64,000 nt of DNA from Leptolyngbya ohadii IS1 (GTDB lineage Bacteria; Cyanobacteriota; Cyanobacteriia; Elainellales; Elainellaceae), in the NCBI RefSeq assembly GCF_002215035.1, contig NZ_NKFP01000006.1:4121080-4185079 (forward strand), in the 5' to 3' direction. Within the stretch, counting starts at the first letter, position 1. Every line of letters starts with the position of its first letter. The position numbers were made by a program, and so were the translations under genes. Under the pieces are notes generated by a model. That model was not told the origin of the DNA. It made no database searches and saw nothing but the letters and a program-made list of their open reading frames with translations. Positions 1 through 64,000 of this stretch are shown here, piece after piece.

Positions 1-747
1 ATGGGCGGCGAACTCACCCACGACGAACCTTCCCCCGATTTGATTGTCTTAACTGGACCCAACGCCAGCGGCAAAAGCTGCTATCTGCGGCAGGTCGGAC
101 TGATCCAGCTTCTCGCCCAGGTCGGCAGTTTCGTTCCCGCCAGCGACGCAACGTTAGGCGTGTGCGATCGCATCTTTACCCGCGTGGGAGCCGTAGACGA
201 TCTGGCAACGGGACAGTCTACCTTCATGGTGGAAATGAACGAAACTGCCAACATTCTCAACCACGCCACGGAACGATCGCTCGTGCTGCTAGACGAAATT
301 GGACGAGGCACAGCCACCTTTGATGGACTGTCGATCGCCTGGGCAGTAGCGGAACATCTGGCAATGGCAATCCGCGCCCGCACCATTTTTGCCACCCACT
401 ACCACGAACTGAACGAGCTAGCCTCCATCCTGTCGAACGTGGCGAACTATCAGGTGACAGTCAAGGAACTTCCCGATCAGATTATCTTCCTGCACCAGGT
501 GCGCCCCGGTGGAGCCGATCGCTCCTATGGCATCGAAGCCGGACGACTGGCGGGATTACCTGCCTCCGTAATCGATCGAGCCCGTCAGGTAATGACCCAG
601 ATCGAAAAGCATTCCCGCATTGCGGTGGGTCTGCGGCAGGGAACATTACCCAAAGCCGAGCGCAAGGTACAGGAGCGCAACGGAAAATATAGTCGCGTCG
701 GAGTCGATCCGAACGAGCAGCTAGATATTTTCGGTCAGGCAAATTAG
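1..747 (+). CDS. mutS: DNA mismatch repair protein MutS, C-terminal part (5' truncated by window edge)
   Basis: This is the ATPase end of MutS, which recognises mismatches and recruits MutL. The last 248 residues are present. The P-loop TGPNASGKS lies at about residues 18-26, the ABC-type signature region [10 protein letters not shown] at about 74-83, and Walker [12 protein letters not shown] at about 93-103. The FATHYHEL switch motif and a short C-terminal tail follow. MutS is normally about 850-900 residues, so roughly 630 residues of mismatch-binding, connector and clamp domains lie before base 1. The frame is open from base 1 and the Met there is probably internal. The tail ends QLDIFG, as is usual for bacterial MutS. 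Identity is secure. The start is outside the window. Confidence 0.97.
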
Positions 748-863
748 GGTCAGGTAAATTAATCCGTCTCCCTGAAAATTCCTGTCGCTGCCCTTCAATG
801 CAGATCGCGAAGAAGATGGCAAAATGGGCATTGATTCTGCTTGCAGCGAAACTCTAAACCAGC

Positions 864-1184
864 GTGAAATATTTTTTTCTATCTGAGGGATGGATGGTCG
901 GACGGGTGTGGGAATTTGGCGGACTGTGGAATGAAACCGTCTGGCGACGCAAACCCGACATCCAGCAAACCAGCCTGTGCATGATCGAAAACGGCGAAAA
1001 GCTGTGGCTCTATCGGGTTGAAGACGAAGTGATTATGGTCGAAGTTAGACCGATCGACGATCAAAGCAGCAAACCCGGAGCCAGGGCGATCGGTCAGGTG
1101 GTTTTGAAGCGACTCATCAATGCGGATCAGGCGATCGAAATTCTGGGCAAGGCAGAGTCATTCTTTAAGGCAGAAGCATCTTAA
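864..1184 (+). CDS. Conserved hypothetical protein, about 106 aa
   Basis: This is a small soluble protein of unknown function. It reads from a GTG start at 864, about 117 bases after mutS on the same strand, and ends 16 bases before the DUF309 gene. It has no signal peptide, membrane segment or catalytic motif that I can identify. The sequence is globular-looking and mixed alpha/beta, with several Trp and Val residues in the first half and a helical C-terminus. An alternative in-frame start is Met11. Position and codon use match a real gene, and it could share a transcript with the DUF309 gene. I do not recognise the family. It resembles short cyanobacterial hypotheticals, but that is an impression rather than a match. 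Confidence 0.7.
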   Translation: MKYFFLSEGWMVGRVWEFGGLWNETVWRRKPDIQQTSLCMIENGEKLWLYRVEDEVIMVEVRPIDDQSSKPGARAIGQVVLKRLINADQAIEILGKAESFFKAEAS

Positions 1185-1200
1185 TCATGAGCAACATTCT

Positions 1201-1629
1201 ATGAGCGACATCGCAGGCGAAACCATTCCGCCGGAATTCTGGCAGGGCGTTCAGGAATTCAACCAGGGACAGTTCTACGACTGCCACGATACCCTCGAAG
1301 CCATCTGGATGCAGTCCGGCGAACCGGAAAAGACTTTCTACCAGGGCGTCCTGCAAATCGCCGTTGCCCTCTATCACCTCAGCAATCAAAACTCACGCGG
1401 TGCAATGATCCTGCTGGGCGAGGGAATGAACCGCCTGCGCCGATACGAACCCGTTTATTCCGGAATCAACGTCTCTTCCCTGATAGAAGAAAGTGAAGAC
1501 CTGCTTGCCACCCTCTACGATGCCTCGATCGATCGGATTGCGGAGATGGCGACTCAGGTTCGGAGTTTGGCGGAAGGGGGTGGGGGATGTGATTTTCCGG
1601 TGCCGAGGATTGAGGGGAGTGGGGAGTAG
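1201..1629 (+). CDS. DUF309 domain protein
   Basis: This is a 142-residue helical protein of the DUF309 family, whose biochemical role is unknown. The family signature is visible: EFNQGQFYDCHDTLEAIWM, followed by a helix with YQGVLQIAVALYHL and a stretch containing GEGMNRLRRYEP. I chose the ATG at 1201 rather than the first codon of the open frame at 1120, because the earlier 27 residues overlap the preceding gene and do not resemble the family, whereas DUF309 proteins begin just before the FW/F motif. The C-terminus is Gly-rich and ends in a stretch that grades into tandem repeat DNA, so the last 15 or so residues may be recently altered. Confidence 0.85.
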   Translation: MSDIAGETIPPEFWQGVQEFNQGQFYDCHDTLEAIWMQSGEPEKTFYQGVLQIAVALYHLSNQNSRGAMILLGEGMNRLRRYEPVYSGINVSSLIEESEDLLATLYDASIDRIAEMATQVRSLAEGGGGCDFPVPRIEGSGE

Positions 1630-1635
1630 GGAGTG

Positions 1636-1683
1636 GATGGGTGGATGAGTAGATGAGTAGATGAGTAGATGAGTGGATGGGTA
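1636..1683 (+). repeat. Octamer tandem repeat (GATGRGTR)x6
   Basis: Six consecutive 8-bp units of the form GATGRGTR start 6 bases after the DUF309 stop codon. The same octamer array appears at 22205-22252. With the next repeat it fills most of the 334-base gap before the LptA-like gene. The remainder (about 1742-1963) holds no recognisable gene and presumably carries the promoter of the export cluster. Confidence 0.9.
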
Positions 1684-1690
1684 AGATTCC

Positions 1691-1741
1691 CCTCGTTCCA
1701 ATGCTCTGCGTTGGAATACTCTTTGGAGGCTCTGCCTCCGC
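1691..1741 (+). repeat. Dispersed multi-hairpin repeat, copy A (two modules)
   Basis: This is copy A of an element seen four times in the window. Module 1 is TTCCAA-N9-TTGGAA, preceded by CTCG. Module 2 is GGAGGCTCTGCCTCC, an inverted repeat. Modules 3 and 4, present in the copies at 16335, 26338 and (degenerate) 57219, are missing or unrecognisable here. Confidence 0.8.
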
Positions 1742-1963
1742 TACGTCCTTCAATTTAGAATCGCAGGTGCAATCCCCCGATCGAATAGGAAACAGAAACA
1801 TTTTGGGATTCTCTCCGTCCTAGTCCAGTAGACGATCGCTCCCTGTTTACAGTACGGTTGGCAATATTTGTTTCGCGGCACTTATTCTGCCCCTTATTCT
1901 TCGGTTATTCTGGAGTCGTCCGGTATTGTCGTTCACTTTGCATTCACTAGCAGCGGTACAGCT

Positions 1964-2500
1964 ATGAAGTCCCTTCGATTGCCTCACTTCATACCCCCAT
2001 TGACCCTGATGCGTCGGCTCGGTTTGGCTGCCCTTTCAGCGACGGCTTTGCTGGGGACAATTACCGCTCCCACGGCGCAGAGTGTAGCACAGGCACAGGC
2101 AAGCCAAGCACTGACGCTGCGATCGGATGTGCAGGAAGCCAATTCCGTAACGGGGGTAATTACGGCGCGGGGCAATGTGCAGATTAACTACCCGGCGCGG
2201 CAGATTCAGGCGACCTCAATTCAGGCACAGTATTACAGTCGGGAACGGCGAATCGTCCTCAGCGGCGATGTCTATGTGCTGCAAAACGGCAACAGTCTAC
2301 GCGGCGAAACGATTACCTACTTGGTTGACGAAGGGCGATTTGTGGCGCTCCCGCCTAGCGGACAGCAGGTGGAATCCATCTATCTGGTACAAGACCCCAA
2401 CCCTGCTGGCACTCCGGGCACTGCAACCCCTGCCGAAGCCGAAGCCGATCCCTTTAACCCCAAGCCGGAATTCAAAACGCCCACCAGCCCACCTCAATAG
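1964..2500 (+). CDS. LptA/OstA-like periplasmic lipopolysaccharide transport protein
   Basis: This 178-residue secreted protein has an N-terminal signal peptide: Arg-containing n-region, then hydrophobic LGLAALSATALLGTI, then Ala-rich processing sites. An OstA/LptA-type beta-jellyroll segment follows, with alternating VITARGNVQI, ATSIQAQYYS, IVLSGDVYVLQ and GETITYLVDEGRFV strands, and then a Pro-rich tail. LptA forms the periplasmic bridge carrying LPS from the inner-membrane LptBFG complex to LptD. The next two genes encode an LptB-type ATPase and an LptF/G-type permease, which strongly supports the role. I preferred ATG 1964 over the upstream in-frame codon at 1868 because it places the signal peptide at the N-terminus. 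The protein is a little shorter than some cyanobacterial OstA proteins. Confidence 0.88.
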   Translation: MKSLRLPHFIPPLTLMRRLGLAALSATALLGTITAPTAQSVAQAQASQALTLRSDVQEANSVTGVITARGNVQINYPARQIQATSIQAQYYSRERRIVLSGDVYVLQNGNSLRGETITYLVDEGRFVALPPSGQQVESIYLVQDPNPAGTPGTATPAEAEADPFNPKPEFKTPTSPPQ

Positions 2501-2600
2501 CGTCAGGGATTCCCTGCAAAAATGTAACTGAGAAAACTTGTAAGGACTGTTGATAAAATCAAGACCATCCCCGTCGGTATTTTTCTCTTAGAGCAAGTCC

Positions 2601-3329
2601 TTGAAGATCGTATTGGAGAACATACATAAGTCTTATGGCAAGCGCGAGGTCGTCAGTCGCGTCTATCTTTCCGTTGCCAGGGGCGAAGTCGTCGGTCTGC
2701 TTGGACCTAACGGAGCCGGAAAAACGACCACGTTCTATATTGCAACCGGACTGGAAAAACCCGATCAGGGAAAGGTTTGGCTGGACGATCGCGATATTAC
2801 GACCCTGCCGATTTATGAGCGTGCCCGTCTGGGAATGGGCTATCTGGCGCAGGAACCGAGCGTTTTTCGGAATCTAAGCGTGCAGGACAATCTGCTGCTG
2901 GTGATGGAGCAAACCCGCATTCCTCGCAGTGAACAGGCAGGACGATTGCACGACTTGCTGAAGGAGTTTCGGCTGGAGCGGGTGGCAAAAACTCCGGGTG
3001 GACGGGTTTCAGGGGGAGAGCGTCGCCGGACTGAAATTGCCAGGGCACTGGCGGCAGGGATGGACGGACCCAAGTTTTTGTTCTTGGATGAACCCTTTGC
3101 CGGAATTGACCCGATCGCCGTTGCGGAAATTCAGGAAATTATTGCGAAGCTGCGCGATCGGCAAATGGGTATTCTAATCACGGATCACAACGTCCGGGAA
3201 ACGCTGTCCATTATCGATCGGGGGTACATCATGCGAGACGGACAAATTCTTGCCTCCGGCAGTGCGGCAGAGCTATACGCCAATCCCCTTGTGCGTCAGT
3301 ATTATCTGGGCGACAGTTTTCAGATGTAG
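2601..3329 (+). CDS. lptB: LPS export ABC transporter ATP-binding protein LptB
   Basis: This 242-residue ATPase energises LPS extraction from the inner membrane. Visible motifs are Walker A GPNGAGKTT (about residues 35-43), Q-loop region LAQEPSVFRNL (about 84-94), signature VSGGERRRTEIARALA (about 136-151), Walker B FLFLDEPFAGIDP (about 159-171) and the H-switch ITDHNV. GYLAQEPSVFR and DEPFAGIDP are characteristic of LptB rather than generic ABC proteins. The start appears to be TTG at 2601; no ATG lies before the conserved N-terminus. It sits about 100 bases after the LptA-like gene and about 120 bases before the permease, probably one operon. Some cyanobacterial annotations list this protein simply as an ABC transporter ATPase. 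Confidence 0.95.
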   Translation: MKIVLENIHKSYGKREVVSRVYLSVARGEVVGLLGPNGAGKTTTFYIATGLEKPDQGKVWLDDRDITTLPIYERARLGMGYLAQEPSVFRNLSVQDNLLLVMEQTRIPRSEQAGRLHDLLKEFRLERVAKTPGGRVSGGERRRTEIARALAAGMDGPKFLFLDEPFAGIDPIAVAEIQEIIAKLRDRQMGILITDHNVRETLSIIDRGYIMRDGQILASGSAAELYANPLVRQYYLGDSFQM

Positions 3330-3448
3330 TCCTAAATGTAGTCCCAAATGTAGTCCTAACTGCGATTTTTCAAGTTGTAGGTTATTCAAGCGAAGTTTTT
3401 AAACCGTTTTTCCCGATTGTTCCTCAGACACCGTCTCGCACCGATTCT

Positions 3449-4624
3449 ATGACAGCCAGCTCCCTCAAACCCTCGCGCTCCCTTTTCCGACTGCCGGGAT
3501 TCCTGTCCGTCATGGATCGCTACATCATTGGCGAGCTGATTCTGCCGTTCCTGTTTGGGGTGGGGGCGTTCTCTTCGCTGGGGGTATCGGTCGGGGCACT
3601 GTTTGAACTAATTCGCCGCGTCACGGAATCGGGACTGCCTTTGTCGATCGCCCTTCAGGTGCTTTCCCTGCGGTTTCCCGAATTTATTGCCTATGCGTTT
3701 CCCATGTCTACGCTGCTGGCAACCCTGATGACCTATAGCCGACTGTCCAGCGATAGCGAACTGATTGCCCTCAAAGCCAGCGGAGTCAGCGTGGTGCGGC
3801 TCATGGTTCCGGCGCTGATCGTTTGTCTGGCAGTTACCGGACTCACCTTTGCCTTCAACGAACTGATTGTGCCTGCGGCAAACTACCGAGCAACGATCAC
3901 CCTGGCGAGGGCACTGGACGAAGAAGACCCGCCCTTTCAGGAAAATAATATTCTGTTTCAGGAATTTCAGTCGGTGAAGCAGGAGGACGGCGACAGGAGA
4001 GACGAACTGACCCGCCTGTTCTATGCCCGTGAGTTCGATGGGCAGCAGATGAAGGCACTGACGATTCTAGATTTCACGCAGGAGGGGTTGAGCCAGATTG
4101 TCAGTGCGAAGGCAGCGCAATGGAACACCGCCCAAAAAACCTGGGATTTTTCCGAGGGCACAATCTATGTGGTGTCACCAGATGGCGCATTCCGTAATAT
4201 CGTCAAGTTCGACAATCAGCAGCTCCAGCTCCCCCGAACACCGCTCGACCTGGCATCCAGAAGGCGGGACTACAACGAGATGAACATTGCCCAGTCGATG
4301 GACTATCTCCAGGTACTTCAGCAGTCCGGCGATACGGACAAAATCCGCAAACTGAAGGTGCGAATTCAGCAGAAGTACGCGCTTCCCTTTGTCTGCGTTT
4401 CCTTCGGACTGGTGGGAGCCGCACTGGGCGCAAGCCTGGAACGGGCAGGCAAGGCAACCGGATTTGCGATTAGCATTGTGATTATCTTCAGCTACTATCT
4501 GCTGGCGGTCGTCTCTGGATCGATCGCTCAGGTGGGCACTATTCCTCCTGTGGTGGGAGCCTGGCTGCCCAATATTTTTGGTTTAGTAGCGGCGATCTGG
4601 CTGATTCGGCGATCGTCCCGTTAA
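3449..4624 (+). CDS. LptF/LptG family permease (YjgP/YjgQ)
   Basis: This 391-residue inner-membrane permease belongs to the LPS transporter. It has the expected layout: a cytosolic N-terminus ending in MDRYIIGELILPFLFG, three membrane segments between about residues 25 and 135, a large periplasmic beta-rich domain (about 140-300), and three C-terminal membrane segments (about 318-388). The motif EFIAYAFPMSTLLATL after the first helices and the LKASGVSVVRLM coupling helix are typical of YjgP/YjgQ proteins. E. coli uses an LptF/LptG heterodimer. Only one permease gene is seen here, as is common in cyanobacteria, so it may work as a homodimer or with a partner elsewhere. Confidence 0.92.
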   Translation: MTASSLKPSRSLFRLPGFLSVMDRYIIGELILPFLFGVGAFSSLGVSVGALFELIRRVTESGLPLSIALQVLSLRFPEFIAYAFPMSTLLATLMTYSRLSSDSELIALKASGVSVVRLMVPALIVCLAVTGLTFAFNELIVPAANYRATITLARALDEEDPPFQENNILFQEFQSVKQEDGDRRDELTRLFYAREFDGQQMKALTILDFTQEGLSQIVSAKAAQWNTAQKTWDFSEGTIYVVSPDGAFRNIVKFDNQQLQLPRTPLDLASRRRDYNEMNIAQSMDYLQVLQQSGDTDKIRKLKVRIQQKYALPFVCVSFGLVGAALGASLERAGKATGFAISIVIIFSYYLLAVVSGSIAQVGTIPPVVGAWLPNIFGLVAAIWLIRRSSR

Positions 4625-4687
4625 TTCCATCCCGCCAACCGTCATTCCTGCCAATAAACCCACGACTTCGCCCAGGAGGACTGTCTG

Positions 4688-5716
4688 ATGCTGCCTAAGC
4701 AAACTCCCCGATCGGCAAACCTGACTCAGGGACGGCAAGCCATGCGGCGACAAATTATCGCTCTCAACCATCCGATCGTCTGGAGTGGCGCGGCTGTTTT
4801 AGTGCTGTCTGGGCTGTTTCTGGCGGAATATTGGCAGTCCCAATTCGGAAACAATTCGTCAAACCTAAACGCAACGAATTCAGCAGGACAAGACAATCCC
4901 CTTCTGCAAGGATCTTCCAATCAGGGCTTTAATCCTTCTGCCAACTCCGGTAGCCTGCCCGATTTACCGCTGCCCGTTCTTCCCGGCGAAGCTGTTAGCC
5001 AATCTCCTGTCCCGATCGATCCCGCCCTGCGATCGCCAACCCAATCTCCACAGAATAAACCTCAACCCAGTTCCCGCACCGTTCGATCTGCCTCCCGCCC
5101 TGAAAACGACTCCTCGCTAAGTTTGTATAACCCAATGGGTGTCCCTATGCCCCGCGCCTGGGAGAATTTCGCGAATCCGGCTCAACTGCCAGGGGACGAC
5201 CGTCGTGCTGCAACTCCAACTGCCAATCCAACTGCCAATTCGACCGCCAATCCGACTGCCAATTCTCCAGCAGTGAGTCCACTTCAGTCTGCCCTCGATC
5301 GAATGAAGTCTCCAGTCAATCCGAGTGCCAATTTGCCTCAATCTCCGCAAGCACCTAATGTAGGGCAGGGGAATCCCGCCAACAGCTCACTGGGCAACGG
5401 CATTCCTCCAACCGGAGCGATCGAACCGAGGGCAATGGGAACTGGACAACCGAATTCAAATTCCGTGATTCCCCAGTCATCCTATACCCCCACACCGCAA
5501 ACGACAGGCTACACAATGCCCCCCGCTTTCCGCACGCCAGACAACTCCTCACCCTACAGTTCTCCTACTGCCAGCCCGATCGCCTCTCCAGAAATGCCCT
5601 CAACGCTGCCATCCGCCCCTGCACCCATGCCGCAGTCAAATCTAGGACAGACGACGCAGAGTGGTTCTTTTGGAGCGATCGGAGGTCGGGAGATTAATAG
5701 CTTCTCGAATCCTTAG
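4688..5716 (+). CDS. Membrane-anchored or secreted Pro/Ser/Asn-rich low-complexity protein
   Basis: This 342-residue protein has a basic N-terminus and one hydrophobic segment (about residues 31-47, IVWSGAAVLVLSGLFLA). The rest is almost entirely low complexity, rich in Pro, Ser, Asn, Gln and Thr. A short internal repeat of the type NPTAN/NSTAN lies near residues 178-195. A good ribosome-binding site, AGGAGG at 4674, precedes the ATG by 8 bases and fixes the start. No catalytic domain is visible. It follows the Lpt cluster on the same strand by 63 bases, so it may be co-transcribed, and a role at the cell envelope is plausible but is inference only. The tail contains GAIGGREINSFSNP, the only compositionally normal stretch besides the N-terminus. 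Confidence 0.8.
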   Translation: MLPKQTPRSANLTQGRQAMRRQIIALNHPIVWSGAAVLVLSGLFLAEYWQSQFGNNSSNLNATNSAGQDNPLLQGSSNQGFNPSANSGSLPDLPLPVLPGEAVSQSPVPIDPALRSPTQSPQNKPQPSSRTVRSASRPENDSSLSLYNPMGVPMPRAWENFANPAQLPGDDRRAATPTANPTANSTANPTANSPAVSPLQSALDRMKSPVNPSANLPQSPQAPNVGQGNPANSSLGNGIPPTGAIEPRAMGTGQPNSNSVIPQSSYTPTPQTTGYTMPPAFRTPDNSSPYSSPTASPIASPEMPSTLPSAPAPMPQSNLGQTTQSGSFGAIGGREINSFSNP

Positions 5717-5822
5717 AAAACTTGTGTCAGTGGGGTGGATGGAAATTGCTGGGGCGATCGGTCTGGGTAAAGGCGGATTGGGACTGGCAAATAGAATTTT
5801 TGTGGGGGCGATATATCTCTGT

Positions 5823-5851
5823 GTAAGGGCGGGTTTGAAACCTGCCCCTAC
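5823..5851. terminator. Hairpin between convergent genes; probable dispersed palindromic repeat
   Basis: An imperfect inverted repeat, GTAAGGGCGGGTTT paired with AAACCTGCCCCTAC, lies between two convergent genes. It has no T-run on either side. A bidirectional transcription stop is plausible from position. Similar GGGCGGGTTT palindromes are common dispersed repeats in cyanobacteria. Confidence 0.5.
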
Positions 5852-5884
5852 GGGGTGTTTAACGTGTCTCCAGGAAATGAACGC

Positions 5885-7312
5885 CTAGTCGTCGAAATGA
5901 CGCACGATCGCCTCAGCAAATTCGGAGCATTTCAGCGGTGGTTCTACAGGGGGTTCCATCAGACGTGCGAGGTCATAGGTCACTTCCCGGTTAGAAATGG
6001 CGGCTCCAATGCCCTGCTTAATCAGATCAGCAGCTTCCTGCCAGCCCATATACTCCAGCATCATCACGCCCGACAGAATCACTGAACCGGGGTTAATCCG
6101 ATCGAGTCCGGCGTGTTTGGGAGCCGTTCCGTGGGTCGCTTCAAAAACTGCGGAGGAATCGCCGATATTCGCACCCGGACCCATGCCCAGTCCACCCACG
6201 ATCGCCGCTGCTGCATCAGAAAGATAATCGCCGTTCAGGTTCATGGTTGCCAGAATCGAGTATTCGTCTGGGCGGGTCTGGATTTGCTGGAAGATGCTGT
6301 CGGCAATGCGATCGTTCACCATCACTTTGGTCTTCCACTGTCCGTTGCCGTGGGTTGCGCCAATCTCATCCAGGACGGACTGCACTTCCTTACAGATTTG
6401 CGCCTGCTTTTCGGGGGTGAGGGCATCGTAGCCGGGTTCAATCTGCCGCGCATTGTCTTCCACGCTCAGGTCGGGCTTGCGATCCTTGTTGTCCAGAATC
6501 CAGGACTCCCGCTCGGTGACGCACTCCTGCCGGAACTCGCTCTTTGCCAGTTCATAGCCCCAGTCACGAAACGCCCCTTCGGTGTACTTCATGATGTTGC
6601 CTTTGTGAACCAGCGTTACCATTTGCTTATTCGGGGGCAGACGCAGAGCGTGACGCATGGCACGACGGACGAGCCGCTGTGATCCAGTTTTGCTGATGGG
6701 CTTGATGCCAATCCCCGCATCTAAGGGAATCTGCTTTTTGCCGTGTTCAGGCGTAGCGGGAATCAGATCCTCGTTTAGGATTTTGATCAGCTTCGTGCCG
6801 ATTTCGCTGCCCTGTTTCCACTCAATGCCCAGGTAGATATCCTCGGTGTTCTCCCGATAGACGATCACGTCCAGCTTTTCTGGCGTTTTGTGGGGCGAGG
6901 GTGTGCCCGCGTAGTATTTGCAGGGACGGATGCAGGCATACAGGTCAAAAATTTGCCGTAGCGCCACGTTGAGCGATCGAATTCCACCCCCCACGGGAGT
7001 CGTCAGGGGACCTTTGATTGCCACCCCATATTCCTGGATTGCAGTCAGGGTGTCCTGGGGCAAATACTGGTAGGTGCCGTACAGCTCGCAGGCTTCGTCT
7101 CCCGCATAGACCTTGAACCAAACGATTTTGCGCTTGCCACCATAGGCTTTCTCGACGGCAGCATCGAATACACGCTGGGCAGCGGGCCAGATATCTACGC
7201 CCGTCCCATCGCCGCGAATAAAGGGAATGATTGGGTTGTCGGGAACGATCGGCTCACCGTTTTGGAAGGTAATTTTTTCGCCAGTCGTGGGTGGCTGAAT
7301 TTTTTCGTACAT
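5885..7312 (-). CDS. icd: NADP-dependent isocitrate dehydrogenase
   Basis: Converts isocitrate to 2-oxoglutarate with NADP, supplying the carbon skeleton for ammonium assimilation in cyanobacteria, which use an incomplete or bypassed citric acid cycle. Features include [14 protein letters not shown] near the N-terminus, substrate loop [13 protein letters not shown] with the Ser equivalent to the regulatory Ser of E. coli enzyme, [24 protein letters not shown], and the C-terminal cofactor region [12 protein letters not shown]. About 475 residues is normal for the cyanobacterial enzyme. I chose the ATG at 7312 (MYEKIQ). The Met four codons earlier directly abuts the AAGGAG element and leaves no spacer, while 7312 has about 12 bases. 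No NtcA-type GTA-N8-TAC site was seen in the 190 bases upstream. Confidence 0.96.
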
Positions 7313-7382
7313 AGCCAGGAGCATCTCCTTGTCAGGTCAATACAAGCGATTCTTTTGTAACAAGCAGTTTTAACGTTTCAAA

Positions 7383-7437
7383 GTCCCCCTTCGCGCTTTT
7401 AGCGCGGCGATTAAACAAGATGGGGGATTGAGGGGGC
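7383..7437. repeat. Dispersed CCCCC/GGGGG repeat with inner GCGCT-AGCGC hairpin
   Basis: Between icd and the phytochelatin synthase gene lies a stretch beginning AGTCCCCC and ending GGGGGATTGAGGGGGC, with an inner inverted repeat CGCGCT-TTT-AGCGCG. Similar GGGGGATTTAGGGGG stretches occur at about 41636-41690, and related C-rich/G-rich DNA at about 55240-55340. This is a common type of cyanobacterial intergenic repeat. Its function is unknown; it may form a transcript hairpin. Confidence 0.55.
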
Positions 7438-7503
7438 AATGTAGAACCTCTCGCACTTTTCAAACAATCTTTAATAGTGAACCAAAAGCGATCGCTTTGG
7501 TGT

Positions 7504-8244
7504 TCATTCCTTGCTAACGAGTACAAATCCCCTGGTTTTGCCCGAAGTGGAATCCATTGTGTTCATCGATCGCCACAGGTCATCGGCTTTCACCCAAACG
7601 GGCGGATATTTGTAGCGAGCCACGTCCAGAATCAAAAAGCGATCGGTTTCGGCATGGTAAGCGGCGATCGGGGAAATGTGTCCGCCTCGCTCCTGCCCGA
7701 TTTCTCGACGCAGATAGTTAATCAGAATATAGTTTTGCGGCTCATTGAGGTTGGCGATCGCCAGTCTGCGAAAGTCCTCCAGCGAGGTATCGCCTGCATG
7801 GTAAACCGTGGATTTGACCGAGTAGCTTTGCAGCAGTTGCCCCAATTCATCTAACGTTAAGCCCTGCCGCTGCACGACTTCCGGTGCGATCACCTGTCTG
7901 GCGGCTTCGTTGTCAAAGAAGTTCTCCTGGGTGAAGACGTGATAGGGGTCGTACTGGGGGGCGATCGGCGCAGGAATGCCAATACTATTGAGAATCATCA
8001 CCATACTGGCAACGCCGCAATAGGCTTGATTCACCTGAGTCACAAACTGGCTGCTCAGATTCCAGAAATCCTGTCGGGCACGACTTTCGAGAAATAGTTC
8101 CTCCCCTTGAGGCGAGTTAAACGCAATCAGGTTATCCGATAGTGGGAGGGTTTGGGCGATCGATCGTGCGGCAATTTGTCCCGATGTGAGACACAGCCCA
8201 ACCAAAGCAAACTGAAGCAGCGCAATTCTTTTTCTTAGCATCAT
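7504..8244 (-). CDS. Phytochelatin synthase family protein (single-domain, secreted)
   Basis: This 246-residue papain-fold enzyme acts on glutathione. The catalytic triad is clear: Cys76 in NQAYCGVAS, His189 in RGGHISPIAAY and Asp207 in FLILDVARYKYPP. The spacing equals that of the characterised Nostoc enzyme (Cys70, His183, Asp201), offset by six at every position. Like that enzyme it lacks the Cys-rich C-terminal domain of plant proteins. Family knowledge predicts mainly glutathione hydrolysis to gamma-glutamylcysteine, with weak phytochelatin synthesis. The first 30 residues look like a signal peptide (LLQFALVGLCLTSG), suggesting export. No good ribosome-binding site is visible and the start could be either of the first two Met codons. 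It is transcribed alone on the minus strand. Confidence 0.93.
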   Translation of the reverse strand: MMLRKRIALLQFALVGLCLTSGQIAARSIAQTLPLSDNLIAFNSPQGEELFLESRARQDFWNLSSQFVTQVNQAYCGVASMVMILNSIGIPAPIAPQYDPYHVFTQENFFDNEAARQVIAPEVVQRQGLTLDELGQLLQSYSVKSTVYHAGDTSLEDFRRLAIANLNEPQNYILINYLRREIGQERGGHISPIAAYHAETDRFLILDVARYKYPPVWVKADDLWRSMNTMDSTSGKTRGFVLVSKE

Positions 8245-8262
8245 GCAGTTTTTCAGTGCATT

Positions 8263-8895
8263 CTATCGGCAGTTTGCTAGGGCTTCAATATCGGCACTGA
8301 CGATCGCCTCCAAATTTCTAGTAATTTTTTCGATGTCCCAGTTCCACCAAGCAAGTTCTAGAAGTTTTTGGATAATTTCATCGGGGAATCGCTGTCGAAT
8401 TTGCTTTGCCGGATTGCCGCCAACGATCGCGTAGGGCGCGACATCTTTAGTGACGACCGATTTTGCCGCGATGATTGCCCCATCTCCAACCTGCACTCCT
8501 GGCATGATCACCGCTTCGTAGCCAATCCAGACATCGTTGCCGATCACCGTATCGCCTTTATAAGCGGAATCGTCCGTCTGCGATGCAACCCGCTCCCAGC
8601 CCTGCCCAAAAATTTCAAACGGAAAGGTCGAGAAGCCTGACATCCGATGGGTTCCGCCATTCATGATGAACTTCGCGCCTCTGGCGATCGCGCAGAATTT
8701 GCCGATGATCAGCTTGTCTCCGATGAAGGGGAAGTGATACAGCACGTTGCGATCGAAATTTTCCGAGTCCTCCGGATCGTCGTAGTAGGTGTAATCGCCG
8801 ATCGAAATATTGGGATTCGTGACCGTGTTTTTGATAAAGCAAACCTGCGGAAAGCCTGCCATCGGATGCGGATTGTTGGGGTCAGGATAGTTCAT
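8263..8895 (-). CDS. CatB/Vat-type hexapeptide-repeat acetyltransferase
   Basis: This 210-residue left-handed beta-helix acyltransferase belongs to the xenobiotic acetyltransferase (CatB/Vat) branch. Evidence is the hexapeptide rungs (IGDYTYYD, IGKFCAIARGAKFIMNGG, IGNDVWIGYEAVIMPGV, VGDGAIIAAKSVVTKDV), the loop containing the catalytic His (NGGTHRM) and the GGNPAKQIRQRF C-terminal signature. Family members transfer acetyl groups from acetyl-CoA to chloramphenicol or streptogramin A, but many chromosomal relatives have unknown natural acceptors, so resistance should not be assumed. I chose ATG 8895 (MNYPDPN), which matches the family N-terminus, over the Met ten codons earlier. It ends 18 bases from the start of the neighbouring phytochelatin synthase gene. 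Confidence 0.9.
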   Translation of the reverse strand: MNYPDPNNPHPMAGFPQVCFIKNTVTNPNISIGDYTYYDDPEDSENFDRNVLYHFPFIGDKLIIGKFCAIARGAKFIMNGGTHRMSGFSTFPFEIFGQGWERVASQTDDSAYKGDTVIGNDVWIGYEAVIMPGVQVGDGAIIAAKSVVTKDVAPYAIVGGNPAKQIRQRFPDEIIQKLLELAWWNWDIEKITRNLEAIVSADIEALANCR

Positions 8896-8923
8896 TGCCT
8901 TGCAGCCAATAAAAAAAGCCAAC

Positions 8924-8952
8924 AAAAAACCGGATAGGACAAACCTACCCGG
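8924..8952 (-). terminator. Rho-independent terminator downstream of the aldolase gene
   Basis: On the minus strand, CCGGGTAGG-TTTGT-CCTATCCGG forms a 9-bp stem with one wobble or mismatch and is followed directly by TTTTTTG and a second T-run. It lies about 60 bases past the fba stop codon, in the right orientation. Confidence 0.85.
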
Positions 8953-9014
8953 AATCGAAGGAAAAGGACAATTAGACTGAATGACAGACGAAATATAAAC
9001 TCAGGCAGGAAGAA

Positions 9015-10094
9015 TTACACGCCTACCGTGCGCTTGACTACCTGAGCCAGTTCGCCCTTCACGTACTTGGCAGCATAGTCTTCCAGGCTGAGTTGCTTGA
9101 TCTTGGAAGCATTGCCAGCCGTGCCAAACTGCTGATAGCGATCGGCACAAACTTTCTGCATGTACTGGATGGAAGGCTTCAGGAAGTAGCGGGGGTCAAA
9201 CTCAGAAGGCTTCTTCATCAGAGCTTCCCGTACCGCAGCGGTGATTGCCAAACGGCAGTCGGTGTCGATGTTGATCTTACGAACGCCGCTCTTGATGCCC
9301 TTCTGGATTTCTTCCACGGGTACACCATAGGTTTCGGGGATTGCGCCGCCGTACTCGTTGATCAGCGCCAGCAGATCTTCAGGAACGGAAGAAGAACCGT
9401 GCATCACGAGGTGGGTGTTGGGCAGACGACGGTGGATTTCTTCGATGCGGCTGATTGCCAAGATTTCACCAGTCGGCTTACGGGTGAACTTATATGCACC
9501 GTGGCTGGTTCCAATGGCAACCGCCAGAGCGTCTACCTGGGTTCGATCCACAAAGTCAACTGCCTCATCAGGGTCGGTCAGCAGCATGGAGTGATCGAGT
9601 TCACCCTCGAAGCCATGACCATCTTCCGCTTCCCCTTTGCCCGTCTCCAGCGAACCCAGACAGCCCAGCTCACCTTCTACAGATGCGCCGATCGCGTGAG
9701 CCACTTTCACCACTTCAGCAGTGACGTTGACGTTGTACTCGTAGCTAGCGGGGGTCTTAGCGTCTGCTTCCAGAGAACCGTCCATCATGACGCTGGTGAA
9801 GCCGTTCTTGATTGCGGAGTAGCAGGTTGCAGGCTCGTTACCGTGATCCTGGTGCATCACGATCGGAATATGAGGATAGGTTTCAACCGCAGCCAGAATC
9901 AGGTGACGGAGGAAGTTTTCCCCAGCGTACTTGCGGGCACCACGAGAAGCTTGCAGAATCACAGGGCTATCAGTTTCGTTCGCAGCCTGCATGATTGACT
10001 GGATCTGCTCCATGTTGTTGACATTGAACGCAGGAATGCCGTATCCATTCTCGGCGGCGTGATCCAGCAGCAGTCGCATTGGCACAAGTGCCAT
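9015..10094 (-). CDS. fba: Class II fructose-1,6-bisphosphate aldolase
   Basis: This zinc-dependent aldolase works in glycolysis and the Calvin cycle and may act on sedoheptulose bisphosphate as well. Its 359 residues match the Calvin-type class II family. Motifs include [14 protein letters not shown] near the N-terminus, the zinc-binding VMHQDHGN (about residues 79-86), the SVMMDGS loop, [18 protein letters not shown] with a zinc-ligand His, and the MHGSSSVP phosphate loop followed by KINIDTD. A strong ribosome-binding site, AGGAGG 5 bases before the ATG, supports the start. The gene is transcribed alone towards a clear terminator. The 253 bases between it and divergent ychF carry both promoters, which I cannot place exactly. 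Confidence 0.97.
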
Positions 10095-10347
10095 AGGTTT
10101 CCTCCTAGTTGGTGTGAATCAGCTAATTTGGCTTTAGGTCAGAAAAGCTTATGACAATCTTAAGATACTTTCCCCTGAATAAATTAATGGGGCGAATGAA
10201 TATCTGTTCGATTTAGGTCTAAGCGTCGGATGTCACGATCAGCTTAAGTTTAAGTATAAATGCTCAAGGTAAATTTTCGTCAAGCTTCCTCAAAAACTGG
10301 CACACTGGACAATGGAGAACAAGAAGGGATAGACCTGGAATTAGACC

Positions 10348-11439
10348 ATGCTGAGAGCCGGAATTGTCGGACTGCCCAACGTTGGTAAATCCACGCTGTT
10401 TAATGCGCTGGTGGCAAATGCAAAGGCGGAAGCAGCGAACTTTCCCTTTTGTACGATCGAACCGAATGTGGGCGTGGTTGCCGTGCCCGATGAGCGGCTG
10501 CAAGTTTTAACAAAAATTTCTGATTCGGTAGAAACCATTCCGGCGCGGGTGGAATTCGTTGATATTGCCGGACTGGTGGAAGGCGCAAGCAAAGGCGAAG
10601 GTTTGGGCAACCAGTTTCTTGCCAATATTCGCGAAGTCGATGCGATCGTCCATGTGGTGCGCTGCTTCGATAACGACGACATTATTCACGTCGCGGGTTC
10701 GGTTGATCCGGTGCGCGATATTGAAATCATCAACCTGGAACTGGCATTGTCTGACCTGGCGCAGATTGAACGCAGAATCGATCGCGTCCGCAAGCAAGCC
10801 CGTACCAGCAAAGAAGCGCAGGCGGAACTGGACGTTCTGGAAAAGCTTGTCCCTGTCCTCAACGAAGGCAAACCCGCCCGTCAGGTCGAGCTGAACGAGG
10901 AAGAAGAGTTATTAATCAAAGTGCTGGGACTGCTGACCCGCAAGCCTGTGATTTATGGGGCGAACGTCTCTGAGGATGATCTGGCGAGTGGGAACGCCTG
11001 GGTCGATCGCGTCCGGGAAGTGGCAAAGCAGGAAAACGCTCAGGTCGTCATCGTGTCGGCTCAGGTGGAAGCGGAACTGGTAGAACTGCCAGAAGAAGAT
11101 CGCGCCGAATTCCTGGAATCGCTGGGTGTTATAGAGGGCGGCTTGAAGTCTCTGATTCGCGCTACCTACGATCTGCTGGGACTCCGCACCTACTTCACCA
11201 CGGGACCGAAAGAAACCCGCGCCTGGACGATTAAAGCGGGAATGCTGGCTCCCCAGGCGGCAGGGGTAATTCACTCGGACTTTGAGCGTGGCTTTATCCG
11301 GGCAGAAACAGTGGCATACAAAGATCTGGTGACAACTGGATCGATGGGAGCCGCGAAGGAAAAAGGCTTGGTACGGAGCGAAGGCAAAGACTACACCGTC
11401 CAGGAAGGCGACGTGATGCTGTTCCGCTTTAACGTGTAG
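10348..11439 (+). CDS. ychF: Ribosome-binding ATPase/GTPase YchF
   Basis: This 363-residue Obg-superfamily P-loop protein binds the ribosome and prefers ATP. The G1 motif [14 protein letters not shown] is at residues 8-21, the switch region [11 protein letters not shown] at about 32-42, and G3 [16 protein letters not shown] at about 71-86. The G4 element departs from NKxD (YGANVSEDD), which is the known reason for the relaxed nucleotide specificity of YchF. A coiled coil at about 130-170 and the C-terminal TGS domain ([15 protein letters not shown] to VMLFRFNV) complete the family architecture. The start at ATG 10348 is fixed by the conserved N-terminus. Confidence 0.97.
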
Positions 11440-11450
11440 GCAGGTTTTTC

Positions 11451-11636
11451 CTAACGCAAATTCACGATCTTTGAGGGGCTTTGCTGACTTCGCCGTTCTT
11501 GCAAAGCCCTATCGATTAGCTTGGAAACGAGCCAGGAAACCGATCGCTCGTCTGACTCTGCCCATTCTTCTAATTCTTTCTTCCATTCCGGGGGAATGTA
11601 GGCAACCACCCGCTCCAGGTCTGTCTTACCGCCCAT
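11451..11636 (-). CDS. Small ribbon-helix-helix-like protein (CopG/Arc type)
   Basis: This 61-residue protein has a short beta strand (RVVAYIPPEWKKEL) followed by two helices (LEEWAESDERSVSWLVSKL, then IDRALQERR). That pattern fits ribbon-helix-helix DNA-binding proteins, which are often antitoxins or autoregulators. I chose ATG 11636 (MGGKTD) because the 30 residues encoded before it in the open frame are Cys- and His-rich and do not resemble the family. No toxin-like gene adjoins it. It is convergent with ychF (only 11 bases apart) and divergent from map. A perfect 6-bp inverted repeat in the shared promoter region could be its operator, which is inference. Confidence 0.65.
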   Translation of the reverse strand: MGGKTDLERVVAYIPPEWKKELEEWAESDERSVSWLVSKLIDRALQERRSQQSPSKIVNLR

Positions 11637-11723
11637 CGTAAAATTCAACTTCCTTTTGGCTTGCTTCCTAAGTCCAGCATACAGGCAGGAGGCTAAACTG
11701 TGCTGTGTCGGATCGTGCTGTAT

Positions 11724-11740
11724 CATGCTGTGCTAGCATG
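11724..11740. promoter_or_regulatory. Inverted repeat CATGCT-N5-AGCATG in divergent promoter region
   Basis: A perfect inverted repeat lies between the ribbon-helix-helix gene and map, about 26 bases before the map start codon. Position and symmetry suit a repressor binding site. Assignment to the neighbouring RHH protein is a guess. Confidence 0.35.
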
Positions 11741-11765
11741 GCATAGCAGGAGATGGATAAACTTT

Positions 11766-12602
11766 ATGAACTATCAGAATTTGGTTTCAATCCCTGGAAA
11801 TATTAAAGGTGGCAATGTTGCGGGGAAGCCGATCGATCGCGGAATTGTTCTGCTCTCCGCCAGAGAATTAGACAAAATGCGCCAGGTGGGAAAACTCGCT
11901 GCCAATCTGCTCAAACACCTGGAGCCAATGGTTCAGCCTGGTGTGAGTACCCAAATGCTTAACGATGAAGCCGATCGCTGGATGCGGTCTCATGGCGCAA
12001 AAAGTGCCACGCTAGGCTATGCACCTCCAGGTTATCCGCCGTTTACAGGTGCAATCTGTACCAGCGTCAATGAAGTAGTCTGTCACGGCATTCCCAGCCC
12101 CAAACACATCCTCAGAGACGGGGACATTATCAATATCGACGTCACGCCCATCCTGGACGGCTATCACGGCGATACGTCTAAAACCTTTCTGGTGGGCAAT
12201 CCCTCTCCTACGGCTAGCAAACTAGTTGAGGTGACTGAGGAAGCGATGATGCAGGGCATTGCAGCAATTGCACCGGGCGCAAGAGTCGGAGACATTGGAG
12301 CAGCGATTCAGGAACACGCTGAGGCAAACGGCTTTTCGGTAGTGCGCGACATGGTGGGTCATGGGGTCGGTCGGCAGTTTCACACAGACCCGCAAATTCC
12401 GCACTACGGCAAAAAAGGAACTGGCTTAAAACTGCGTCCCGGTATGGTGTTTACCGTTGAACCGATGCTTAACGAAGGAACCTACGAGCTGAAGTTTTTA
12501 GCAGACGGCTGGACGGTCAAAACGAAGGACAAAAAGCTTTCTGCCCAGTTTGAACACACCGTTGCGGTTACAGACACAGGCGTTGAGATTTTGACGATAT
12601 AA
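11766..12602 (+). CDS. map: Type I methionine aminopeptidase
   Basis: Removes the initiator methionine from nascent proteins using a dinuclear metal centre. The metal ligands are in their expected settings: the first Asp in [12 protein letters not shown], the second in [10 protein letters not shown], His in [10 protein letters not shown], Glu in FTVEPML and Glu in QFEHTVAV. The substrate His lies in EVVCHGIP. The protein is 278 residues, with about 30 residues before the catalytic fold begins. The start at ATG 11766 was chosen because the upstream portion of the open frame lies in the promoter region shared with the RHH gene. The ribosome-binding site is weak (AGGAGA, about 14 bases upstream), so the start is somewhat uncertain. 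Confidence 0.95.
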
Positions 12603-12684
12603 CAACGTTCTGGTGATGGTTCTGCCCAAGACAGGCTATCCTGATCTATTGGCGGAAATTGGTTGTAATTGTCGGAGAGCCGTT

Positions 12685-13962
12685 GTGATCGACCTCAAGC
12701 AGCTACGGGAAAATCCAGAAGCGTTTCAAAAGCAGCTCAGTTTGCGGGGCGAATTTGATTTGTCTCCCCTGCTTGACCTCGATCGCCAGCAGCGCGAAAT
12801 TGAGGTAAATCGATCGCAGCTTCAAGCCCGCAGCAATGAGATCGGCAAGCTCGTCGGTCAAAAAATGAAGTCGGGGGCAAAACCGGACGACGCGGAAATC
12901 CTGGCGCTGAAGGAAGAAGGCAATCAGCTTAAAGCGCAAATCAGCGACCTGGAAGGACAGGAACGGGAAATTAAGGCAGAGATGGAAAGAATTCTGCTGA
13001 CGATTCCTAACTTGCCCGATCCGAGTACGCCGATCGGCAAAGACGAAGAGGAAAACGTTGAGCTGTATCGCTGGGGCGACGAGTATCTGCCGACAAATCC
13101 CAACATCCTGCCTCACTGGGAAATCGGGGAGAAGCTGGGCATTCTCGACTTTGAGCGATCGACTAAGATTGCCCGCAGTCGGTTTGTGACGCTGATCGGA
13201 GCGGGAGCTGCCCTGGAACGGGCGTTGATTCAGTTCATGCTGAATACCCACATCGCCGCAGGCTATACGGAAGTGCTGCCGCCCTTTCTGGTCAGTTCAG
13301 AATCGCTGACCGCATCGGGACAGTTGCCCAAGTTCGCCGAGGAAAGCTTCCAGTGCAAAAACGACGACCTGTGGCTGATTCCGACCGCAGAAGTGCCCGT
13401 TACTAGCCTCTACCGGGACGAAATCCTGGATGCCTCCGAACTTCCCAAGCATTTCTGCGCCTATACCCCCTGTTTCCGACGCGAAGCGGGCAGCTACGGA
13501 CGAGACACACGCGGACTGATCCGCCTGCACCAGTTCGACAAAGTGGAAATGTACAAATTCGTCCTGCCGGAAACCTCCGAAGCGGAACATCAAAGCCTCC
13601 TCAAGAGCGCAGAATCTATTTTGCAGGCGTTGAAGCTGCCCTATCGCGTGCTTCAGCTTTGCACCGGAGATCTAGGTTTTTCAGCGACAAAGACCTACGA
13701 CCTGGAAGTGTGGCTCCCCTCCTCCGGCAAGTATCGCGAAATTTCAAGCTGCTCCAACTGTAAGGATTTCCAGGCACGGCGCGGCAATATTCGCTTCAAG
13801 GAAGCAGGCAAGAAGGGCACGCAGTTTGTCCACACGCTCAATGGCTCCGGTCTAGCAGTGGGTCGAACGATGGCAGCAATTCTGGAGAACTACCAGCAGC
13901 CTGACGGTACGGTAAAAGTTCCAGAGGCATTACAGCCCTACCTCCAGCGAGAAGTACTGTAA
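12685..13962 (+). CDS. serS: Seryl-tRNA synthetase
   Basis: Charges tRNA-Ser and is a class II synthetase. It has an N-terminal coiled-coil tRNA-binding arm (about residues 25-105), then the catalytic core with motif 2 around [20 protein letters not shown] and motif 3 [19 protein letters not shown] near the C-terminus. The serine-pocket sequence [10 protein letters not shown] is also present. I chose GTG 12685 ([12 protein letters not shown]), which gives 425 residues and matches the usual SerRS start. GGAGA lies just upstream. The 24 residues encoded earlier in the frame, starting at 12613, do not look like the family. It lies 82 bases after map, possibly on the same transcript. Confidence 0.96.
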
Positions 13963-14199
13963 GCATCCTCATCCACACATCCACACATTCACCCACCGGA
14001 CATTGCGACCTAAAGAGTACGGTTCTGAGGTTGTTTCGATCGCGGAAATCTCGGTATCGTCGTAGTAGCAGGACAGAGATTATTCCGTCACACCTGGACT
14101 ACCCATCCTTATAGCCAGACTTTGCGGCAAGCTTTGTGTGTTATTCAGCATCCAGGGTCTCTGCCTGTCTCTTGCCCAAGGTCAGATAGGTAAAGCGTC

Positions 14200-15807
14200 G
14201 TGTATAAGTGGTATCTGCCGACTCTCAGTGAAATCCTGGCGTTGAGTGCGTCCTCTGCATCCAGCCCAAATTCTGCGAACCGCTTTCCGGCACAGCAGCA
14301 GGTGCGAACCGATCGGGAGTGGAGTGGGGCGATCGCCGCCTTAAATCAACTGCTGCAAAATCAGCCCGTTGGTCTGGACGAAAATTCCTCAGATGAAACT
14401 GCGATTAAGCCGGTGTCGGGGGTCGTGCTGTCGGGTCCAGTTGCGGTGCTGGATCAGAGTTTGGTGAATCAGTTTGCGGCCTGGACGCTGACGATGAGTT
14501 CGCCGATGGAACGACTGAAGTTGCCGCCCGCCGAGAGTTTGCCGATCGACCGAGAAAACCTCACGCCGCCCACCCTGCCGCTAATGACGAGCGACCCCCT
14601 CGCCGCCGAGCAGTTTTGTTTGGTGCTGACTCCGACTTTTAGCTTAGCGATGGCAGTGGGAGAAACGCCTGCGGGTGCGCCGACCTTCCTGTTTTCCTTT
14701 GAGCCGGAGATCGTATGGCAGGCATGGCGATCGATCGAGGCACGCATGAAGCTCGTTTCTGCTCCTGCCCTGGAGCGGCTTGAGTTTCTGGTGGAACAGT
14801 TTCCGCCCGTTGCGCCGGACTATCGTACCGTGATGCAGTTTACGCGGCTGATGCTGAACCATCTCCCCGATCCGGCAGACCTGGAGGCAGACGATCGCAA
14901 GCGAATTGAAAGCATTGCCGTCCCTGCTGTGAAGCCGCCCGTTTACAAAACCTTCCAGCCCACCAAAGCACCCAAACGCCACGGGAAGAAATCCCACGGG
15001 GAAGAAGTTTTTGCGGTGCAGCCGTTCCTGTCTCACGCTATCGAGAATGGCATCAGCGACAGAGCGAGTGAGAAGACCAGCGAGAAAGCCACCTGCCTCG
15101 ACACTGAACTGCTTCAGGCGATCGCCCACGAAGTTCGCACCCCCCTGACCACCATTCGCACCCTGACCCGCCTGCTGCTGAAGCGCAAAGAGCTAAGCCC
15201 AGAAGTGATTAAGCGGCTCCAGACAATCGATCGGGAATGCACCGAACAGATCGACCGCTTTAACCTGATCTTCCGCGCCGCCGAACTGGAAAACACCCAG
15301 ACCCGTGCGCCCCTGAGTCCGCTGTCGCCAATTTCCCTGTCGCAGGTGCTTCAGCAGAATATCGATCGCTGGCAGGAGCAAGCCACCCAGCACAGCCACA
15401 CCCTCGAAGTCAGCTTGCCGCAAAAGCTGCCGATGGTCGTCACCGATCCGACGATGCTGGATCAGGCACTGACTGGACTGGTCGATCGCATTACCCACAG
15501 TCTGCCACCCGGAAGTCATATTCACGTTCGCGTGACGCTGGCGGGACATCAGTTGAAGCTGCAATTTGAGTCCTATCCCGAAGGCAAATCCAAAGACGGC
15601 AAAGCAGACAGCATGAAGTTTGGCGTAGTCCCCACCCTGAAGTCGATCGGGCAACTGCTGATGTTTCAACCGGAAACGGGCAACTTGAGCCTGAACATGA
15701 ACGTAACCAAAAATCTGTTTCAGGTGTTGGGCGGCAAGCTGATTGTGAAGCATCACCCGCAGCAGGGGGAGATTCTGACGGTCTTTCTGCCGCTGGAAAC
15801 GCGATAG
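14200..15807 (+). CDS. Histidine-kinase-like protein with intact H-box but degenerate ATP-binding domain
   Basis: This 535-residue cytosolic protein starts at GTG 14200. The N-terminal half (about 1-240) is a sensory region. A segment near 138-185 (FCLVLTPTFSLAMAVGE, then FLFSFEPEIVWQAW) resembles the matching region of the kinase at 19657, possibly a DICT-like domain. A dimerisation/phosphoacceptor helix follows with AIAHEVRTPLTTIRTL, His310. The last 150 residues occupy the place of an HATPase_c domain, but the N-box Asn is absent (GLVDRITHSLPPG) and no DxGxG or GxGLGL motif is present. I infer that it can accept a phosphate but probably cannot bind ATP normally. Proteins with this N-terminus occur widely in cyanobacteria as far as I recall. 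No partner regulator is adjacent. Confidence 0.82.
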   Translation: MYKWYLPTLSEILALSASSASSPNSANRFPAQQQVRTDREWSGAIAALNQLLQNQPVGLDENSSDETAIKPVSGVVLSGPVAVLDQSLVNQFAAWTLTMSSPMERLKLPPAESLPIDRENLTPPTLPLMTSDPLAAEQFCLVLTPTFSLAMAVGETPAGAPTFLFSFEPEIVWQAWRSIEARMKLVSAPALERLEFLVEQFPPVAPDYRTVMQFTRLMLNHLPDPADLEADDRKRIESIAVPAVKPPVYKTFQPTKAPKRHGKKSHGEEVFAVQPFLSHAIENGISDRASEKTSEKATCLDTELLQAIAHEVRTPLTTIRTLTRLLLKRKELSPEVIKRLQTIDRECTEQIDRFNLIFRAAELENTQTRAPLSPLSPISLSQVLQQNIDRWQEQATQHSHTLEVSLPQKLPMVVTDPTMLDQALTGLVDRITHSLPPGSHIHVRVTLAGHQLKLQFESYPEGKSKDGKADSMKFGVVPTLKSIGQLLMFQPETGNLSLNMNVTKNLFQVLGGKLIVKHHPQQGEILTVFLPLETR

Positions 15808-15812
15808 GCGAA

Positions 15813-16181
15813 TCAGGAAATGCGCTGTCTCTGACAAGTGGTTTGATAGGTGCGATCGAGATTAACAGGCAAAGAAATCCGACCCTTGAGAAAAAGCGGC
15901 AAAGTTGGTAGCTCCTGTCCGATCGCAAGCGTTTCTTGCCACAGATTCAGGTGAGGCATTTGGTCAATTTCGGCGATTCGGTAGGCGATCGCATAAAGCT
16001 CTGCATTGAGGGGACTGGTTTCCAAGTCGAGCCGCTGCATTAGCTCGTTATGCAGATTAGCCGAGAGGGTCGTCACCACATCAACAACAATTACCCCAAT
16101 GCCTTGCTGTAGGTAGGTTTGGCACTTCGCGGTAAAGGCACTACGTTGCGATGGACGATCTCTGTTGGCAGGGCTGATGAG
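15813..16181 (-). pseudogene. C-terminal fragment of a DUF4058-like cyanobacterial protein
   Basis: About 120 codons read SALISPANRDRPSQR, AFTAKCQTYLQQGIGVIVVDVV, ANLHNELMQRL, ELYAIAYRI and ELPTLPLFLKG, and end in NLDRTYQTTCQRQRI. These are the closing segments of a family of cyanobacterial and planctomycete proteins near DUF4058, from memory. The conserved N-terminal half is missing. Upstream in the frame the sequence turns into unrelated residues and then into the translated dispersed repeat at 16335. The fragment therefore looks like a remnant truncated by rearrangement. Family assignment is moderate; the missing 5' half is clear. Confidence 0.6.
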
Positions 16182-16334
16182 TGCTGAGGGGTGGGCGAAA
16201 GTGATCCAGCAGTACCATCGACTCGCTGCCTCAAGAAAACTCATTTTCCAGAATATCGAATCCGAAGATAATTGCTCCCCATTTGAAATGAGAATGATCC
16301 TCCTACCCATTGAGGCGATCTTTTCCTCGTTTTT

Positions 16335-16440
16335 CCTCGTTCCATTGCTCTGCGTTGGAATGCTTTTGGGAGGCTCTGCCTCCAGACAATACGAGCGGCA
16401 GAGCCGCATCCGAGCCGTATCCAGGCTGAGCCTAGACACC
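16335..16440 (+). repeat. Dispersed multi-hairpin repeat, copy B (four modules)
   Basis: This is the most complete plus-strand copy: module 1 TTCCAT-N9-TTGGAA after CCTCG, module 2 GGAGGCTCTGCCTCC, module 3 GCGGCAGAGCCGC, module 4 CCAGGCTGAGCCTAG. It lies in the 361-base gap between the pseudogene and cysH. The remainder of the gap holds a terminator and no other gene. Confidence 0.85.
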
Positions 16441-16481
16441 AGAATTACCCCCGTAACTGTCAAACCCGAAACTAGAGCAAT

Positions 16482-16512
16482 AAAAAAAGGGGGACAAACT
16501 GCCCGCCCTTTA
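16482..16512 (-). terminator. Probable rho-independent terminator of cysH
   Basis: Read on the minus strand, AAAGGGCGGGCA pairs with TGTCCCCCTTT around a short loop, with one bulge, and the stem runs into a T-tract TTTTTTTA. It lies about 30 bases past the cysH stop codon in the correct orientation. Confidence 0.7.
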
Positions 16513-16542
16513 CAGATTAAATTCCGTTAAAACTTAACGCAA

Positions 16543-17289
16543 TTAGATATGGATGCCACACTCGGTTTTACCCGTACCGCGCCAGCGTCCTGCCCGCTCA
16601 TCTTCGCCATCGGCAACGGGAGTGGTGATCGGCTCATCGCCAATGCTGGGATAGCCTTGATCGTGCAGCGGGTTGTAGATCATCTGATGCTCTGCTGCAT
16701 ATTCCCAGGACTTTTGGCGAGTCCAGGCTGCCAGCGGATTCACCTTGAGGCGATTCTGGTTATCCAGCTCAAACACCGGCATATTGGCGCGGGTGACTGC
16801 CTGATCGCGACGACGACCCGTAATCCAGGCGATCGTGTTTAGTTCATCCAGTCCACGCTGGAGCGGTTCAATTTTGGTGATCTGGTGGAACTGGGCAATG
16901 TCCGTATCCCACAGTGCTTCGCCGTACTTGGCAGCGAATTCTTCTCGCGAGTTGACGTCCGGAGCTTTGTAGGTCTGAAGGTTGAGGCTATAAATTTCCT
17001 TTGCCTTTGCCACCAGTTCCAGGGTTTGGGGGAAGTGGTACAGGGTGTCCAGGAAGATCACGGGCACGGGGGCGGGGAAGTTGAGCTGACGGTAGATGAT
17101 GTCGGTGATCACCATGTCGTCAATGTTGAAGGCGCTGGTTTGCACCAGACCGTAGGGAATGTTTTCCGCGCACCAGGCAAGAACTTCCGAAGGATGAGCC
17201 GTATCGAAACGACGATTTAGCTCTTCCAGATCTAACTTACTAATGTCAACACGCTGTCCGGCATCGGCTTCGGGGGAATAGCTTGTCAT
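16543..17289 (-). CDS. cysH: Phosphoadenylyl-sulfate (PAPS) reductase
   Basis: Reduces PAPS to sulfite with thioredoxin or glutaredoxin in assimilatory sulfate reduction. This 248-residue protein of the adenine-nucleotide alpha-hydrolase fold carries the catalytic tail KTECGIHI with Cys244. It lacks the paired Cys-Cys motifs that hold the iron-sulfur cluster of APS reductases, so PAPS is the expected substrate. The SAFNIDDMV nucleotide-binding region, IFLDTLYHFPQTLE and WITGRRRDQAVTRA are visible. It is transcribed alone towards the terminator at 16482. The 366 bases upstream presumably hold its promoter. Confidence 0.94.
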   Translation of the reverse strand: MTSYSPEADAGQRVDISKLDLEELNRRFDTAHPSEVLAWCAENIPYGLVQTSAFNIDDMVITDIIYRQLNFPAPVPVIFLDTLYHFPQTLELVAKAKEIYSLNLQTYKAPDVNSREEFAAKYGEALWDTDIAQFHQITKIEPLQRGLDELNTIAWITGRRRDQAVTRANMPVFELDNQNRLKVNPLAAWTRQKSWEYAAEHQMIYNPLHDQGYPSIGDEPITTPVADGEDERAGRWRGTGKTECGIHI

Positions 17290-17655
17290 AACCCGCTCTT
17301 TCAGGCTCGTTGAATTTGGTGTGTATTGATACCTATGTTACAGCAGAAAGGCACATAAACCGATCGGAATTATAGGGATTTCATAACGATCGCTTTGAGC
17401 CAATTAGGAATGCTCATCTGTTGCTTAGCTCCGATTTAGCCCTGGCTTTGAGGCGAATCGCACATTTCTGCTGCTTTGGAAAATTTTACGATCAATTCTG
17501 ATAGGCTCCGTCGATTCTGATTGATGCCGTGGGGCGAGTCGAATCAAAAGCAGGCATCGTAGGATGGATAAGCGAGTTTGAGGTCGAACCGCCTAGCGAG
17601 GCAGAATGTTGTTTTTGACGGGCGATCGGCTCAGTGAGCTTTTACTTTTCTTACC
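17290..17655. other. Intergenic region between divergent cysH and the glutaredoxin-like gene
   Basis: These 366 bases hold no convincing gene. I see a fragment of a common cyanobacterial repeat (GTAGGATGGATAAGCGAG at about 17560) and a short inverted repeat GCCTAGCGAGGC just after it. Promoters for both flanking genes must lie here but cannot be placed with confidence. Confidence 0.5.
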
Positions 17656-17943
17656 ATGAAATTGATTCTTTTTAGCAAACCGGGCTGCCATCTCTGCGAA
17701 GGACTCCAGGAAAAGCTGGAGCAAATCCACAGCCTGCAATTTGATTTAGAAGTGCGAGACATTACCAGCCGCGACGATTGGTTTCAGGCGTACCAGTACG
17801 AAATTCCCGTGCTTTATATGGTGAAAGAGGCGGATCAGGCTCCCATTCTTGTGCCGCGCGTTTCGCCCCGTGCTTCGGTGGAGCAAATCGATCGATTATT
17901 GCAAAAGACTCTATTGCAGAGTTCAGAAAATAAGGCAGAATAA
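17656..17943 (+). CDS. Glutaredoxin/thioredoxin-fold protein (glutaredoxin 2-like family)
   Basis: This 95-residue thiol-redox protein begins MKLILFSKPGCHLCEGL, with Cys11 and Cys14 in a CHLC active-site pair. The cis-Pro motif YEIPVLYM lies at about residues 48-55. It fits the small glutaredoxin-like DUF836 family. The physiological partner is unknown. Divergent cysH encodes a thiol-dependent reductase, so electron donation is conceivable but not shown. The murE gene follows 27 bases downstream, so the two are probably co-transcribed. Confidence 0.85.
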   Translation: MKLILFSKPGCHLCEGLQEKLEQIHSLQFDLEVRDITSRDDWFQAYQYEIPVLYMVKEADQAPILVPRVSPRASVEQIDRLLQKTLLQSSENKAE

Positions 17944-17970
17944 GCGCAATTCCCGGAAGGAGTTGTCACC

Positions 17971-19497
17971 ATGAAGCTGAAAGAACTGCTGTCCCATCTG
18001 CCCGCCCTGTCTGCCCTACCCAATTATCTAGCACCCGATCATCCGGCACTGGAGGCGGAGGTTAAAGGCTTGACGACCAATTCCCACGCCTGTCAGCCCG
18101 GTGATTTGTTTATTGGGATGCCGGGAACCCGTGTGGATGGGGGCGATTTTTGGGCAAGTGCGATCGGGGCAGGGGCAGTGGCGGCGATCGTTTCTCCTAG
18201 TGCGGCGGAAAAAGCAGGTTCAACCTCCAATCAGTCCTCAGCTCAGCCCTGTGTGATTGCCTACCCGGATATGTGGCAAGCCTGCGCCCGATTAGCGGCG
18301 ACCTTCTACGACTTTCCGGCGGAAAAAATGAGCCTGGTCGGGGTCACGGGAACCAACGGCAAAACCACCACGACCCATCTGATCGAATTCCTGCTGCTCC
18401 AGGCACACCAATCCACAGCCCTGCTCGGCACTCTCTACGCCCGATGGGCAGGCTATCAGGAGACGGCAGTTCACACCACGCCCTTTGCCGTCGAACTGCA
18501 AGAACAGCTGTCCGAGGCACAGAAAGCAGGCTCTCAGGTTGCCGTCCTGGAGGTGAGTTCCCATGCGCTGGCACAGGGTCGGGTCTGGGGCTGTCCGTTT
18601 GAAGTCAGCGTGTTTACGAACCTGACCCAGGATCACCTCGACTATCACAAAGATCTAGAAGATTACTTCAATGCCAAGGCACTGCTATTCAGTCCGGATT
18701 ACCTGAAGGGAAGGGCGATCGTGAATCTGGATGATCCCTACGGTCGTCGATTGGTGGAGCAGATTGAGGGAAATCAAGTCTGGACGTACAGCGTTACGGA
18801 TTCGACAGCGGATCTGTGGACGGGCGATCTGGAGTACGAGTCGGACGGGGTGCGCGGCATTCTGCATACGCCGGTGGGAGAGATCCCGTTTCAGTCGCCG
18901 CTGGTGGGACAGTACAACATTGCCAATGTACTGGCGGCAGTTGGGGCAGCGCTGCATCTGGGAGTCGATCTGGAGACGATCGCCCAATGCCTTCCCCAAT
19001 TTAGCGGTGTACCGGGACGGATGGAACGAGTGCAGACCAGTCCCCAGCAGGAAATTAGCGTCATCGTAGACTATGCCCACACGCCGGACAGTTTGGAGAA
19101 CTTGCTGAAGGCGTCTCGTCCGTTTATTCCGGGGCGGATGATCTGTGTGTTTGGCTGCGGGGGCGATCGCGACAGAACCAAGCGTCCCAAGATGGGAGCC
19201 ATTGCCGCTGAACTGGCAGACTGGGTGGTAGTGACTTCCGATAATCCGCGCACCGAAGATCCGCAGCGCATCCTGGAGGACATTCTGGCTGGAATTCCTG
19301 ATACGGTAGAACCCACTGTGCTTGCCGATCGTGCCCTGGCAATTGAAACCGCCATTCTGGAGGCAAAACCCGGAGACGGGGTGCTGATTGCGGGCAAGGG
19401 ACACGAAGATTACCAGATTCTCGGCACCGAGAAAGTTCACTTTGACGATCGGGAACAGGCGCGATCGGCATTAGCTGCACGAGAAAAAAATTCTTAG
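17971..19497 (+). CDS. murE: UDP-N-acetylmuramoyl-tripeptide synthetase MurE
   Basis: Adds meso-diaminopimelate to UDP-MurNAc-L-Ala-D-Glu in peptidoglycan synthesis. At 508 residues it is the normal length. The three Mur ligase domains are visible: N-terminal UDP-binding (GLTTNSHACQPGDLFIGMPG), central ATPase (GVTGTNGKTTTTHLIEF, Walker A at about 126-135, then EVSSHALAQGRV with the ligand-binding SSH motif) and C-terminal Rossmann domain. DNPRTEDP near residue 427 is the signature that specifies diaminopimelate rather than lysine, as expected in cyanobacteria. The ribosome-binding site AAGGAG lies about 9 bases before the ATG. Confidence 0.96.
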   Translation: MKLKELLSHLPALSALPNYLAPDHPALEAEVKGLTTNSHACQPGDLFIGMPGTRVDGGDFWASAIGAGAVAAIVSPSAAEKAGSTSNQSSAQPCVIAYPDMWQACARLAATFYDFPAEKMSLVGVTGTNGKTTTTHLIEFLLLQAHQSTALLGTLYARWAGYQETAVHTTPFAVELQEQLSEAQKAGSQVAVLEVSSHALAQGRVWGCPFEVSVFTNLTQDHLDYHKDLEDYFNAKALLFSPDYLKGRAIVNLDDPYGRRLVEQIEGNQVWTYSVTDSTADLWTGDLEYESDGVRGILHTPVGEIPFQSPLVGQYNIANVLAAVGAALHLGVDLETIAQCLPQFSGVPGRMERVQTSPQQEISVIVDYAHTPDSLENLLKASRPFIPGRMICVFGCGGDRDRTKRPKMGAIAAELADWVVVTSDNPRTEDPQRILEDILAGIPDTVEPTVLADRALAIETAILEAKPGDGVLIAGKGHEDYQILGTEKVHFDDREQARSALAAREKNS

Positions 19498-19656
19498 ATG
19501 CAGGATTCACCCGAATACGAGGGAAAGATGGAGAAAGGGAACTGAAACGAATGGTTATCCATCCTCGATCGCATTTCAGTCGATCGCATTCCAGTCGGTT
19601 GCATCCTACACGAGCGGTCGCCCCGCCGGATTTTCTCTTCTCTATCCTCAAAATCC

Positions 19657-21282
19657 ATGACAGCTTTGCCCCCGCTTGATCGATCCCTGTACGAACTGGC
19701 TCAGTCTGCCTCTCCTACCCCTGCCTTGCAGCTCAGTCCCACAACCTTTAAGTCGATGGTAGGGCTACTGCTTGATTTTCTGCTGGAGCAGAAGACGGCA
19801 GCGACGATTTGGGTCAAGTTACCCAGGGGAAAGGTGTGGCAGGCGGAACTAGAGCGATTCTGTCAGACAGCCCAGCTTCCCCATCAGATCTATCTGCTGC
19901 AAAACGAAGCGGATTGGCTGGAAGATTCGGCAGACAAAGATCCTCGGATTCGGCTGGAGCCAGGTTCAATAGCAAAGGCGGTTCAGGAGATGGACTGGAC
20001 AGGCGACCTGATGGACGTCACGGTGATTGGCACACCTGTCTCGAAAGCGGAATCAGAGAAAAACAGCGGCAAAGCGAAGGTTTCTCCCTTTCCTCTCGTC
20101 CCGGAAACCCAGCTCAAGCGAGAATACTTTCTGCTGGTTGCTGCCCAAAACTTTTATGGCCTTCTTCTTGCCCATCGTCCCCGATCGAGCCGTTCCACCA
20201 GTCAGGATAACCTGGGATTGGGAGCAGGCAACCCGGACGAAGAAGCGCTGGAACGAAAGCATCCGCTGCTCACCCTCTATTCCTTTGATGCCGCCCTGCT
20301 CAAGCCAGTTTTGGCGGGCATTAATCAAGCGATCGCCTGGAAAGAAACTGCCTGCTCTCCGGAGTTTCCCTGCTTAAACTGGGAGGAGCTTCAGGCAAAA
20401 GGAATGGCGCAGCACCTCGACCCCCTGCTGCTGGCACAGCTTTTGACCAAACAGGTTCAGCGACAGGAAGATCTCTGGCGCAGTGGGGCGATCGAACGAC
20501 AGCGGGCAAAACAGGCGGCGGAGCTTCAGCAGGAAAATCAGGAGTTGCTGACCACGCTTCAGCAGAAGAATGACTTTGTGCAAAACCTGGGTCAGGAGCT
20601 GCGGACTCCCCTCGCCACAATGAAAACCGCCCTATCGCTGCTAAATTCCCCCAGCCTCAAGCCTCCCCAGCGGCAAAAATACATGGAAATGCTGAGCCGG
20701 GAATGCGATCGCCAGAATTCTCTGATTTCGAGCGGGCTATCCCTGCTGCAACTTGAAAATGCCGCCGAACTGCCGCCCTCGGAACCCCTGCGGCTGAGTG
20801 AAATTGTTCCTGGTGTGGTCAGTACCTATCAGCCGCTAGCAGAGGAGAAGGGACTGCGGTTGGCTTACACCATTCCGGAAGATTTGCCTGCGGTGGACTG
20901 CCCCCACAATGGACTGCGGCAAATTGTGATTAACCTGCTCCACAACAGCATTAAATTTACGCCGAGGGGCGGTCAGGTCTGGGTGCGCGCAAAACAGCAG
21001 AGCGAGCAGATCCACATCGAGTTCCGAGATACCGGGATCGGCATTGCCCCTAGCGAATTGCCCAAAATCTTCGATCGCTTTTACCGGGGACGGCAATCGG
21101 GCGACGACAGCGGCGTGGGACTGGGACTGACGATCGTGCAGCAGCTTGTGAACCGCTCCAGAGGTTCGATCAACGTCAAGAGTAAGCCGGGAGAGGGTAC
21201 GGTGTTTGTGGTGGTTCTGCCTGTTCGATCGGGTAAAGCTTCTAAAGTTGCGGGTCAGGCAGGTCAGGGGGAGGGGGAGTAA
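19657..21282 (+). CDS. Histidine-kinase-like protein with intact ATP domain but Gln in place of the phosphoacceptor His
   Basis: This 541-residue cytosolic protein has a sensory N-terminus (about 1-235). Its segment YFLLVAAQNFYGLLLAHRP, then LTLYSFDAALLKPVLAGI, resembles the kinase at 14200, possibly a DICT-like fold. A coiled coil follows (about 275-305), then the HisKA helix and an apparently complete HATPase_c domain: N-box IVINLLHNSIKFTP, G1 DTGIGIAP, F-box region FDRFYRG and G2 GVGLGLTIVQQL. In the H-box, NLGQELRTPLATMK, the invariant His is Gln313 (codon CAG at 20593). It cannot be an ordinary autophosphorylating kinase on that residue. It could instead phosphorylate a partner, act as a phosphatase, or be a nucleotide-gated switch. 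The C-terminus is Gly/Gln-rich where it runs into tandem repeats. Confidence 0.88.
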   Translation: MTALPPLDRSLYELAQSASPTPALQLSPTTFKSMVGLLLDFLLEQKTAATIWVKLPRGKVWQAELERFCQTAQLPHQIYLLQNEADWLEDSADKDPRIRLEPGSIAKAVQEMDWTGDLMDVTVIGTPVSKAESEKNSGKAKVSPFPLVPETQLKREYFLLVAAQNFYGLLLAHRPRSSRSTSQDNLGLGAGNPDEEALERKHPLLTLYSFDAALLKPVLAGINQAIAWKETACSPEFPCLNWEELQAKGMAQHLDPLLLAQLLTKQVQRQEDLWRSGAIERQRAKQAAELQQENQELLTTLQQKNDFVQNLGQELRTPLATMKTALSLLNSPSLKPPQRQKYMEMLSRECDRQNSLISSGLSLLQLENAAELPPSEPLRLSEIVPGVVSTYQPLAEEKGLRLAYTIPEDLPAVDCPHNGLRQIVINLLHNSIKFTPRGGQVWVRAKQQSEQIHIEFRDTGIGIAPSELPKIFDRFYRGRQSGDDSGVGLGLTIVQQLVNRSRGSINVKSKPGEGTVFVVVLPVRSGKASKVAGQAGQGEGE

Positions 21283-21288
21283 GGAATA

Positions 21289-21344
21289 GGGAGTGGGGAG
21301 CAGGGAGCAGGGAGCAGGGAGCAGGGACTAGGGAGTAGGGAGCC
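21289..21344 (+). repeat. Heptamer tandem repeat (GGGAGYR)x8
   Basis: Eight consecutive 7-bp units, mostly GGGAGCA, lie six bases past the kinase stop codon. It resembles the short tandemly repeated heptanucleotides known from filamentous cyanobacteria (STRR class). Confidence 0.88.
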
Positions 21345-21370
21345 TGGGCGGTTTGCCTCTTGTGGGTTTG

Positions 21371-22189
21371 CTATTTCTTTTTCTTCTTTTTCTGCTTCGG
21401 ATTGGGAGTTGGTGCGGTACCAAAGCCCTGGGGTTTGCGTCTTTGGCGATCGATCACCTCGATCATTTTCATCGCTTCTAGCAATCCTTGGGGAGGAGTC
21501 GGGCGCAATTCTTTCGGTGAAAAGTCCTCCTGCCGCTTTAGCCCCAGCTCTACCTGTGTCGATGCCCAGGTGCCGACCATAAATTCATCGACTTTTCCAG
21601 CGGCGTAGATTTTTTCCAGCAGGGGAGCAGCCGATGCCATCTTCAAGTCCAACACGTTGGCAATCAGCATCGTTGTCAGGTCTTCTGAGTTCGTTTCGTA
21701 CTGCTCCAGCAAACGCACGATCGGCTGAGTACAGGCTTCCCACAGATCGACCCGATCCAGGGCAATGTGCGTCAGGCAGTCCGCTGCTACAACTCTAGTC
21801 TGGTGATCCTGCTCGCCATCCTCCAGGCATTGCGTTAGAGAACCGATCGCCGCCTCGCCAATCATGCTGAAGACCCTGGGCATATCGATCAAAATCCAGT
21901 CATCCTCCTCTCGCCCAAACAGGCTGATTAGGGGTTCGATCGCCGCCGTTGCCTTGAGTTGCCCCAGTGCCCGCCATGCATGAACCGATGCCCAGACTTC
22001 AATCCGATCGCTGGGCAGGTCGTTAATTTCTGGGTCGATCGCCATGCGGAGCAGTTCAGGAACATCCGCTTCGGTGAAGCCAAACTGTTGAGGGTAATTA
22101 ACCCAGTCGGGATGCTGTTTATCGAGATCGCGGCAGTCGGCGTAGGTGAGCAGGGCGGAAACGGGTGGGGTGTAGGTTTCTAGGGGCAT
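21371..22189 (-). CDS. HEAT-repeat protein (DUF1186-like)
   Basis: This 272-residue helical-repeat protein of unknown function has successive about 35-residue helix pairs (VPELLRMAIDPEIN, VWASVHAWRALGQLKATAAIEPLISLF, VFSMIGEAAIGSLTQCLED, RVVAADCLTHIALD, LTTMLIANVLDLKMASAAPLL) typical of HEAT repeats. The TPPVSALLTYADCRD N-terminus resembles DUF1186 proteins, a tentative match. It ends in a run of lysines (QKKKKKK), which may bind nucleic acid or simply reflect low complexity. I chose ATG 22189 (MPLETYT). The open frame upstream is translated tandem repeat (THLPIHPST) and cannot be genuine family sequence. The octamer array reaches to within about 16 bases of this start, leaving no recognisable ribosome-binding site. 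Confidence 0.8.
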   Translation of the reverse strand: MPLETYTPPVSALLTYADCRDLDKQHPDWVNYPQQFGFTEADVPELLRMAIDPEINDLPSDRIEVWASVHAWRALGQLKATAAIEPLISLFGREEDDWILIDMPRVFSMIGEAAIGSLTQCLEDGEQDHQTRVVAADCLTHIALDRVDLWEACTQPIVRLLEQYETNSEDLTTMLIANVLDLKMASAAPLLEKIYAAGKVDEFMVGTWASTQVELGLKRQEDFSPKELRPTPPQGLLEAMKMIEVIDRQRRKPQGFGTAPTPNPKQKKKKKK

Positions 22190-22204
22190 AGGGGCGTAGG
22201 GGCA

Positions 22205-22252
22205 GATGGGTAGATGGGTGGATGGGTGGATGGGTAGATGGGTAGATGAGGG
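22205..22252 (+). repeat. Octamer tandem repeat (GATGGGTR), six units
   Basis: Six 8-bp units, five of GATGGGTR and a final degenerate GATGAGGG, are nearly the same array as at 1636. They lie immediately upstream of the HEAT-repeat gene start and upstream of the divergent Nudix gene, inside their shared promoter region. Confidence 0.9.
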
Positions 22253-22311
22253 GAAAGAGTTCAGGAAACGCAAGGTTTACCTTTGAAGAGACAGCAGGGC
22301 ACCATAGCACA

Positions 22312-22842
22312 ATGGAACTAGCGATTTCGATTCCCCTTCATTCTATGAATCCGATCCGCATGAATTTTCCAACTTCCTCCACTATCTCTGAGATCTCCGA
22401 GCAGATTTCCGATCGCGTTCGCGCTTTTATTCTCAGAAAGAATCGCGGGCAGTATGAACTGCTGCTGTTTCAGCATCCTCGCTGTGTGGACGCACCCATG
22501 CAAATTCCGGGCGGTGGGGTTGACCCCGGAGAGACGATCGAAGCCGCCCTGCATCGAGAAGTTGCGGAGGAGAGTGGACTGACGAACCTCACAATTATTC
22601 GTAAAATGGGCACGGTAGAACGCTGCGACCTGAAATCTAAACGCCGCGATCGCCGTCACTATTACTTAATGGAAGCGCCTTCAGCTCTGCCGGATCGGTG
22701 GGAACATATCGTATTTGGAACGGGGACAGACAGCGGAATGTGCTTTACCTACTTCTGGCAGCGTCCGCCCATCAACTACCCCAAGCTGAACTACTCCGTT
22801 TTTCTGAATCCGCGCGATTTGCCGGAGCTATTCTTGCAGTAG
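22312..22842 (+). CDS. Nudix hydrolase
   Basis: Nudix enzymes cleave nucleoside diphosphates linked to another group. The Nudix box is complete: GGGVDPGETIEAALHREVAEESGL fits Gx5Ex7REUxEExGU and supplies the metal-binding glutamates. The domain begins at RVRAFILRKNRGQYELLLFQHP. A C-terminal part with the MCFTYFWQRPP stretch is not diagnostic of substrate. The start is uncertain: ATG codons at 22312, 22345 and 22360 are all possible and none has a convincing ribosome-binding site. The earlier open frame from 22246 overlaps repeat-derived DNA and was excluded. Confidence 0.85.
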   Translation: MELAISIPLHSMNPIRMNFPTSSTISEISEQISDRVRAFILRKNRGQYELLLFQHPRCVDAPMQIPGGGVDPGETIEAALHREVAEESGLTNLTIIRKMGTVERCDLKSKRRDRRHYYLMEAPSALPDRWEHIVFGTGTDSGMCFTYFWQRPPINYPKLNYSVFLNPRDLPELFLQ

Positions 22843-22936
22843 ACTCTCTGTTTATACTGCCAGAGGACGAAAAAAGGGCGGAAAAAGGGCAAGAACAGGG
22901 TGGTCAGGCGGGGCGGGCTGTCAGTTCGTCAAAGTT

Positions 22937-22965
22937 TTGGCAAAATAGAATAGTACGGATATACT
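22937..22965 (+). promoter_or_regulatory. Consensus-like sigma-70 promoter pointing against the response regulator gene
   Basis: TTGGCA, a 17-base spacer and TATACT form a near-ideal housekeeping promoter on the plus strand. The predicted start near 22972 lies 11 bases from the 3' end of the minus-strand CheY-like gene, so transcription would run antisense through it. No plus-strand gene follows before 23773. Confidence 0.5.
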
Positions 22966-22982
22966 GAATCCAGATTTTGAGT

Positions 22983-23381
22983 CTAGTCCTGCGGCAATAA
23001 TGCCATGACCTGATCGACAAACTGTTGATGGTCTACGACAGGCTTCGAGATGTAGTCATCTGCACCGCTTTGACGAAGGAAATTCTCGCGATCGCCTTCC
23101 ATAGCGTGTGCCGTGACCAGAATGATTGGTAAACTAGCCGTCTGAGGATCGGACTTGAGCATCTGAGTAATTTTGATGCCGTCTACGGGTTTGCCCTGAT
23201 ACATACTGTGAGACAGGGAAACATCCATCAGGATAATATCTGCCTCCCGTGACTGGGCAATCTTCATGACTTCATCCACATTTTCGGTATGTTTGACTTC
23301 CAGCCCGCCTCGTTTTGTCAGTATCTTGGAAAATACCCGCGCATTGATTAAATCATCTTCCACAATCAGAACGGTCTTCAT
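22983..23381 (-). CDS. CheY-like single-domain response regulator
   Basis: This 132-residue stand-alone receiver has the acidic pair at VEDDLIN (Asp9, Asp10), the phosphoacceptor Asp in IILMDVSLS (about residue 52), the switch Thr in LVTAHAME and the conserved Lys in YISKPV. It has no output domain, so it acts by protein contact or as a phosphotransfer intermediate. The stretch SLSHSMYQGKPVDGIKIT after the Asp is slightly longer than in CheY, a variant seen in cyanobacterial receivers of hybrid systems. Neither kinase-like gene in the window is adjacent. It is divergent from the topoisomerase gene. Confidence 0.93.
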   Translation of the reverse strand: MKTVLIVEDDLINARVFSKILTKRGGLEVKHTENVDEVMKIAQSREADIILMDVSLSHSMYQGKPVDGIKITQMLKSDPQTASLPIILVTAHAMEGDRENFLRQSGADDYISKPVVDHQQFVDQVMALLPQD

Positions 23382-23567
23382 GGTGTTATCTCTGCTAACG
23401 CTTCCCTAATCTGTCAGGTTACATTCACGATCGAATGTCAAGGTAATGGGAGTTACCCCTTCTTTCCCTCAAATTCCCTCGCTGAAAGACCCCCTGCGAT
23501 TCAATCTGCTATTCAACCTTAGTTCAAGCGTAAACGATCGTCATGTCGGACAGAAGTTTACCGATTT

Positions 23568-23600
23568 GAAATCCCGTTGAAATCTCAGTGAAATCTAAGT
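23568..23600 (+). promoter_or_regulatory. Three GAAATC hexamers in direct repeat at exact 11-bp spacing
   Basis: GAAATC occurs at 23568, 23579 and 23590 within the 391-base region between the CheY-like gene and the topoisomerase gene. Direct repeats with 11-bp periodicity are the usual architecture of OmpR/PhoB-family binding sites. No other gene-like feature is visible in the region. Confidence 0.4.
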
Positions 23601-23772
23601 TTGGGGAAGATTGGGGCAGGCTGATAGTTAGAAGCAACTGAGCAGCACTAACCCGCGCTGACGCCAAACGTGGGCTAAAATCCCCTTCTTTCAAAAAATC
23701 TTCACGGCAATTGGCTGCAATGCCTCAACCGTCGTGATTTAATGACTCGCGAATTGCAAAGGAACCGAACTC

Positions 23773-26316
23773 ATGGCTGAACAGCTCAACATCTTAAATT
23801 CAGGACAGGTCATCGCCACCGCCCTGCATACCGAAGTGCAGCGATCGTACCTGGAGTACGCCATGAGTGTGATCGTGGGTCGAGCGTTGCCAGATGTGCG
23901 AGATGGCTTGAAACCTGTGCATCGCCGCATCCTGTACGCCATGCATGAGCTGGGCTTAACCCCCGATCGCCCATACCGCAAATGTGCCCGCGTGGTCGGG
24001 GATGTGCTGGGTAAATACCACCCCCACGGCGATCAGGCAGTTTACGATGCCCTGGTGCGAATGGTGCAGACCTTCTCTAGCCGCTATCCCCTGCTGGAGG
24101 GACACGGCAACTTTGGTTCGGTGGATGACGATCCGCCTGCGGCAATGCGCTACACGGAGACCCGACTGGCGGCGGTGGGTAACGAGGGCTTACTGGCGGA
24201 AATTGGTGAAGCCACGGTCGATTTTATCGGCAACTTCGATAATTCTCAGCAGGAACCAATTGTCCTCCCGGCTCAGCTTCCCTTCCTGCTGCTGAACGGC
24301 TGCTCTGGGATTGCGGTGGGCATGGCAACTAACGTCCCGCCCCACAACTTAGGCGAACTGGTAGACGGCTTGATTGCCCTGATCGATCGCCCCGAACTGC
24401 CCGACGAAGAACTGTTTCGGCTGATTCCGGCTCCGGACTTCCCCACGGGCGGCGAAATTCTCGATACCACGGGCATTAAGGAGGCATATCGCACCGGGCG
24501 CGGCAGCATTCCCATTCGCGGCGTTGCCAACCTAGAGGAAGTTGCCGTGGGTCGCGGCAGACATAAGCGGCTGGCGATCGTCGTTACGGAACTGCCCTTT
24601 CAGGTGAATAAGGCGGGCTGGATCGAGAAAGTGGCAGAACTGGTGAACCAGGGCAGAATCGAGGGTATCGCTGACATCCGGGACGAGAGCGATCGGGAAG
24701 GAATGCGGGTCGTGATCGAAATGCGGCGGGAAGGTCAACCTGCCCAGATCCTCGAAAAGCTCTATCGGATGACTCCGCTTCAGATTAATTTTGGCGTGAT
24801 CATGCTGGCGATCGCCGAGGGTCAACCGCGCCAGATGTCCCTGCGGGAACTGCTGCAATCCTTCCTCAGCTTCCGGGAGGAAACGCTGACGCGCCAGTAT
24901 CGCTACGAGCTGGAAAAAGCCGAAGCCCGCGCCCACCTTCTGGAGGGAATGCTGACCGCCCTGGACAATCTGGATGATGTGATCAACCTGCTGCGCCGAT
25001 CGCCCGATGGCTCTACGGCAAAGATGCAGATGCAGGAGCAGTTTGGCTTTAGCGATCGTCAGGCAAGCGCAATTCTGGCAATGCCCCTCAGCCGTCTTAC
25101 AGGCATGGAGCGGCAGAAGATCCAGGACGAGTATCAGCAGTTAAACGATCGGATGGCAGAACTCGATCGGCTGCTGACCAACCGTAAGGAATTGCTGAAG
25201 TCCCTCAAGAAAGATCTGCGTACCCTGAAGCGCAAATTTGCCGACGAGCGACGCACCCGCATTGTCACAGCAGCAGAGCAGGCATCAGCACTGGCAGCGC
25301 TGGCACAGTTTGGCGGCGACGAGGAAGCAGCGGAACAGGAAGTCGTGCTGGAGTTCACGCAAAAGGGCTATGTGAGACGATTCACGCCCAAGGCATACCA
25401 GAAACGTCAGGAAAAACAGGAATCCCCTGTTACCCAAACCCTGACCGAAACGGAGGACTTTGTAGCGCAAACGGAAACTGCAACCACGGGTCAGTCCCTC
25501 CTGATGCTGACCAGGGACGGCAAAGCGTATAGCACCAGCATCACTTCAATTCAGGCAACCTCCCGGCAGTCCAAAGGAACTCCCCTGGTGACGCTTTTGC
25601 CGCCCAATGCCCAAGGTGCGCCTGATGCGATCGTTTCTCAGGTGATCCTGCCTAACACCGAAGAGGAACTGGAAGGACTGGATCTGGTGCTGCTCACCCG
25701 CGAGGGACGGATTAAGCGGATGGCAATGGCAGAATTTACCAATCTCACGGCACGGGGCATTACCGCTATCAAGCTCAAGGAAGGCGATGAGCTACAGTTT
25801 GTCCGCCTGACCCAAACCGGAGAACAGCTGATTCTGGCAACCTCCCTCGGAAAGCTCCTGCGCCTGGAAATTAACGATGAGCAGGTTCCCGTCATGGGAC
25901 GATCGACTCAGGGACAGCAGGCAATGCGCCCCCACAAGAACGAACAGCTCGTAGACTGCACAACTGCCCTGCAAGAGGACGATCTGCTGCTCATGACCGC
26001 TCAGGGCGAAGGCAAACGTATTCCGGTGTCCTCCCTCAAACTCATGTCGCGAGGCGGATTAGGCGTTCAGGCAATCCAGTTCTCCACGAAGGCAGACACG
26101 CTGGCGGCGATCGCCCTTGCTCTACCCGATACCGAAGTCACCATTCTCACCAGCACCGATCGTCTGGCAAAACTGCCGATCGACAAATTCCCCCGCCTTA
26201 AGCGCGCTGATGCAGGCGATCGAATCCTGAAGCTGAATAAGGGCGAAAAGATTGTGCGGCTGTTTGACAATAATGCGATCGACCAGGAGGCATCTGGGGA
26301 GGAGGACGCAAATTAA
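23773..26316 (+). CDS. gyrA: Type IIA DNA topoisomerase subunit A (GyrA/ParC type)
   Basis: This 847-residue DNA cleavage and religation subunit has its catalytic Tyr127 in [10 protein letters not shown]. The winged-helix domain ([29 protein letters not shown]) and tower are normal, and the C-terminal domain contains about six beta-pinwheel blades. The canonical GyrA box, QRRGGKG, is absent. At the expected place after [10 protein letters not shown] the sequence is QKRQEKQES. By established criteria the DNA-wrapping needed for negative supercoiling depends on that box, so the protein may act as a topoisomerase IV-like decatenase. Cyanobacteria often carry two GyrA-like genes. The position equivalent to E. 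coli Ser83, linked to quinolones, is Gln88; Asp92 is kept. The gene symbol is therefore provisional. Confidence 0.92.
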
Positions 26317-26337
26317 CCGCAGCGTGGGGCATTCTTT

Positions 26338-26443
26338 GGTGTTCAGGCTCAGCCTGGATGCGGGTTGGAGGCGGCTCTGCCGCTCATTAACATCACCTGG
26401 AGGTAGAGCCTCTTTGCATTCCAAAGCAGAGCATTGGAACGAG
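26338..26443 (-). repeat. Dispersed multi-hairpin repeat, copy C (four modules)
   Basis: This copy is in reverse orientation to copies A and B. In plus-strand order it has CAGGCTCAGCCTG, GGCGGCTCTGCCGC, GGAGGTAGAGCCTC, then TTCCAA-N9-TTGGAA followed by CGAG. It lies about 20 bases after the topoisomerase gene, where it could form transcript hairpins. Confidence 0.85.
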
Positions 26444-26531
26444 AAAAATTTCTATTGTTTCGTAGAGAATTCTTCTCGCTCTGGCTCTCCTTCGCCCCCT
26501 GAGAGCAGGAGTTAGGGGCTGCGGGATCGTC

Positions 26532-28604
26532 CTAGGGCGTATCGCTCAAAAAGCCTTCGGGAAGGTTACTGACCTGCCGCTGGAGCGTAACCAGAGCGCG
26601 GTTATAGCCCAGAATTGCCTGAAGGTTATTCACCTGCGACTGAGCCAGTACGGTTTGCTGCCGCAGAACGTCCGTTTGAGTTCCTACACCTGCCTGGAAA
26701 CGGAGTCTTGCCAGTCGAAGGGCTTCCGCTGCCTGCTGGACTGCGAGAGCGGTCGTGGTAATGTTCGTAGCGCTGGCTTGTAGCTGAGAATATGCCTGCT
26801 CGGTCTGGAAGCGAATCTGATCCTGAAGGTTTTCAAACTGGCTTTCCGCCTGAGCAATTTGGGTTTCCTGTTGCCTTGCCTGCGCTCTGGCAGCTCCCCC
26901 ATCGTAGAGATTAAGACTCAAACCAACGCCGACTTGATAGTTGTTCAAAAACCCGTTGCCTGCGTCCAGATTGTTCGTTAAGCCAAAGGAACCCTGTAGG
27001 TTCACCTGGGGTCCAAGCTGTGCCAGGGCTGCCTGTCGCTGTTCCTCTGCCGACTCCCGCTGGATGAGCTGCTGCTCTAGCTCGGCGCGATTCTTGAACG
27101 CCTCCACAATGCTCTGCTCCAGGCTAAAATTCCAGTCTCCCGCCACTTCGATCGGGTCAGCGGAGGTTAAATCAACGCCATTCGCTACATTGAGTAACTG
27201 TCCTAGATTGCGTCGCGAAACATCGAACGTGCTAAGCTGCTGAGTCAACTCCTGCTGGGCATTTGCCACATCCACCTGCGCCTGCAACACATCAAATCGG
27301 GTGCCTACGCCTGCCCGTTCCAGCGCCTCTGCATCGCGTAAACTTTGCTGCGCCTGCTCCAGGTTGGACTGGAAAATCCGTACCTGTGCCCCTGCCTGCT
27401 GCAAATCGTAATAGGCGGTTGCCACCTGCAAGATCAGGTCATTGGTCTGACGCTCAATTTCAAGCTGCTGGACACGCACCTGTCCCTCGGCGGCACGGAT
27501 CAGAGACGATCGCCTGCCGGAAGTAAACAGCGCATAGTTTACCTCCAGGTTGCCCTGCAAGGTCGCAGCATCACTCGATCGAATTTCCGTGGTAGGAGAG
27601 CCTCCCAGCGTAGTCGGCGGAACGGTAACAGGACTTTCCTGCCCTGCCTGAACCAGACTGCTATTTACACTGACGGTCGGATTATTGGCAGCCCTTGACT
27701 GATCCAGCTGTGCCTGTGCCTGATCGAGCTGCTGTCGCACCTGCCTTAGCTGGGGATTATTGCGAATTGCCAGATCAACTGCCTGGCGCAGCGTAATCGG
27801 CTGGGTTCCCTGAAGCTGTACCTCTTCGGGGCGAGTCGGAAAGTCCAGCGGGTTGGGGCTGGGGTTGAGGTAGTCCGGCACATCCACTCTGCTGGGAGAG
27901 GTCGTAGCCGCAGGTGCCGTTTCCGCAGGAGTTGCTTCCGGCGTATCTGTTTCAGGGGTCTCGGTCGCAGGGGTTTCTGGCGGCGGCTCAGTGAGGGTGT
28001 TCTCTGCGGGGGTTTCAACGGGTGCGGGCTGCGTTACTGCATCGGGTGTGGCAGTTTCAGCAGTCGCAGTTTCAGGGGTTGAAGTCCCAGTTGTCGGAGT
28101 TTCCGTTGCCGGAGGTTCATCTGCCGGAGTTTCCGTTGCCGGAACTTCAGTGGTCGGAACTTCCAAAGGGGCAGCTTGCGCGGTTGGAGCATCAGACGGC
28201 TCACTGGCTGGCGTCTCACTCAGCGAGGGTTGTTCAGACGAAGGGTCTGCATCGGACGCATCTTCGATCGCCTCTGTTTCAGGAGTCGAGGATGATGCAG
28301 AAGGAGTCTCCGCTGGGGTTGCCGGATTTTCGTCCTCAGCAAGAGACTGCGACTCTGAGGTGGTATCCGTCGCTGCTGTAGATTCTGCCGACGTATTAGT
28401 TTCGGTATTTTCGGATGGCTCGGTGGTTTGGGCGATCGGGCGATCGGATGCTTCTTCCTTGTCTAAACTGGCTTGCCCGGATTGCTCCAGACGATTTGCA
28501 GTAGCCGAGTCAGGCGGAGCAGCGTGAGCAGCACCCGAATAAACTGCACCAACGGTAACTAAAGTAGTAATGCCGATCGCAACAAGCGGATTGGGAGAGC
28601 GCAT
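26532..28604 (-). CDS. TolC-family outer-membrane efflux protein with long acidic linker
   Basis: This is an outer-membrane channel component of type I secretion or efflux. A signal peptide (VAIGITTLVTVGAVYSGAAHA) is followed by about 210 residues of Thr/Pro/Glu/Ala-rich low-complexity sequence. The TolC-like fold then begins at PITLRQAVDLAIRNNPQL. Two structural repeats of long helices rich in Gln and Ala, and beta strands such as SVNSSLVQ and VGVGLSLNLYDGG, are typical. The linker is unusual for TolC but common in cyanobacterial homologues, and could cross periplasm or peptidoglycan. I chose ATG 28604 (MRSPNP), which puts the signal peptide at the N-terminus. An in-frame Met at 28691 would add 29 residues. 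No inner-membrane partner is adjacent. Confidence 0.92.
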   Translation of the reverse strand: MRSPNPLVAIGITTLVTVGAVYSGAAHAAPPDSATANRLEQSGQASLDKEEASDRPIAQTTEPSENTETNTSAESTAATDTTSESQSLAEDENPATPAETPSASSSTPETEAIEDASDADPSSEQPSLSETPASEPSDAPTAQAAPLEVPTTEVPATETPADEPPATETPTTGTSTPETATAETATPDAVTQPAPVETPAENTLTEPPPETPATETPETDTPEATPAETAPAATTSPSRVDVPDYLNPSPNPLDFPTRPEEVQLQGTQPITLRQAVDLAIRNNPQLRQVRQQLDQAQAQLDQSRAANNPTVSVNSSLVQAGQESPVTVPPTTLGGSPTTEIRSSDAATLQGNLEVNYALFTSGRRSSLIRAAEGQVRVQQLEIERQTNDLILQVATAYYDLQQAGAQVRIFQSNLEQAQQSLRDAEALERAGVGTRFDVLQAQVDVANAQQELTQQLSTFDVSRRNLGQLLNVANGVDLTSADPIEVAGDWNFSLEQSIVEAFKNRAELEQQLIQRESAEEQRQAALAQLGPQVNLQGSFGLTNNLDAGNGFLNNYQVGVGLSLNLYDGGAARAQARQQETQIAQAESQFENLQDQIRFQTEQAYSQLQASATNITTTALAVQQAAEALRLARLRFQAGVGTQTDVLRQQTVLAQSQVNNLQAILGYNRALVTLQRQVSNLPEGFLSDTP

Positions 28605-28885
28605 ACGTCGAAAATCAAACCAGATGGGGCTTTGTATAGGACGACTAAAGGCAACCTTATGCAGAATACTGGTTATTCCGTAGCTTGGCAAATAGAAGCC
28701 TGAAAGCGCTGGAATCAGTTATTTGCCTGCTATCAGCGGTAACTAACCGACGCCATCATAACCCTGCAACTTGCTCACGGCATTCACAGTACTTGCAATA
28801 AGATTCGCAATAGCAATGAGATTCGCAATAGCAATGGAATTCACAACAATTGAGCTGCGAACATCCTGAAGGCGGATCGCTGCTT

Positions 28886-29029
28886 CTACGATTTCATGAT
28901 GTAGATTGCAGCCAGTAGAGTTCCCAAAACGAACTGAAAATTTCCTATATTTATCTCGATCGCGATATTCCGCATCAGAGATCGCATGTCATCGAAATTC
29001 ATGTACCGTGGTGCTGCTGCAAGTTCCAT
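28886..29029 (-). CDS. Possible small membrane protein (47 aa)
   Basis: In the 649-base gap between tolC and serA, a short minus-strand frame encodes MNFDDMRSLMRNI followed by a hydrophobic segment (FQFVLGTLLAAIYIM) and a Lys-Ser end. It could be a one-helix membrane protein. There is no homology I recognise and the ribosome-binding site is unconvincing. The longer frame upstream is translated tandem repeat and not credible. Apart from this frame and the repeats at 29109, the gap holds nothing I can name. Confidence 0.2.
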   Translation of the reverse strand: MELAAAPRYMNFDDMRSLMRNIAIEINIGNFQFVLGTLLAAIYIMKS

Positions 29030-29108
29030 GCCTTCGCCAAAACCAGAACCGAAAACTTTCCTGGGAAAGACCCATGACAAGGGCAGGTTTGGAGTAGAAT
29101 GACCCTTT

Positions 29109-29167
29109 GTGGAAAACCTGATAGTGGAAAACCCAATAGCAGGAAACCCACTCTGGAAAACCTGAAC
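29109..29167 (+). repeat. Four imperfect 15-bp tandem repeats in the serA leader
   Basis: Four units of the type GTGGAAAACCTGATA end 87 bases before the serA start codon. Units 1 and 2 are nearly identical, and units 3 and 4 are diverged. They could be a protein-binding array or neutral expansion. Confidence 0.7.
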
Positions 29168-29253
29168 GGAACAGTTGACCGAAAAGCTGAACTTCTCGTT
29201 TTTCCACCGCAAACGAACTTTATTCCCCTGCCTTTATTTCTTGTAGTTGACCC

Positions 29254-30846
29254 ATGCCGAAGGTTCTTGTTTCAGACCCGATCGATCAAGTTGGCATCGA
29301 TATCCTGTCCCAGGTCGCGCAGGTGGATGTCAAGACCAGCCTATCTCCCGCCGAACTGGTGCAGGTGATCCCCGAATACGATGCCCTGATGATTCGCTCT
29401 GGAACGCGGGTCACGAGTGAAGTGATTGAGGCGGGAACCCAGCTCAAAATTGTTGGACGTGCCGGAGTCGGGGTAGATAACGTGGATGTCCAGGCGGCGA
29501 CGCGGCGCGGTATTCTGGTGGTCAACTCGCCGGAGGGCAATACGGTAGCGGCAGCGGAACACGCGGTGGCAATGATGCTGTCCCTGTCTCGCTATGTCCC
29601 CGATGCCAATCAGTCCGTCAAGAGCGGCAAGTGGGATCGCAAGAGCTTCACGGGGGTTGAGGTCTACAAGAAGACCCTGGGCGTGGTGGGACTGGGCAAG
29701 ATTGGCTCCCACGTTGCCGGGATTGCAAGAGCGATGGGAATGCGGCTGCTGGCATTTGATCCCTATCTGTCGGCGGATCGGGCGGAAAAAATTGGCTGTC
29801 AGCTAGTGGAGCTGGATATTCTGTTTCGCGAATCGGACTACATTACGCTGCACATTCCCAAAACGCCAGACACCTATCATTTAATTAATGCGGAAGCGCT
29901 GGCAAAAATGAAGCCCACGGTTCGCATCGTCAACTGTGCGCGAGGCGGCATTATCGATGAGGCGGCACTGGCGGAGGCGATCGCGGAAGGACGGATTGGC
30001 GGCGCTGCTCTGGATGTGTACGAAAATGAGCCGCTGGGTGAGTCGCCCTTAACGAGTCTGGGCAAAAACCTGGTGCTGACTCCTCACCTGGGAGCCTCCA
30101 CAGAAGAAGCGCAGGTGAATGTGGCGATCGATGTGGCGGAGCAGATTCGCGATGTACTGCTGGGACTTCCGGCGCGATCGGCGGTGAATATTCCGGGTCT
30201 GCGTCCGGACATTATGGAGAAGATGCGTCCGTTCCTGCAACTTTCGGAAACGCTGGGGCATCTGGTCAGCCAGCTGTCGGGCAAGCGGATCGAGTCGCTG
30301 AATATTGGTTTGCAGGGCGATCTGGCAACCAATGAAAGCCAACCGCTGGTGGTAGCTGCCCTGAAAGGGGTGCTGTCGAGTGCGTTGCAGGAGCGGGTTA
30401 ATTATGTGAATGCCAGCATTGAGGCAAAGGAACGGGGCATCCGCGTGATTGAAACCCGTGATGCGTCGGTGCGGGACTATCCAGGATCGCTGCATTTGTC
30501 TGCCGTGGGATCGCTGGGCGAGCATTCGGTGACGGGGGCACTGCTGGGCGACAATGAGATTCGCATTACCAGCATTGATGATTTCCCGATTAACGTGCCG
30601 CCGAGCCGCTATATGCTGTTTACCCTGCACCGGGATATGCCGGGAATCATCGGCAAGCTGGGTTCGCTGCTGGGCAACCTGAACGTCAACATTGCGAGTA
30701 TGCAGGTGGGACGTAAGATTGTGCGCGGCGATGCGGTGATGGTGCTGGCGATCGACGATCCGCTGCCGGACGGGGTGCTGGAGGAAATCAAGAAGGAACC
30801 GGGCATCCGGGATGCCTACACTGTAACGCTCTCCGAAATTTCTTGA
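29254..30846 (+). CDS. serA: D-3-phosphoglycerate dehydrogenase
   Basis: First enzyme of the phosphorylated serine pathway, oxidising 3-phosphoglycerate with NAD. The 530 residues show the long form: substrate domain, nucleotide-binding domain ([20 protein letters not shown], then [13 protein letters not shown] and the catalytic [10 protein letters not shown]), an intervening ASB domain, and a C-terminal ACT domain ([20 protein letters not shown]). Arg, Glu and His catalytic residues are in place ([21 protein letters not shown]). The ACT domain predicts feedback regulation by serine, as established for the family. The start at ATG 29254 matches the conserved N-terminus. It is followed 11 bases later by prmA, probably co-transcribed. 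Confidence 0.96.
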
Positions 30847-30857
30847 GGATAGAACCG

Positions 30858-31745
30858 TTGGCAAGTAGCTGGTGGGAAATTCAGATTGGGGCTGATCCGG
30901 CGGCGGAGGAACTGCTGTTCTGGCGGTTGCAGGAGTTTGGCTGTCGCGGCATGGTGAGCGAATCTCGCGGCAATACCTATACCGTGAAGGCTTACCTGCC
31001 CCAGGTGAAATCCCAGCAGCTCGATTTGGCGGCGCTAGCGCTTTTGCTGAAGCAGGATCTCCTCTGCGCCGAACTGCCTGCCCCGATCGTCCAATGGCAC
31101 TTAATTGACGAAGAGGACTGGTCAAAGAGCTGGAAGGATCACTGGCACCCGGAACCGATCGGCGATCGTTTTCTGATTAATCCTGCCTGGCTACCCATCC
31201 CGGAAACCGATCGTCTGATCATCAAGCTCGATCCGGGAGTTGCCTTTGGCACGGGGGCACACGCGACAACCCAGCTTTGCCTGGAAGCCTTAGAAATGCG
31301 ACTGGATAATCCGCCTCCGGGAACGATTATTGCCGATATCGGCTGCGGTTCCGGCATTCTCTCGGTAGGGGCGATTCTATTAGGCGCGGAAAAAGCCTAC
31401 GCCGTAGACACAGACATCCTGGCGGTGGATGCCACCAAGAGCAACGTGGAATTGAACGAACTGCCGCCCGATCGCCTGATTGTGGAAGAGGGCAGTCTGG
31501 ATCACCTGAAGGAAATGCTGACCACTCCCGTCGATGGTTTTGTCTGCAACATTCTCGCGGAAATCATCCTGGAACTCATTCCCTCATTCAGCGATATCTC
31601 TAAGCCCGATACTTGGGGCATTCTCAGCGGTATCCTCATTGATCAGGTAAAGCCGATCGCCGATCGATTAGAGGAGCATGGCTGGACGATGGCAATTCTG
31701 TGGAAGAAGCAGGACTGGTGCTGTTTGAATATCCGTCGGGCTTAG
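30858..31745 (+). CDS. prmA: Ribosomal protein L11 methyltransferase
   Basis: Trimethylates L11 using S-adenosylmethionine. Motif I is [15 protein letters not shown]. Catalytic-region motif [11 protein letters not shown] and the linker [21 protein letters not shown] are diagnostic of PrmA. The N-terminal recognition domain starts [13 protein letters not shown] chose TTG 30858 because PrmA proteins begin a few residues before the WWEI motif and a GAGGAT element lies 8 bases upstream. The alternative TTG at 30843 overlaps the serA stop codon. The 295-residue length is normal. The serA-prmA arrangement is common in cyanobacteria. Confidence 0.95.
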
Positions 31746-31954
31746 TAGGGAAGAAGTTGGGCGATCGAGATCATACTCAACTCAATTGCCCTACTTCCAA
31801 AACCGTTTGTGAGTCCGCAAGTTCAGCGACTTACCTTTACAAAAGGCGCGTGAAGCCTATGTAATCTTTCTGAAAAATAATTAGCAATTCGGGTGAATAA
31901 CCGTTGCGGGGTGGGCAGACTGGAAGCAGGCATGACAGCAAAGCACCCTTCCCC

Positions 31955-33289
31955 ATGAGCATGACAACCACCAGTCTTCAGTCCGCTCTGAACAGTCTTC
32001 CTGATGGTGCTCCAGAAGACATCGTCAGGAAGTTTTTTGCACCTCAATTTCTAGAAGCCCTAGGCTTTCAAAAGCAGGAGGTTTATCCTCAGTACTCTAC
32101 TGGAAATGGAGATCTGGTTGACGAAGCAGCTAGAAAAACTGTTGGAGACGATATTTTTCTATATACAAAATCCAATCCTTACCTTCTTATAGAGTGGAAG
32201 GGAAGAAATATTAATTTATCTAATAATTCTGCACAGTATCAAAGCACAGTTAGGCAAATAAAGCGATATCTACTTGCGCCTAATTGTAAGACTGCACAGT
32301 GGGGAATCATTGTTAATTCCTGTCACGTACAGCTATTCCGAAAGCATGGACAAGTTGTTTATCCTGCAACTCAATGTCTCCCTTTAAATAACGATAATAT
32401 TGATGAAACGGTTGCCTTCATCCGGAAAAAGATTGAGACTCCAGCTAAAGCTCTAACAGTCGCAGTTTACAACAATAAGGGTGGAGTTGGGAAAACCACA
32501 ACCGTCGTTAATTTATCGGCTATTCTAGCTTTCTTAGGCAAGAAGGTTTTAGCAATTGACTTTGACCCAAATCAGCAGGATTTAAGCAGTGCATTGGGTC
32601 TTCCGTTAAGCAAAGGTGCTGTTTTTAAGGCTGTTACAGAGCGAGAAGCAGACCTTCAGAGTGCTATACAAACTTACAGATTTCCTGTCGGCAAGAAAGA
32701 GCTTACATTTGATGTGATTCCGGCTGATGAAAAGTTAGGGAATGCATCAGATGAAGCACTGGATACACAGATGAAACGGGACATCCTGCATCGAAAGCTA
32801 GAATCTTCAAGGCATGAATACGATTATATTCTGATAGACTCTCCACCCAATTGGCGCACCTTCAGCAAACTTGCTGTTTTTGCGGCTGATGTTGTTCTCA
32901 TTCCCACAAAGCATAACAACCTTTTCTCTTTAGAGAACGCAGCCACCGCGATCAAGAAGTTTATCCCAGAGATACAAGCTGAAAAAGCTGATGGAAGCCC
33001 AGTTGCATTACCGATCTTCTTTAATGGAGAGAAGATTACAGCTCCTCAAATGGCAACTGCTCAAAAGGAAATTCACAGCATTCTTCAAGTCGCTAAGAGA
33101 GAGGGATTTAATTTAGTCCCTTACTTTTTTCCCAAATACACTTCCACTACGAAAGACCTGCACATTCTTCAAGTCCCTAGCTACGCCATTATTGCAGGCG
33201 CGGCATTTTCTCGAACTCCTGCGGTTTATCGGGATCGATCGGCTCACGAGTATTACAAGAATTTAGCGAAGGAGTATTTCCTACAATGA
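31955..33289 (+). CDS. HsdR-N-like nuclease domain fused to ParA-type ATPase
   Basis: This 444-residue protein has two parts. Residues about 30-165 resemble the N-terminal nuclease domain of type I restriction R subunits. It has an acidic residue in GNGDLVDEAA, then LLIEWKGR (E-x-K core of PD-(D/E)xK nucleases) and QYQSTVRQIKRYL with the following Gln and Tyr. Residues about 170-440 are a ParA/Soj ATPase, with deviant Walker A NKGGVGKTTT, A' LAIDFDPNQQ and Walker B YDYILIDSPPN. ParA proteins move or position DNA. The next gene overlaps by ATGA and encodes a ParB-like protein. The gene is visibly AT-richer than its neighbours and lacks the GCGATCGC octamer, which suggests transfer. I chose ATG 31955; ATG 31961 is also possible. 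Confidence 0.85.
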   Translation: MSMTTTSLQSALNSLPDGAPEDIVRKFFAPQFLEALGFQKQEVYPQYSTGNGDLVDEAARKTVGDDIFLYTKSNPYLLIEWKGRNINLSNNSAQYQSTVRQIKRYLLAPNCKTAQWGIIVNSCHVQLFRKHGQVVYPATQCLPLNNDNIDETVAFIRKKIETPAKALTVAVYNNKGGVGKTTTVVNLSAILAFLGKKVLAIDFDPNQQDLSSALGLPLSKGAVFKAVTEREADLQSAIQTYRFPVGKKELTFDVIPADEKLGNASDEALDTQMKRDILHRKLESSRHEYDYILIDSPPNWRTFSKLAVFAADVVLIPTKHNNLFSLENAATAIKKFIPEIQAEKADGSPVALPIFFNGEKITAPQMATAQKEIHSILQVAKREGFNLVPYFFPKYTSTTKDLHILQVPSYAIIAGAAFSRTPAVYRDRSAHEYYKNLAKEYFLQ

Positions 33290-33978
33290 GTAATCCCGGC
33301 TACGTTGGAAAGTTGATGTATTTGTATTTGGATGAAATCGAACCAGGAGAAGGAACCGATTCTCCAGCATTTTTGATCAAAGCCTCTGCCCATCTCCTCA
33401 ATCAAAAAGGCGGCAGAAATTGGGTTCCTGTAATCGTCAAAGAGACTGGAAAAGACAAATATCAGGTTATTGGTAACTCATTCGTTTATGCCATTGCCGA
33501 AGAAGCAGGTTTAGAACGAATTTGGTGCATTATTGCAGATGACAGCAGCGAAACGGCTGAGGTCGTAAAAGTTTTAGCAGGTGAGCAAATACCCAAAATC
33601 AATCTGTCAAAAGCATCGAGAGACGAAATTCGATCGGGCTTGGAATACCTGATTGAACAGCCGGGAAGCACTCTTAAAACCGTTAAACTTGCGATCGCCA
33701 CCAATCGTATTGACGAAGCTCCGCGCCAGTACTGGAAAACGCTAGACCCAATCATCAATCTGAAATGTGGCATCACGAAGGGCAAAAAGCTTGATGCTCT
33801 AAAGGAGATATTCTATCTGACTCCTCAATCCATGCCCGATACCATTACCGATGCTGGCATTCTCCAAACAATGTCAACGGCTGACTTGAAGGCAATGGCG
33901 AAGAAACGCGGAATTACGGGTCTCAGCAAAATGAAAAAAGACGATCTGGTTGAGGCGTTAAGCAAGCCCTCGAAATAG
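33286..33978 (+). CDS. ParB-like N-terminal domain protein with C-terminal Rho_N/SAP-like motif
   Basis: This 230-residue protein overlaps the nuclease-ParA gene by four bases (ATGA), so the two are translationally coupled. Residues about 25-90 (NWVPVIVKETGKDKYQVIGN, then AIAEEAGLERIWCIIAD) match the pattern of ParB/Srx nuclease-like domains: a 'preferred value' strand, a GN/GE turn and an Ala-rich helix. The middle is helical and unassigned. The C-terminus, LKAMAKKRGITGLSKMKKDDLVEAL, has the two-helix pattern of Rho termination factor N-terminal or SAP domains, which bind nucleic acid. A partner role for the ParA fusion is the natural inference. I know no described system with exactly this pair. 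Confidence 0.75.
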   Translation: MSNPGYVGKLMYLYLDEIEPGEGTDSPAFLIKASAHLLNQKGGRNWVPVIVKETGKDKYQVIGNSFVYAIAEEAGLERIWCIIADDSSETAEVVKVLAGEQIPKINLSKASRDEIRSGLEYLIEQPGSTLKTVKLAIATNRIDEAPRQYWKTLDPIINLKCGITKGKKLDALKEIFYLTPQSMPDTITDAGILQTMSTADLKAMAKKRGITGLSKMKKDDLVEALSKPSK

Positions 33979-34040
33979 CCAGATGTCAACGTCCAGGTTT
34001 AGCTTATCTGCTCCTTCTGAGGCAGCAAATCGATCGTCCT

Positions 34041-34071
34041 AAAAAAGCGATCGGGGAGTTCTAGCCTCCCC
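34041..34071 (-). terminator. Hairpin with distal T-run; probable terminator of the DUF5872-like gene
   Basis: On the minus strand GGGGAG-N7-CTCCCC is followed by GATCGC and six Ts. It lies 40 bases past the stop of the minus-strand gene and about 65 bases past the convergent ParB-like gene, and could serve both. Confidence 0.6.
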
Positions 34072-34110
34072 TATTCATCACTTAATCGCTGCTCGATACA
34101 ATCATCGACT

Positions 34111-34989
34111 TTATCCCTTTGCCCGCTGAACGGCTTCTTCCAGTTCTTCCCGCGACATTTTACTGCGTCCGCCGATCTTTAGTTCCTTTGCCTGTTCATA
34201 CAGTTCTTTTTGGTTGATTCCATCATCTGAATCGTCTGATTTTCCCTTCTGTCTGGATTGCTTCTTATCAGACTTATCAGACTGCTTTGCTTCAGGATTC
34301 TTTTCCTTGTCAGCTTGCTTTTTATCTGATTTATCTGACTGTTTTGTCTCAATCTTCTCTTTATTGGTCTTCTTCTTGTCAGATTTATCAGACTGCTTTG
34401 CTTCAGACTGTTTTTTATCGGCAGTCTTTTCAGACTTCTTTTTTGAATCCTTTTTAGCAGTACCCTTCTTCTCCGATTCCTTCTCGTCTGCATCCTCGTG
34501 GTGATGCTCTTCTTCTACCTCATGCAGTGCTTTCTTGATCGCATCCGTATAGCCAACGTGCTGTTCACCGTGCTTTGAGGCTTCCTCTTTGGTATGCTCT
34601 GCTTCTTCCTTTTCTGCGTCCGTTAGTTTTTCCCAAACTTCCTTGGGTAGGTATCGCTTCGTCACATTTCCCTCACGGGCACGATCGTCTCCTGCTTCAG
34701 TCTGCCAATCCTCCTCAGACCATTCTTCGAGCGATCGCGCAGCTTCGTCTTTTTCGCCCTTATAGCCGCCGCCTTGCTTTTCGTATTCCCGCACCAAAAG
34801 CTGGCTTTTACGCGCAGACCATTGCCCCGGCTCGCCGCCCTTATCGGATGCCATGATTTCATCCTTGAGCCGTCGCCGCAGTTCGGGGTCGGTGTACTTC
34901 TCGTCGTAATTGTCGTGATGGGTTTCGTGATGCGTTTCAGACTGCTTTCCCTTTTGCTTTTTCGTTTGCTTTGCCTTCTGCTTCGCCAT
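34111..34989 (-). CDS. Highly charged DUF5872-like protein with Lys-rich repeats and Rho_N-like C-terminus
   Basis: This 292-residue, strongly hydrophilic protein starts with a basic Lys/Gln tract. A conserved-looking domain follows (about 28-150: YTDPELRRRLKDEIMASDKG, QWSARKSQLLVREYE, RYLPKEVWEKLTDAEKEEAE) that I recognise as DUF5872-like. Then come roughly 90 residues of Lys/Asp/Ser/Gln repeats (KQSDKSDKKQ recurring four times). The C-terminus, LYEQAKELKIGGRSKMSREELEEAV, has a Rho_N/SAP pattern very like the end of the convergent ParB-like protein. A role in DNA or RNA binding, perhaps nucleoid-like, is inference. GAAGGA lies about 9 bases before the ATG. Confidence 0.8.
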   Translation of the reverse strand: MAKQKAKQTKKQKGKQSETHHETHHDNYDEKYTDPELRRRLKDEIMASDKGGEPGQWSARKSQLLVREYEKQGGGYKGEKDEAARSLEEWSEEDWQTEAGDDRAREGNVTKRYLPKEVWEKLTDAEKEEAEHTKEEASKHGEQHVGYTDAIKKALHEVEEEHHHEDADEKESEKKGTAKKDSKKKSEKTADKKQSEAKQSDKSDKKKTNKEKIETKQSDKSDKKQADKEKNPEAKQSDKSDKKQSRQKGKSDDSDDGINQKELYEQAKELKIGGRSKMSREELEEAVQRAKG

Positions 34990-35096
34990 TGCTGATATTC
35001 CTTCGATCGCCTGCTATTTTTCGTACCGTAGACAGCCCGATCGAGCGATTGCGTCTGTCGATCGAGGGAAATTTAAGCAGGACAAGGAATCCAGGA

Positions 35097-35420
35097 TTAG
35101 GGTAAACCGCGCTCGCGCAGCAGGAACTCTACTTTCGGCAACAGCGGATCGGTGACAATGCCGCAGCCTTCAAAGCCCCAGCGTTTTAGCAAACTGGCAA
35201 GCTGAGTTTTAGGGATGGATTCTACGGCAAAGCGATCGGCATATTCGCGGGCATGGGCATTCAGGTAGCTCAGGGCGTCGGCGTGTTCGCCAAACAGCAG
35301 CACAAATCCGGCAGGCGGCGGGGCATCATCGGACTGTGGCTGGTCAGCACGACGGGGACGGGCAACGAGGTATTGTCCATCCTGGCGCGATCGAATCAGG
35401 TAGAAGGTATCGGCAAACAT
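35097..35420 (-). CDS. Conserved hypothetical protein, about 107 aa
   Basis: This small soluble protein begins MFADTFYLIRSRQDGQYLVARP, then has a Pro/Asp-rich loop and a mixed helix/strand C-terminal part (FVLLFGEHADALSYLNAHA, LASLLKRWGFEGCGIVTDPL). It looks like a single compact domain. The pattern is familiar from cyanobacterial hypotheticals, but I cannot assign a function. It is transcribed alone, divergent from the TPR gene with about 108 bases between, and no regulatory site stands out. Confidence 0.75.
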   Translation of the reverse strand: MFADTFYLIRSRQDGQYLVARPRRADQPQSDDAPPPAGFVLLFGEHADALSYLNAHAREYADRFAVESIPKTQLASLLKRWGFEGCGIVTDPLLPKVEFLLRERGLP

Positions 35421-35528
35421 AAGCTTGGTTAATCAGGGTGGGTTTGCCTATTATCGTTCGGAGGGCACTGCTTCTGAAAGGAAAGATTGCGCTAGGTTAA
35501 AAAGAAAGCATTTTAACAAGGTGCGATC

Positions 35529-36065
35529 GTGGCAACGGACAATACAGAACTGGCGCGGGAACAGTACCAGGCAGGAAAGTTAGCCTTTGAGAACGGGGAA
35601 TATCGGCGATCGGTCGAGTTTCTGGAGAAGGCGGTCAATCTGGCGGGGCGCAATTCCACCCTGGGCGGCGAGTCTCAGATCTGGCTGGTGACGGCATATC
35701 AGGCAAACGGTCAGCCCCAGGAGGCGATCGCGCTTTGTGAGCAATTGCAGACCCATCCCAACCTGAAGACCCGCAAGGAAGGCAGCCGATTACTCTACAT
35801 CCTCAAGGCTCCGGAACTGAAGCGACGGGAAGAGTGGATGACGAAAATCCCCGATCTGTCTGGTGTTACTGATGCCGAGGAAGGCAACAAATCTCGCTCT
35901 GCCTATCCGCCCCCTGCTTCCCGTCCTGCCCGTCCCAAACCCCAGACGGATCTGGAACCGATCGATCTGAGTCAGGTCAACACCAAGGATAACGGCTTTG
36001 TCTGGGTAGCGTTAGGGGCGATCGGGCTAATTCTAGGCGGACTCGTCTGGTTAAGCCAGCATTAG
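35529..36065 (+). CDS. TPR protein with C-terminal membrane anchor
   Basis: This 178-residue protein has about two to three tetratricopeptide-like units (REQYQAGKLAFENGEYRRSV, EFLEKAVNLAG, WLVTAYQANGQPQEAIALCEQ). A Pro-rich linker follows (about 120-150), then a single hydrophobic helix at the C-terminus (VWVALGAIGLILGGLVWL). It is therefore probably tail-anchored with the TPR part in the cytosol, where it would hold other proteins. The start is GTG 35529; no ATG fits. The stop codon is part of a 15-bp tandem repeat. pmbA follows 90 bases later on the same strand. Confidence 0.85.
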   Translation: MATDNTELAREQYQAGKLAFENGEYRRSVEFLEKAVNLAGRNSTLGGESQIWLVTAYQANGQPQEAIALCEQLQTHPNLKTRKEGSRLLYILKAPELKRREEWMTKIPDLSGVTDAEEGNKSRSAYPPPASRPARPKPQTDLEPIDLSQVNTKDNGFVWVALGAIGLILGGLVWLSQH

Positions 36066-36101
36066 AACTCCCAGCATTAGAACTCCCAGCATTAGAACTC
36101 T
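36057..36101 (+). repeat. 15-bp tandem repeat (CAGCATTAGAACTCC)x3 overlapping a stop codon
   Basis: Three near-perfect units; the first supplies the last codons and TAG stop of the TPR gene. A fourth, diverged unit may follow to about 36118. Confidence 0.9.
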
Positions 36102-36155
36102 AAGCCAGCAGTAGAATTGGGATAGTCCTCAGAATGTCCTTAGGCTGTCCCTACC

Positions 36156-37469
36156 GTGAACGATTCGATTCTTCAACAAATTCTCGACCTTGCCGCCCAG
36201 CGCACTGATGCCGCCGAGGTCTACTTTGTCTCCAGTCAGGATACGCCGATCGAGTTTGAAAATAATCGGCTGAAGTCGCTGCAAACAAAAGCGGTGCAGG
36301 GTGTTGCACTACGGATTATCCGCGATGGTAGGCTTGGCTTTGCCAGCTCCACAGATTTGACGCGCCTGGAAGATCTGGTGGATGCAGCGGTGCAGACCTC
36401 CGAAATCGGCAGTCCCGTCGAGTACGAATTCGCCTCCAACTTTCACGCCTGGGACGGCACAGGTCAATTGGACTTCCAGCCGCCTGCGACTGCCGACTTG
36501 GTAGAAGTAGGGGAAACCCTGATTCGGGAAGTGCATGGCTACAACCCCGATGTGCTGGTGGGCGTGAATTTCCATGTGCGATCGGGCACGGTCAAGATTG
36601 CCACCAGTCAGGACGTTTATGCCGAACGCAACAGCCAGACCATGAGCGCCAGCGTCTCCGGCAATCTGGTGCGGGGCGAGGATTTCCTGGAGGCATACAG
36701 CTACGATGTCTCGCGGGACGGCATTCCGGACTACGATCGCATCCTCAAAGAGCTGTTGCAGAAATTCCGCAGGGCAGAACAGAGCGCGACGATTCAAAGC
36801 GGCTCCTATCCGGTGCTGTTTTTGCCCAGAGCAGTCGCCAGTACGATCGGCGGTTTGTTTGATACGGTGCTGTCCGGTCAGGCAGTCCTGCAAAAGGCTT
36901 CCCCGTTGGCAGAGAAGGTGGGCGAGAAGCTGTTTGATGAGCGGCTGACGATTTTTGAAGATCCGAGTCTGGGCGTATCCGCCTGCCAGTTTGACGACGA
37001 AGGAACCCCGACCAGCAAAAAGGCGTACATCGAAGCGGGAACGGTGCAGGGCTTCTACTGGGATCGGCGCTGGGGCGCGAGAGCGGGCAAAGAGTCTACC
37101 GGAAACGGCTTCCGGGGTGGCTTATCTCGTCCGGCTCCCGATATGGTCAATATGTGCATGGCTCCCGGCAGGACATCGATCGATCAGCTCATTGCCAGCA
37201 TGGATGAGGGATTGATCGTGGATCAGGTCTTAGGGGCGGGGCAGTCGAACCAGTTGGCGGGCGAGTTTTCGGTCAACCTGGATCTGGGCTACAAGGTCGA
37301 GAAAGGGCAGATCGTCGGTCGCGTCAAAAATACGATGGTGGCAGGCAGCATCTTTGAGGCGTTCCAAAACCTGGTCGATTTGGGAGACACCCCGGAATGG
37401 GTGGGCGGAGGGGCATACTTGCCGCCAATTTTGTTTGAGAAGCTAGGCGTTGCGGCACGGGGAGAGTAA
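36156..37469 (+). CDS. pmbA: TldE/PmbA family metallopeptidase component
   Basis: TldD and TldE form a complex that degrades unfolded peptides and matures some ribosomal peptides. This 437-residue protein is the TldE/PmbA subunit type: ALRIIRDGRLGFASSTDL near the N-terminus, then GSYPVLFLPRAVASTIGGLF, and the C-terminal GGGAYLPPILFEKLGVA. It lacks the HExxxH zinc motif found in TldD, as expected for TldE. GTG 36156 is the best start. TldD is not in the window. The lipoprotein gene begins 3 bases after the stop, so the two share a transcript. Confidence 0.92.
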   Translation: MNDSILQQILDLAAQRTDAAEVYFVSSQDTPIEFENNRLKSLQTKAVQGVALRIIRDGRLGFASSTDLTRLEDLVDAAVQTSEIGSPVEYEFASNFHAWDGTGQLDFQPPATADLVEVGETLIREVHGYNPDVLVGVNFHVRSGTVKIATSQDVYAERNSQTMSASVSGNLVRGEDFLEAYSYDVSRDGIPDYDRILKELLQKFRRAEQSATIQSGSYPVLFLPRAVASTIGGLFDTVLSGQAVLQKASPLAEKVGEKLFDERLTIFEDPSLGVSACQFDDEGTPTSKKAYIEAGTVQGFYWDRRWGARAGKESTGNGFRGGLSRPAPDMVNMCMAPGRTSIDQLIASMDEGLIVDQVLGAGQSNQLAGEFSVNLDLGYKVEKGQIVGRVKNTMVAGSIFEAFQNLVDLGDTPEWVGGGAYLPPILFEKLGVAARGE

Positions 37470-37472
37470 ACA

Positions 37473-38324
37473 ATGCTGCGCCCTGCCATTCGTTCCCTCT
37501 ACAGTCCCGTTAACCTCCTGCGATTCCTGATACGCGGATTTATTCGGCTGCGCGTCGTCTGGATTATTCTGATTGCGATCGTCTTCCTGTCGGGCTGTGT
37601 GCGCTACGAGACGGGGCTGAACTTTAGCGACGCCAATCATGGGGAGTGGGTGCAGCGAATTCGCCTGGAAAAAGTGCCCACCGGACTGAGTGAGACGATC
37701 GCCGCAGGATGGCTGGATAGCGTTAAAGAGAAAGCAAAGCAGTTTGGCGGACGGGCAGATTCCATTTCAGAAGAGGAACTGTGGCTGCGGATTCCGTTCT
37801 ATAGCGCCAAGGATCTGGAAAGTAAGTTTAATCAGTTCTTTCAGCCGCCGGGAACGATCGCCCCAACGGGAGGAACCTGGAAGCAGCGAGATCAAAAGTC
37901 GCTCAATTTGCCAATTCGCGTCAAAGTAGAAACCCGGCAATGGCTGTTTCGCGAACGGGAATACCTGACGCTAGACTTTGATTTTCGACCGCTCAAAACC
38001 CTGCTCGCCCAGTCCGGTCTAACCGTCAAATCCGATGATCTGCTGGAACTCGAATTTCGCCTCAAGACCCCCGCAGGCGCAAAAATCCTCCAGGCAAACG
38101 GCGTTTCGGAGCCAATATTACGATCGCAGGGCAAACAAATTCTTTGGCAGCTTAAGCCCGGTCAACTGAACCACCTGGAGCTTGCCTTTACCGTCCCGAA
38201 CTACCTGGGAACCGGATTTGTGGTGATCTTGCTGATTACCCTCACCGGAATGCTAATCAAATTCCTGATGCTGCCGCCCACTGCCGTTTTACCTCCAGAA
38301 GTTCTGGCAGAAGAAGTGGAGTGA
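37473..38324 (+). CDS. DUF3153 lipoprotein
   Basis: This 283-residue envelope protein starts with a basic N-terminus and a hydrophobic helix (VVWIILIAIVFLSGC), whose LSGC is a lipobox. Cleavage and lipidation at the Cys (about residue 42) are predicted. The body (RYETGLNFSDANHGEWVQRI and following) matches DUF3153, a cyanobacterial family without assigned function. A second membrane helix sits near the C-terminus (GTGFVVILLITLTGMLIKFL), so it may be anchored at both ends. It directly follows pmbA. Confidence 0.88.
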   Translation: MLRPAIRSLYSPVNLLRFLIRGFIRLRVVWIILIAIVFLSGCVRYETGLNFSDANHGEWVQRIRLEKVPTGLSETIAAGWLDSVKEKAKQFGGRADSISEEELWLRIPFYSAKDLESKFNQFFQPPGTIAPTGGTWKQRDQKSLNLPIRVKVETRQWLFREREYLTLDFDFRPLKTLLAQSGLTVKSDDLLELEFRLKTPAGAKILQANGVSEPILRSQGKQILWQLKPGQLNHLELAFTVPNYLGTGFVVILLITLTGMLIKFLMLPPTAVLPPEVLAEEVE

Positions 38325-38330
38325 AGTAAT

Positions 38331-38912
38331 TCAATTTACCTCACGCAAATACTGGGACTGACAGGGATTGCCCCAGCAGACCATCTGTTCTGGCATGGAT
38401 TTGAAGACGCTGCTTCTTGCCCCAATCACCGCATTTGCCCCGATCGCCACACCGGGCGCAACAAAACAATCCGTCGCAATCCAGGCACCATCGCCCACCG
38501 TAATTGGAGCCGTTTGTAAACCAAATGCCCGATCGCGAATATCGTGGCTGCCTGTACAGAGATAGCTTTTCTGGGAAATCACGCAATGGGAACCGATCGT
38601 AATTCGATCGAGGCTATACAGCACCACATCATCGCCAATCCAGCTATAGTCCCCGATGCTCACCTTCCAGGGATAGGTAAACCGTGCCGTCGGACGAATC
38701 ACGACTCCCTCGCCGATCGCCGCGCCGAATAACCTTAACAGCCACAGCCTCGGCAAATGAAAGGAATGGGGCGTTAATGGAAAGACGATCGCCTGCAAAA
38801 GCCACCACAGCAGCACCACCCAGCCCGGACGTCCGCGATCGAAGTTGGACTGATTGTAGAGGCGGAGGTCTACAAGCGATCGGGGTTCAGCGATGCGGGA
38901 TTGGGGAACCAT
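38331..38912 (-). CDS. WcaF-like hexapeptide acetyltransferase
   Basis: This left-handed beta-helix acyltransferase resembles WcaF of colanic acid synthesis. It has an N-terminal RLYNQSNFDRGRPGWVVLLWW segment, rungs IGEGVVIRPTARFTYPWKV, IGDYSWIGDDVVLYSL, IGSHCVISQKSYLCTGSHD and VGDGAWIATDCFVAPGVAIG, and a closing WGNPCQSQYLREV. GSHD contains the probable catalytic His. It likely acetylates an exopolysaccharide sugar. No other polysaccharide genes are adjacent, so the acceptor is unknown. The start is ATG 38912; GTG 38927 would add five residues. It is convergent with the DUF3153 gene, 6 bases apart. Confidence 0.88.
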   Translation of the reverse strand: MVPQSRIAEPRSLVDLRLYNQSNFDRGRPGWVVLLWWLLQAIVFPLTPHSFHLPRLWLLRLFGAAIGEGVVIRPTARFTYPWKVSIGDYSWIGDDVVLYSLDRITIGSHCVISQKSYLCTGSHDIRDRAFGLQTAPITVGDGAWIATDCFVAPGVAIGANAVIGARSSVFKSMPEQMVCWGNPCQSQYLREVN

Positions 38913-38964
38913 AGGTGAGGAATCCACATAGGACTAAACCTAGATTTCCCGAATTTAGCGGTGC

Positions 38965-39354
38965 CTAACTCGATATAACTGACGCGGCACCAGAGATGTG
39001 ATCGATGGCATATCGCCAACTGCCATTTAACTGACGGCGAATCACCTCGATCGCGTCGCCGTGAAATTCGACTGAACAACCATTCGATCCGGTTCCGCTA
39101 ATCGTCCACGCGGTTCGCAGAAGGGCAATATCCGCCAGATGAGTGCAGTAAAGCGTCCTGGACTGCATCTTACCGTTCAGCGTTAACCAATCCTCGTAAA
39201 CTTCGCGAATGGCATGAAGCCCTACAATTTCTTGTCCAGAATCTAAAATCAACTTTGCACCTGGCTCATAGAGCGATATCACTGCTTCCACATCTCCTGA
39301 ATTGAAGAGCGAGTCAAGCACAAAATTCATCTTCTCTGGACGATCGACAATCAT
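38965..39354 (-). CDS. SnoaL/NTF2-like domain protein
   Basis: This 129-residue single-domain protein has the cone-shaped NTF2-like fold pattern: N-terminal helices (NFVLDSLFNSGDVEAVISLYEPGA), then strands AKLILDSGQEIVG, HAIREVYEDWL, SRTLYCTHLADIALLRTAWTI and EVIRRQLNGSWRYAIDHIS. The closing 'W-ph-DH' segment is typical of SgcJ/DUF4440-type proteins. Members are ketosteroid-isomerase-like enzymes or binding proteins, and the substrate cannot be told. Met9 is a possible alternative start. It may share a transcript with the acetyltransferase gene downstream (52 bases). Confidence 0.82.
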   Translation of the reverse strand: MIVDRPEKMNFVLDSLFNSGDVEAVISLYEPGAKLILDSGQEIVGLHAIREVYEDWLTLNGKMQSRTLYCTHLADIALLRTAWTISGTGSNGCSVEFHGDAIEVIRRQLNGSWRYAIDHISGAASVISS

Positions 39355-39461
39355 AATCTGCTTTTTGAATCGCTTTAGCCCTTAAATTAGCGAAAAAAGG
39401 GACACAGCAAGCCATGCCCCCACTCCTGTTCACATTCAGCTAAATCATCAGGTCAAACAGG

Positions 39462-40709
39462 TCATTTCCCTCGCGCAAAGCCCGCCCGACGCACGATCGC
39501 ATCTGCGGTCACGGCCAGCACCAGCACGGCACCCTGCACGATATTCTTTACGCCCTGTTCCTGGTTCAGCAAGTCCAGACCGTTATCCAGACTGCCAATC
39601 ACCAGCGCACCCAGAATCACTGCCCAGACCGAGCCCCGTCCGCCAAACAAACTCACGCCCCCAATCACAGCAGCGGCGATCGCATTCAGCAGCAGGGTCG
39701 AACTAATCTGGGTGGCAACGGCGGTACTGCGGGAAGTCATCATCACTCCGGCAAAGGCTGCCAGGGTAGAAGCCAGCACAAACACCGTCATTTTCATCCG
39801 AACCACGTTGATTCCGGCGCGTCTTGCTGCCTCTGCGTTACCGCCCACCGCATACAGGTGACGACCAAACGGGGTTTTCTTCAGAATCAGCCAGGCAATG
39901 ACCACCAGACCCAGGGCAATCATCACAGCTTGCGGCACACCCTGATAGGACTGGAACAGGAACACCACAATCAGCACCACAGCGATCGCGGCGGCAAGCT
40001 GAAGCACGGTTTGAGTCATGTGCTGTACAGGCAATCCGGCATCCCGGCGGCGTTTCTGGTTGTACCACAGACCTGCGGCGTAAAGGGCTAAACCCAGCAG
40101 CGGCAGTCCCCAACTGAGGGCAGGTGGCAGATAGGTGGGAGCCAGGGAACGGATGATTGGATCACGGACGACCAGGGTAGTTTGTGGTCCCATCACCAGC
40201 AACAGTAATCCGGCATAGCCGATCGATCCTGCCAGCGTCACGATAAAGGACGGCACCCTCAATACAGCGACAAAGAATCCGTTGATTAGTCCGATCACCG
40301 CTCCTGCCAGCAGTGCGACCAGAATTGCAGCCCACGCATTCAACCCCTGGTAAACGGAGAGTGTTGCCATAATTGCAGCACAGGCTTGCGCGACAGAGGC
40401 TAAGCTCAAGTCAATCTCGCCTAACAGCAGCACCAGGACGGCAGCAACACTGAGGATACTAATGGCAACGATTTGCTGCGTCAGGTTAGACAGGTTTCTT
40501 GCCTGAAAAAAGACGCCGCTGGTGGCGACCTGGAAGTAAATCGTGATGAGTGCCAGGGTGATGATCACGGGAATGAATCCGAGATCGCCCTGCATCAACG
40601 ATCGTAGATTAAACCGGGCACGCTGGGAAGTCACTGCCTCCGGTTGAGGGGAACGATCGAGGGAAGGGTTGGAACTCCCCTTTTGTGGATTGGGATCTAG
40701 GCTTGTCAT
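39462..40709 (-). CDS. Sugar ABC transporter permease (XylH/RbsC type)
   Basis: This 415-residue inner-membrane subunit belongs to a ribose/xylose-class importer (BPD_transp_2 family). About ten hydrophobic segments are visible. The family motif GEIDLSLASVAQACAAIMA lies at about 100-118, and GGVSLFGGRGSVWAVILGALV near the C-terminus is strongly diagnostic. The coupling region is KKTPFGRHLYAVGGNAEAARRAGI. The closest type by memory is XylH, but substrate specificity cannot be read from sequence. It is the last gene of the binding protein, ATPase, permease operon, 42 bases after the ATPase gene. Confidence 0.92.
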   Translation of the reverse strand: MTSLDPNPQKGSSNPSLDRSPQPEAVTSQRARFNLRSLMQGDLGFIPVIITLALITIYFQVATSGVFFQARNLSNLTQQIVAISILSVAAVLVLLLGEIDLSLASVAQACAAIMATLSVYQGLNAWAAILVALLAGAVIGLINGFFVAVLRVPSFIVTLAGSIGYAGLLLLVMGPQTTLVVRDPIIRSLAPTYLPPALSWGLPLLGLALYAAGLWYNQKRRRDAGLPVQHMTQTVLQLAAAIAVVLIVVFLFQSYQGVPQAVMIALGLVVIAWLILKKTPFGRHLYAVGGNAEAARRAGINVVRMKMTVFVLASTLAAFAGVMMTSRSTAVATQISSTLLLNAIAAAVIGGVSLFGGRGSVWAVILGALVIGSLDNGLDLLNQEQGVKNIVQGAVLVLAVTADAIVRRAGFARGK

Positions 40710-40751
40710 ATTAATTGGGGAAATTTCTAAGAATTTCGCGTGGAAGGTTTA

Positions 40752-41576
40752 TTAAACGCCCGTGACATCAGTTTCGGTAACGGCAGCGGCATCAGCTCCG
40801 GTAATGGAAGCAACCACCGCTTCCCGGCTAGAATTGCGCGTTTCAAAGGTTCGCACTCGCTGACCTAAGCGCATTACCACAATGCGATCGGTGACTTCAA
40901 ACACATCGTGCAGGTTGTGGGAAATCACGACGACTGCCTGACCCTGCTCTTTTAGCCGATGGATCAGGTTTAAGACCTGGCGGGTTTGCGCTACGCCTAG
41001 GGCTGCGGTCGGTTCGTCTAGCAGCACGACTTTAGGCTGACGCAGGATGGTTTTTGCTACCGCCACACACTGCCGCTGTCCCCCCGATAGTCCGGCAACG
41101 GTCGATCGTACCGAGGGAATTTTTACGTCCAGAGTTCGCAGTACGTCGATCGTCTTGCGCTCCATTTCCGCTTCGTCCAGGACTTTCAGCACGCCCGGAA
41201 TCAGCGTTTTGTGAGCCTCCCGCCCCAGCCACAGGTTTGCCACCACGTCCAGGTTGTCGCAGAGTGCCAGATCCTGGTAAACCGTCTCAATGCCGAGCCG
41301 CGTGGCGTCCTGCGGTCCCTGAATCGTCACAGGCTGGTTATCAATTAAAATTTCGCCTTCGTCGGGAATATATGCCCCCGACATGGTTTTAATCAGCGTC
41401 GATTTTCCGGCTCCGTTATCGCCCACCAGTCCGACGACTTCACCATCAAACACTTCAAAGTCAACGTGCTTGAGTGCCTGAACGCCACCGAAGGATTTGC
41501 TGATGTTTCTGAGCTGGAGCCGAGGAATGCTGTTGGTCGGCTGGACATTCGATCGAATTAAAGAAGTGTCTGTCAT
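40752..41576 (-). CDS. Sugar ABC transporter ATP-binding protein (single-domain, XylG/FrcA-like)
   Basis: This 274-residue ATPase has Walker A GDNGAGKSTLIK, Q-loop VYQDLALCDNL, signature LSGGQRQCVAVAK and Walker B VVLLDEPTAAL, with switch His in VISHNL. Ribose/xylose-class importers often use a fused double ATPase of about 500 residues. Here only one domain is present, which would dimerise, as in FrcA-like systems. I chose ATG 41576 (MTDTSLIR) because the 31 residues encoded before it resemble intergenic repeat. It sits between binding-protein and permease genes. Confidence 0.92.
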   Translation of the reverse strand: MTDTSLIRSNVQPTNSIPRLQLRNISKSFGGVQALKHVDFEVFDGEVVGLVGDNGAGKSTLIKTMSGAYIPDEGEILIDNQPVTIQGPQDATRLGIETVYQDLALCDNLDVVANLWLGREAHKTLIPGVLKVLDEAEMERKTIDVLRTLDVKIPSVRSTVAGLSGGQRQCVAVAKTILRQPKVVLLDEPTAALGVAQTRQVLNLIHRLKEQGQAVVVISHNLHDVFEVTDRIVVMRLGQRVRTFETRNSSREAVVASITGADAAAVTETDVTGV

Positions 41577-41717
41577 GGCTGTTGCATAGGGCTGTTTTAT
41601 AGGGAATGAGCGATCCGAAAGGGGGAGTTTGGGATGAGGGGAGGAGGCTTGGAGATCCCCCTGAACCAACGGGGGATTTAGGGGGATCTAAACCTTCAGC
41701 AACTCACCCAAAAGCTC

Positions 41718-42881
41718 CTACTGACAGAAGTTCGTCTCGTCGCCTGCCAGACCGCTACAGATCTGCTCCTTCGTCAGGTAGCCATCCTTCACGACCGTCG
41801 ATTCCACATTCTTCTGGTCTACGACGATCGGCGTCTCCAGCACCGAGGGAATCGTTGCGCCGCCCTTCACTTCGGTCTGACCGTTGATAATCGAGCTGAC
41901 ATCTTCGCCGTTGCTCAACGCTGCCACCAATCGAGCCGTGGCTTTGGCTTCCTGGGCGATCGGCTTGTAGATGGTCATAGACTGATCGCCCGTGAGGATG
42001 TTCTGAATCCCTGTCACCGTGGCATCCTGTCCCGTCACCAGGACATCGCCGTTGAGCTTCTGGGAGCGCAGGGCAGCAATTACGGTGTTCGCCATGCCGT
42101 CATTTGCCACATATGCAACGTCAATCTGGTTACCTTCTTTGGTCAGAATGCCTTCCATGAGGGATTGCGCTCTGGCGTTGTCCCAGTTGGGCGTGTACTG
42201 GTCAAAGACTAGCTTGAGATCGCCGCTGTCGATCAGGGGTTGCAGGGCTTTCAGGGCACCCTTGCGGAACAGCAGAGCGTTGTTGTCTGTTTGGGAGCCG
42301 TTGATCATTGCCAGGGTTGAACCCTTCGGGATAGCACCCGCTTTAACCTGGTCGGCAATATACTGTCCCTGAAGTTCGCCCACCCGCTCGTTGTCAAACG
42401 ACACATAGAAAGCGGTATCCGGGTCTTGAATCAAACGATCGTAGGCAATGACGGGAACGCCGCTGGCTTTTGCCTGCTGCACGATTACGGATGCCTGTTC
42501 GCTGTCGTTCGGGTCAACCACCAGAATGCAGGCTCCTTTCGTCAGAGCAGCTTCCGCCTGGTTTTGCTGAGTTGCGGCGTTGTTGTTGGCATTAGCGTAC
42601 TGAATGGTGACGCCAGGAACAGCGGCTTTAATCTCCCGCTCTAGCAGGGGACGATCGTATGCCTCATAGCGGGCGGAAGAATCAGATTCCGGCAGCAGAA
42701 CGCCGACATTTTTACAGCCTTTAGCGGCAGCAAACTGGGTATTGGCTGCATTCGTGTCGCCCTGGGTACCCGAATTAGACGCAGAATTTCCGGCATTCGG
42801 ATTATTCCCGCTACAGGCAGCCAGAACCAGAACTCCTGCGATCGGTAACCAGCGGCGCATTGCTTTCGTTAGCTGAAACAT
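41718..42881 (-). CDS. Sugar ABC transporter substrate-binding lipoprotein (XylF-like)
   Basis: This 387-residue periplasmic-binding-protein type I has a lipoprotein signal (LPIAGVLVLAACSG, Cys at about residue 23), a Ser/Asn-rich linker, and a two-lobed sugar-binding fold: VGVLLPESDSSARYEAYDRPLL, ILVVDPNDSEQASVIVQQAKASGVPVIAYDRL, VAYVANDGMANTVIAALRSQ and VLVTGQDATVTGIQNI. This is closest to XylF-type binding proteins. GAGGAA lies about 11 bases before the ATG. It is the first gene of the importer operon. A ROK-type repressor gene lies 15 kb away at 58475 and would be a natural regulator, but I see no copy of its operator upstream here. Confidence 0.93.
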   Translation of the reverse strand: MFQLTKAMRRWLPIAGVLVLAACSGNNPNAGNSASNSGTQGDTNAANTQFAAAKGCKNVGVLLPESDSSARYEAYDRPLLEREIKAAVPGVTIQYANANNNAATQQNQAEAALTKGACILVVDPNDSEQASVIVQQAKASGVPVIAYDRLIQDPDTAFYVSFDNERVGELQGQYIADQVKAGAIPKGSTLAMINGSQTDNNALLFRKGALKALQPLIDSGDLKLVFDQYTPNWDNARAQSLMEGILTKEGNQIDVAYVANDGMANTVIAALRSQKLNGDVLVTGQDATVTGIQNILTGDQSMTIYKPIAQEAKATARLVAALSNGEDVSSIINGQTEVKGGATIPSVLETPIVVDQKNVESTVVKDGYLTKEQICSGLAGDETNFCQ

Positions 42882-45174
42882 GGTCTAAATTTCCTCAAAA
42901 TCAATCTTTGATGAATACAGGTTCAAGAGAGCCAGATTAATGGAGTTGTGTCAGCAAAATTTCAGCACCCTCGACGAGGTGCCCAATGTAATAGCAGCCT
43001 GTTAATTCGATCGTCTAATTCGATCGGTCAGTCAGACGCCATTAGCACGGGTTTCCTAGGCTGTTTCGTTAAAGTTATCGACACAAACTTCAGGGCTAAT
43101 CTGGAACTCAGTGAGATGAAGTGACAATCAAAAAATGACTCACAAATCTTTGCAGTTTGCAAAATACAATTTGCGAGAAAGCCAATCTGTGGGGAAGAGT
43201 TTGAGCGCAACGCCCTGCAACTGACTCATTAGCCGAACAGGATTGCGATCGACAGCTCGTAGATTTGGATCACGATCGTTTGAATTACAGTCGAGCCAGG
43301 AAAATGTAGTTCAATCAACTTATTCAACCAACCGCGAGCAAACGTAGAACCATACTGCCCACAATGGATGCGACCCGCACCGAATAGCTTTCAACACAAG
43401 GATTACGGGTAGCGCATAAAGGCAATGAAGCAGTCAAAAAGCACTCGTTAAAGGCTCATTTTTTATTGAATTTTTAAGCCCAATGTACAAAACCGTTTCT
43501 GAATTCAGAGATCGAAATTTTAACAAAATCAGCCTTGCGACCTATTGTTAATTATTAAAAAATGATTAGGATTCCTCCTTCCTATAGCAACCTTTCCAAG
43601 ATATTAAAGAAATCAGACCCCACCTGTTATTTCTATCAAGTTAACTGTGGGATATCTATTTATTTTTACAAGTCCAAAAATGAAGTGAGAATGGGTGCAA
43701 TAAAATGTAATAAAAAATTCCAAAACTATGTAAAAAATGTAGCAAAACAAAAATCGATTCTCTGCTTTCTGACCGGGGAGGCAGCCCAAAATCTATCCTG
43801 TGGTAGATCCCTTTGCAATCGTTTTTCTTTCTAACTTCGGTTTTTGACTCTGCTCAGCTAGCCCTCTCATCTCGATCGAAGCAAGATCTTCACTTCCCAA
43901 CTTCTTCCAGGCTAGAGCGACGGCGTACCTGCAAAACCGCAGCGGACTACCGAATCGTCTGACACCTCCTGAATTCCTCAATTGTTGTTTTGCTCATTTT
44001 GTTGTTTTGCTTATTTGCCCTGCGGTTTGCTTATCTAGAAGTTGCTCATTTGCCCTGCGAGTTACACTTCCTTTCTTTACAGGAAGAAAATAGCCCACAG
44101 AAAATAGGCAAGAAATCAATAAAAAAAGAACTAGATAAAACAAGAACTGAATAGAAATAGATAAAGCACTACAGCAGATCAGACTATGTCTGGGAAAACC
44201 AGCTTTATCGCACACCCATCCTGCTGAAATGGGGGCAGTCAAGAAACTTTTGTAAGGCTTGTCGGATGACTCAGTATTTTCTTAGTAAGAGAATATAGGT
44301 GATAATCGTAGCCTTACTAACACTGCGTAATTTAGGTGAAGGAAGGTGCGCTCCCGTCCTCTAGCCGATCGCTGAAAACCGCGTGATTCATATGAATTTC
44401 AGCCTGATCTCCTGAACCTACATCCCCTCAGTCACCCGTAGAATTCGTATAGACCTATATAAAAATTGCGTAAATGCACTGACGGATTTTGTGTAATTTT
44501 TGCACTTCCCTATCAAAACAATAGCCACCCCCCCGGATGAGGGTGATATTTTGGCTATGTAGTCGGTGATTACGAAACACGAAGGTTGATTCGAGGTTGC
44601 TAATATGCAGCGGTTTTCGCTTAAAGCCTGTATGGATGTGCGGGCAATACTTCCGTGCGGTGGTTTTACTCCCCCATTTTGTGCCCCATCTTGTGTTCCA
44701 TCACCGCATCAAATTAAAGAGCGTGTGTAGGCAACAAACTGCCGCCTCGATCCGTTCCCCTAGTTTATATTCCCTGCTTGGTGAAGCTGATCTGGATAGC
44801 GGTTTACCGGAATGTCTGGGATAAATTCTCTCAGTGGGTAAGCCGTTTAATTTTGATTTGAAAAGCACAGCACAAAGTCCTGCTAAGGCATTTCCGCTAG
44901 GGCTTTAGAAAATTTTTGAGAAGGGTGCTACCCGCTTCGGGGTAAGGGCAGCGATCGTCAAGCTGCTCACAGATTTTTATCACGATCCAGCCGTGTTGCA
45001 CGAGGAGCGATCGCCATCGTCCTCCTCTCAATTTCGCATGGCTTCCAATCCGAGAAAGTTTCTGGGACAGGAGACTCGTTATGGTGCGCCTGGAAAAGCC
45101 ATCCATGTCCTGTCGTCCTTCCCAAACCGCCTCTTCTCTTAGACGTATTACTGATTTTGGGGTTCAAATAAGTC
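42882..45174. other. 2.3-kb AT-rich region without convincing genes
   Basis: The stretch separates the sugar importer and the mosaic extracellular protein. From about 43260 to 45000 it lacks the GCGATCGC octamer and is visibly AT-rich, especially 43440-44330. Short frames exist (for example 43562-43834 plus, 44597-44824 plus, 43994-44242 minus) but none has a recognisable domain, normal composition or good ribosome-binding site. A structured hairpin lies at 44521. The region may be decayed or horizontally acquired DNA, or a long regulatory leader. Confidence 0.6.
44521..44558 (+). other. Nested RNA-hairpin-like inverted repeat
   Basis: ATAGC pairs with GCTAT, and inside that CACCC pairs with GGGTG, separated by CCCC and GGATGA. 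A stem-loop with an internal bulge results. It lies about 615 bases before the mosaic protein gene and has no T-run, so it is not an ordinary terminator. Confidence 0.35.
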
Positions 45175-48100
45175 ATGAATAGTCCTTTCAACTCAGCCAA
45201 TTCCTCTGCATCCAGCGAATTTGGTCAGGTGGTCTTTATTGATTCTGCGATCGCTTCCTATCAGCGTTTAGCCGCTGGTGTCAATTCTGACGCGGAAGTG
45301 ATTATTCTTGACTCATCTAAAGATGGGATTAGCCAGATTACCGAGGCACTTGCTCAGAAACGCAATGTCTCTAGCGTTCAGGTTTTCTCCCACGGCAGCG
45401 CGGGCGGAATTCAGCTCGGTCAAAATTTCTACAATCTCAGTGCCCTCAGCCAAAGAGGCGATGAGCTGGCAAGCTGGGCAACGGCACTCACGGAAGACGG
45501 CGACCTCCTGTTCTACGGATGCAACGTAGCAGCAGATAGCAGCGGCATTGAGCTGGTGAATTATCTCAGCCAAAAGACAGGAGCAGATGTAGCCGCCTCC
45601 GATGATCTGACCGGGAATGCGGCTCTGGGCGGCGATTGGGATCTGGAAGTGGCAACTGGGGCGATCGAGTCTTCCCTGGCACTTCAGCGCTCAATCATGA
45701 CCACGTTTGACTCTGTGCTGGTGCGCGTCCAGGCGGAAGATTACGTAACGGCAGTCGATTCGACCGTTGCCAACATAGGCGGCGTCTATCGTCCTCAGGG
45801 AGCGGTTGACCTGGAAGCCACAACCGATGTGGGCGGCGGCTTTAACGTTGCTCGGACGGTACAGGGCGAATGGCTGACCTACGAGGTCACGATTCCAACC
45901 ACGGGCACCTACAATCTGGTGGCAAGAGTGGCTTCTGAACAGGCTGCTGTGCATCAGCTCGGCGTTTCTCTCAATGGACAGTCTCTCACCAGCTTTAACT
46001 TCAGCGGCACGGGCGGCAGGCAGACCTGGCAGGACGTAACGGCAAGAGGCATTAACCTGACGGCAGGAACCCACACCCTGCGAATGGATGTTGCCTCGAA
46101 CACGGACTTCAGCATCAATTATCTGGACATTCTGCCCGCTAGCTCTTCCCCCTCACCCGGACCGTCACCCACACCGACCGCAAACATTAACTTCCCGAAT
46201 TTTGCAAATGTGTCTGGGTTACAGTTCAACGGCGATAGCACGCTTGCCGATACCGCTGTGCAGATCACAGGGGCACCCTTCGAGAGTGGGAGCGTTTTCT
46301 ATGCCACTCCACTTGCCATCACCCCAGATACCTCGTTCCAGACCCAGTTTCAGTTCCGCATTTCGGGCGGTGAAGGAACAGGCGGCGGCGACGGCTTTAC
46401 CTTTGTGCTGCAAAATAGCGCAGCAGGCTTGACCGCGGTGGGCGATCCAGGCGGAAATGTGGGCTACGACAACTCCGACGGCGGCGTTGCTGTGGATCGC
46501 AGTCTGGCGATCGAGTTTGATACTTCAACCAACTCCTGGGACTCGAACGCAAACCATATTGCAATTTTGCAGAACGGTGATGTCACGACTGAGCTAACCA
46601 GTACGCTCACACCCGATGCAATTCCCGACCTCAACAACGGGGATCTCCTCAATGCCTGGGTTGAGTACGACGGTGCGACCAATGTGCTGAACGTGTACAT
46701 CTCCGCCAGCACGACTAAACCCACAACTCCCGCCCTGTCCTACACAGTCGATCTGGCAAGCATTGTAGGGACACAGGCTTACGCAGGCTTCACTTCAGGA
46801 ACAGGCTTATTCAGCAACGCCCATGCCATCACCAGCTGGTCACTGACCAGCAGCAGTGGTTTCGTAGGAGCATCGCCCTCCCCCAGTCCCACACCGGGAG
46901 CGGGCAGCACAATTGCTTTAGGTAGCAATGCCACCGTTTCTGTGAGTGAAGGTGCAGGTGTCGCAACGGTCAGAGTGGTACGCACCGGAGATACTCAGGA
47001 GCGAGTCACTGTTGAATACACAACCAACGAAGTTGGCTCGGCAACCGCAGGCGTTGACTGGATTCAACCCACCCTGGAGGGCAGAGCAAATACCGGAGAA
47101 GTTGTCTTTGAGGTGGGAGAAACTGAGAAATTCATTACCATTCCGATCGTGAATGACTTCGTGAGCGAAGGTAATGAAACTTTTGCAGTCGGACTTCAAA
47201 GACCCAGCGCTGGGACTCTGGGCGCACCCAGAACAGTCCTGATTAATGTCATTGATGACGACACACCGACAACAATTTCAGTGCGGGATGCCTCGATCGC
47301 GATTTCGGAAGGAGCGCCAAACGTAACGATTACTGTGGTGCGAGATGGCGCTCTGACTGGTACTGCAACGGTAAACTACACAACCGCAAGCGGAACGGCG
47401 ATCGCAGGGGCAGACTTTACAGCAGCCACAGGCACAATTACGTTTGCACCGGGTCAAGTCAGCCAAACCGTGACAATCCCCCTGATTGATGATGCGGTTT
47501 CTGAAGTGAATGAAGCTTTCACAGTGACGCTGAGCGCCGCCACCGGAGCAGAGCTAAGCTCGCGGGCAACCAGCACGGTGACGATTCTGGACAACGATGC
47601 TGTGTTGGGCAGCCTGACTCGCCGAACAGTAACCACTGGGTTAAGCCAGCCCACCACCATTGACTGGACACCGGACGGACAGTTCATGCTGATCGCCGAT
47701 AAGGGCGGTGCAGTTGAAGTGATGGATATGGCGACCCTCACAAGACGACCAACGCCGCTGATTGATATCTCGGCTCGCGTCAACAACACCCGCGATCGTG
47801 GCTTGTTAGGAATTGCCGTTCACCCCAATTTCCCCGCGACTCCCTATGTGTACCTGCTGTATAGCTATGACCCGCCAGAAACCGCAACAGGAACAGGTTT
47901 AGCCGCACGGGATCGGGAGGGGAACCGCCCCTCGCAGCTAGCGCGGGTGACAGTGAACCCGGCAACCATGGTTGCAGACCCAGCCAGCCTGGTAGTCCTG
48001 GCGGGCACGAATAGCACCTGGGCGTTCACCAACGGTCCCGACATTAACAGTACAGGTGAGCGTAATGTTCCGCCTTCCGGCATTGTGGGTGGAACCGTGA

Positions 48101-48903
48101 CAGCACCGCCTGCACTAATTGAAATTGGTACTCAGGACAACGACCCCGATCGTCCGGGAATCCAGAATCAGAACATTCGCGATTACCTGGCGATGGACAG
48201 CGACTCCCACTCGATCGGTCAAGTTCACTTCGGTCCCGATGGCTACCTGTACCTGACCAACGGCGACGGCACCTCCTACAATTTCATGGACCCGCGTACT
48301 GTAAGGGTTCAGGATATTAATAACCTCTCCGGTAAAATGCTGCGGCTTGATCCCATTACGGGTCAGGGCGTACCCAGTAATCCCTTCTTTAATGGAGATC
48401 CGAACAGCAACCAGTCGAAGGTTTACCAGTTAGGAATTCGTAATTCCTTCCGATTCACCTTTGACCCCATTACGAATAATCCGGTGATGGGTGAAGTGGG
48501 CTGGAACAGCTGGGAGGAAATTAACACTGGAGGAGCGGGCGCCAACTTTGGATGGCCCTATTACGAAGGTCCGTCCGACACGCCTTATCAAACCATTCCA
48601 GGCGTAACGATTCCGGGTCGCTCATCGGTTGTATTCCCCATTCTGAGCCGTACTCACGGTGCACCAGACAACGCGAGCGCCGTTGTGGTGGGTGACTTCT
48701 ACAATCCCAACACCCTGATCTTTGGCGATCTGGTAGGGGGTACCGTCTATGCCGCGACGCTGGATGCGGCTCGTCAGGTGACGAACGTTCAGGTTGTCGA
48801 TTCCGATCTGCCCTATTTGGCTGATATGGAAATGGGTCCAGACGGACGGCTGTACGGTGTTGGTCTTGGCTCACGGACAATCTACCGCTGGGACCCCGCT
48901 TAA
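45175..48903 (+). CDS. Mosaic extracellular protein: DUF4347, CBM6, L-type lectin, two Calx-beta, PQQ-type sugar dehydrogenase
   Basis: This 1242-residue modular protein has five parts. DUF4347 spans about 18-180, with VQVFSHGSAGG and LLFYGCNVAADSSG. A CBM6-like carbohydrate-binding module spans about 184-322 (RVQAEDYVT to NYLDILPA). After a Ser/Pro linker, an L-type lectin-like domain spans about 338-560 (NFANVSGLQFNGDS, GGGDGFTFVLQN). A second linker and two Calx-beta domains follow (about 578-805, with VSEGAGVATVRVVR and ISEGAPNVTITVVRDG). A glucose/sorbosone dehydrogenase-like beta-propeller completes it (about 810-1242; RDRGLLGIAVHPNFP, LGIRNSFRFTFDP, NFGWPYYEG). No classical signal peptide is visible. 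DUF4347 proteins in cyanobacteria are often large, secreted and calcium-linked. Binding and oxidation of extracellular sugars is inferred. Confidence 0.9.
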   Translation: MNSPFNSANSSASSEFGQVVFIDSAIASYQRLAAGVNSDAEVIILDSSKDGISQITEALAQKRNVSSVQVFSHGSAGGIQLGQNFYNLSALSQRGDELASWATALTEDGDLLFYGCNVAADSSGIELVNYLSQKTGADVAASDDLTGNAALGGDWDLEVATGAIESSLALQRSIMTTFDSVLVRVQAEDYVTAVDSTVANIGGVYRPQGAVDLEATTDVGGGFNVARTVQGEWLTYEVTIPTTGTYNLVARVASEQAAVHQLGVSLNGQSLTSFNFSGTGGRQTWQDVTARGINLTAGTHTLRMDVASNTDFSINYLDILPASSSPSPGPSPTPTANINFPNFANVSGLQFNGDSTLADTAVQITGAPFESGSVFYATPLAITPDTSFQTQFQFRISGGEGTGGGDGFTFVLQNSAAGLTAVGDPGGNVGYDNSDGGVAVDRSLAIEFDTSTNSWDSNANHIAILQNGDVTTELTSTLTPDAIPDLNNGDLLNAWVEYDGATNVLNVYISASTTKPTTPALSYTVDLASIVGTQAYAGFTSGTGLFSNAHAITSWSLTSSSGFVGASPSPSPTPGAGSTIALGSNATVSVSEGAGVATVRVVRTGDTQERVTVEYTTNEVGSATAGVDWIQPTLEGRANTGEVVFEVGETEKFITIPIVNDFVSEGNETFAVGLQRPSAGTLGAPRTVLINVIDDDTPTTISVRDASIAISEGAPNVTITVVRDGALTGTATVNYTTASGTAIAGADFTAATGTITFAPGQVSQTVTIPLIDDAVSEVNEAFTVTLSAATGAELSSRATSTVTILDNDAVLGSLTRRTVTTGLSQPTTIDWTPDGQFMLIADKGGAVEVMDMATLTRRPTPLIDISARVNNTRDRGLLGIAVHPNFPATPYVYLLYSYDPPETATGTGLAARDREGNRPSQLARVTVNPATMVADPASLVVLAGTNSTWAFTNGPDINSTGERNVPPSGIVGGTVTAPPALIEIGTQDNDPDRPGIQNQNIRDYLAMDSDSHSIGQVHFGPDGYLYLTNGDGTSYNFMDPRTVRVQDINNLSGKMLRLDPITGQGVPSNPFFNGDPNSNQSKVYQLGIRNSFRFTFDPITNNPVMGEVGWNSWEEINTGGAGANFGWPYYEGPSDTPYQTIPGVTIPGRSSVVFPILSRTHGAPDNASAVVVGDFYNPNTLIFGDLVGGTVYAATLDAARQVTNVQVVDSDLPYLADMEMGPDGRLYGVGLGSRTIYRWDPA

Positions 48904-49219
48904 TTTCCCGCCAAGTCGCCTGACAAATCTGCTAACGAATGTGAGCTTTCGCTTCTGGCTGCGATCGCAGTAGTGGCGAACTCACCCAAATTCAAATAAT
49001 CCTCGGACTGTGAGGGGTGTAGATCGGTTAAAACCACTGCATCCCTTTTTTGTTGCCTGAGGTTTTGGGAACAGGCGTCACCCGCTGCTTCACAGGGAGT
49101 TTAAGGAAGCCCGATCGATTGCCCAACCTTTGTGAAGGATGCAATTCCGCCAGCCGATCGCAGTTTACGGGACGTTGAGAAGTTGCTTTACTGGGGGGTG
49201 GAAGTCCACAGGTGGGATT

Positions 49220-51124
49220 ATGGGTCGAGATCGTTCTACCATTGGCGATCGCTCCTCCGGACAACAGCAAAATTGGCTGGGGTGGTCTAGTATGGGGCGT
49301 TATGTAAACCGGGAATCGGTAATGTTGCCGATCGCAGCCATTTTTTTGCTCACGGTGCTGCTGGTGACGCCGCAGGGAGAATTTCCCCTCAACGATGATT
49401 GGATTCACGCGAAGGCAGTGCAGCGGTTGCTGGAGGAAGGCTCCTATCGCGGACATCCCTATGTAGCGGCGACGCTGGTGGCGCAGGCAAACTGGGCGGC
49501 ACTGTTTGCTAAGATTTTTGGCTTTAGCTTTACGACGCTGCGGATTTCGACCCTGGTACTGGCAGTCATTGGGGCGTGGGCGGTGGCTTGGAGCGCGCTG
49601 GCAATGGGGATTCGGCGAAACTTGGCGCTGCTGTGCGGCGTTTTGTTTGCGTTTAATCCGATTATGCTCACGCTGTCCTATAGCTTTATGACCGATGTGC
49701 CATTTGTTAGCCTATCCGCACTGTCGGGACTGGGCTTTCTTAAGTTTTTGCGATCCCGCAGGGCTGCGGGCAGCGGTGCCCGGTCGCTTCGCGTTGCCGC
49801 CTTTGGCGGATCGGGTCGGGTCGGCTGGGTTCTCTTCGGCAGTGCGTTTGCAGCGATCGGATTTTTTGTGCGGCAGTTTGCGATCGTTCCGGCGGCGGCG
49901 TTTGCGGTGACACTCGTGATTTTATGGTGGCGTTCTCGAATTCGGGTGAACTGGGGGACGATCGGGGCTTTTGTGGCTCCCTGGGCGACGGCGGCGGTGC
50001 TGTACGTCTGGTTTCTGTCGGTGAAGGAAAGCGGAACGGCTCTGTTTACGGAGTCAAGACCTCTGGCAATGACGGTCATAGAAGCAGTTCGTCATTTTCC
50101 GATCGCCCTCACCTACATGGGACTGTTTGCCTTTCCGATTGGGCTGGGTCTGCTCTGGCAGATTAAACAACAGGAGATTTGTTGGAGCCGCAAACGGACG
50201 ATCGCCCTGGCAGGAATGAGCGGTCTGTTTCTCATTATCTTTGCGCTACCCAAATTGCTGAATACGCTGCGGGAAATCCTGACCGGAAGTCGAACCTCCT
50301 GGCTGGATGCCTACCCTCACCGGATGCCGCTGCTGGCGCTGAACTATTTTTCGACCTACTTAAATGATTTGTCCCTGGGGAATTCGCAGCTACCTAACGG
50401 GTTTCCCCATCCGCTGATTCAAATCGGGGCAGTCTGGTGGATTTTCACGATCGCTGCTGTGGTGACAACAGGATTATTTCTCGTCTTTTGCGTTCCGTTT
50501 GTGCGAAATATCGTTTTACAGCGCACTGATCAGTTCGGCGAAAAATCAATTGGCGAAAAATCGATCGCGGATCATCAGCGGCTTTTTCTGCTGCTCTGGC
50601 TACTGTTTGCCCTGGTAATTGTCTACAACCCCTGGCGACCCAATGTATTCGATCGGCTTCTTCTTGCTGGATTACAGCCCTTTTTGCTCATCCTTGCCTA
50701 TGAGTTCAATCAACACCGTGACAGGGCGGCGATGAATTTGGCGATCGCAGGAACGGCAATCATTTATTTATTCAGTCTGGTGGGCGTACAGGATTACCTT
50801 GCCTGGAATCGGACTGCCTGGGATGCCCAGAATAAGCTGATGCAGACCTACAGCGTTTCACCAGAGCAGATTCGCGGTGCGGATACGTTCAACGGCTGGT
50901 ACAACTCCGACAAGTATATGGAGAAGTACAACACCAAAGACTTTTGGCAGGCAAATCTGACAGGTCTAGGTCCCTGGACGTTTGACAACTCCTACGTGGT
51001 GACGAGCGAGGAAACGCTGAAGGGCTATGAGGCGATCGATCGACTGCCCTACTTTACATGGCTGGGAATGCAGAATCGATACATCACTATTTTTAAGCGA
51101 AATGATGTAAGCGCAATGAGGTGA
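49220..51124 (+). CDS. GT-C-type membrane glycosyltransferase-like protein
   Basis: This polytopic protein has about 11-12 hydrophobic segments. The first extracytosolic loop carries the acidic motif FPLNDDWIHAKAV, typical of dolichyl- or polyprenyl-phosphate sugar transferases (PMT/ArnT-like GT-C fold). The Asp pair would be catalytic. The donor and acceptor are unknown. Start choice is uncertain: ATG 49220 gives 634 residues, while 49292 gives 610 and begins just before the first membrane helix. Between two membrane segments (about 49751-49820) the coding sequence contains a repeat element also found in the gene at 55380, which adds an Arg/Gly/Ala-rich stretch (RSRRAAGSGARSLRVAAFGG) to a cytosolic loop. 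Confidence 0.82.
   Translation: MGRDRSTIGDRSSGQQQNWLGWSSMGRYVNRESVMLPIAAIFLLTVLLVTPQGEFPLNDDWIHAKAVQRLLEEGSYRGHPYVAATLVAQANWAALFAKIFGFSFTTLRISTLVLAVIGAWAVAWSALAMGIRRNLALLCGVLFAFNPIMLTLSYSFMTDVPFVSLSALSGLGFLKFLRSRRAAGSGARSLRVAAFGGSGRVGWVLFGSAFAAIGFFVRQFAIVPAAAFAVTLVILWWRSRIRVNWGTIGAFVAPWATAAVLYVWFLSVKESGTALFTESRPLAMTVIEAVRHFPIALTYMGLFAFPIGLGLLWQIKQQEICWSRKRTIALAGMSGLFLIIFALPKLLNTLREILTGSRTSWLDAYPHRMPLLALNYFSTYLNDLSLGNSQLPNGFPHPLIQIGAVWWIFTIAAVVTTGLFLVFCVPFVRNIVLQRTDQFGEKSIGEKSIADHQRLFLLLWLLFALVIVYNPWRPNVFDRLLLAGLQPFLLILAYEFNQHRDRAAMNLAIAGTAIIYLFSLVGVQDYLAWNRTAWDAQNKLMQTYSVSPEQIRGADTFNGWYNSDKYMEKYNTKDFWQANLTGLGPWTFDNSYVVTSEETLKGYEAIDRLPYFTWLGMQNRYITIFKRNDVSAMR
49751..49786 (+). repeat. 36-bp palindromic element inside a coding sequence, copy 1
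   Basis: Begins CGATCCCGCAGGGCTGCGGG, whose CCCGCAGGGCTGCGGG portion is an inverted repeat, and ends CGGTCG. The copy at 55883 matches at 33 of 36 positions. A second hairpin, CCGCCTTTGGCGG, follows at about 49798. Confidence 0.85.
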
Positions 51125-51138
51125 AATAGGTCAAAAGT

Positions 51139-51172
51139 CCCTCGCCCTCAGGGAGAGGGGTTGGGGTGAGGG
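51139..51172. repeat. CCCTC/GAGGG-type intergenic repeat, possible two-way terminator
   Basis: CCCTCGCCCTCAGGGAGAGGGG followed by TTGGGGTGAGGG lies between the converging transferase and regulator genes. This type of repeat is widespread in bacterial intergenic DNA. The CCCTC-AGGGAG inverted repeat may stop transcription from both sides. Confidence 0.5.
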
Positions 51173-51177
51173 CATTC

Positions 51178-51825
51178 CTACAGCAGAATTAATCCCAATC
51201 GCGTCCCGGCGATCACGGCTTCGGTGCGGCTGGACACCTGGAGCTTCGAGAAGATCGAGCTGATGTGAAATTTAACCGTATGTTCGGAAAGGTGGAGGCG
51301 AAGGGCGATCGTCTTGTTGCTCATGCCTTCGGCGATCATGTGCAGCACTTCAGTTTCGCGGGCAGTGAGGGAAACGGCAGTGGCGGGAAAGACAGGCAGA
51401 GCGGCAGGGAGTTCGGTCAGGGCAGGCTGGAGATCTTCGGTGAAGTCCGGGTGGAGGACGATTAAGCCCGCCATCACTGCCTCGATCGCCGCAGAGATTT
51501 CCGCAGAGCCGATCGCCTGAGGGAGAATCCCACGAATGCCCAGCCGCAGGAGTTCCCGCACGGTTTCGGGTTCGCCTTCCTCCAGCAAAACGATCGTCTG
51601 AGGTGCAGTTTGATCCAGGCGCGGTTCGACCAGGGGAAGCAGGAGGGACAAATCCTCGTCGGTTCCTTCCAGTTCCAGCAAAATTGCCTCCGCCTGCCAG
51701 CGATCGATTTCCTCCAGTCGATCGGGTGCCGCTGCACCAACCACCGTAAAGCCGGATTCCTTTAGCAGCGTGGTTAAACCTGCCCGCACAATTGCCGATC
51801 GCGCCGCCACCCCTACCCGAATCAT
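51178..51825 (-). CDS. LuxR/NarL-family regulator with degenerate receiver domain
   Basis: This 215-residue protein is built like NarL: receiver-like domain (1-120), linker and a C-terminal LuxR helix-turn-helix (LTARETEVLHMIAEGMSNKT, then LHLSEHTVKFHISSIFSKL). The receiver has lost its active site. The acidic pair is Ala-Ala (RVGVAARSAIV), the phosphoacceptor position in AILLELEG is Glu, and the conserved Lys is not present in GILPQAIG. Phosphorylation control is therefore unlikely. It may act constitutively, by ligand, or by proteolysis. The start ATG 51825 overlaps the protease stop codon (ATGA), so translation is coupled. The longer frame from 51939 lies within the protease gene and was rejected. 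Confidence 0.9.
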   Translation of the reverse strand: MIRVGVAARSAIVRAGLTTLLKESGFTVVGAAAPDRLEEIDRWQAEAILLELEGTDEDLSLLLPLVEPRLDQTAPQTIVLLEEGEPETVRELLRLGIRGILPQAIGSAEISAAIEAVMAGLIVLHPDFTEDLQPALTELPAALPVFPATAVSLTARETEVLHMIAEGMSNKTIALRLHLSEHTVKFHISSIFSKLQVSSRTEAVIAGTRLGLILL

Positions 51826-52703
51826 GCCGCCTCCCGTTGTTCTGCCTGACGATCGAGAACCACCTGCCGCTGGATTTGCTGGTTGCCCCGCAGAAGGGTA
51901 ATTTGCCAGCGATCGCCCGGTTTGGATAGTTTTAGCCAATCGACTAAATCGCGATGCTGGGTGAAAGAACGATCGTTAATCTGCAAAATCACATCGCCAA
52001 TCAGCAGTTCTGCCGCTGCCGGACTTCCGGGCGTGAGGTCTGTAATTACCCAGCCGGGAATGGGTCTTCTGCCTCGCGATAGCACCACGGGTCGCAGGGT
52101 TGCACCCAGTCGGGGCTGTTCGGATTGACTGGCAAGGAAGCGATCGATCGCCTTAGTGGAAATGGCAAAGCCGCAGCCGTTGACGATCATGCTGTTGATG
52201 CCAATCACCTGTCCCGTCAGGGTTGCCAGTGGTCCGCCAGAGTAGCCGGGAGCCAGCCGCACATCTGCCTGAATCCAGGGGGAAGAAGTTTCTTGGGGTG
52301 CGGTATGGATGATGCCCAAACTGACCGCATTGTGCAGCCCAGCCGGATTTCCAACCGCGATCACCATTTCCCCAACGCGCAGGTTAGACGAAGGGGCGAT
52401 CGTTGCCGCGGGTAAATTTCTCGCACTGACCACCAGAGCCGCCAGATCCAGATCATCGTCTTTGCGAATCACTCTGGCTTCAAGCTGTCGATTGCCAATT
52501 AGCACGATTGCCGCCTGACCCCGTACCACATGGGCATTGGTAAGAATCAGTCCGTCTGCACTCCAGATCACCCCCGACCCCATGCCGCCACGACCCGTTT
52601 GAATCTGGACAGTGCTTTGCTGAAGCTGCTGGATGACGGTATTCAGTTCTTCGTTGAATTCGGGATTGAATTCTGGATAGATTGCGTCAAGAATTGCGTT
52701 CAT
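51822..52703 (-). CDS. Trypsin-like serine protease with PDZ domain (HtrA-like)
   Basis: This 293-residue S1C-type protease has a complete triad: His58 in LTNAHVV, Asp86 in DLDLAAL and Ser155 in APGYSGGPLA. A C-terminal PDZ domain spans about 200-285 (GWVITDLTPGSPAAAELLIGDVILQIN). There is no signal peptide, so it should act in the cytosol, which is unusual for HtrA proteins. An N-terminal helical segment (about 1-30) replaces the normal leader. Its start codon overlaps the stop of the upstream paralogue by one base (TGATG), and its own stop overlaps the regulator start by four. The three genes are surely one transcript. Confidence 0.93.
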   Translation of the reverse strand: MNAILDAIYPEFNPEFNEELNTVIQQLQQSTVQIQTGRGGMGSGVIWSADGLILTNAHVVRGQAAIVLIGNRQLEARVIRKDDDLDLAALVVSARNLPAATIAPSSNLRVGEMVIAVGNPAGLHNAVSLGIIHTAPQETSSPWIQADVRLAPGYSGGPLATLTGQVIGINSMIVNGCGFAISTKAIDRFLASQSEQPRLGATLRPVVLSRGRRPIPGWVITDLTPGSPAAAELLIGDVILQINDRSFTQHRDLVDWLKLSKPGDRWQITLLRGNQQIQRQVVLDRQAEQREAA

Positions 52704-53629
52704 CAGTCTGCCCTCCGGGGACGCTCACCCACCACGATCGTCAAATCTACCTTTTGTCCGCCCCGCACGATTTTTACGGCGAGGGGTTGCCCAACTTGCT
52801 CCGGGTCAAGCATTCGCTGAATGTCGTCGAGTTCCTCAATGCGGCGGTCTTCTATGCCCACGATCATGTCGCCAATCAAAACGCCTGCCCGATCTGCGGG
52901 ACTGTCCGATTCCACGCTCACCACCAGCACACCGCCATTGCCTTCCAGCTCCAGCGATCGACAAAATGCCTCCGGTAACTGAACGGGCTGCATTCCTACA
53001 CCCAGATAGCCGCGCACAATCCGCCCCTGACTGAGGATTTGATTCACAGCTCGATCGATCGTTGCAGCGGGAAGGGTCAGCACCGAGTGACGAGGAGCAG
53101 CGGTATTCATGCCCAAAATTTGTCCCTGGGTGTTAATCAGCGCACTGCCAAATCCGCCCAGCGCTATATCAGGACGAATAAACTGATCGACCTTGCCGCC
53201 GTGCCAGGTTCGCCAAGCTCCCCCGATCGCGCTCACAATCCCCATGCTGGCAGTCACGCCCGTATCCAGCGATCGCCCCACTGCAACGACGAGATGCCCT
53301 ACGCGCAACTGAGCCGTATCCCCCAAATTTGCCGCCGGAAGACTCACGGTATCCGGTAAACGCAGGACTGCCAGATCGATCGCCGGATCGCGTCCAATCA
53401 GCGTGGCAGTAGCCGTTCCTTCGGGCAGGGTGAGGGTAACGCTATCTTCGTGCCTGAGTGCGTGGCTGGTCGTCACGACAATCCCCGATCGCCAGTGAAT
53501 GCCGCTGCTGCTGCCTCGTCGTCCGGCTTTTAAACCCACGATCGTTTTGCCTGCCTGGGCGATCGCCTCTGCGAGGGTGTTAGAAAGTGCGGTGAGTGAA
53601 TTGGGTGAATTCGATGATTCGTTTGTCAT
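52703..53629 (-). CDS. Trypsin-fold/PDZ pseudoprotease (catalytic Ser lost)
   Basis: This 308-residue paralogue of the next gene has the same layout. His56 (TTSHAL) and Asp85 (DPAIDLAVLRL) are in place, but the catalytic motif GNSGGPL is replaced by GGFGSAL, with Phe160 where the Ser should be. The codon is a plain TTT in otherwise good sequence, so it is not an obvious sequencing slip. The PDZ domain (about 215-300: GVLVVSVESDSPADRAGVLIGDMIVGIED) is intact. It is expected to bind but not cut substrate, perhaps capping or regulating the active partner. No signal peptide. It is the first gene of the three-gene operon. The ribosome-binding site is weak. Confidence 0.88.
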   Translation of the reverse strand: MTNESSNSPNSLTALSNTLAEAIAQAGKTIVGLKAGRRGSSSGIHWRSGIVVTTSHALRHEDSVTLTLPEGTATATLIGRDPAIDLAVLRLPDTVSLPAANLGDTAQLRVGHLVVAVGRSLDTGVTASMGIVSAIGGAWRTWHGGKVDQFIRPDIALGGFGSALINTQGQILGMNTAAPRHSVLTLPAATIDRAVNQILSQGRIVRGYLGVGMQPVQLPEAFCRSLELEGNGGVLVVSVESDSPADRAGVLIGDMIVGIEDRRIEELDDIQRMLDPEQVGQPLAVKIVRGGQKVDLTIVVGERPRRAD

Positions 53630-53801
53630 ATTTGCCCCTGCTGCTTACCTTGCTTTGATTGCTTCAGTTCTATTGCCTGAGTTCTGTTGCTTACTTCTTC
53701 AGGATGCAATAGCGACAAGGCAGCTCGGATCAGGAGAACGGGCAGGAGGCGACCTAGAAAAATGGCTAGGAAGTGAAAAAAGACTTGGAGGTGAAAAATA
53801 G

Positions 53802-54449
53802 CTAGGCGGGTTGCTTGTCTCGAATTTGGATAATGGCTGCGGAAAGCTGGTCAGGGCGATCGATCAGGGCATCGGGAGCGGCTGCGAGCAGGATTGTGCG
53901 ATCGTTCAATCCCCAACTGACAGCAATGCTGGCAAGCCCGGCGCGTTTTGCGGCTTTTACGTCTCTCACTTCATCTCCGACCAGGACAAGCTGCTGGGAC
54001 TCCGTGCGGTTCAGCCTGACTAATTTTCTGAGAACCCACGCCTTTCCCGATAAAATCTGCGCCCCGTCTACAAACTCGAAAAGGTGAGACATTTCCTGCA
54101 ACTGCAAAAAACACGCCACATTTTCAGAGGAGTTCGAGGTGACAATGCCAAGTCGATATCCCTGCTGGTGTAGCTCTAGCAGAGCCTCGCGCATTCCCGG
54201 AATAAACTGCAAATCGGGAATAAATTGGCTGAGTTCCTGGCGGAATCGCTGCAAATAGAAGGGCAGTTTCCACGCCGGAATGCCCAAATAGCGAATCATT
54301 TTTCTCGCACTAAACGTTCTAAACAGGGGAACCTGAGAGGCTGCAACTGGCGCATAGCCATAGTCCTCCGCAAGCTGATTGGCAGTTTTAATAAAAATCT
54401 CCAGCGAATCGGCGATCGTGCCATCAAAATCGAAAACGATTAAACTCAT
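53802..54449 (-). CDS. HAD-family phosphatase (phosphoglycolate phosphatase-like)
   Basis: This 215-residue haloacid dehalogenase-type hydrolase has motif I FDFDGTIADS with nucleophile Asp, motif II VTSNSSENV with Ser/Thr role, a Lys in the GKAWVLRKL region and motif III VGDEVRDVKAAKRAG. The helical cap between motifs I and II fits the Gph/PpaX subgroup. The substrate could be 2-phosphoglycolate, pyrophosphate or another small phosphate, and sequence alone does not decide. I chose ATG 54449 (MSLIVFD), which starts directly at motif I. The 20 residues encoded earlier in the frame are not typical. Confidence 0.9.
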   Translation of the reverse strand: MSLIVFDFDGTIADSLEIFIKTANQLAEDYGYAPVAASQVPLFRTFSARKMIRYLGIPAWKLPFYLQRFRQELSQFIPDLQFIPGMREALLELHQQGYRLGIVTSNSSENVACFLQLQEMSHLFEFVDGAQILSGKAWVLRKLVRLNRTESQQLVLVGDEVRDVKAAKRAGLASIAVSWGLNDRTILLAAAPDALIDRPDQLSAAIIQIRDKQPA

Positions 54450-54641
54450 GCTCTGCTTCAACTCATGCGCTAATGCGAACGAAAAAGGGGGATGCGTCCA
54501 GTCTGACATAATCCTCTGGTTGAAGTTCTTCGGGTAGCTGTATCTCTAGAGAGGCGTTTTGCCAATTCCTTTTCGTTAGTTTGAGTGCAGGGCTGGCAAT
54601 TTCCCATAAAGGCGATCGCAGTCCACTATCACATCCCGGCA

Positions 54642-54677
54642 AGACGGATTCACAGACGGATTCACAGACGGATAGAG
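54642..54677 (+). repeat. 12-bp tandem repeat (AGACGGATTCAC), three units
   Basis: Two perfect units and one diverged unit (AGACGGATAGAG) end 10 bases before the pentapeptide-repeat start codon, so they occupy its ribosome-binding region. Confidence 0.85.
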
Positions 54678-54687
54678 AGAGACGCAG

Positions 54688-55233
54688 ATGAACGCAGAAG
54701 AATTGAAACAGCGATACGAAGCAGGCGATCGGGACTTTAGCATTGCCGAACTGAGCGGTGCAAATCTAGAAGGCATAAATCTCAGCGGGGTAGTGCTGCA
54801 CGGAGCCATGCTGGAAAAAGCAAACCTGCGGGGAGCCAATCTGAGTCAGGCAGTGTTAAGCGGTGCCGCCCTCACGGGTGCCGACCTGCGGGAAGCCGAT
54901 CTGCGAGAAGCCGACCTAAGTGATGCCATCCTCGACGGTGCCCTGCTGACGGGAGCCAATCTAGAAGGCGCAACGCTCGATCAGGCAGACCTGACCCAGG
55001 CAAACCTGGAAGGAGCCGACCTCACTGCTGCTGACCTCAGCGAAGCCGAACTGTATGCCGCCGACTTTACCGGAGCCGAGCTGGACTACGCCGACCTGAG
55101 CCAGGCAAATCTAGCAAACGCCGAACTCGACAAAACAAATCTGACAGGCGCAAATCTCCAGGATGCGAACCTCAAGGATGCCCTGCTGGACGAGGCGATC
55201 GTGGACGGCACAATTCTGGAAGACCGCCTTTAA
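54688..55233 (+). CDS. Pentapeptide-repeat protein
   Basis: This 181-residue protein is composed almost wholly of A(D/N)LxX repeats from about residue 22 to 175 (for example NLEGINLSGVVLHGAMLEKA, then ADLREADLREADLS), forming a right-handed quadrilateral beta-helix. About 30 five-residue units are present. There is no signal peptide or membrane segment, so it should be cytosolic. The surface is acidic. Some pentapeptide proteins mimic DNA and protect topoisomerase; most cyanobacterial ones have no known role. The downstream 146 bases hold a CGCTCCT-T-AGGAGCG hairpin and G-rich repeats (55240-55340). Confidence 0.9.
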   Translation: MNAEELKQRYEAGDRDFSIAELSGANLEGINLSGVVLHGAMLEKANLRGANLSQAVLSGAALTGADLREADLREADLSDAILDGALLTGANLEGATLDQADLTQANLEGADLTAADLSEAELYAADFTGAELDYADLSQANLANAELDKTNLTGANLQDANLKDALLDEAIVDGTILEDRL

Positions 55234-55379
55234 CGCCCCCCTAACCCCCCAATTATTTCTTTCCGCTCCTTAGGAGCGAGTGGGGGGAACCGAAACCTTT
55301 TCTTTAGCGCCTCCCTACCTTCCAAATTCTGGGGGGAACGAAACCCTTTGTTGATAGCAGGAAAGCCTCATCATCTGCC

Positions 55380-55940
55380 ATGACGATTAATCCTCCTTCC
55401 GTTTCATCTGTTCAGCAGCCAGCTAGTCAATCGATCGACCGCCCCTCGGCGCGTCCCCTGATTACGGCAGGCATTGTGCTGGGCTTGGGAATCGGTGGCT
55501 TTTTTGATGGGATTATCTTCCATCAGCTTTTGCAGTGGCACCACATGTTTACCAGCGTAGAAACGGATATGACCGTAGCAGGCATGGAAATTAATACCCT
55601 GGGCGACGGGCTGTTTCACCTGCTGGACTACATTTTTGTTCTGATAGGAACCTACCTGCTGTGGAAAGCGGGACGGGGAGCCGAGCGCATCTGGTCAGGA
55701 AAAGTTTTATTCGGCGCAATTCTGGCAGGCTTCGGCACCTTTAACTTGGTTGAAGGCGTGATCGACCATCACATTCTGGGAATTCACCATCTGCGATCGG
55801 GTTCAAACGAACTGCTGTGGGATCTGAGCTTTCTGGCGGCGGGTGCGATTTTGCTGGGAGTCGGCTGGTTGTTAATGAAAGGCGATCCCGCAGGGCTGCG
55901 GGCAACGGTGTCCGATCGAGCAGAGGCAGAGGTTCGATAG
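55380..55940 (+). CDS. DUF2243 membrane protein
   Basis: This 186-residue polytopic membrane protein has four hydrophobic segments and the family motif GGFFDGIIFHQLLQWHHM in the first helix, followed by LGDGLFHLLDYIFVLIGTYLL and FNLVEGVIDHHILGIHH. Several conserved His residues in and near the membrane suggest metal or heme binding, which is inference. The last about 20 residues (GDPAGLRATVSDRAEAEV) are encoded by the palindromic repeat element at 55883, so the natural C-terminus has probably been replaced or extended. Confidence 0.9.
   Translation: MTINPPSVSSVQQPASQSIDRPSARPLITAGIVLGLGIGGFFDGIIFHQLLQWHHMFTSVETDMTVAGMEINTLGDGLFHLLDYIFVLIGTYLLWKAGRGAERIWSGKVLFGAILAGFGTFNLVEGVIDHHILGIHHLRSGSNELLWDLSFLAAGAILLGVGWLLMKGDPAGLRATVSDRAEAEVR
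55883..55918 (+). repeat. 36-bp palindromic element inside a coding sequence, copy 2
   Basis: Matches 49751-49786 at 33 of 36 positions and begins with the same CGATCCCGCAGGGCTGCGGG. Here it encodes DPAGLRATVSD at the end of the DUF2243 protein, a different reading frame from copy 1. Confidence 0.85.
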
Positions 55941-56001
55941 TCCGGCGCAATTCTGACCCAGACCGCTATAGTGGGAAAGCGGATCACAGGCAGGGTAGGA
56001 C

Positions 56002-57177
56002 ATGGCTCAGTTTTCGCGAGTTGTTTTGCGTCGATCGAAGGAAGATGCCGTGCGGCGGTTTCATCCCTGGATTTTTTCGGGGGCGATCGCCCAGGTTGAT
56101 GCTCAGGATGGCGATATTGTCGAAGTCTTCAGCAACAGCGGCGAGTTTCTGGCGATCGGCTTGTATCACAACAGCAATATTGCGGTTAAAATTCTTGCCT
56201 TCCATCCGGTCAAAGATCTGGATGATTTGTTCACCGAGCGGATTCGGCAGGCGTATCAACTGCGATCGCAGCTTGGCTTAACCGAGAGCGAAACCACCAA
56301 CTGCTATCGACTGATCAACGCCGAAGGGGACAACCTACCCGGACTGATTGTGGACTGGTATAACGGCACAGCGGTCGTTCAGGCATACTCGATCGGCATG
56401 GCACAGCAGCGTCACCGCATTCTCGCCGGACTGCGATCGGTCTACGGAGACAAACTGCGATCGGTCTACGACAAAAGTGCTGCCGTCTTACCGCACACCC
56501 TCAACGCCAAACCCGAATATCTGCTGGGCGAAAAAGAAGAAGGCTTAGTGCAGGAATACGGGCATCGCTTTCAGGTGGACTGGGAAACGGGACAAAAGAC
56601 AGGCTTTTTCCTCGATCAGCGGGAACACCGACAACTTCTCACCCACTATTCCGCAGGCAAGCAGGTCTTAAACACCTTCAGCTATTCCGGCGGCTTCTCA
56701 GTCTATGCGCTGCAAGCCGGAGCCTCCCTGGTGCATTCGGTAGACAGTTCCGCTAAGGCGATCGACCTGACCAAACAAAATATCGCCCTCAATCCCACCG
56801 AAACGGGAACCCACGAAGCTTTCACCGACGACGTATTCGACTTCCTCAAAACCTGCGACCAGCAGTACGATGCGATCGTCCTCGATCCACCTGCCTTTGC
56901 CAAAAATGTCTCCGCCCGCCACCAGGCAGTGATGGCATACAAACGGCTCAACCTCCAGGCATTCCACCGTCTGCGGTCGGGCAGCGTTCTCTTCACCTTC
57001 TCCTGCTCCCAGGTCGTCCAGCGCGATCATTTCCAGGGTGCAGTCCTCGCTGCGGCGATCGAATCCGGGCGATCGGTCAGAATTCTGCATCATCTAACCC
57101 AACCTGCTGATCACCCAGTGAATCTGTTCCATCCCGAAGGCTTGTATCTGAAGGGACTGGTACTTTGGGTGGAATAA
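56002..57177 (+). CDS. RlmI-like class I rRNA cytosine methyltransferase
   Basis: This 391-residue SAM-dependent methyltransferase of the RlmI/RlmK family has an N-terminal PUA domain (about 5-80: RRSKEDAVRRFHPWIFSGAI), a linker domain with INAEGDNLPGLIVDWY, and the Rossmann methyltransferase domain (TGFFLDQREHRQLL, NTFSYSGGFSVYALQAGA, VLDPPAFAK and a Cys-containing FTFSCSQ). RlmI methylates a cytosine of 23S rRNA. The exact target here is inferred from family. A short internal duplication (56428-56473) encodes LRSVYGDKLRSVYDK. Confidence 0.9.
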   Translation: MAQFSRVVLRRSKEDAVRRFHPWIFSGAIAQVDAQDGDIVEVFSNSGEFLAIGLYHNSNIAVKILAFHPVKDLDDLFTERIRQAYQLRSQLGLTESETTNCYRLINAEGDNLPGLIVDWYNGTAVVQAYSIGMAQQRHRILAGLRSVYGDKLRSVYDKSAAVLPHTLNAKPEYLLGEKEEGLVQEYGHRFQVDWETGQKTGFFLDQREHRQLLTHYSAGKQVLNTFSYSGGFSVYALQAGASLVHSVDSSAKAIDLTKQNIALNPTETGTHEAFTDDVFDFLKTCDQQYDAIVLDPPAFAKNVSARHQAVMAYKRLNLQAFHRLRSGSVLFTFSCSQVVQRDHFQGAVLAAAIESGRSVRILHHLTQPADHPVNLFHPEGLYLKGLVLWVE

Positions 57178-57218
57178 TCTAAATTCCCCAATATTTCCAT
57201 ATAGATATAAGAAACCTA

Positions 57219-57343
57219 GTGTCCAAACTCAGCCTGGATACTGCTCGGTTGCGGATCTATCGCTAATCAATCTGATCTGGAGGCAGAGCCTCCTAAAGGC
57301 ATTCCAACGCAGAGCATTGGAACCAGGACAGCATTGGAACAAG
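57219..57343 (-). repeat. Dispersed multi-hairpin repeat, copy D
   Basis: Same orientation as copy C. Module 4 (ACTCAGCCTGGAT) and module 3 are degraded; module 2 GGAGGCAGAGCCTCC and module 1 TTCCAA-N9-TTGGAA are perfect. A partial second module 1 half (GCATTGGAACAAG) follows. It lies between the methyltransferase and bvdR, which converge here. Confidence 0.85.
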
Positions 57344-57371
57344 AAATTTCCCCTGCTCCCCTGCTCCTCAC

Positions 57372-58382
57372 TCACTCACCTACCTCTACCACCTCCCCAA
57401 CCTCCGCCGATCGCCTTGCCGCATCTGCGACCTGAAGCGCATAGAGGCTGGCATTGAGGCTGACATACAACGGAGTGCCGATCGTCAGATGGTCTAACAC
57501 CTGCGTTGTGTCTTTGGCAAAGAGTCCGCGCCGACTGCCCACTGTCAGGGTTTTCGTGCCTTCTGCGGTTACAAGCTGTCCCTGTTCGCCGTCGATCGTC
57601 AGGGCACCCCGATCGCCTTGGATGGTGAGGGTGCGATCACTGTACCAGATGGCTTCGCCTTTGCCGTAAACAACTTCCGCAATCAGACCACTGGTGAAAC
57701 GGAGCTGGGCGGTGCAGAGACAGGAGGAGAAATAGCCTGTGGCTTTGGCACTGTCCCAGAAGCGAGTCTGACAGCTTACTGTCGCAACTGATCCAAACAA
57801 GTCCGTCAGGCGATGAATCCGCGATACAGCTCCCACTAAGGGAAAGCCAAACTGCTCCCGGTGATAGCTCCACTTTTCTGGGGCAGGCTGCTGACACATC
57901 AAACTTGCCGATCGCAGATAGAAGGGAATTCCGACCCCCGGTAATGCCGCTTTAATCGACTGGTGAATGCCGCTCAGCAGTTCAATATGCTCGACGTGGA
58001 GCAGTTTGTTTTGCTGCTTTGCCAGGGCAATCAGTTCGGCGGCTTCGGCAGCGGTCAACGCCAGCGGATATTCAACGACGACGTGCTTTCCGGCTTCCAG
58101 AGCAGCACGGGCAATTTTGCCATGCTCGTAGTTGGCAGAGCAGATAATCACCAGATCAATGTCCGATCGCTTCACCAGATCGCGCCAGGACTGCACGGCA
58201 GGCACACCGTAGGTCTGAGCAAAGGTGGTGGTTCTGTCCGGCTGATGTCCCGCAATGGTGATGAGCTGCGATCGATTATCTGCCTGAATTGCCTCTGCTC
58301 GCCGTGCCGCTGCGTATCCGGTACCGACGATACCTGCCCGAACTAGAGTTGCTGGAGTCCCTGACGCGAAATTACCTGCCAT
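57372..58382 (-). CDS. bvdR: Biliverdin reductase (Gfo/Idh/MocA family)
   Basis: Reduces biliverdin IX-alpha to bilirubin with NADPH. It is linked in cyanobacteria to phycobilisome assembly. This 336-residue Rossmann protein begins VRAGIVGTGYAAARRAEAI. The full pattern agrees with the Synechocystis BvdR as I recall it: QSWRDLV, LEAGKHVVVEYPLALT, LLHVEHIELL, FGFPLVGAVSRIHRLTDLFG, VTVGSRRGLF-like (here LTVGSRRGLFAKDT) and PLYVSLNASLYALQVAD. The more general label is Gfo/Idh/MocA oxidoreductase. The combination of HVEHIELL and GSRRGLF makes BvdR the best call. It is followed upstream by the ROK regulator gene on the same strand, 92 bases away. Confidence 0.87.
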   Translation of the reverse strand: MAGNFASGTPATLVRAGIVGTGYAAARRAEAIQADNRSQLITIAGHQPDRTTTFAQTYGVPAVQSWRDLVKRSDIDLVIICSANYEHGKIARAALEAGKHVVVEYPLALTAAEAAELIALAKQQNKLLHVEHIELLSGIHQSIKAALPGVGIPFYLRSASLMCQQPAPEKWSYHREQFGFPLVGAVSRIHRLTDLFGSVATVSCQTRFWDSAKATGYFSSCLCTAQLRFTSGLIAEVVYGKGEAIWYSDRTLTIQGDRGALTIDGEQGQLVTAEGTKTLTVGSRRGLFAKDTTQVLDHLTIGTPLYVSLNASLYALQVADAARRSAEVGEVVEVGE

Positions 58383-58474
58383 GAATTTCCCCTAACTTTC
58401 CCCTAACTAAATTTCTCTTGAGGATGATTCCCTCGGACATTATTACAGGCGATTTACCTCTCTGGGAAACCGCT

Positions 58475-59767
58475 TCAGGAATGCAGCAGCATCAAATCAG
58501 GCATCTGAAACAGGGATTGATACACCAGTGCTGCCCCGCCGATCGCCGCCCCATCCTCAAATTTAGAAATTGCCAGTCGAAATCGGGCAGTTCGATCGAA
58601 GCGATAGCCGCTGCCGTCCGGCAAACAGTTTTGAAGCTGCTGATTGAGCTGATCTTGCACATCGGGCAACAGCACTGCCAGCGATCCGCCGAAGACAATG
58701 CGCTCCGGATTCAGCACACCCACGATTCCCCGCAGTCCCCAGCTCAGATATTTTCCCCACTGCTGCACGACCTTCTGGGCGAGCGGGTCTGCCTGTTTCA
58801 GTCGGAGGATCAGTGTATCCAAATCGATCGATTCTTCGCTGTGCTGACGGTAGGCATTCAGCAGTCCGTCCTTGCTGCACAGTGCCTCCAGGGTTCCGGG
58901 CAATCCATCCGTCGAAGTTTGAGGAGAGTGGGGGTCGATCATCAGGTGAGAGATTTCGCAGGCAGTTCCCCCCGCGCCGCGCAATAGCCGATGATGCAGC
59001 ACCATCCCTGCCCCCACCCCAACGCCCAGAAACACATAGAGCAAACTCTGTCCCGGCATTGACCCGCTGAGGTACATCTCCGCTAATGCCCCCGCATTGG
59101 CATCGTTTTCGATAAACAGCGGCAAATCCACATGCAGATCCAGATAGGGACGTAGATCCACCTGATGCCACTGAAGTCTAGGAGCCTGAAGCACTATCCC
59201 TTCCCGATCGAGACTGCCCGGAACCGTAATCCCAATCCCCCGCGATCGCTCCCGTCCCTGCGGATTTGCCTGCCAGATCCGATCCAGCAAGGCGGCAAGC
59301 TGTTTAGCAATGGCGGCAGGATGGGTATCCGTAATCGGCGACTGCACCCGACGAGTCACCTGGGCAGCCAGACTGAGTTCCACCACGCGCAGCGTTTCAT
59401 CGCCGATCGCCGCCCCAATAAAAAATGCCCCTTCCGGGTTTAGCGTCAGTTTTGTACCGGGACGCCCCCCCGCTGCACCCGATACCGTTTCCTGCCCTTC
59501 CCGAATCAGACCTGTGGCAATGAGTTCGCCTGTAATGATGGTGACGGTCGATCGGGTTAAACCCGTGCGCTGCGCCAGTTCCGATCGCGTTAAGCCAGGG
59601 TGGTAGCGAAGCAGGCTCAGAATGCGGGTAAAGTTAATTTGCTTGAGGAGGCTGGCAGTCGTGGTTAATGGCTTTTGATCTAATGGCTTTTGATCTAATG
59701 GCTTTTGATCTAACGGCTTCTGATTCAGCGATTTTGGATTGAGCGGCGGCTGACGGTTTGTTTTCAT
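58475..59767 (-). CDS. ROK-family transcriptional regulator (XylR/NagC-like)
   Basis: This 430-residue repressor has an N-terminal winged helix-turn-helix (LRYHPGLTRSELAQRTGLTR, STVTIITGELIATGLI) and a sugar-kinase-like ROK domain (IGITVPGSLDREG, IENDANAGALAEMY, FLGVGVGAGMVLHHRLLRGAGG). The Cys-rich zinc motif usual in ROK proteins (CxCGxxGC) is absent; TSTDGLPGTLEALCS stands there. The N-terminus carries a coding 15-bp tandem repeat giving LDQKP repeats. A strong palindrome lies 22 bases before its start codon, suggesting autoregulation. Sugar-type effectors are typical. The sugar importer at 39.5-42.9 kb is a possible target but no shared operator was found. Confidence 0.92.
   Translation of the reverse strand: MKTNRQPPLNPKSLNQKPLDQKPLDQKPLDQKPLTTTASLLKQINFTRILSLLRYHPGLTRSELAQRTGLTRSTVTIITGELIATGLIREGQETVSGAAGGRPGTKLTLNPEGAFFIGAAIGDETLRVVELSLAAQVTRRVQSPITDTHPAAIAKQLAALLDRIWQANPQGRERSRGIGITVPGSLDREGIVLQAPRLQWHQVDLRPYLDLHVDLPLFIENDANAGALAEMYLSGSMPGQSLLYVFLGVGVGAGMVLHHRLLRGAGGTACEISHLMIDPHSPQTSTDGLPGTLEALCSKDGLLNAYRQHSEESIDLDTLILRLKQADPLAQKVVQQWGKYLSWGLRGIVGVLNPERIVFGGSLAVLLPDVQDQLNQQLQNCLPDGSGYRFDRTARFRLAISKFEDGAAIGGAALVYQSLFQMPDLMLLHS
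59666..59725 (-). repeat. 15-bp in-frame tandem repeat in the ROK regulator, four units
   Basis: Three perfect and one diverged unit (plus strand TAATGGCTTTTGATC) encode LDQKP repeats before the helix-turn-helix. Units are multiples of three, so copy-number change would preserve the frame. Confidence 0.92.
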
Positions 59768-59789
59768 AAGAAACTATCCACCGTCCAGT

Positions 59790-59808
59790 TTGTTTGATTG
59801 ACAAACAA
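59790..59808. promoter_or_regulatory. Palindromic operator TTGTTTG-ATTGA-CAAACAA
   Basis: A perfect 7-bp inverted repeat with 5-bp spacer, 22 bases upstream of the ROK gene. A looser second TGTTT...AAACA pair lies at about 59819-59839. T- and A-rich inverted repeats of this kind are the usual binding sites of XylR/NagC-type ROK proteins. The site would also control the divergent gene at 59877. Confidence 0.65.
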
Positions 59809-59876
59809 TCATAGGGGGTGTTTGTTCGAGGATTAAACAATCTAAGGTGGGAGAGTCGAGTTAAAGGTTCTTAACA

Positions 59877-60176
59877 ATGCGTACCTACCAACAACAGCGC
59901 AACTATGAAAAGCTAGAGCAGCTTCGTCCCCAGGTTCGAGCACGGGTGCTGATCGGACTGCGTCAAATGTGTGAGGACTATCTGGTCTTCTGGAGTTCTG
60001 CCACCGGAGAACCGCGTGTGCGTCAGGATGTGGATGCCGATGGCAATATCTACTGGGAGGCATACGATCCGCAGCACCACTGCACCATTCGCTTTGATGA
60101 GGAGCAAAAACTGCTGATGTGGCTGGATGAAAAGCCCTATCGCAACGCGGAACTGAATCCGTGGGACTTGAATTAA
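59877..60176 (+). CDS. Conserved hypothetical protein, about 99 aa
   Basis: This small soluble protein has a helical N-terminus (YQQQRNYEKLEQLRPQVRARV, CEDYLVFWSS) and a beta-rich C-terminal part (VRQDVDADGNIYWEAYDPQ, CTIRFDEEQKLLMWLDE). It has a compact, conserved look and good codon use. I do not recognise a family. It is divergent from the ROK regulator and shares its palindromic operator region, so it may be under ROK control. AAGG precedes the ATG at a poor distance. Confidence 0.72.
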   Translation: MRTYQQQRNYEKLEQLRPQVRARVLIGLRQMCEDYLVFWSSATGEPRVRQDVDADGNIYWEAYDPQHHCTIRFDEEQKLLMWLDEKPYRNAELNPWDLN

Positions 60177-60454
60177 TCGAGTTTGATCAATCGAGTTGAA
60201 TTAATCGAGTTTCATCAGGATGCGATCGCGCCTCAGAGGAAGTCTCAGCGTTAAACTATTCTCTGGCAGATGCGCGAGGCAGGGTTCTGATTACGGCTCC
60301 ACTTTTAGCTTTATTTTCAGCTTCATCTTTAGCTTCATCTTTCGCTTCATTTGTAGCGAAGGCTCGATTCCCGTTCCGGTTTATTAGCGGTCAGCAGACT
60401 ATTCCGCAGTCTATTCCGCAGAGCATCCAGCAAGCATTTCAGCGGGTCTGCATT

Positions 60455-62626
60455 TTGGGACTGGCGATTGTCTGTTTGCTCATCCTTCCAGTCACCGTTT
60501 CAATGACGGTCGGCATCCAGTCTGCGATCGCCGTCACGCTCCCCAATCCCACGACGGAAACCCTGGTTCGCAGTCCCCTGACGCTGGAGCTTTTGCAGGA
60601 GCGACTCAAAACGCCCACTCAAACTGAGGGAACCCGCCTGATCGACCTGCGGCGTCTGGAAATTGACCTGCGCCCCGAAAATGCCGCCTTTCGCGATCAG
60701 TTCTATCGCCTGATTCAGACCCAGCTTCAGCGATCGAGCCTTCCCCTCGGACTGGATCTCAGCTATTCCCTGGTGCGGGGCGAACTGAAGATGAGCGATC
60801 TGGGCATTCGCACTCCCCTCTACGGGCAAACCCTGCCGCCGTTTTTCACCGAACGAGAACAGGCGCAGTTGAATCGCGATCGCCGCCGCTTGTCCCAGGT
60901 GAACCAGTTGTCCCAATCCCTGCTGCTGCAAACCCAGGTGCCGCCCCTGCAAATCACCGTCCTGCGAGGTTCGCTCAATCTGGCGCAGACGCAGTTCGAG
61001 GGCTTTGTCAACTTTACGAATACCTTCTTTCTCGGTCGGGTCAGTGCCCAGGGAGCCAGATTTCAGGAGGTGGACTGGTCAGAGGCGCGGTTCAGCCAGC
61101 CCGTTACCCTCAGCAACGCCATCTTTCAACGGGATGCCCGATTTCGCAGCATTCTCTGGTTCGATCGCCTGCGGGCAAATCAGATTCAGTTTCAGGGCAG
61201 CGTCACCTTCCAGAGCAGCGAGTTTCAGGCATCCGGCAGCTTTCACCAGTCAGCCTTTCAGCAAAACGCAAACTTTACCCGCACCCAGTGGCAGCAAAAC
61301 GCCGATTTTGCCCAAACCCGCTGGCAGAATAACGTTTTCTTCGATCGCAGCAAATTTTCCCAGTCTCTTTTTCTGACGGAATCCTCGTTTGAAAAACTCC
61401 TGAGCTTCCGGCAGGCACAGTTCGATCGATCGGTGAATCTGCGCGGGGTGAGCATTGCCTATCAGGCGGACTTTGGCGATGTCAGATTTGCCCCCGGTGT
61501 CCATCTCAACGTGCCTGAGCTTCAGTTTGATCCGCGCCGCGCCTCGATTCTGGGCAATCCGGGGCAAATTGGGCGAGTGCTGTCTGTCCCCGCTCTGCAA
61601 GGCAACGAAACCCTGCTGCGAAACCTGGTGCAAAACTTCCGCCAGATGCAGCAAATCAGCGATGCCAACCAGATCGAATACACCACACAAAAGCTCCGAT
61701 CGCGTCAGATCTGGCAGCGGATTGTGGGAACGGACTTAAATACCGCCAGTGTCAGCGAGCTTCAGCAGGTCGGCTTTTCGGCAAAGCAGGCAGAATCAAT
61801 CTTGCAGGCACGCAGCCAAACCCCCTTCCGTGGCACCAACGATATCCTGCGGCTGGAGACGGTCGATCTGGCGACCTATGTCAAAGTGCGCGATCGCATT
61901 AGCGTTGGTCGGTCTGCCTCGGCGACGGGATGGCTGGGGGACGGGTTAAAGTGGCTGGGGCTGAGTTTGCTGCTGCTGCTGACCCGCTACGGCACAAGTT
62001 TCTGGCTAATTTTCGGGGTAGGCATTGTCTCTATCGCCTATTTCGGACTAATGTTCTGGCTAATCGATCGCGTCCGTCGTCGCTACCCCAAACCCATCCT
62101 GCCAGATTCGATCGAGGTGGGCTGGATTTTCAGTGGGTTTAGCGGCATTACGATCGCCGGAATCACCGCCATTTTTCGCAGCGCCGAACAGCCCCTCCTG
62201 ACCCTCTCCTGCCTGGGACTGCTGATTCTACCTGTACCGATCGCCCTCGTCGCATTAATCTACTGGCGGGGACGCTACCACGATCTGATGGAGGTCAGCT
62301 ATCTGGTGGAAGATGCCACCCTGCGCCAGTTGCGCTTCCTCATCGGCAGACTGCCCGTGATTCCCGGCTACCCCATGTTTCGCGAGCGCTATATGCCCAT
62401 TCTCTGGGAGCGGCGCTGGGGCTGGCTCAACTATTTCGATTTCAGCTTGAATAACTTGCTGCGGTTTGGCTTCAACGACGTGCGGCTGCGCGATCAGCAT
62501 GTTCCCGGTTTGATCACAGCTCTTGCCTGGTATCAGTGGGTGCTGGGGTTGCTCTACCTGGCACTGCTGCTCTGGACGCTCTCCCGCACCATTCCTGGAC
62601 TCAATCTGCTGATCTACTTTAAGTAG
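60455..62626 (+). CDS. Pentapeptide-repeat, helix-hairpin-helix membrane protein
   Basis: This 723-residue envelope protein has an N-terminal signal or anchor (GLAIVCLLILPVTVSMTVGI). Degenerate pentapeptide-like repeats lie at about 170-350, with aromatic-rich FxxxxF spacing such as QFEGFVNFTNTFF and NADFAQTRWQNNVFFD. A ComEA-like helix-hairpin-helix segment (LNTASVSELQQVGFSAKQAE, about 427-470) and a C-terminal region with about five membrane helices follow. No ATG or GTG is available, so TTG 60455 is the first permitted start. The function is unknown. The upstream 278 bases carry short repeats: AATTAATCGAGTT twice near 60180 and AGCTTCATCTTT near 60320. Confidence 0.82.
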   Translation: MGLAIVCLLILPVTVSMTVGIQSAIAVTLPNPTTETLVRSPLTLELLQERLKTPTQTEGTRLIDLRRLEIDLRPENAAFRDQFYRLIQTQLQRSSLPLGLDLSYSLVRGELKMSDLGIRTPLYGQTLPPFFTEREQAQLNRDRRRLSQVNQLSQSLLLQTQVPPLQITVLRGSLNLAQTQFEGFVNFTNTFFLGRVSAQGARFQEVDWSEARFSQPVTLSNAIFQRDARFRSILWFDRLRANQIQFQGSVTFQSSEFQASGSFHQSAFQQNANFTRTQWQQNADFAQTRWQNNVFFDRSKFSQSLFLTESSFEKLLSFRQAQFDRSVNLRGVSIAYQADFGDVRFAPGVHLNVPELQFDPRRASILGNPGQIGRVLSVPALQGNETLLRNLVQNFRQMQQISDANQIEYTTQKLRSRQIWQRIVGTDLNTASVSELQQVGFSAKQAESILQARSQTPFRGTNDILRLETVDLATYVKVRDRISVGRSASATGWLGDGLKWLGLSLLLLLTRYGTSFWLIFGVGIVSIAYFGLMFWLIDRVRRRYPKPILPDSIEVGWIFSGFSGITIAGITAIFRSAEQPLLTLSCLGLLILPVPIALVALIYWRGRYHDLMEVSYLVEDATLRQLRFLIGRLPVIPGYPMFRERYMPILWERRWGWLNYFDFSLNNLLRFGFNDVRLRDQHVPGLITALAWYQWVLGLLYLALLLWTLSRTIPGLNLLIYFK

Positions 62627-62782
62627 AGGAATAAGTAGATGAATTAGGGCAAGTAGATAAACTGGGGCGCAAAAGCCCTATATCCTGGGATAGTTTTTCG
62701 TCAGATAATTCTTAGCAATAATTTAAGAGAGAAAAACAGTCCCCCGAACCTGAACAACTGAATCGTGCAACAGGACAGAATG

Positions 62783-62809
62783 AAAAAAGACGAGGTCTTG
62801 ATAACCTCG
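62783..62809 (-). terminator. Rho-independent terminator on the minus strand
   Basis: CGAGGT-N7-ACCTCG forms a perfect 6-bp stem. On the minus strand it is followed by TCTTTTTT. The nearest minus-strand gene, DUF3155, ends 326 bases upstream. The rest of the 509-base gap (62627-63135) contains no recognisable gene, so the terminator may end a long 3' tail or a small RNA. Confidence 0.7.
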
Positions 62810-63135
62810 CCTCCCCGCCCAGATAGCTGTATCCAGAATGGTGTGATGTCAAATTGAGTCGTGCCAGATTACCTTGCTTGTACCATCTTGTGGTTCAATA
62901 ATACTCAACTCCAATTCTGGCTCAAGAATCGCATTTCACCTGATTTGGGTTCGCGATCGCCAGTTGGTTTAGCAGATCGGTCAAAAAGGTTACTGATCAG
63001 TTGAACCAGAATCGTTTACCCTGACTCAAGCTGTAGAGATTGAATTTTTAAGCCAGTTAAATGGAATTGATCGCAGTTCTAGGTAAATCTAAAGGCAGCT
63101 CCTCACAGGATGACCCCAATTTGTGCCTGAGCCAA

Positions 63136-63453
63136 CTAGTGAGCTACAGCACCAACCGGAAGGTTGTCCCCATCCTCTTCCAGAACCCGCAAGCTCGGAA
63201 ACAGGAAGTGGTTCTCTTCAACGTACTGGGCACCAAAAAGACCCTTCTCCGCCCAGAAGTACCGATCGGTGGTATGCTCATTACGCTTAACCAGAAGTAA
63301 TGCAGGAGGCACAATGCCTTCAGCCTGGATAAACTTCCGAGCAGCAGTAACGGGCTTATCTTCACCGCTTTCGATGCTATACTGAGGCACTAATTCGAGA
63401 ATTCTCCGCCCTTCCAAGCGACGGCGACTCTTACGCTTACGTCTTCTTGCCAA
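63136..63453 (-). CDS. DUF3155 protein
   Basis: This 105-residue, highly conserved cyanobacterial family has no known function. It starts LARRRKRKSRRRLEGRRILE, a basic stretch likely to bind nucleic acid. The family core then follows: VPQYSIESGEDKPVTAARKF, LLLVKRNEHTTDRYFWAEKG and QYVEENHFLFPSLRV. I set the start at TTG 63453 because AGGAGG lies 8 bases upstream. The earlier TTG at 63474 would place that ribosome-binding site inside the coding sequence. It is transcribed alone. The 309 bases upstream (63454-63762) contain its promoter region and no other gene I can see. Confidence 0.9.
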   Translation of the reverse strand: MARRRKRKSRRRLEGRRILELVPQYSIESGEDKPVTAARKFIQAEGIVPPALLLVKRNEHTTDRYFWAEKGLFGAQYVEENHFLFPSLRVLEEDGDNLPVGAVAH

Positions 63454-63762
63454 CCTCTCTACCTCCTCTTTCAACGACGCAGTAGAATTTCCAGCACCTA
63501 GAACTTAATGTAGCTCTAGTTACAAAATACTAAGACCTTGCAAAGTATACCGACTTGAGTTAGAAATTTCAACTTGTTTTAAGCGAAAGATACAGAATCT
63601 AAAGAGAATCTATACCTCAAATATGCTCTCATAATCATCAAGGGATTTCAAGCAAACTGTTTCATTTTCGTGCCGCTGTGGTAGAAAGCAGTTCTCATCA
63701 ATGCTGCTTAAGTTGATCGGCAGCGTCTCTAAGCAGCACTAATCACCCTGCTGATGAATCGG

Positions 63763-64000
63763 CTAATCACCCTTAAAAATAGGAATAATCCAGGCAAGAA
63801 TCAGGCTCAGCAAAATACCTGCTTCCAGAACGCGATAAAGGATCGCTCGGTTCACTAAAAGCAAACTGCTGCGATTGCCTGCTCTCACGTCATGCCACCA
63901 CTTTTGAATCGAGTTTCCCCACCGCTTTGGGCTTTCCTCTGGACGCGATCGCCATTGCCAGATCGACAGCAGCAGCGGCATTCCGCCGACCTTTGCGCTC
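63763..64000 (-). CDS. C-terminal part of a membrane protein (truncated by window edge)
   Basis: The minus-strand frame is open to the window edge and ends in a hydrophobic helix (GILLSLILAWIIPIF) after a basic, Trp-rich stretch (IWQWRSRPEESPKRWGNSIQ). In-frame codons continue before the Met at 63981, so the real start is probably outside the window. Family and function cannot be told from this fragment. Confidence 0.5.
   Translation of the reverse strand, partial: SAKVGGMPLLLSIWQWRSRPEESPKRWGNSIQKWWHDVRAGNRSSLLLVNRAILYRVLEAGILLSLILAWIIPIFKGD

Follow-up and report, generated by a model that had tools for sequence, protein, structure and literature searches.

A nuclease-like ParA fusion and its ParB-like partner recur across cyanobacteria as a possible DNA-interference module

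Introduction

ParA-type ATPases position plasmids, chromosomes and carboxysomes, and the ParA/Soj proteins among them dimerise on ATP and bind DNA without sequence preference. With ParABS, Soj/Spo0J and Noc, the locus described here shares a ParA fold with its Walker set, a ParB-type N domain and the gene order A then B. It differs from all of them in that a nuclease-like domain sits on the ParA, and that protein B has neither GERR nor ENxQR and carries helix-hairpin-helix-like (HhH-like) and Rho_N parts. It differs further in that no parS array was seen around the genes and in coexisting with ordinary partition genes on three plasmids. On these grounds an ordinary ParABS system was rejected, real as the ParA fold is.

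A second relative is the RecB-like N-terminal domain of HsdR, with which A has E, D, E-x-K and QxxxY in common and in that order (PMC4454674). SF2 helicase, HsdM and HsdS are all absent from the pair, in which ParA replaces the motor, and with these parts missing and no fixed neighbours it is not an ordinary type I restriction system. According to excerpted text, ParB/sulfiredoxin-fold proteins occur in conflict systems, including Osa, GmrSD and DdrB-like proteins (PMC5512222). The likeness lies in a ParB/Srx fold placed in a nuclease setting; in those systems, however, the role of DNase or NTPase probably falls to the ParB-type domain itself (PMC5512222), whereas here the nuclease-like domain is on the ParA. 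As far as the same excerpt goes, an association of polyvalent proteins with ParA was not found (PMC5512222). ComEA-type helix-hairpin-helix binders resemble the middle of B in fold (middling Z), but B looks like a three-part adaptor beside ParA and not like a DNA-uptake receptor. Among the openly licensed PubMed Central texts listed by our searches, we found neither a description of a nuclease-ParA/B pair nor a ParA-type ATPase that aims a nuclease.

The locus and its base composition

The window, a stretch of 64,000 nucleotides, lies on a 4.26-Mb contig of the 7.9-Mb genome of Leptolyngbya ohadii IS1. Gene A (31955..33289, + strand, 444 aa), a single open frame, and gene B (33286..33978, + strand, 230 aa) are flanked by a prmA-like gene (named by eye) and a DUF5872-like gene. 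The two genes overlap in ATGA, the ATG of B overlapping the TGA of A. They belong to a shared unit (31835-33984, + strand), defined by the DNA in common with the same-genus relative L009; its promoter-like upstream end (31835..31954, + strand) begins where this common DNA begins, and its downstream end (33979..33984, + strand) comes just after the stop codon of B, at the end of the L009 match.

Within the upstream end stands the element TGGGCAGACTGGA (31912-31924, + strand), a conserved block in the window's clade from which the window differs by 2 mismatches. The relatives' version, TGGGMACACTAGA, lies about 43 bases 5' of the start codon of A, and the exact pattern was found in 8 of 129 loci, in a single copy each time. 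The conserved stretch 5' of A contains a single promoter-like element and not an array; no parS-like repeat array was found in 31700-34150 around the genes, nor did any Rfam family match at 31500-34500.

In base composition, gene A (41.9% G+C) and gene B (44.6%) fall below the window as a whole (53.4%), and G+C as low as that of A occurs in 41 of 2507 equal windows, in keeping with the AT-richness of A noted in the original prediction. That prediction had also read the absence of GCGATCGC as a sign of acquisition. There is indeed no copy in A and one in B (at 33691), but the sequence is likewise missing from 1041 of the 2507 equal windows, so the absence is uninformative and was rejected as such a sign.

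Gene A: a nuclease-like domain on a ParA ATPase

The fusion stands as predicted: in one frame, an HsdR-N/PD-(D/E)xK-like domain (residues 1-160; 31955..32434, + strand) precedes a ParA ATPase domain (residues 165-444; 32447..33286, + strand). The former is recognised by Pfam HSDR_N_2 on residues 20-130 (E 2e-6, 28.3 bits against a cut-off of 25), which also matched 22 of 24 A family members (E 0.01), and the domain is likened to HSDR_N as well, both Pfam families giving matches. The alignments A1, A2 and A3 each comprise the window and 23 relatives.

The segment LLIEWKGR (residues 77-84) holds the E-x-K core, and the near-invariant nuclease residue set comprises E21, D56, E80, K82, Q101 and Y105. 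In a set of 44 A proteins, made up of the window and 43 of the 47 related loci (L049, L050, L054 and L055 being omitted for a broken frame or a contig end), there is no variation at E80, K82, Q101, Y105 or either Walker lysine, and position 56 is D in 43 of 44 and a gap in the other. With distant members included, E80 is kept in 87 of 87 proteins, K82 in 86, Q101 in 83 and Y105 in 75, while position 56 is D in 83, a gap in 3 and G in 1. HsdR and RecB-like nucleases are known to carry QxxxY (PMC4454674).

In the model of A (pLDDT 88, pTM 0.88), the N-terminal part runs from helices through three strands (43-48, 54-59 and 77-81) to a helix (93-106), after which more strands follow. This order we take to be the one expected of a PD-(D/E)xK nuclease fold. 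In a structure search with the model, no solved nuclease stood among the matches listed; since ParA fills that list, this says nothing against a nuclease fold. The putative E-x-K nuclease core is supported by the Pfam match and the conserved residues. The nuclease-domain profile matched two HsdR-type proteins of the same genome weakly (E 0.04 and 0.2, probability about 1%); D56 and E80-x-K82 fall opposite D and E-x-K in the first weak alignment, and E80-x-K82 and QxxxY are matched in the second. A PDB sequence search with this profile gave staphylococcal leukocidin chains alone, none better than E 0.008, and these were taken as chance.

The ATPase domain is matched by Pfam AAA_31 on residues 168-342 (E 1.2e-35) and has a deviant Walker A motif, KGGVGKT (175-181), together with D204 and D295. 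Walker lysine 180 is kept in all 87 A proteins. The fold is Soj-like: residues 164-444 superpose on Helicobacter pylori Soj (6iub) with Z 28.1 and rmsd 2.9 over 255 aligned residues. Nine of the ten matches of A in its own genome cover the ParA part only. In PADLOC 2.0 no family matched A over its full length, and the matches obtained were confined to the ParA part (PDC-M28B at 157-206; mad8 at 177-304, E 0.036).

Gene B: a three-part candidate adaptor

The AlphaFold model of B (pLDDT 90.6, pTM 0.72) has three parts. The first is a ParB/sulfiredoxin-fold domain (residues 5-102; 33298..33591, + strand), of which residues 9-102 match Myxococcus xanthus ParB (7bnk) with Z 12.5 and rmsd 2.2 over 90 aligned residues, followed by Noc, PadC and KorB and, lower, by sulfiredoxin. 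By sequence, Pfam ParB_N reached 0.007 on B, below its cut-off, and 21 of 24 family members reach 0.01. The second part is a helix-hairpin-helix-like region (residues 103-185; 33592..33840, + strand), where residues 102-179 match ComEA (8dss) at a middling Z of 7.0 (rmsd 2.2, 61 aligned) and next a type II secretion pseudopilin (Z 6.3). A Z below 8 may reflect merely a common arrangement, so the HhH reading draws in addition on L079, a distant B with an HHH_6 match (E 7e-5, below its cut-off). No HTH family was matched in B or its family members. The third part is a Rho_N/SAP-like C-terminus (residues 190-230; 33853..33975, + strand), where Rho_N matches B at 1.5e-10 and 23 of 24 members, and residues ~188-230 are equally close (Z ~6) to Rho N-termini and to a TFIID chain.

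An overlapping ParB-like/Rho_N-like gene had thus been correctly foreseen; the idea of a ParA-ParB pair holds for a ParB-like partner and fails for an ordinary ParB. GERR and ENxQR are ParB motifs for CTP binding. Two ordinary ParBs of the same genome have GERRLR with ENLQR (L082) and GERRLR with ENLFR (L083), whereas B has GNSFVY, with GNSF replacing GERR, and GEQIPK. The B profile matches an ordinary ParB weakly (E 0.11), and B has one match in its own genome. By the features tested, in sequence and in model, B is ParB-like and not an ordinary centromere-binding ParB, since it has no GERR/ENxQR and combines an HhH-like middle with Rho_N.

Longer B proteins, in frames of about 260-317 aa, occur in eight genomes (G014, G133, G074, G062, G121, G008, G060 and G157). 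In this group the HhH-like middle segment matches the B profile twice and the Rho_N end is mostly unmatched.

Recurrence and joint evolution of the pair

The pair is real and recurs across cyanobacteria, well beyond the strain in which it was noticed. A scan of GTDB genome contigs, which reaches close relatives of A only, gave 47 related loci with 44-86% identity, 46 of them labelled cyanobacteria and one from a MAG called Tatlockia. B lies directly 3' of A in 45 of the 47, the contigs of the remaining two ending there, and the 4-base overlap is kept in 30 of these 45 (counted by hand). At a threshold of E 1e-10, the nuclease profile picked out 46 places, spread over 45 of 386 cyanobacterial genomes, and at 38 of the 46 places B follows 3' of A on the same strand; strong A and strong B co-occur in 38 genomes against 5.0 expected. 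One of the 38 places with A then B (G145) is a pair of remnants. The eight exceptions are a genome in which A starts 184 bases from a contig end (G078), one whose strong A is on another contig than its strong B (G133), a remnant with stops (G385) and five genomes with A but no B (G306, G280, G179, G089 and G247).

Five non-cyanobacterial plasmid matches were rejected as fusions: they carry ParA or AAA annotations and, at 270-340 aa, have no room for one. Several of these five start within the nuclease region.

Between the window and L009, dN/dS was 0.15 for the nuclease part, 0.13 for ParA and 0.05 for B; among six of the seven members of genus g29 (L106 was omitted for a stop in A) the values were 0.56, 0.65 and 0.11. 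These ratios point to strong constraint on B (dN/dS 0.05-0.11), with the lowest dN/dS in its HhH-like middle. In A, a patch at about 215-285 changes fastest between the window and L009 (pN 0.34 at 241-280, against 0 to 0.10 in windows outside 201-300), and in g29 it again has the highest pN (0.126; ratio 0.92, with ratios of 0.22 to 1.13 along A). Such a patch may mark the surface by which A meets a partner that itself changes. Relaxed constraint in A fits too, and selection for change does not follow, because g29 ratios near 1 occur in several windows of A and not in the patch alone. Over the 82 of 87 A proteins with an adjacent B, evolutionary distances correlated at 0.92 (nuclease-ParA), 0.87 (nuclease-B) and 0.92 (ParA-B), with none of 2000 permutations as high, a correlation between A and B that is also expected from common descent alone.

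A possible role in DNA interference

The build and spread of the pair suggest that it may be a weapon or selfish device directed at DNA, and not a machine of plain segregation. We tentatively read it, while giving this reading somewhat less than even weight, as a DNA-interference module that stands alone and moves horizontally; in it, B would sense DNA structure and the ParA dimer would license the nuclease. A would dimerise on ATP and bind DNA without sequence preference like ParA/Soj, so placing two nuclease domains on the DNA. B would dock on A as ParB does on ParA, would recognise a DNA structure (ends, junctions, unwound or incoming DNA) and not a parS sequence, and would trigger ATP turnover and cutting by A, the presumed target being invading or competing plasmid or phage DNA. 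We hold with a shade more reserve that the partition ATPase is itself the weapon: the ParA dimer would patrol with two nuclease arms, the B adaptor would direct the cutting, and B would have exchanged CTP and parS for the sensing of DNA structure.

Interference is favoured by the conserved catalytic set, the keeping together of A and B and the ordinary partition genes of carrier plasmids, as well as by changing neighbours, the lack of a repeat array, and a constrained B beside a fast patch in A. A contig of a viral collection that bears A and B, near phage-type regulators and an Erf-like gene, and the analogy to ParB-fold nuclease conflict systems, as excerpted (PMC5512222), argue in the same direction. 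Against it stand the five genomes with A but no B, PADLOC matches in the ParA part only, the fit of relaxed constraint, the lack of a nuclease structure among the matches listed, and the lack of a methylase or other self-protection gene within the unit.

Interference is also weakened by the flanks. The nearness to defence islands raised in the original prediction was not borne out, as a PADLOC scan revealed no visible enrichment of known defence families in flank genes (150 of 191, from 28 of 35 loci, 7 loci being lost) relative to control genes (144 of 185, from 20 hand-picked stretches, partly of other genomes). Flank genes matched 41 PADLOC families at 1e-10 and control genes 174, many of the latter being models of one helicase or ATPase type; because controls were hand-picked and 25 families of each list were compared, small differences are not judgeable. 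Among the flank matches are a type II methylase and restriction enzyme, LeoA/LeoBC-like genes and a few others.

If the interference reading is true, a segregation machine will have been shown to be turnable against DNA, and there would be a testable cause for uneven plasmid uptake and phage sensitivity in cyanobacteria, which bears on their genetic engineering.

Plasmid carriers and the question of segregation

The foremost alternative, which we consider unlikely, is a maintenance or segregation module for plasmids and integrated elements, in which the nuclease processes or resolves DNA. The intact ParA fold and Walker set and the ParB-type N domain of B suit it, as does the presence of B on 7 of 72,556 plasmid records, all of them cyanobacterial and each with A adjoining; B was found in 0 of 50,697 phage records. 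The carriers themselves speak against it. Two plasmids of Nostoc sp. UHCC 0870 with a close pair also carry ParM/StbA, and a third Nostoc plasmid, with a distant pair, has ParA and ParB nearby; on these three, therefore, the role of evident partition system does not fall to the pair. By sequence, these plasmids favour interference over plain segregation. Two further plasmids with distant pairs have no annotated ParM or ParB in the stretches read, though one of the two has a second small AAA ATPase. Segregation is further opposed by the many A-B copies on megabase contigs (for example L047, L052 and L067-L076), by the absence of a parS-like array around the genes and by the lack of GERR in B.

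Probable movement of the unit

By sequence comparison the unit, so far seen in cyanobacteria, looks like one that moves horizontally. Acquisition as a unit, as originally proposed, agrees with the comparison to L009, in which 31835-33984 is shared at 83.6% over 2152 columns and both flanks differ. Neighbours change widely: serA, prmA and the DUF5872-like gene near the pair are absent from all other loci compared, and, counting six genes out from the pair, the most frequent gene family turns up in no more than 9 of 72 loci. A gyrA-like gene, 5.6 kb from A in the window, adjoins A in L063, and tolC-, tldD- or wbbJ-like genes lie some kb from A in L073, L075 and L077.

These data bear on a self-spreading, homing-like cassette, whose nuclease would cut unit-free sites for repair to copy the unit in, the ParA- and ParB-like parts aiding search or copying. 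We judge this less likely again than a segregation module. A 2.15-kb unit that alone is common to two same-genus species with different flanks, together with the patchy spread, agrees with it, but no terminal repeats or shared insertion sequence were seen at the unit ends among the loci compared, and several of the seven species examined in one genus hold the unit at one place. A clean empty site was not seen either. In the relative's genome (G386), the gene after prmA is a different one (P450-like by eye), and the unit is missing from that spot. The L009 flanks map to two separate places in the window's genome, which leaves rearrangement and relocation of the unit indistinguishable, and a simple empty site, with no exact before-and-after, was rejected.

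Chromosomal housekeeping or a non-catalytic arm as less likely readings

Cyanobacteria are often polyploid, with many chromosome copies, and a housekeeping function on the chromosome, such as end repair or copy-number control, may be considered, at a probability lower still than that of the cassette. The HhH-like and Rho_N parts would fit DNA-structure binding, and in one genus the place of the unit is kept. The lone A of three genomes (L064, L065 and L066, in G179, G089 and G247) likewise has a common place, beside rpsB/tsf-like genes (by eye). On the other hand, the distribution is patchy, a strong A being present in 45 of the 386 genomes, the pair is found on plasmids too, and neighbours change. 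In the lone A proteins, E, D, E-x-K and the Walker residues are intact and QxxxL replaces QxxxY; from their sequences, A may act alone there.

Type Ia ParA proteins bear an HTH at the corresponding position, and a dead DNA-binding arm replacing it, which would accord with its same place in the protein and with L098, is improbable, and the least probable of these readings, as E, D, E-x-K and Q-x-x-x-Y are retained in nearly all other members. L098 (G157) lacks D56 and K82 with its frame intact and B present, and is probably, by sequence, a natural nuclease-dead member.

Further features of the region and its relatives

The convergent neighbour (34111-34989, - strand) matches DUF5872 just below the cut-off, has SDKSDKK repeats and a C-terminus that is Rho_N-like by eye, and matches two phage families of unknown function; BLASTP gave no real similarity between it and B. 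Farther along the window, a sugar-binding-type lipoprotein gene and a large Calx-beta/DUF4347-like gene (both named by eye) flank an AT-rich stretch of 2.3 kb (42882-45174; 41-44% G+C in two 1-kb windows) that has no additional ORF of 100 aa.

L009 has, at 9152-9186, a repeat of about 35 bases (CCCCCTAAATCCCCC...GGGGGA) that resembles a hairpin and is present in dozens of copies in the window's genome. In a second clade (L034, L038, L039, L042, L043 and L045), the leader 5' of A contains a hairpin, for example AACCGTC...GACGGTT (by eye), which in most members follows a TACACTAA-like element and is possibly an attenuator, to judge from its sequence.
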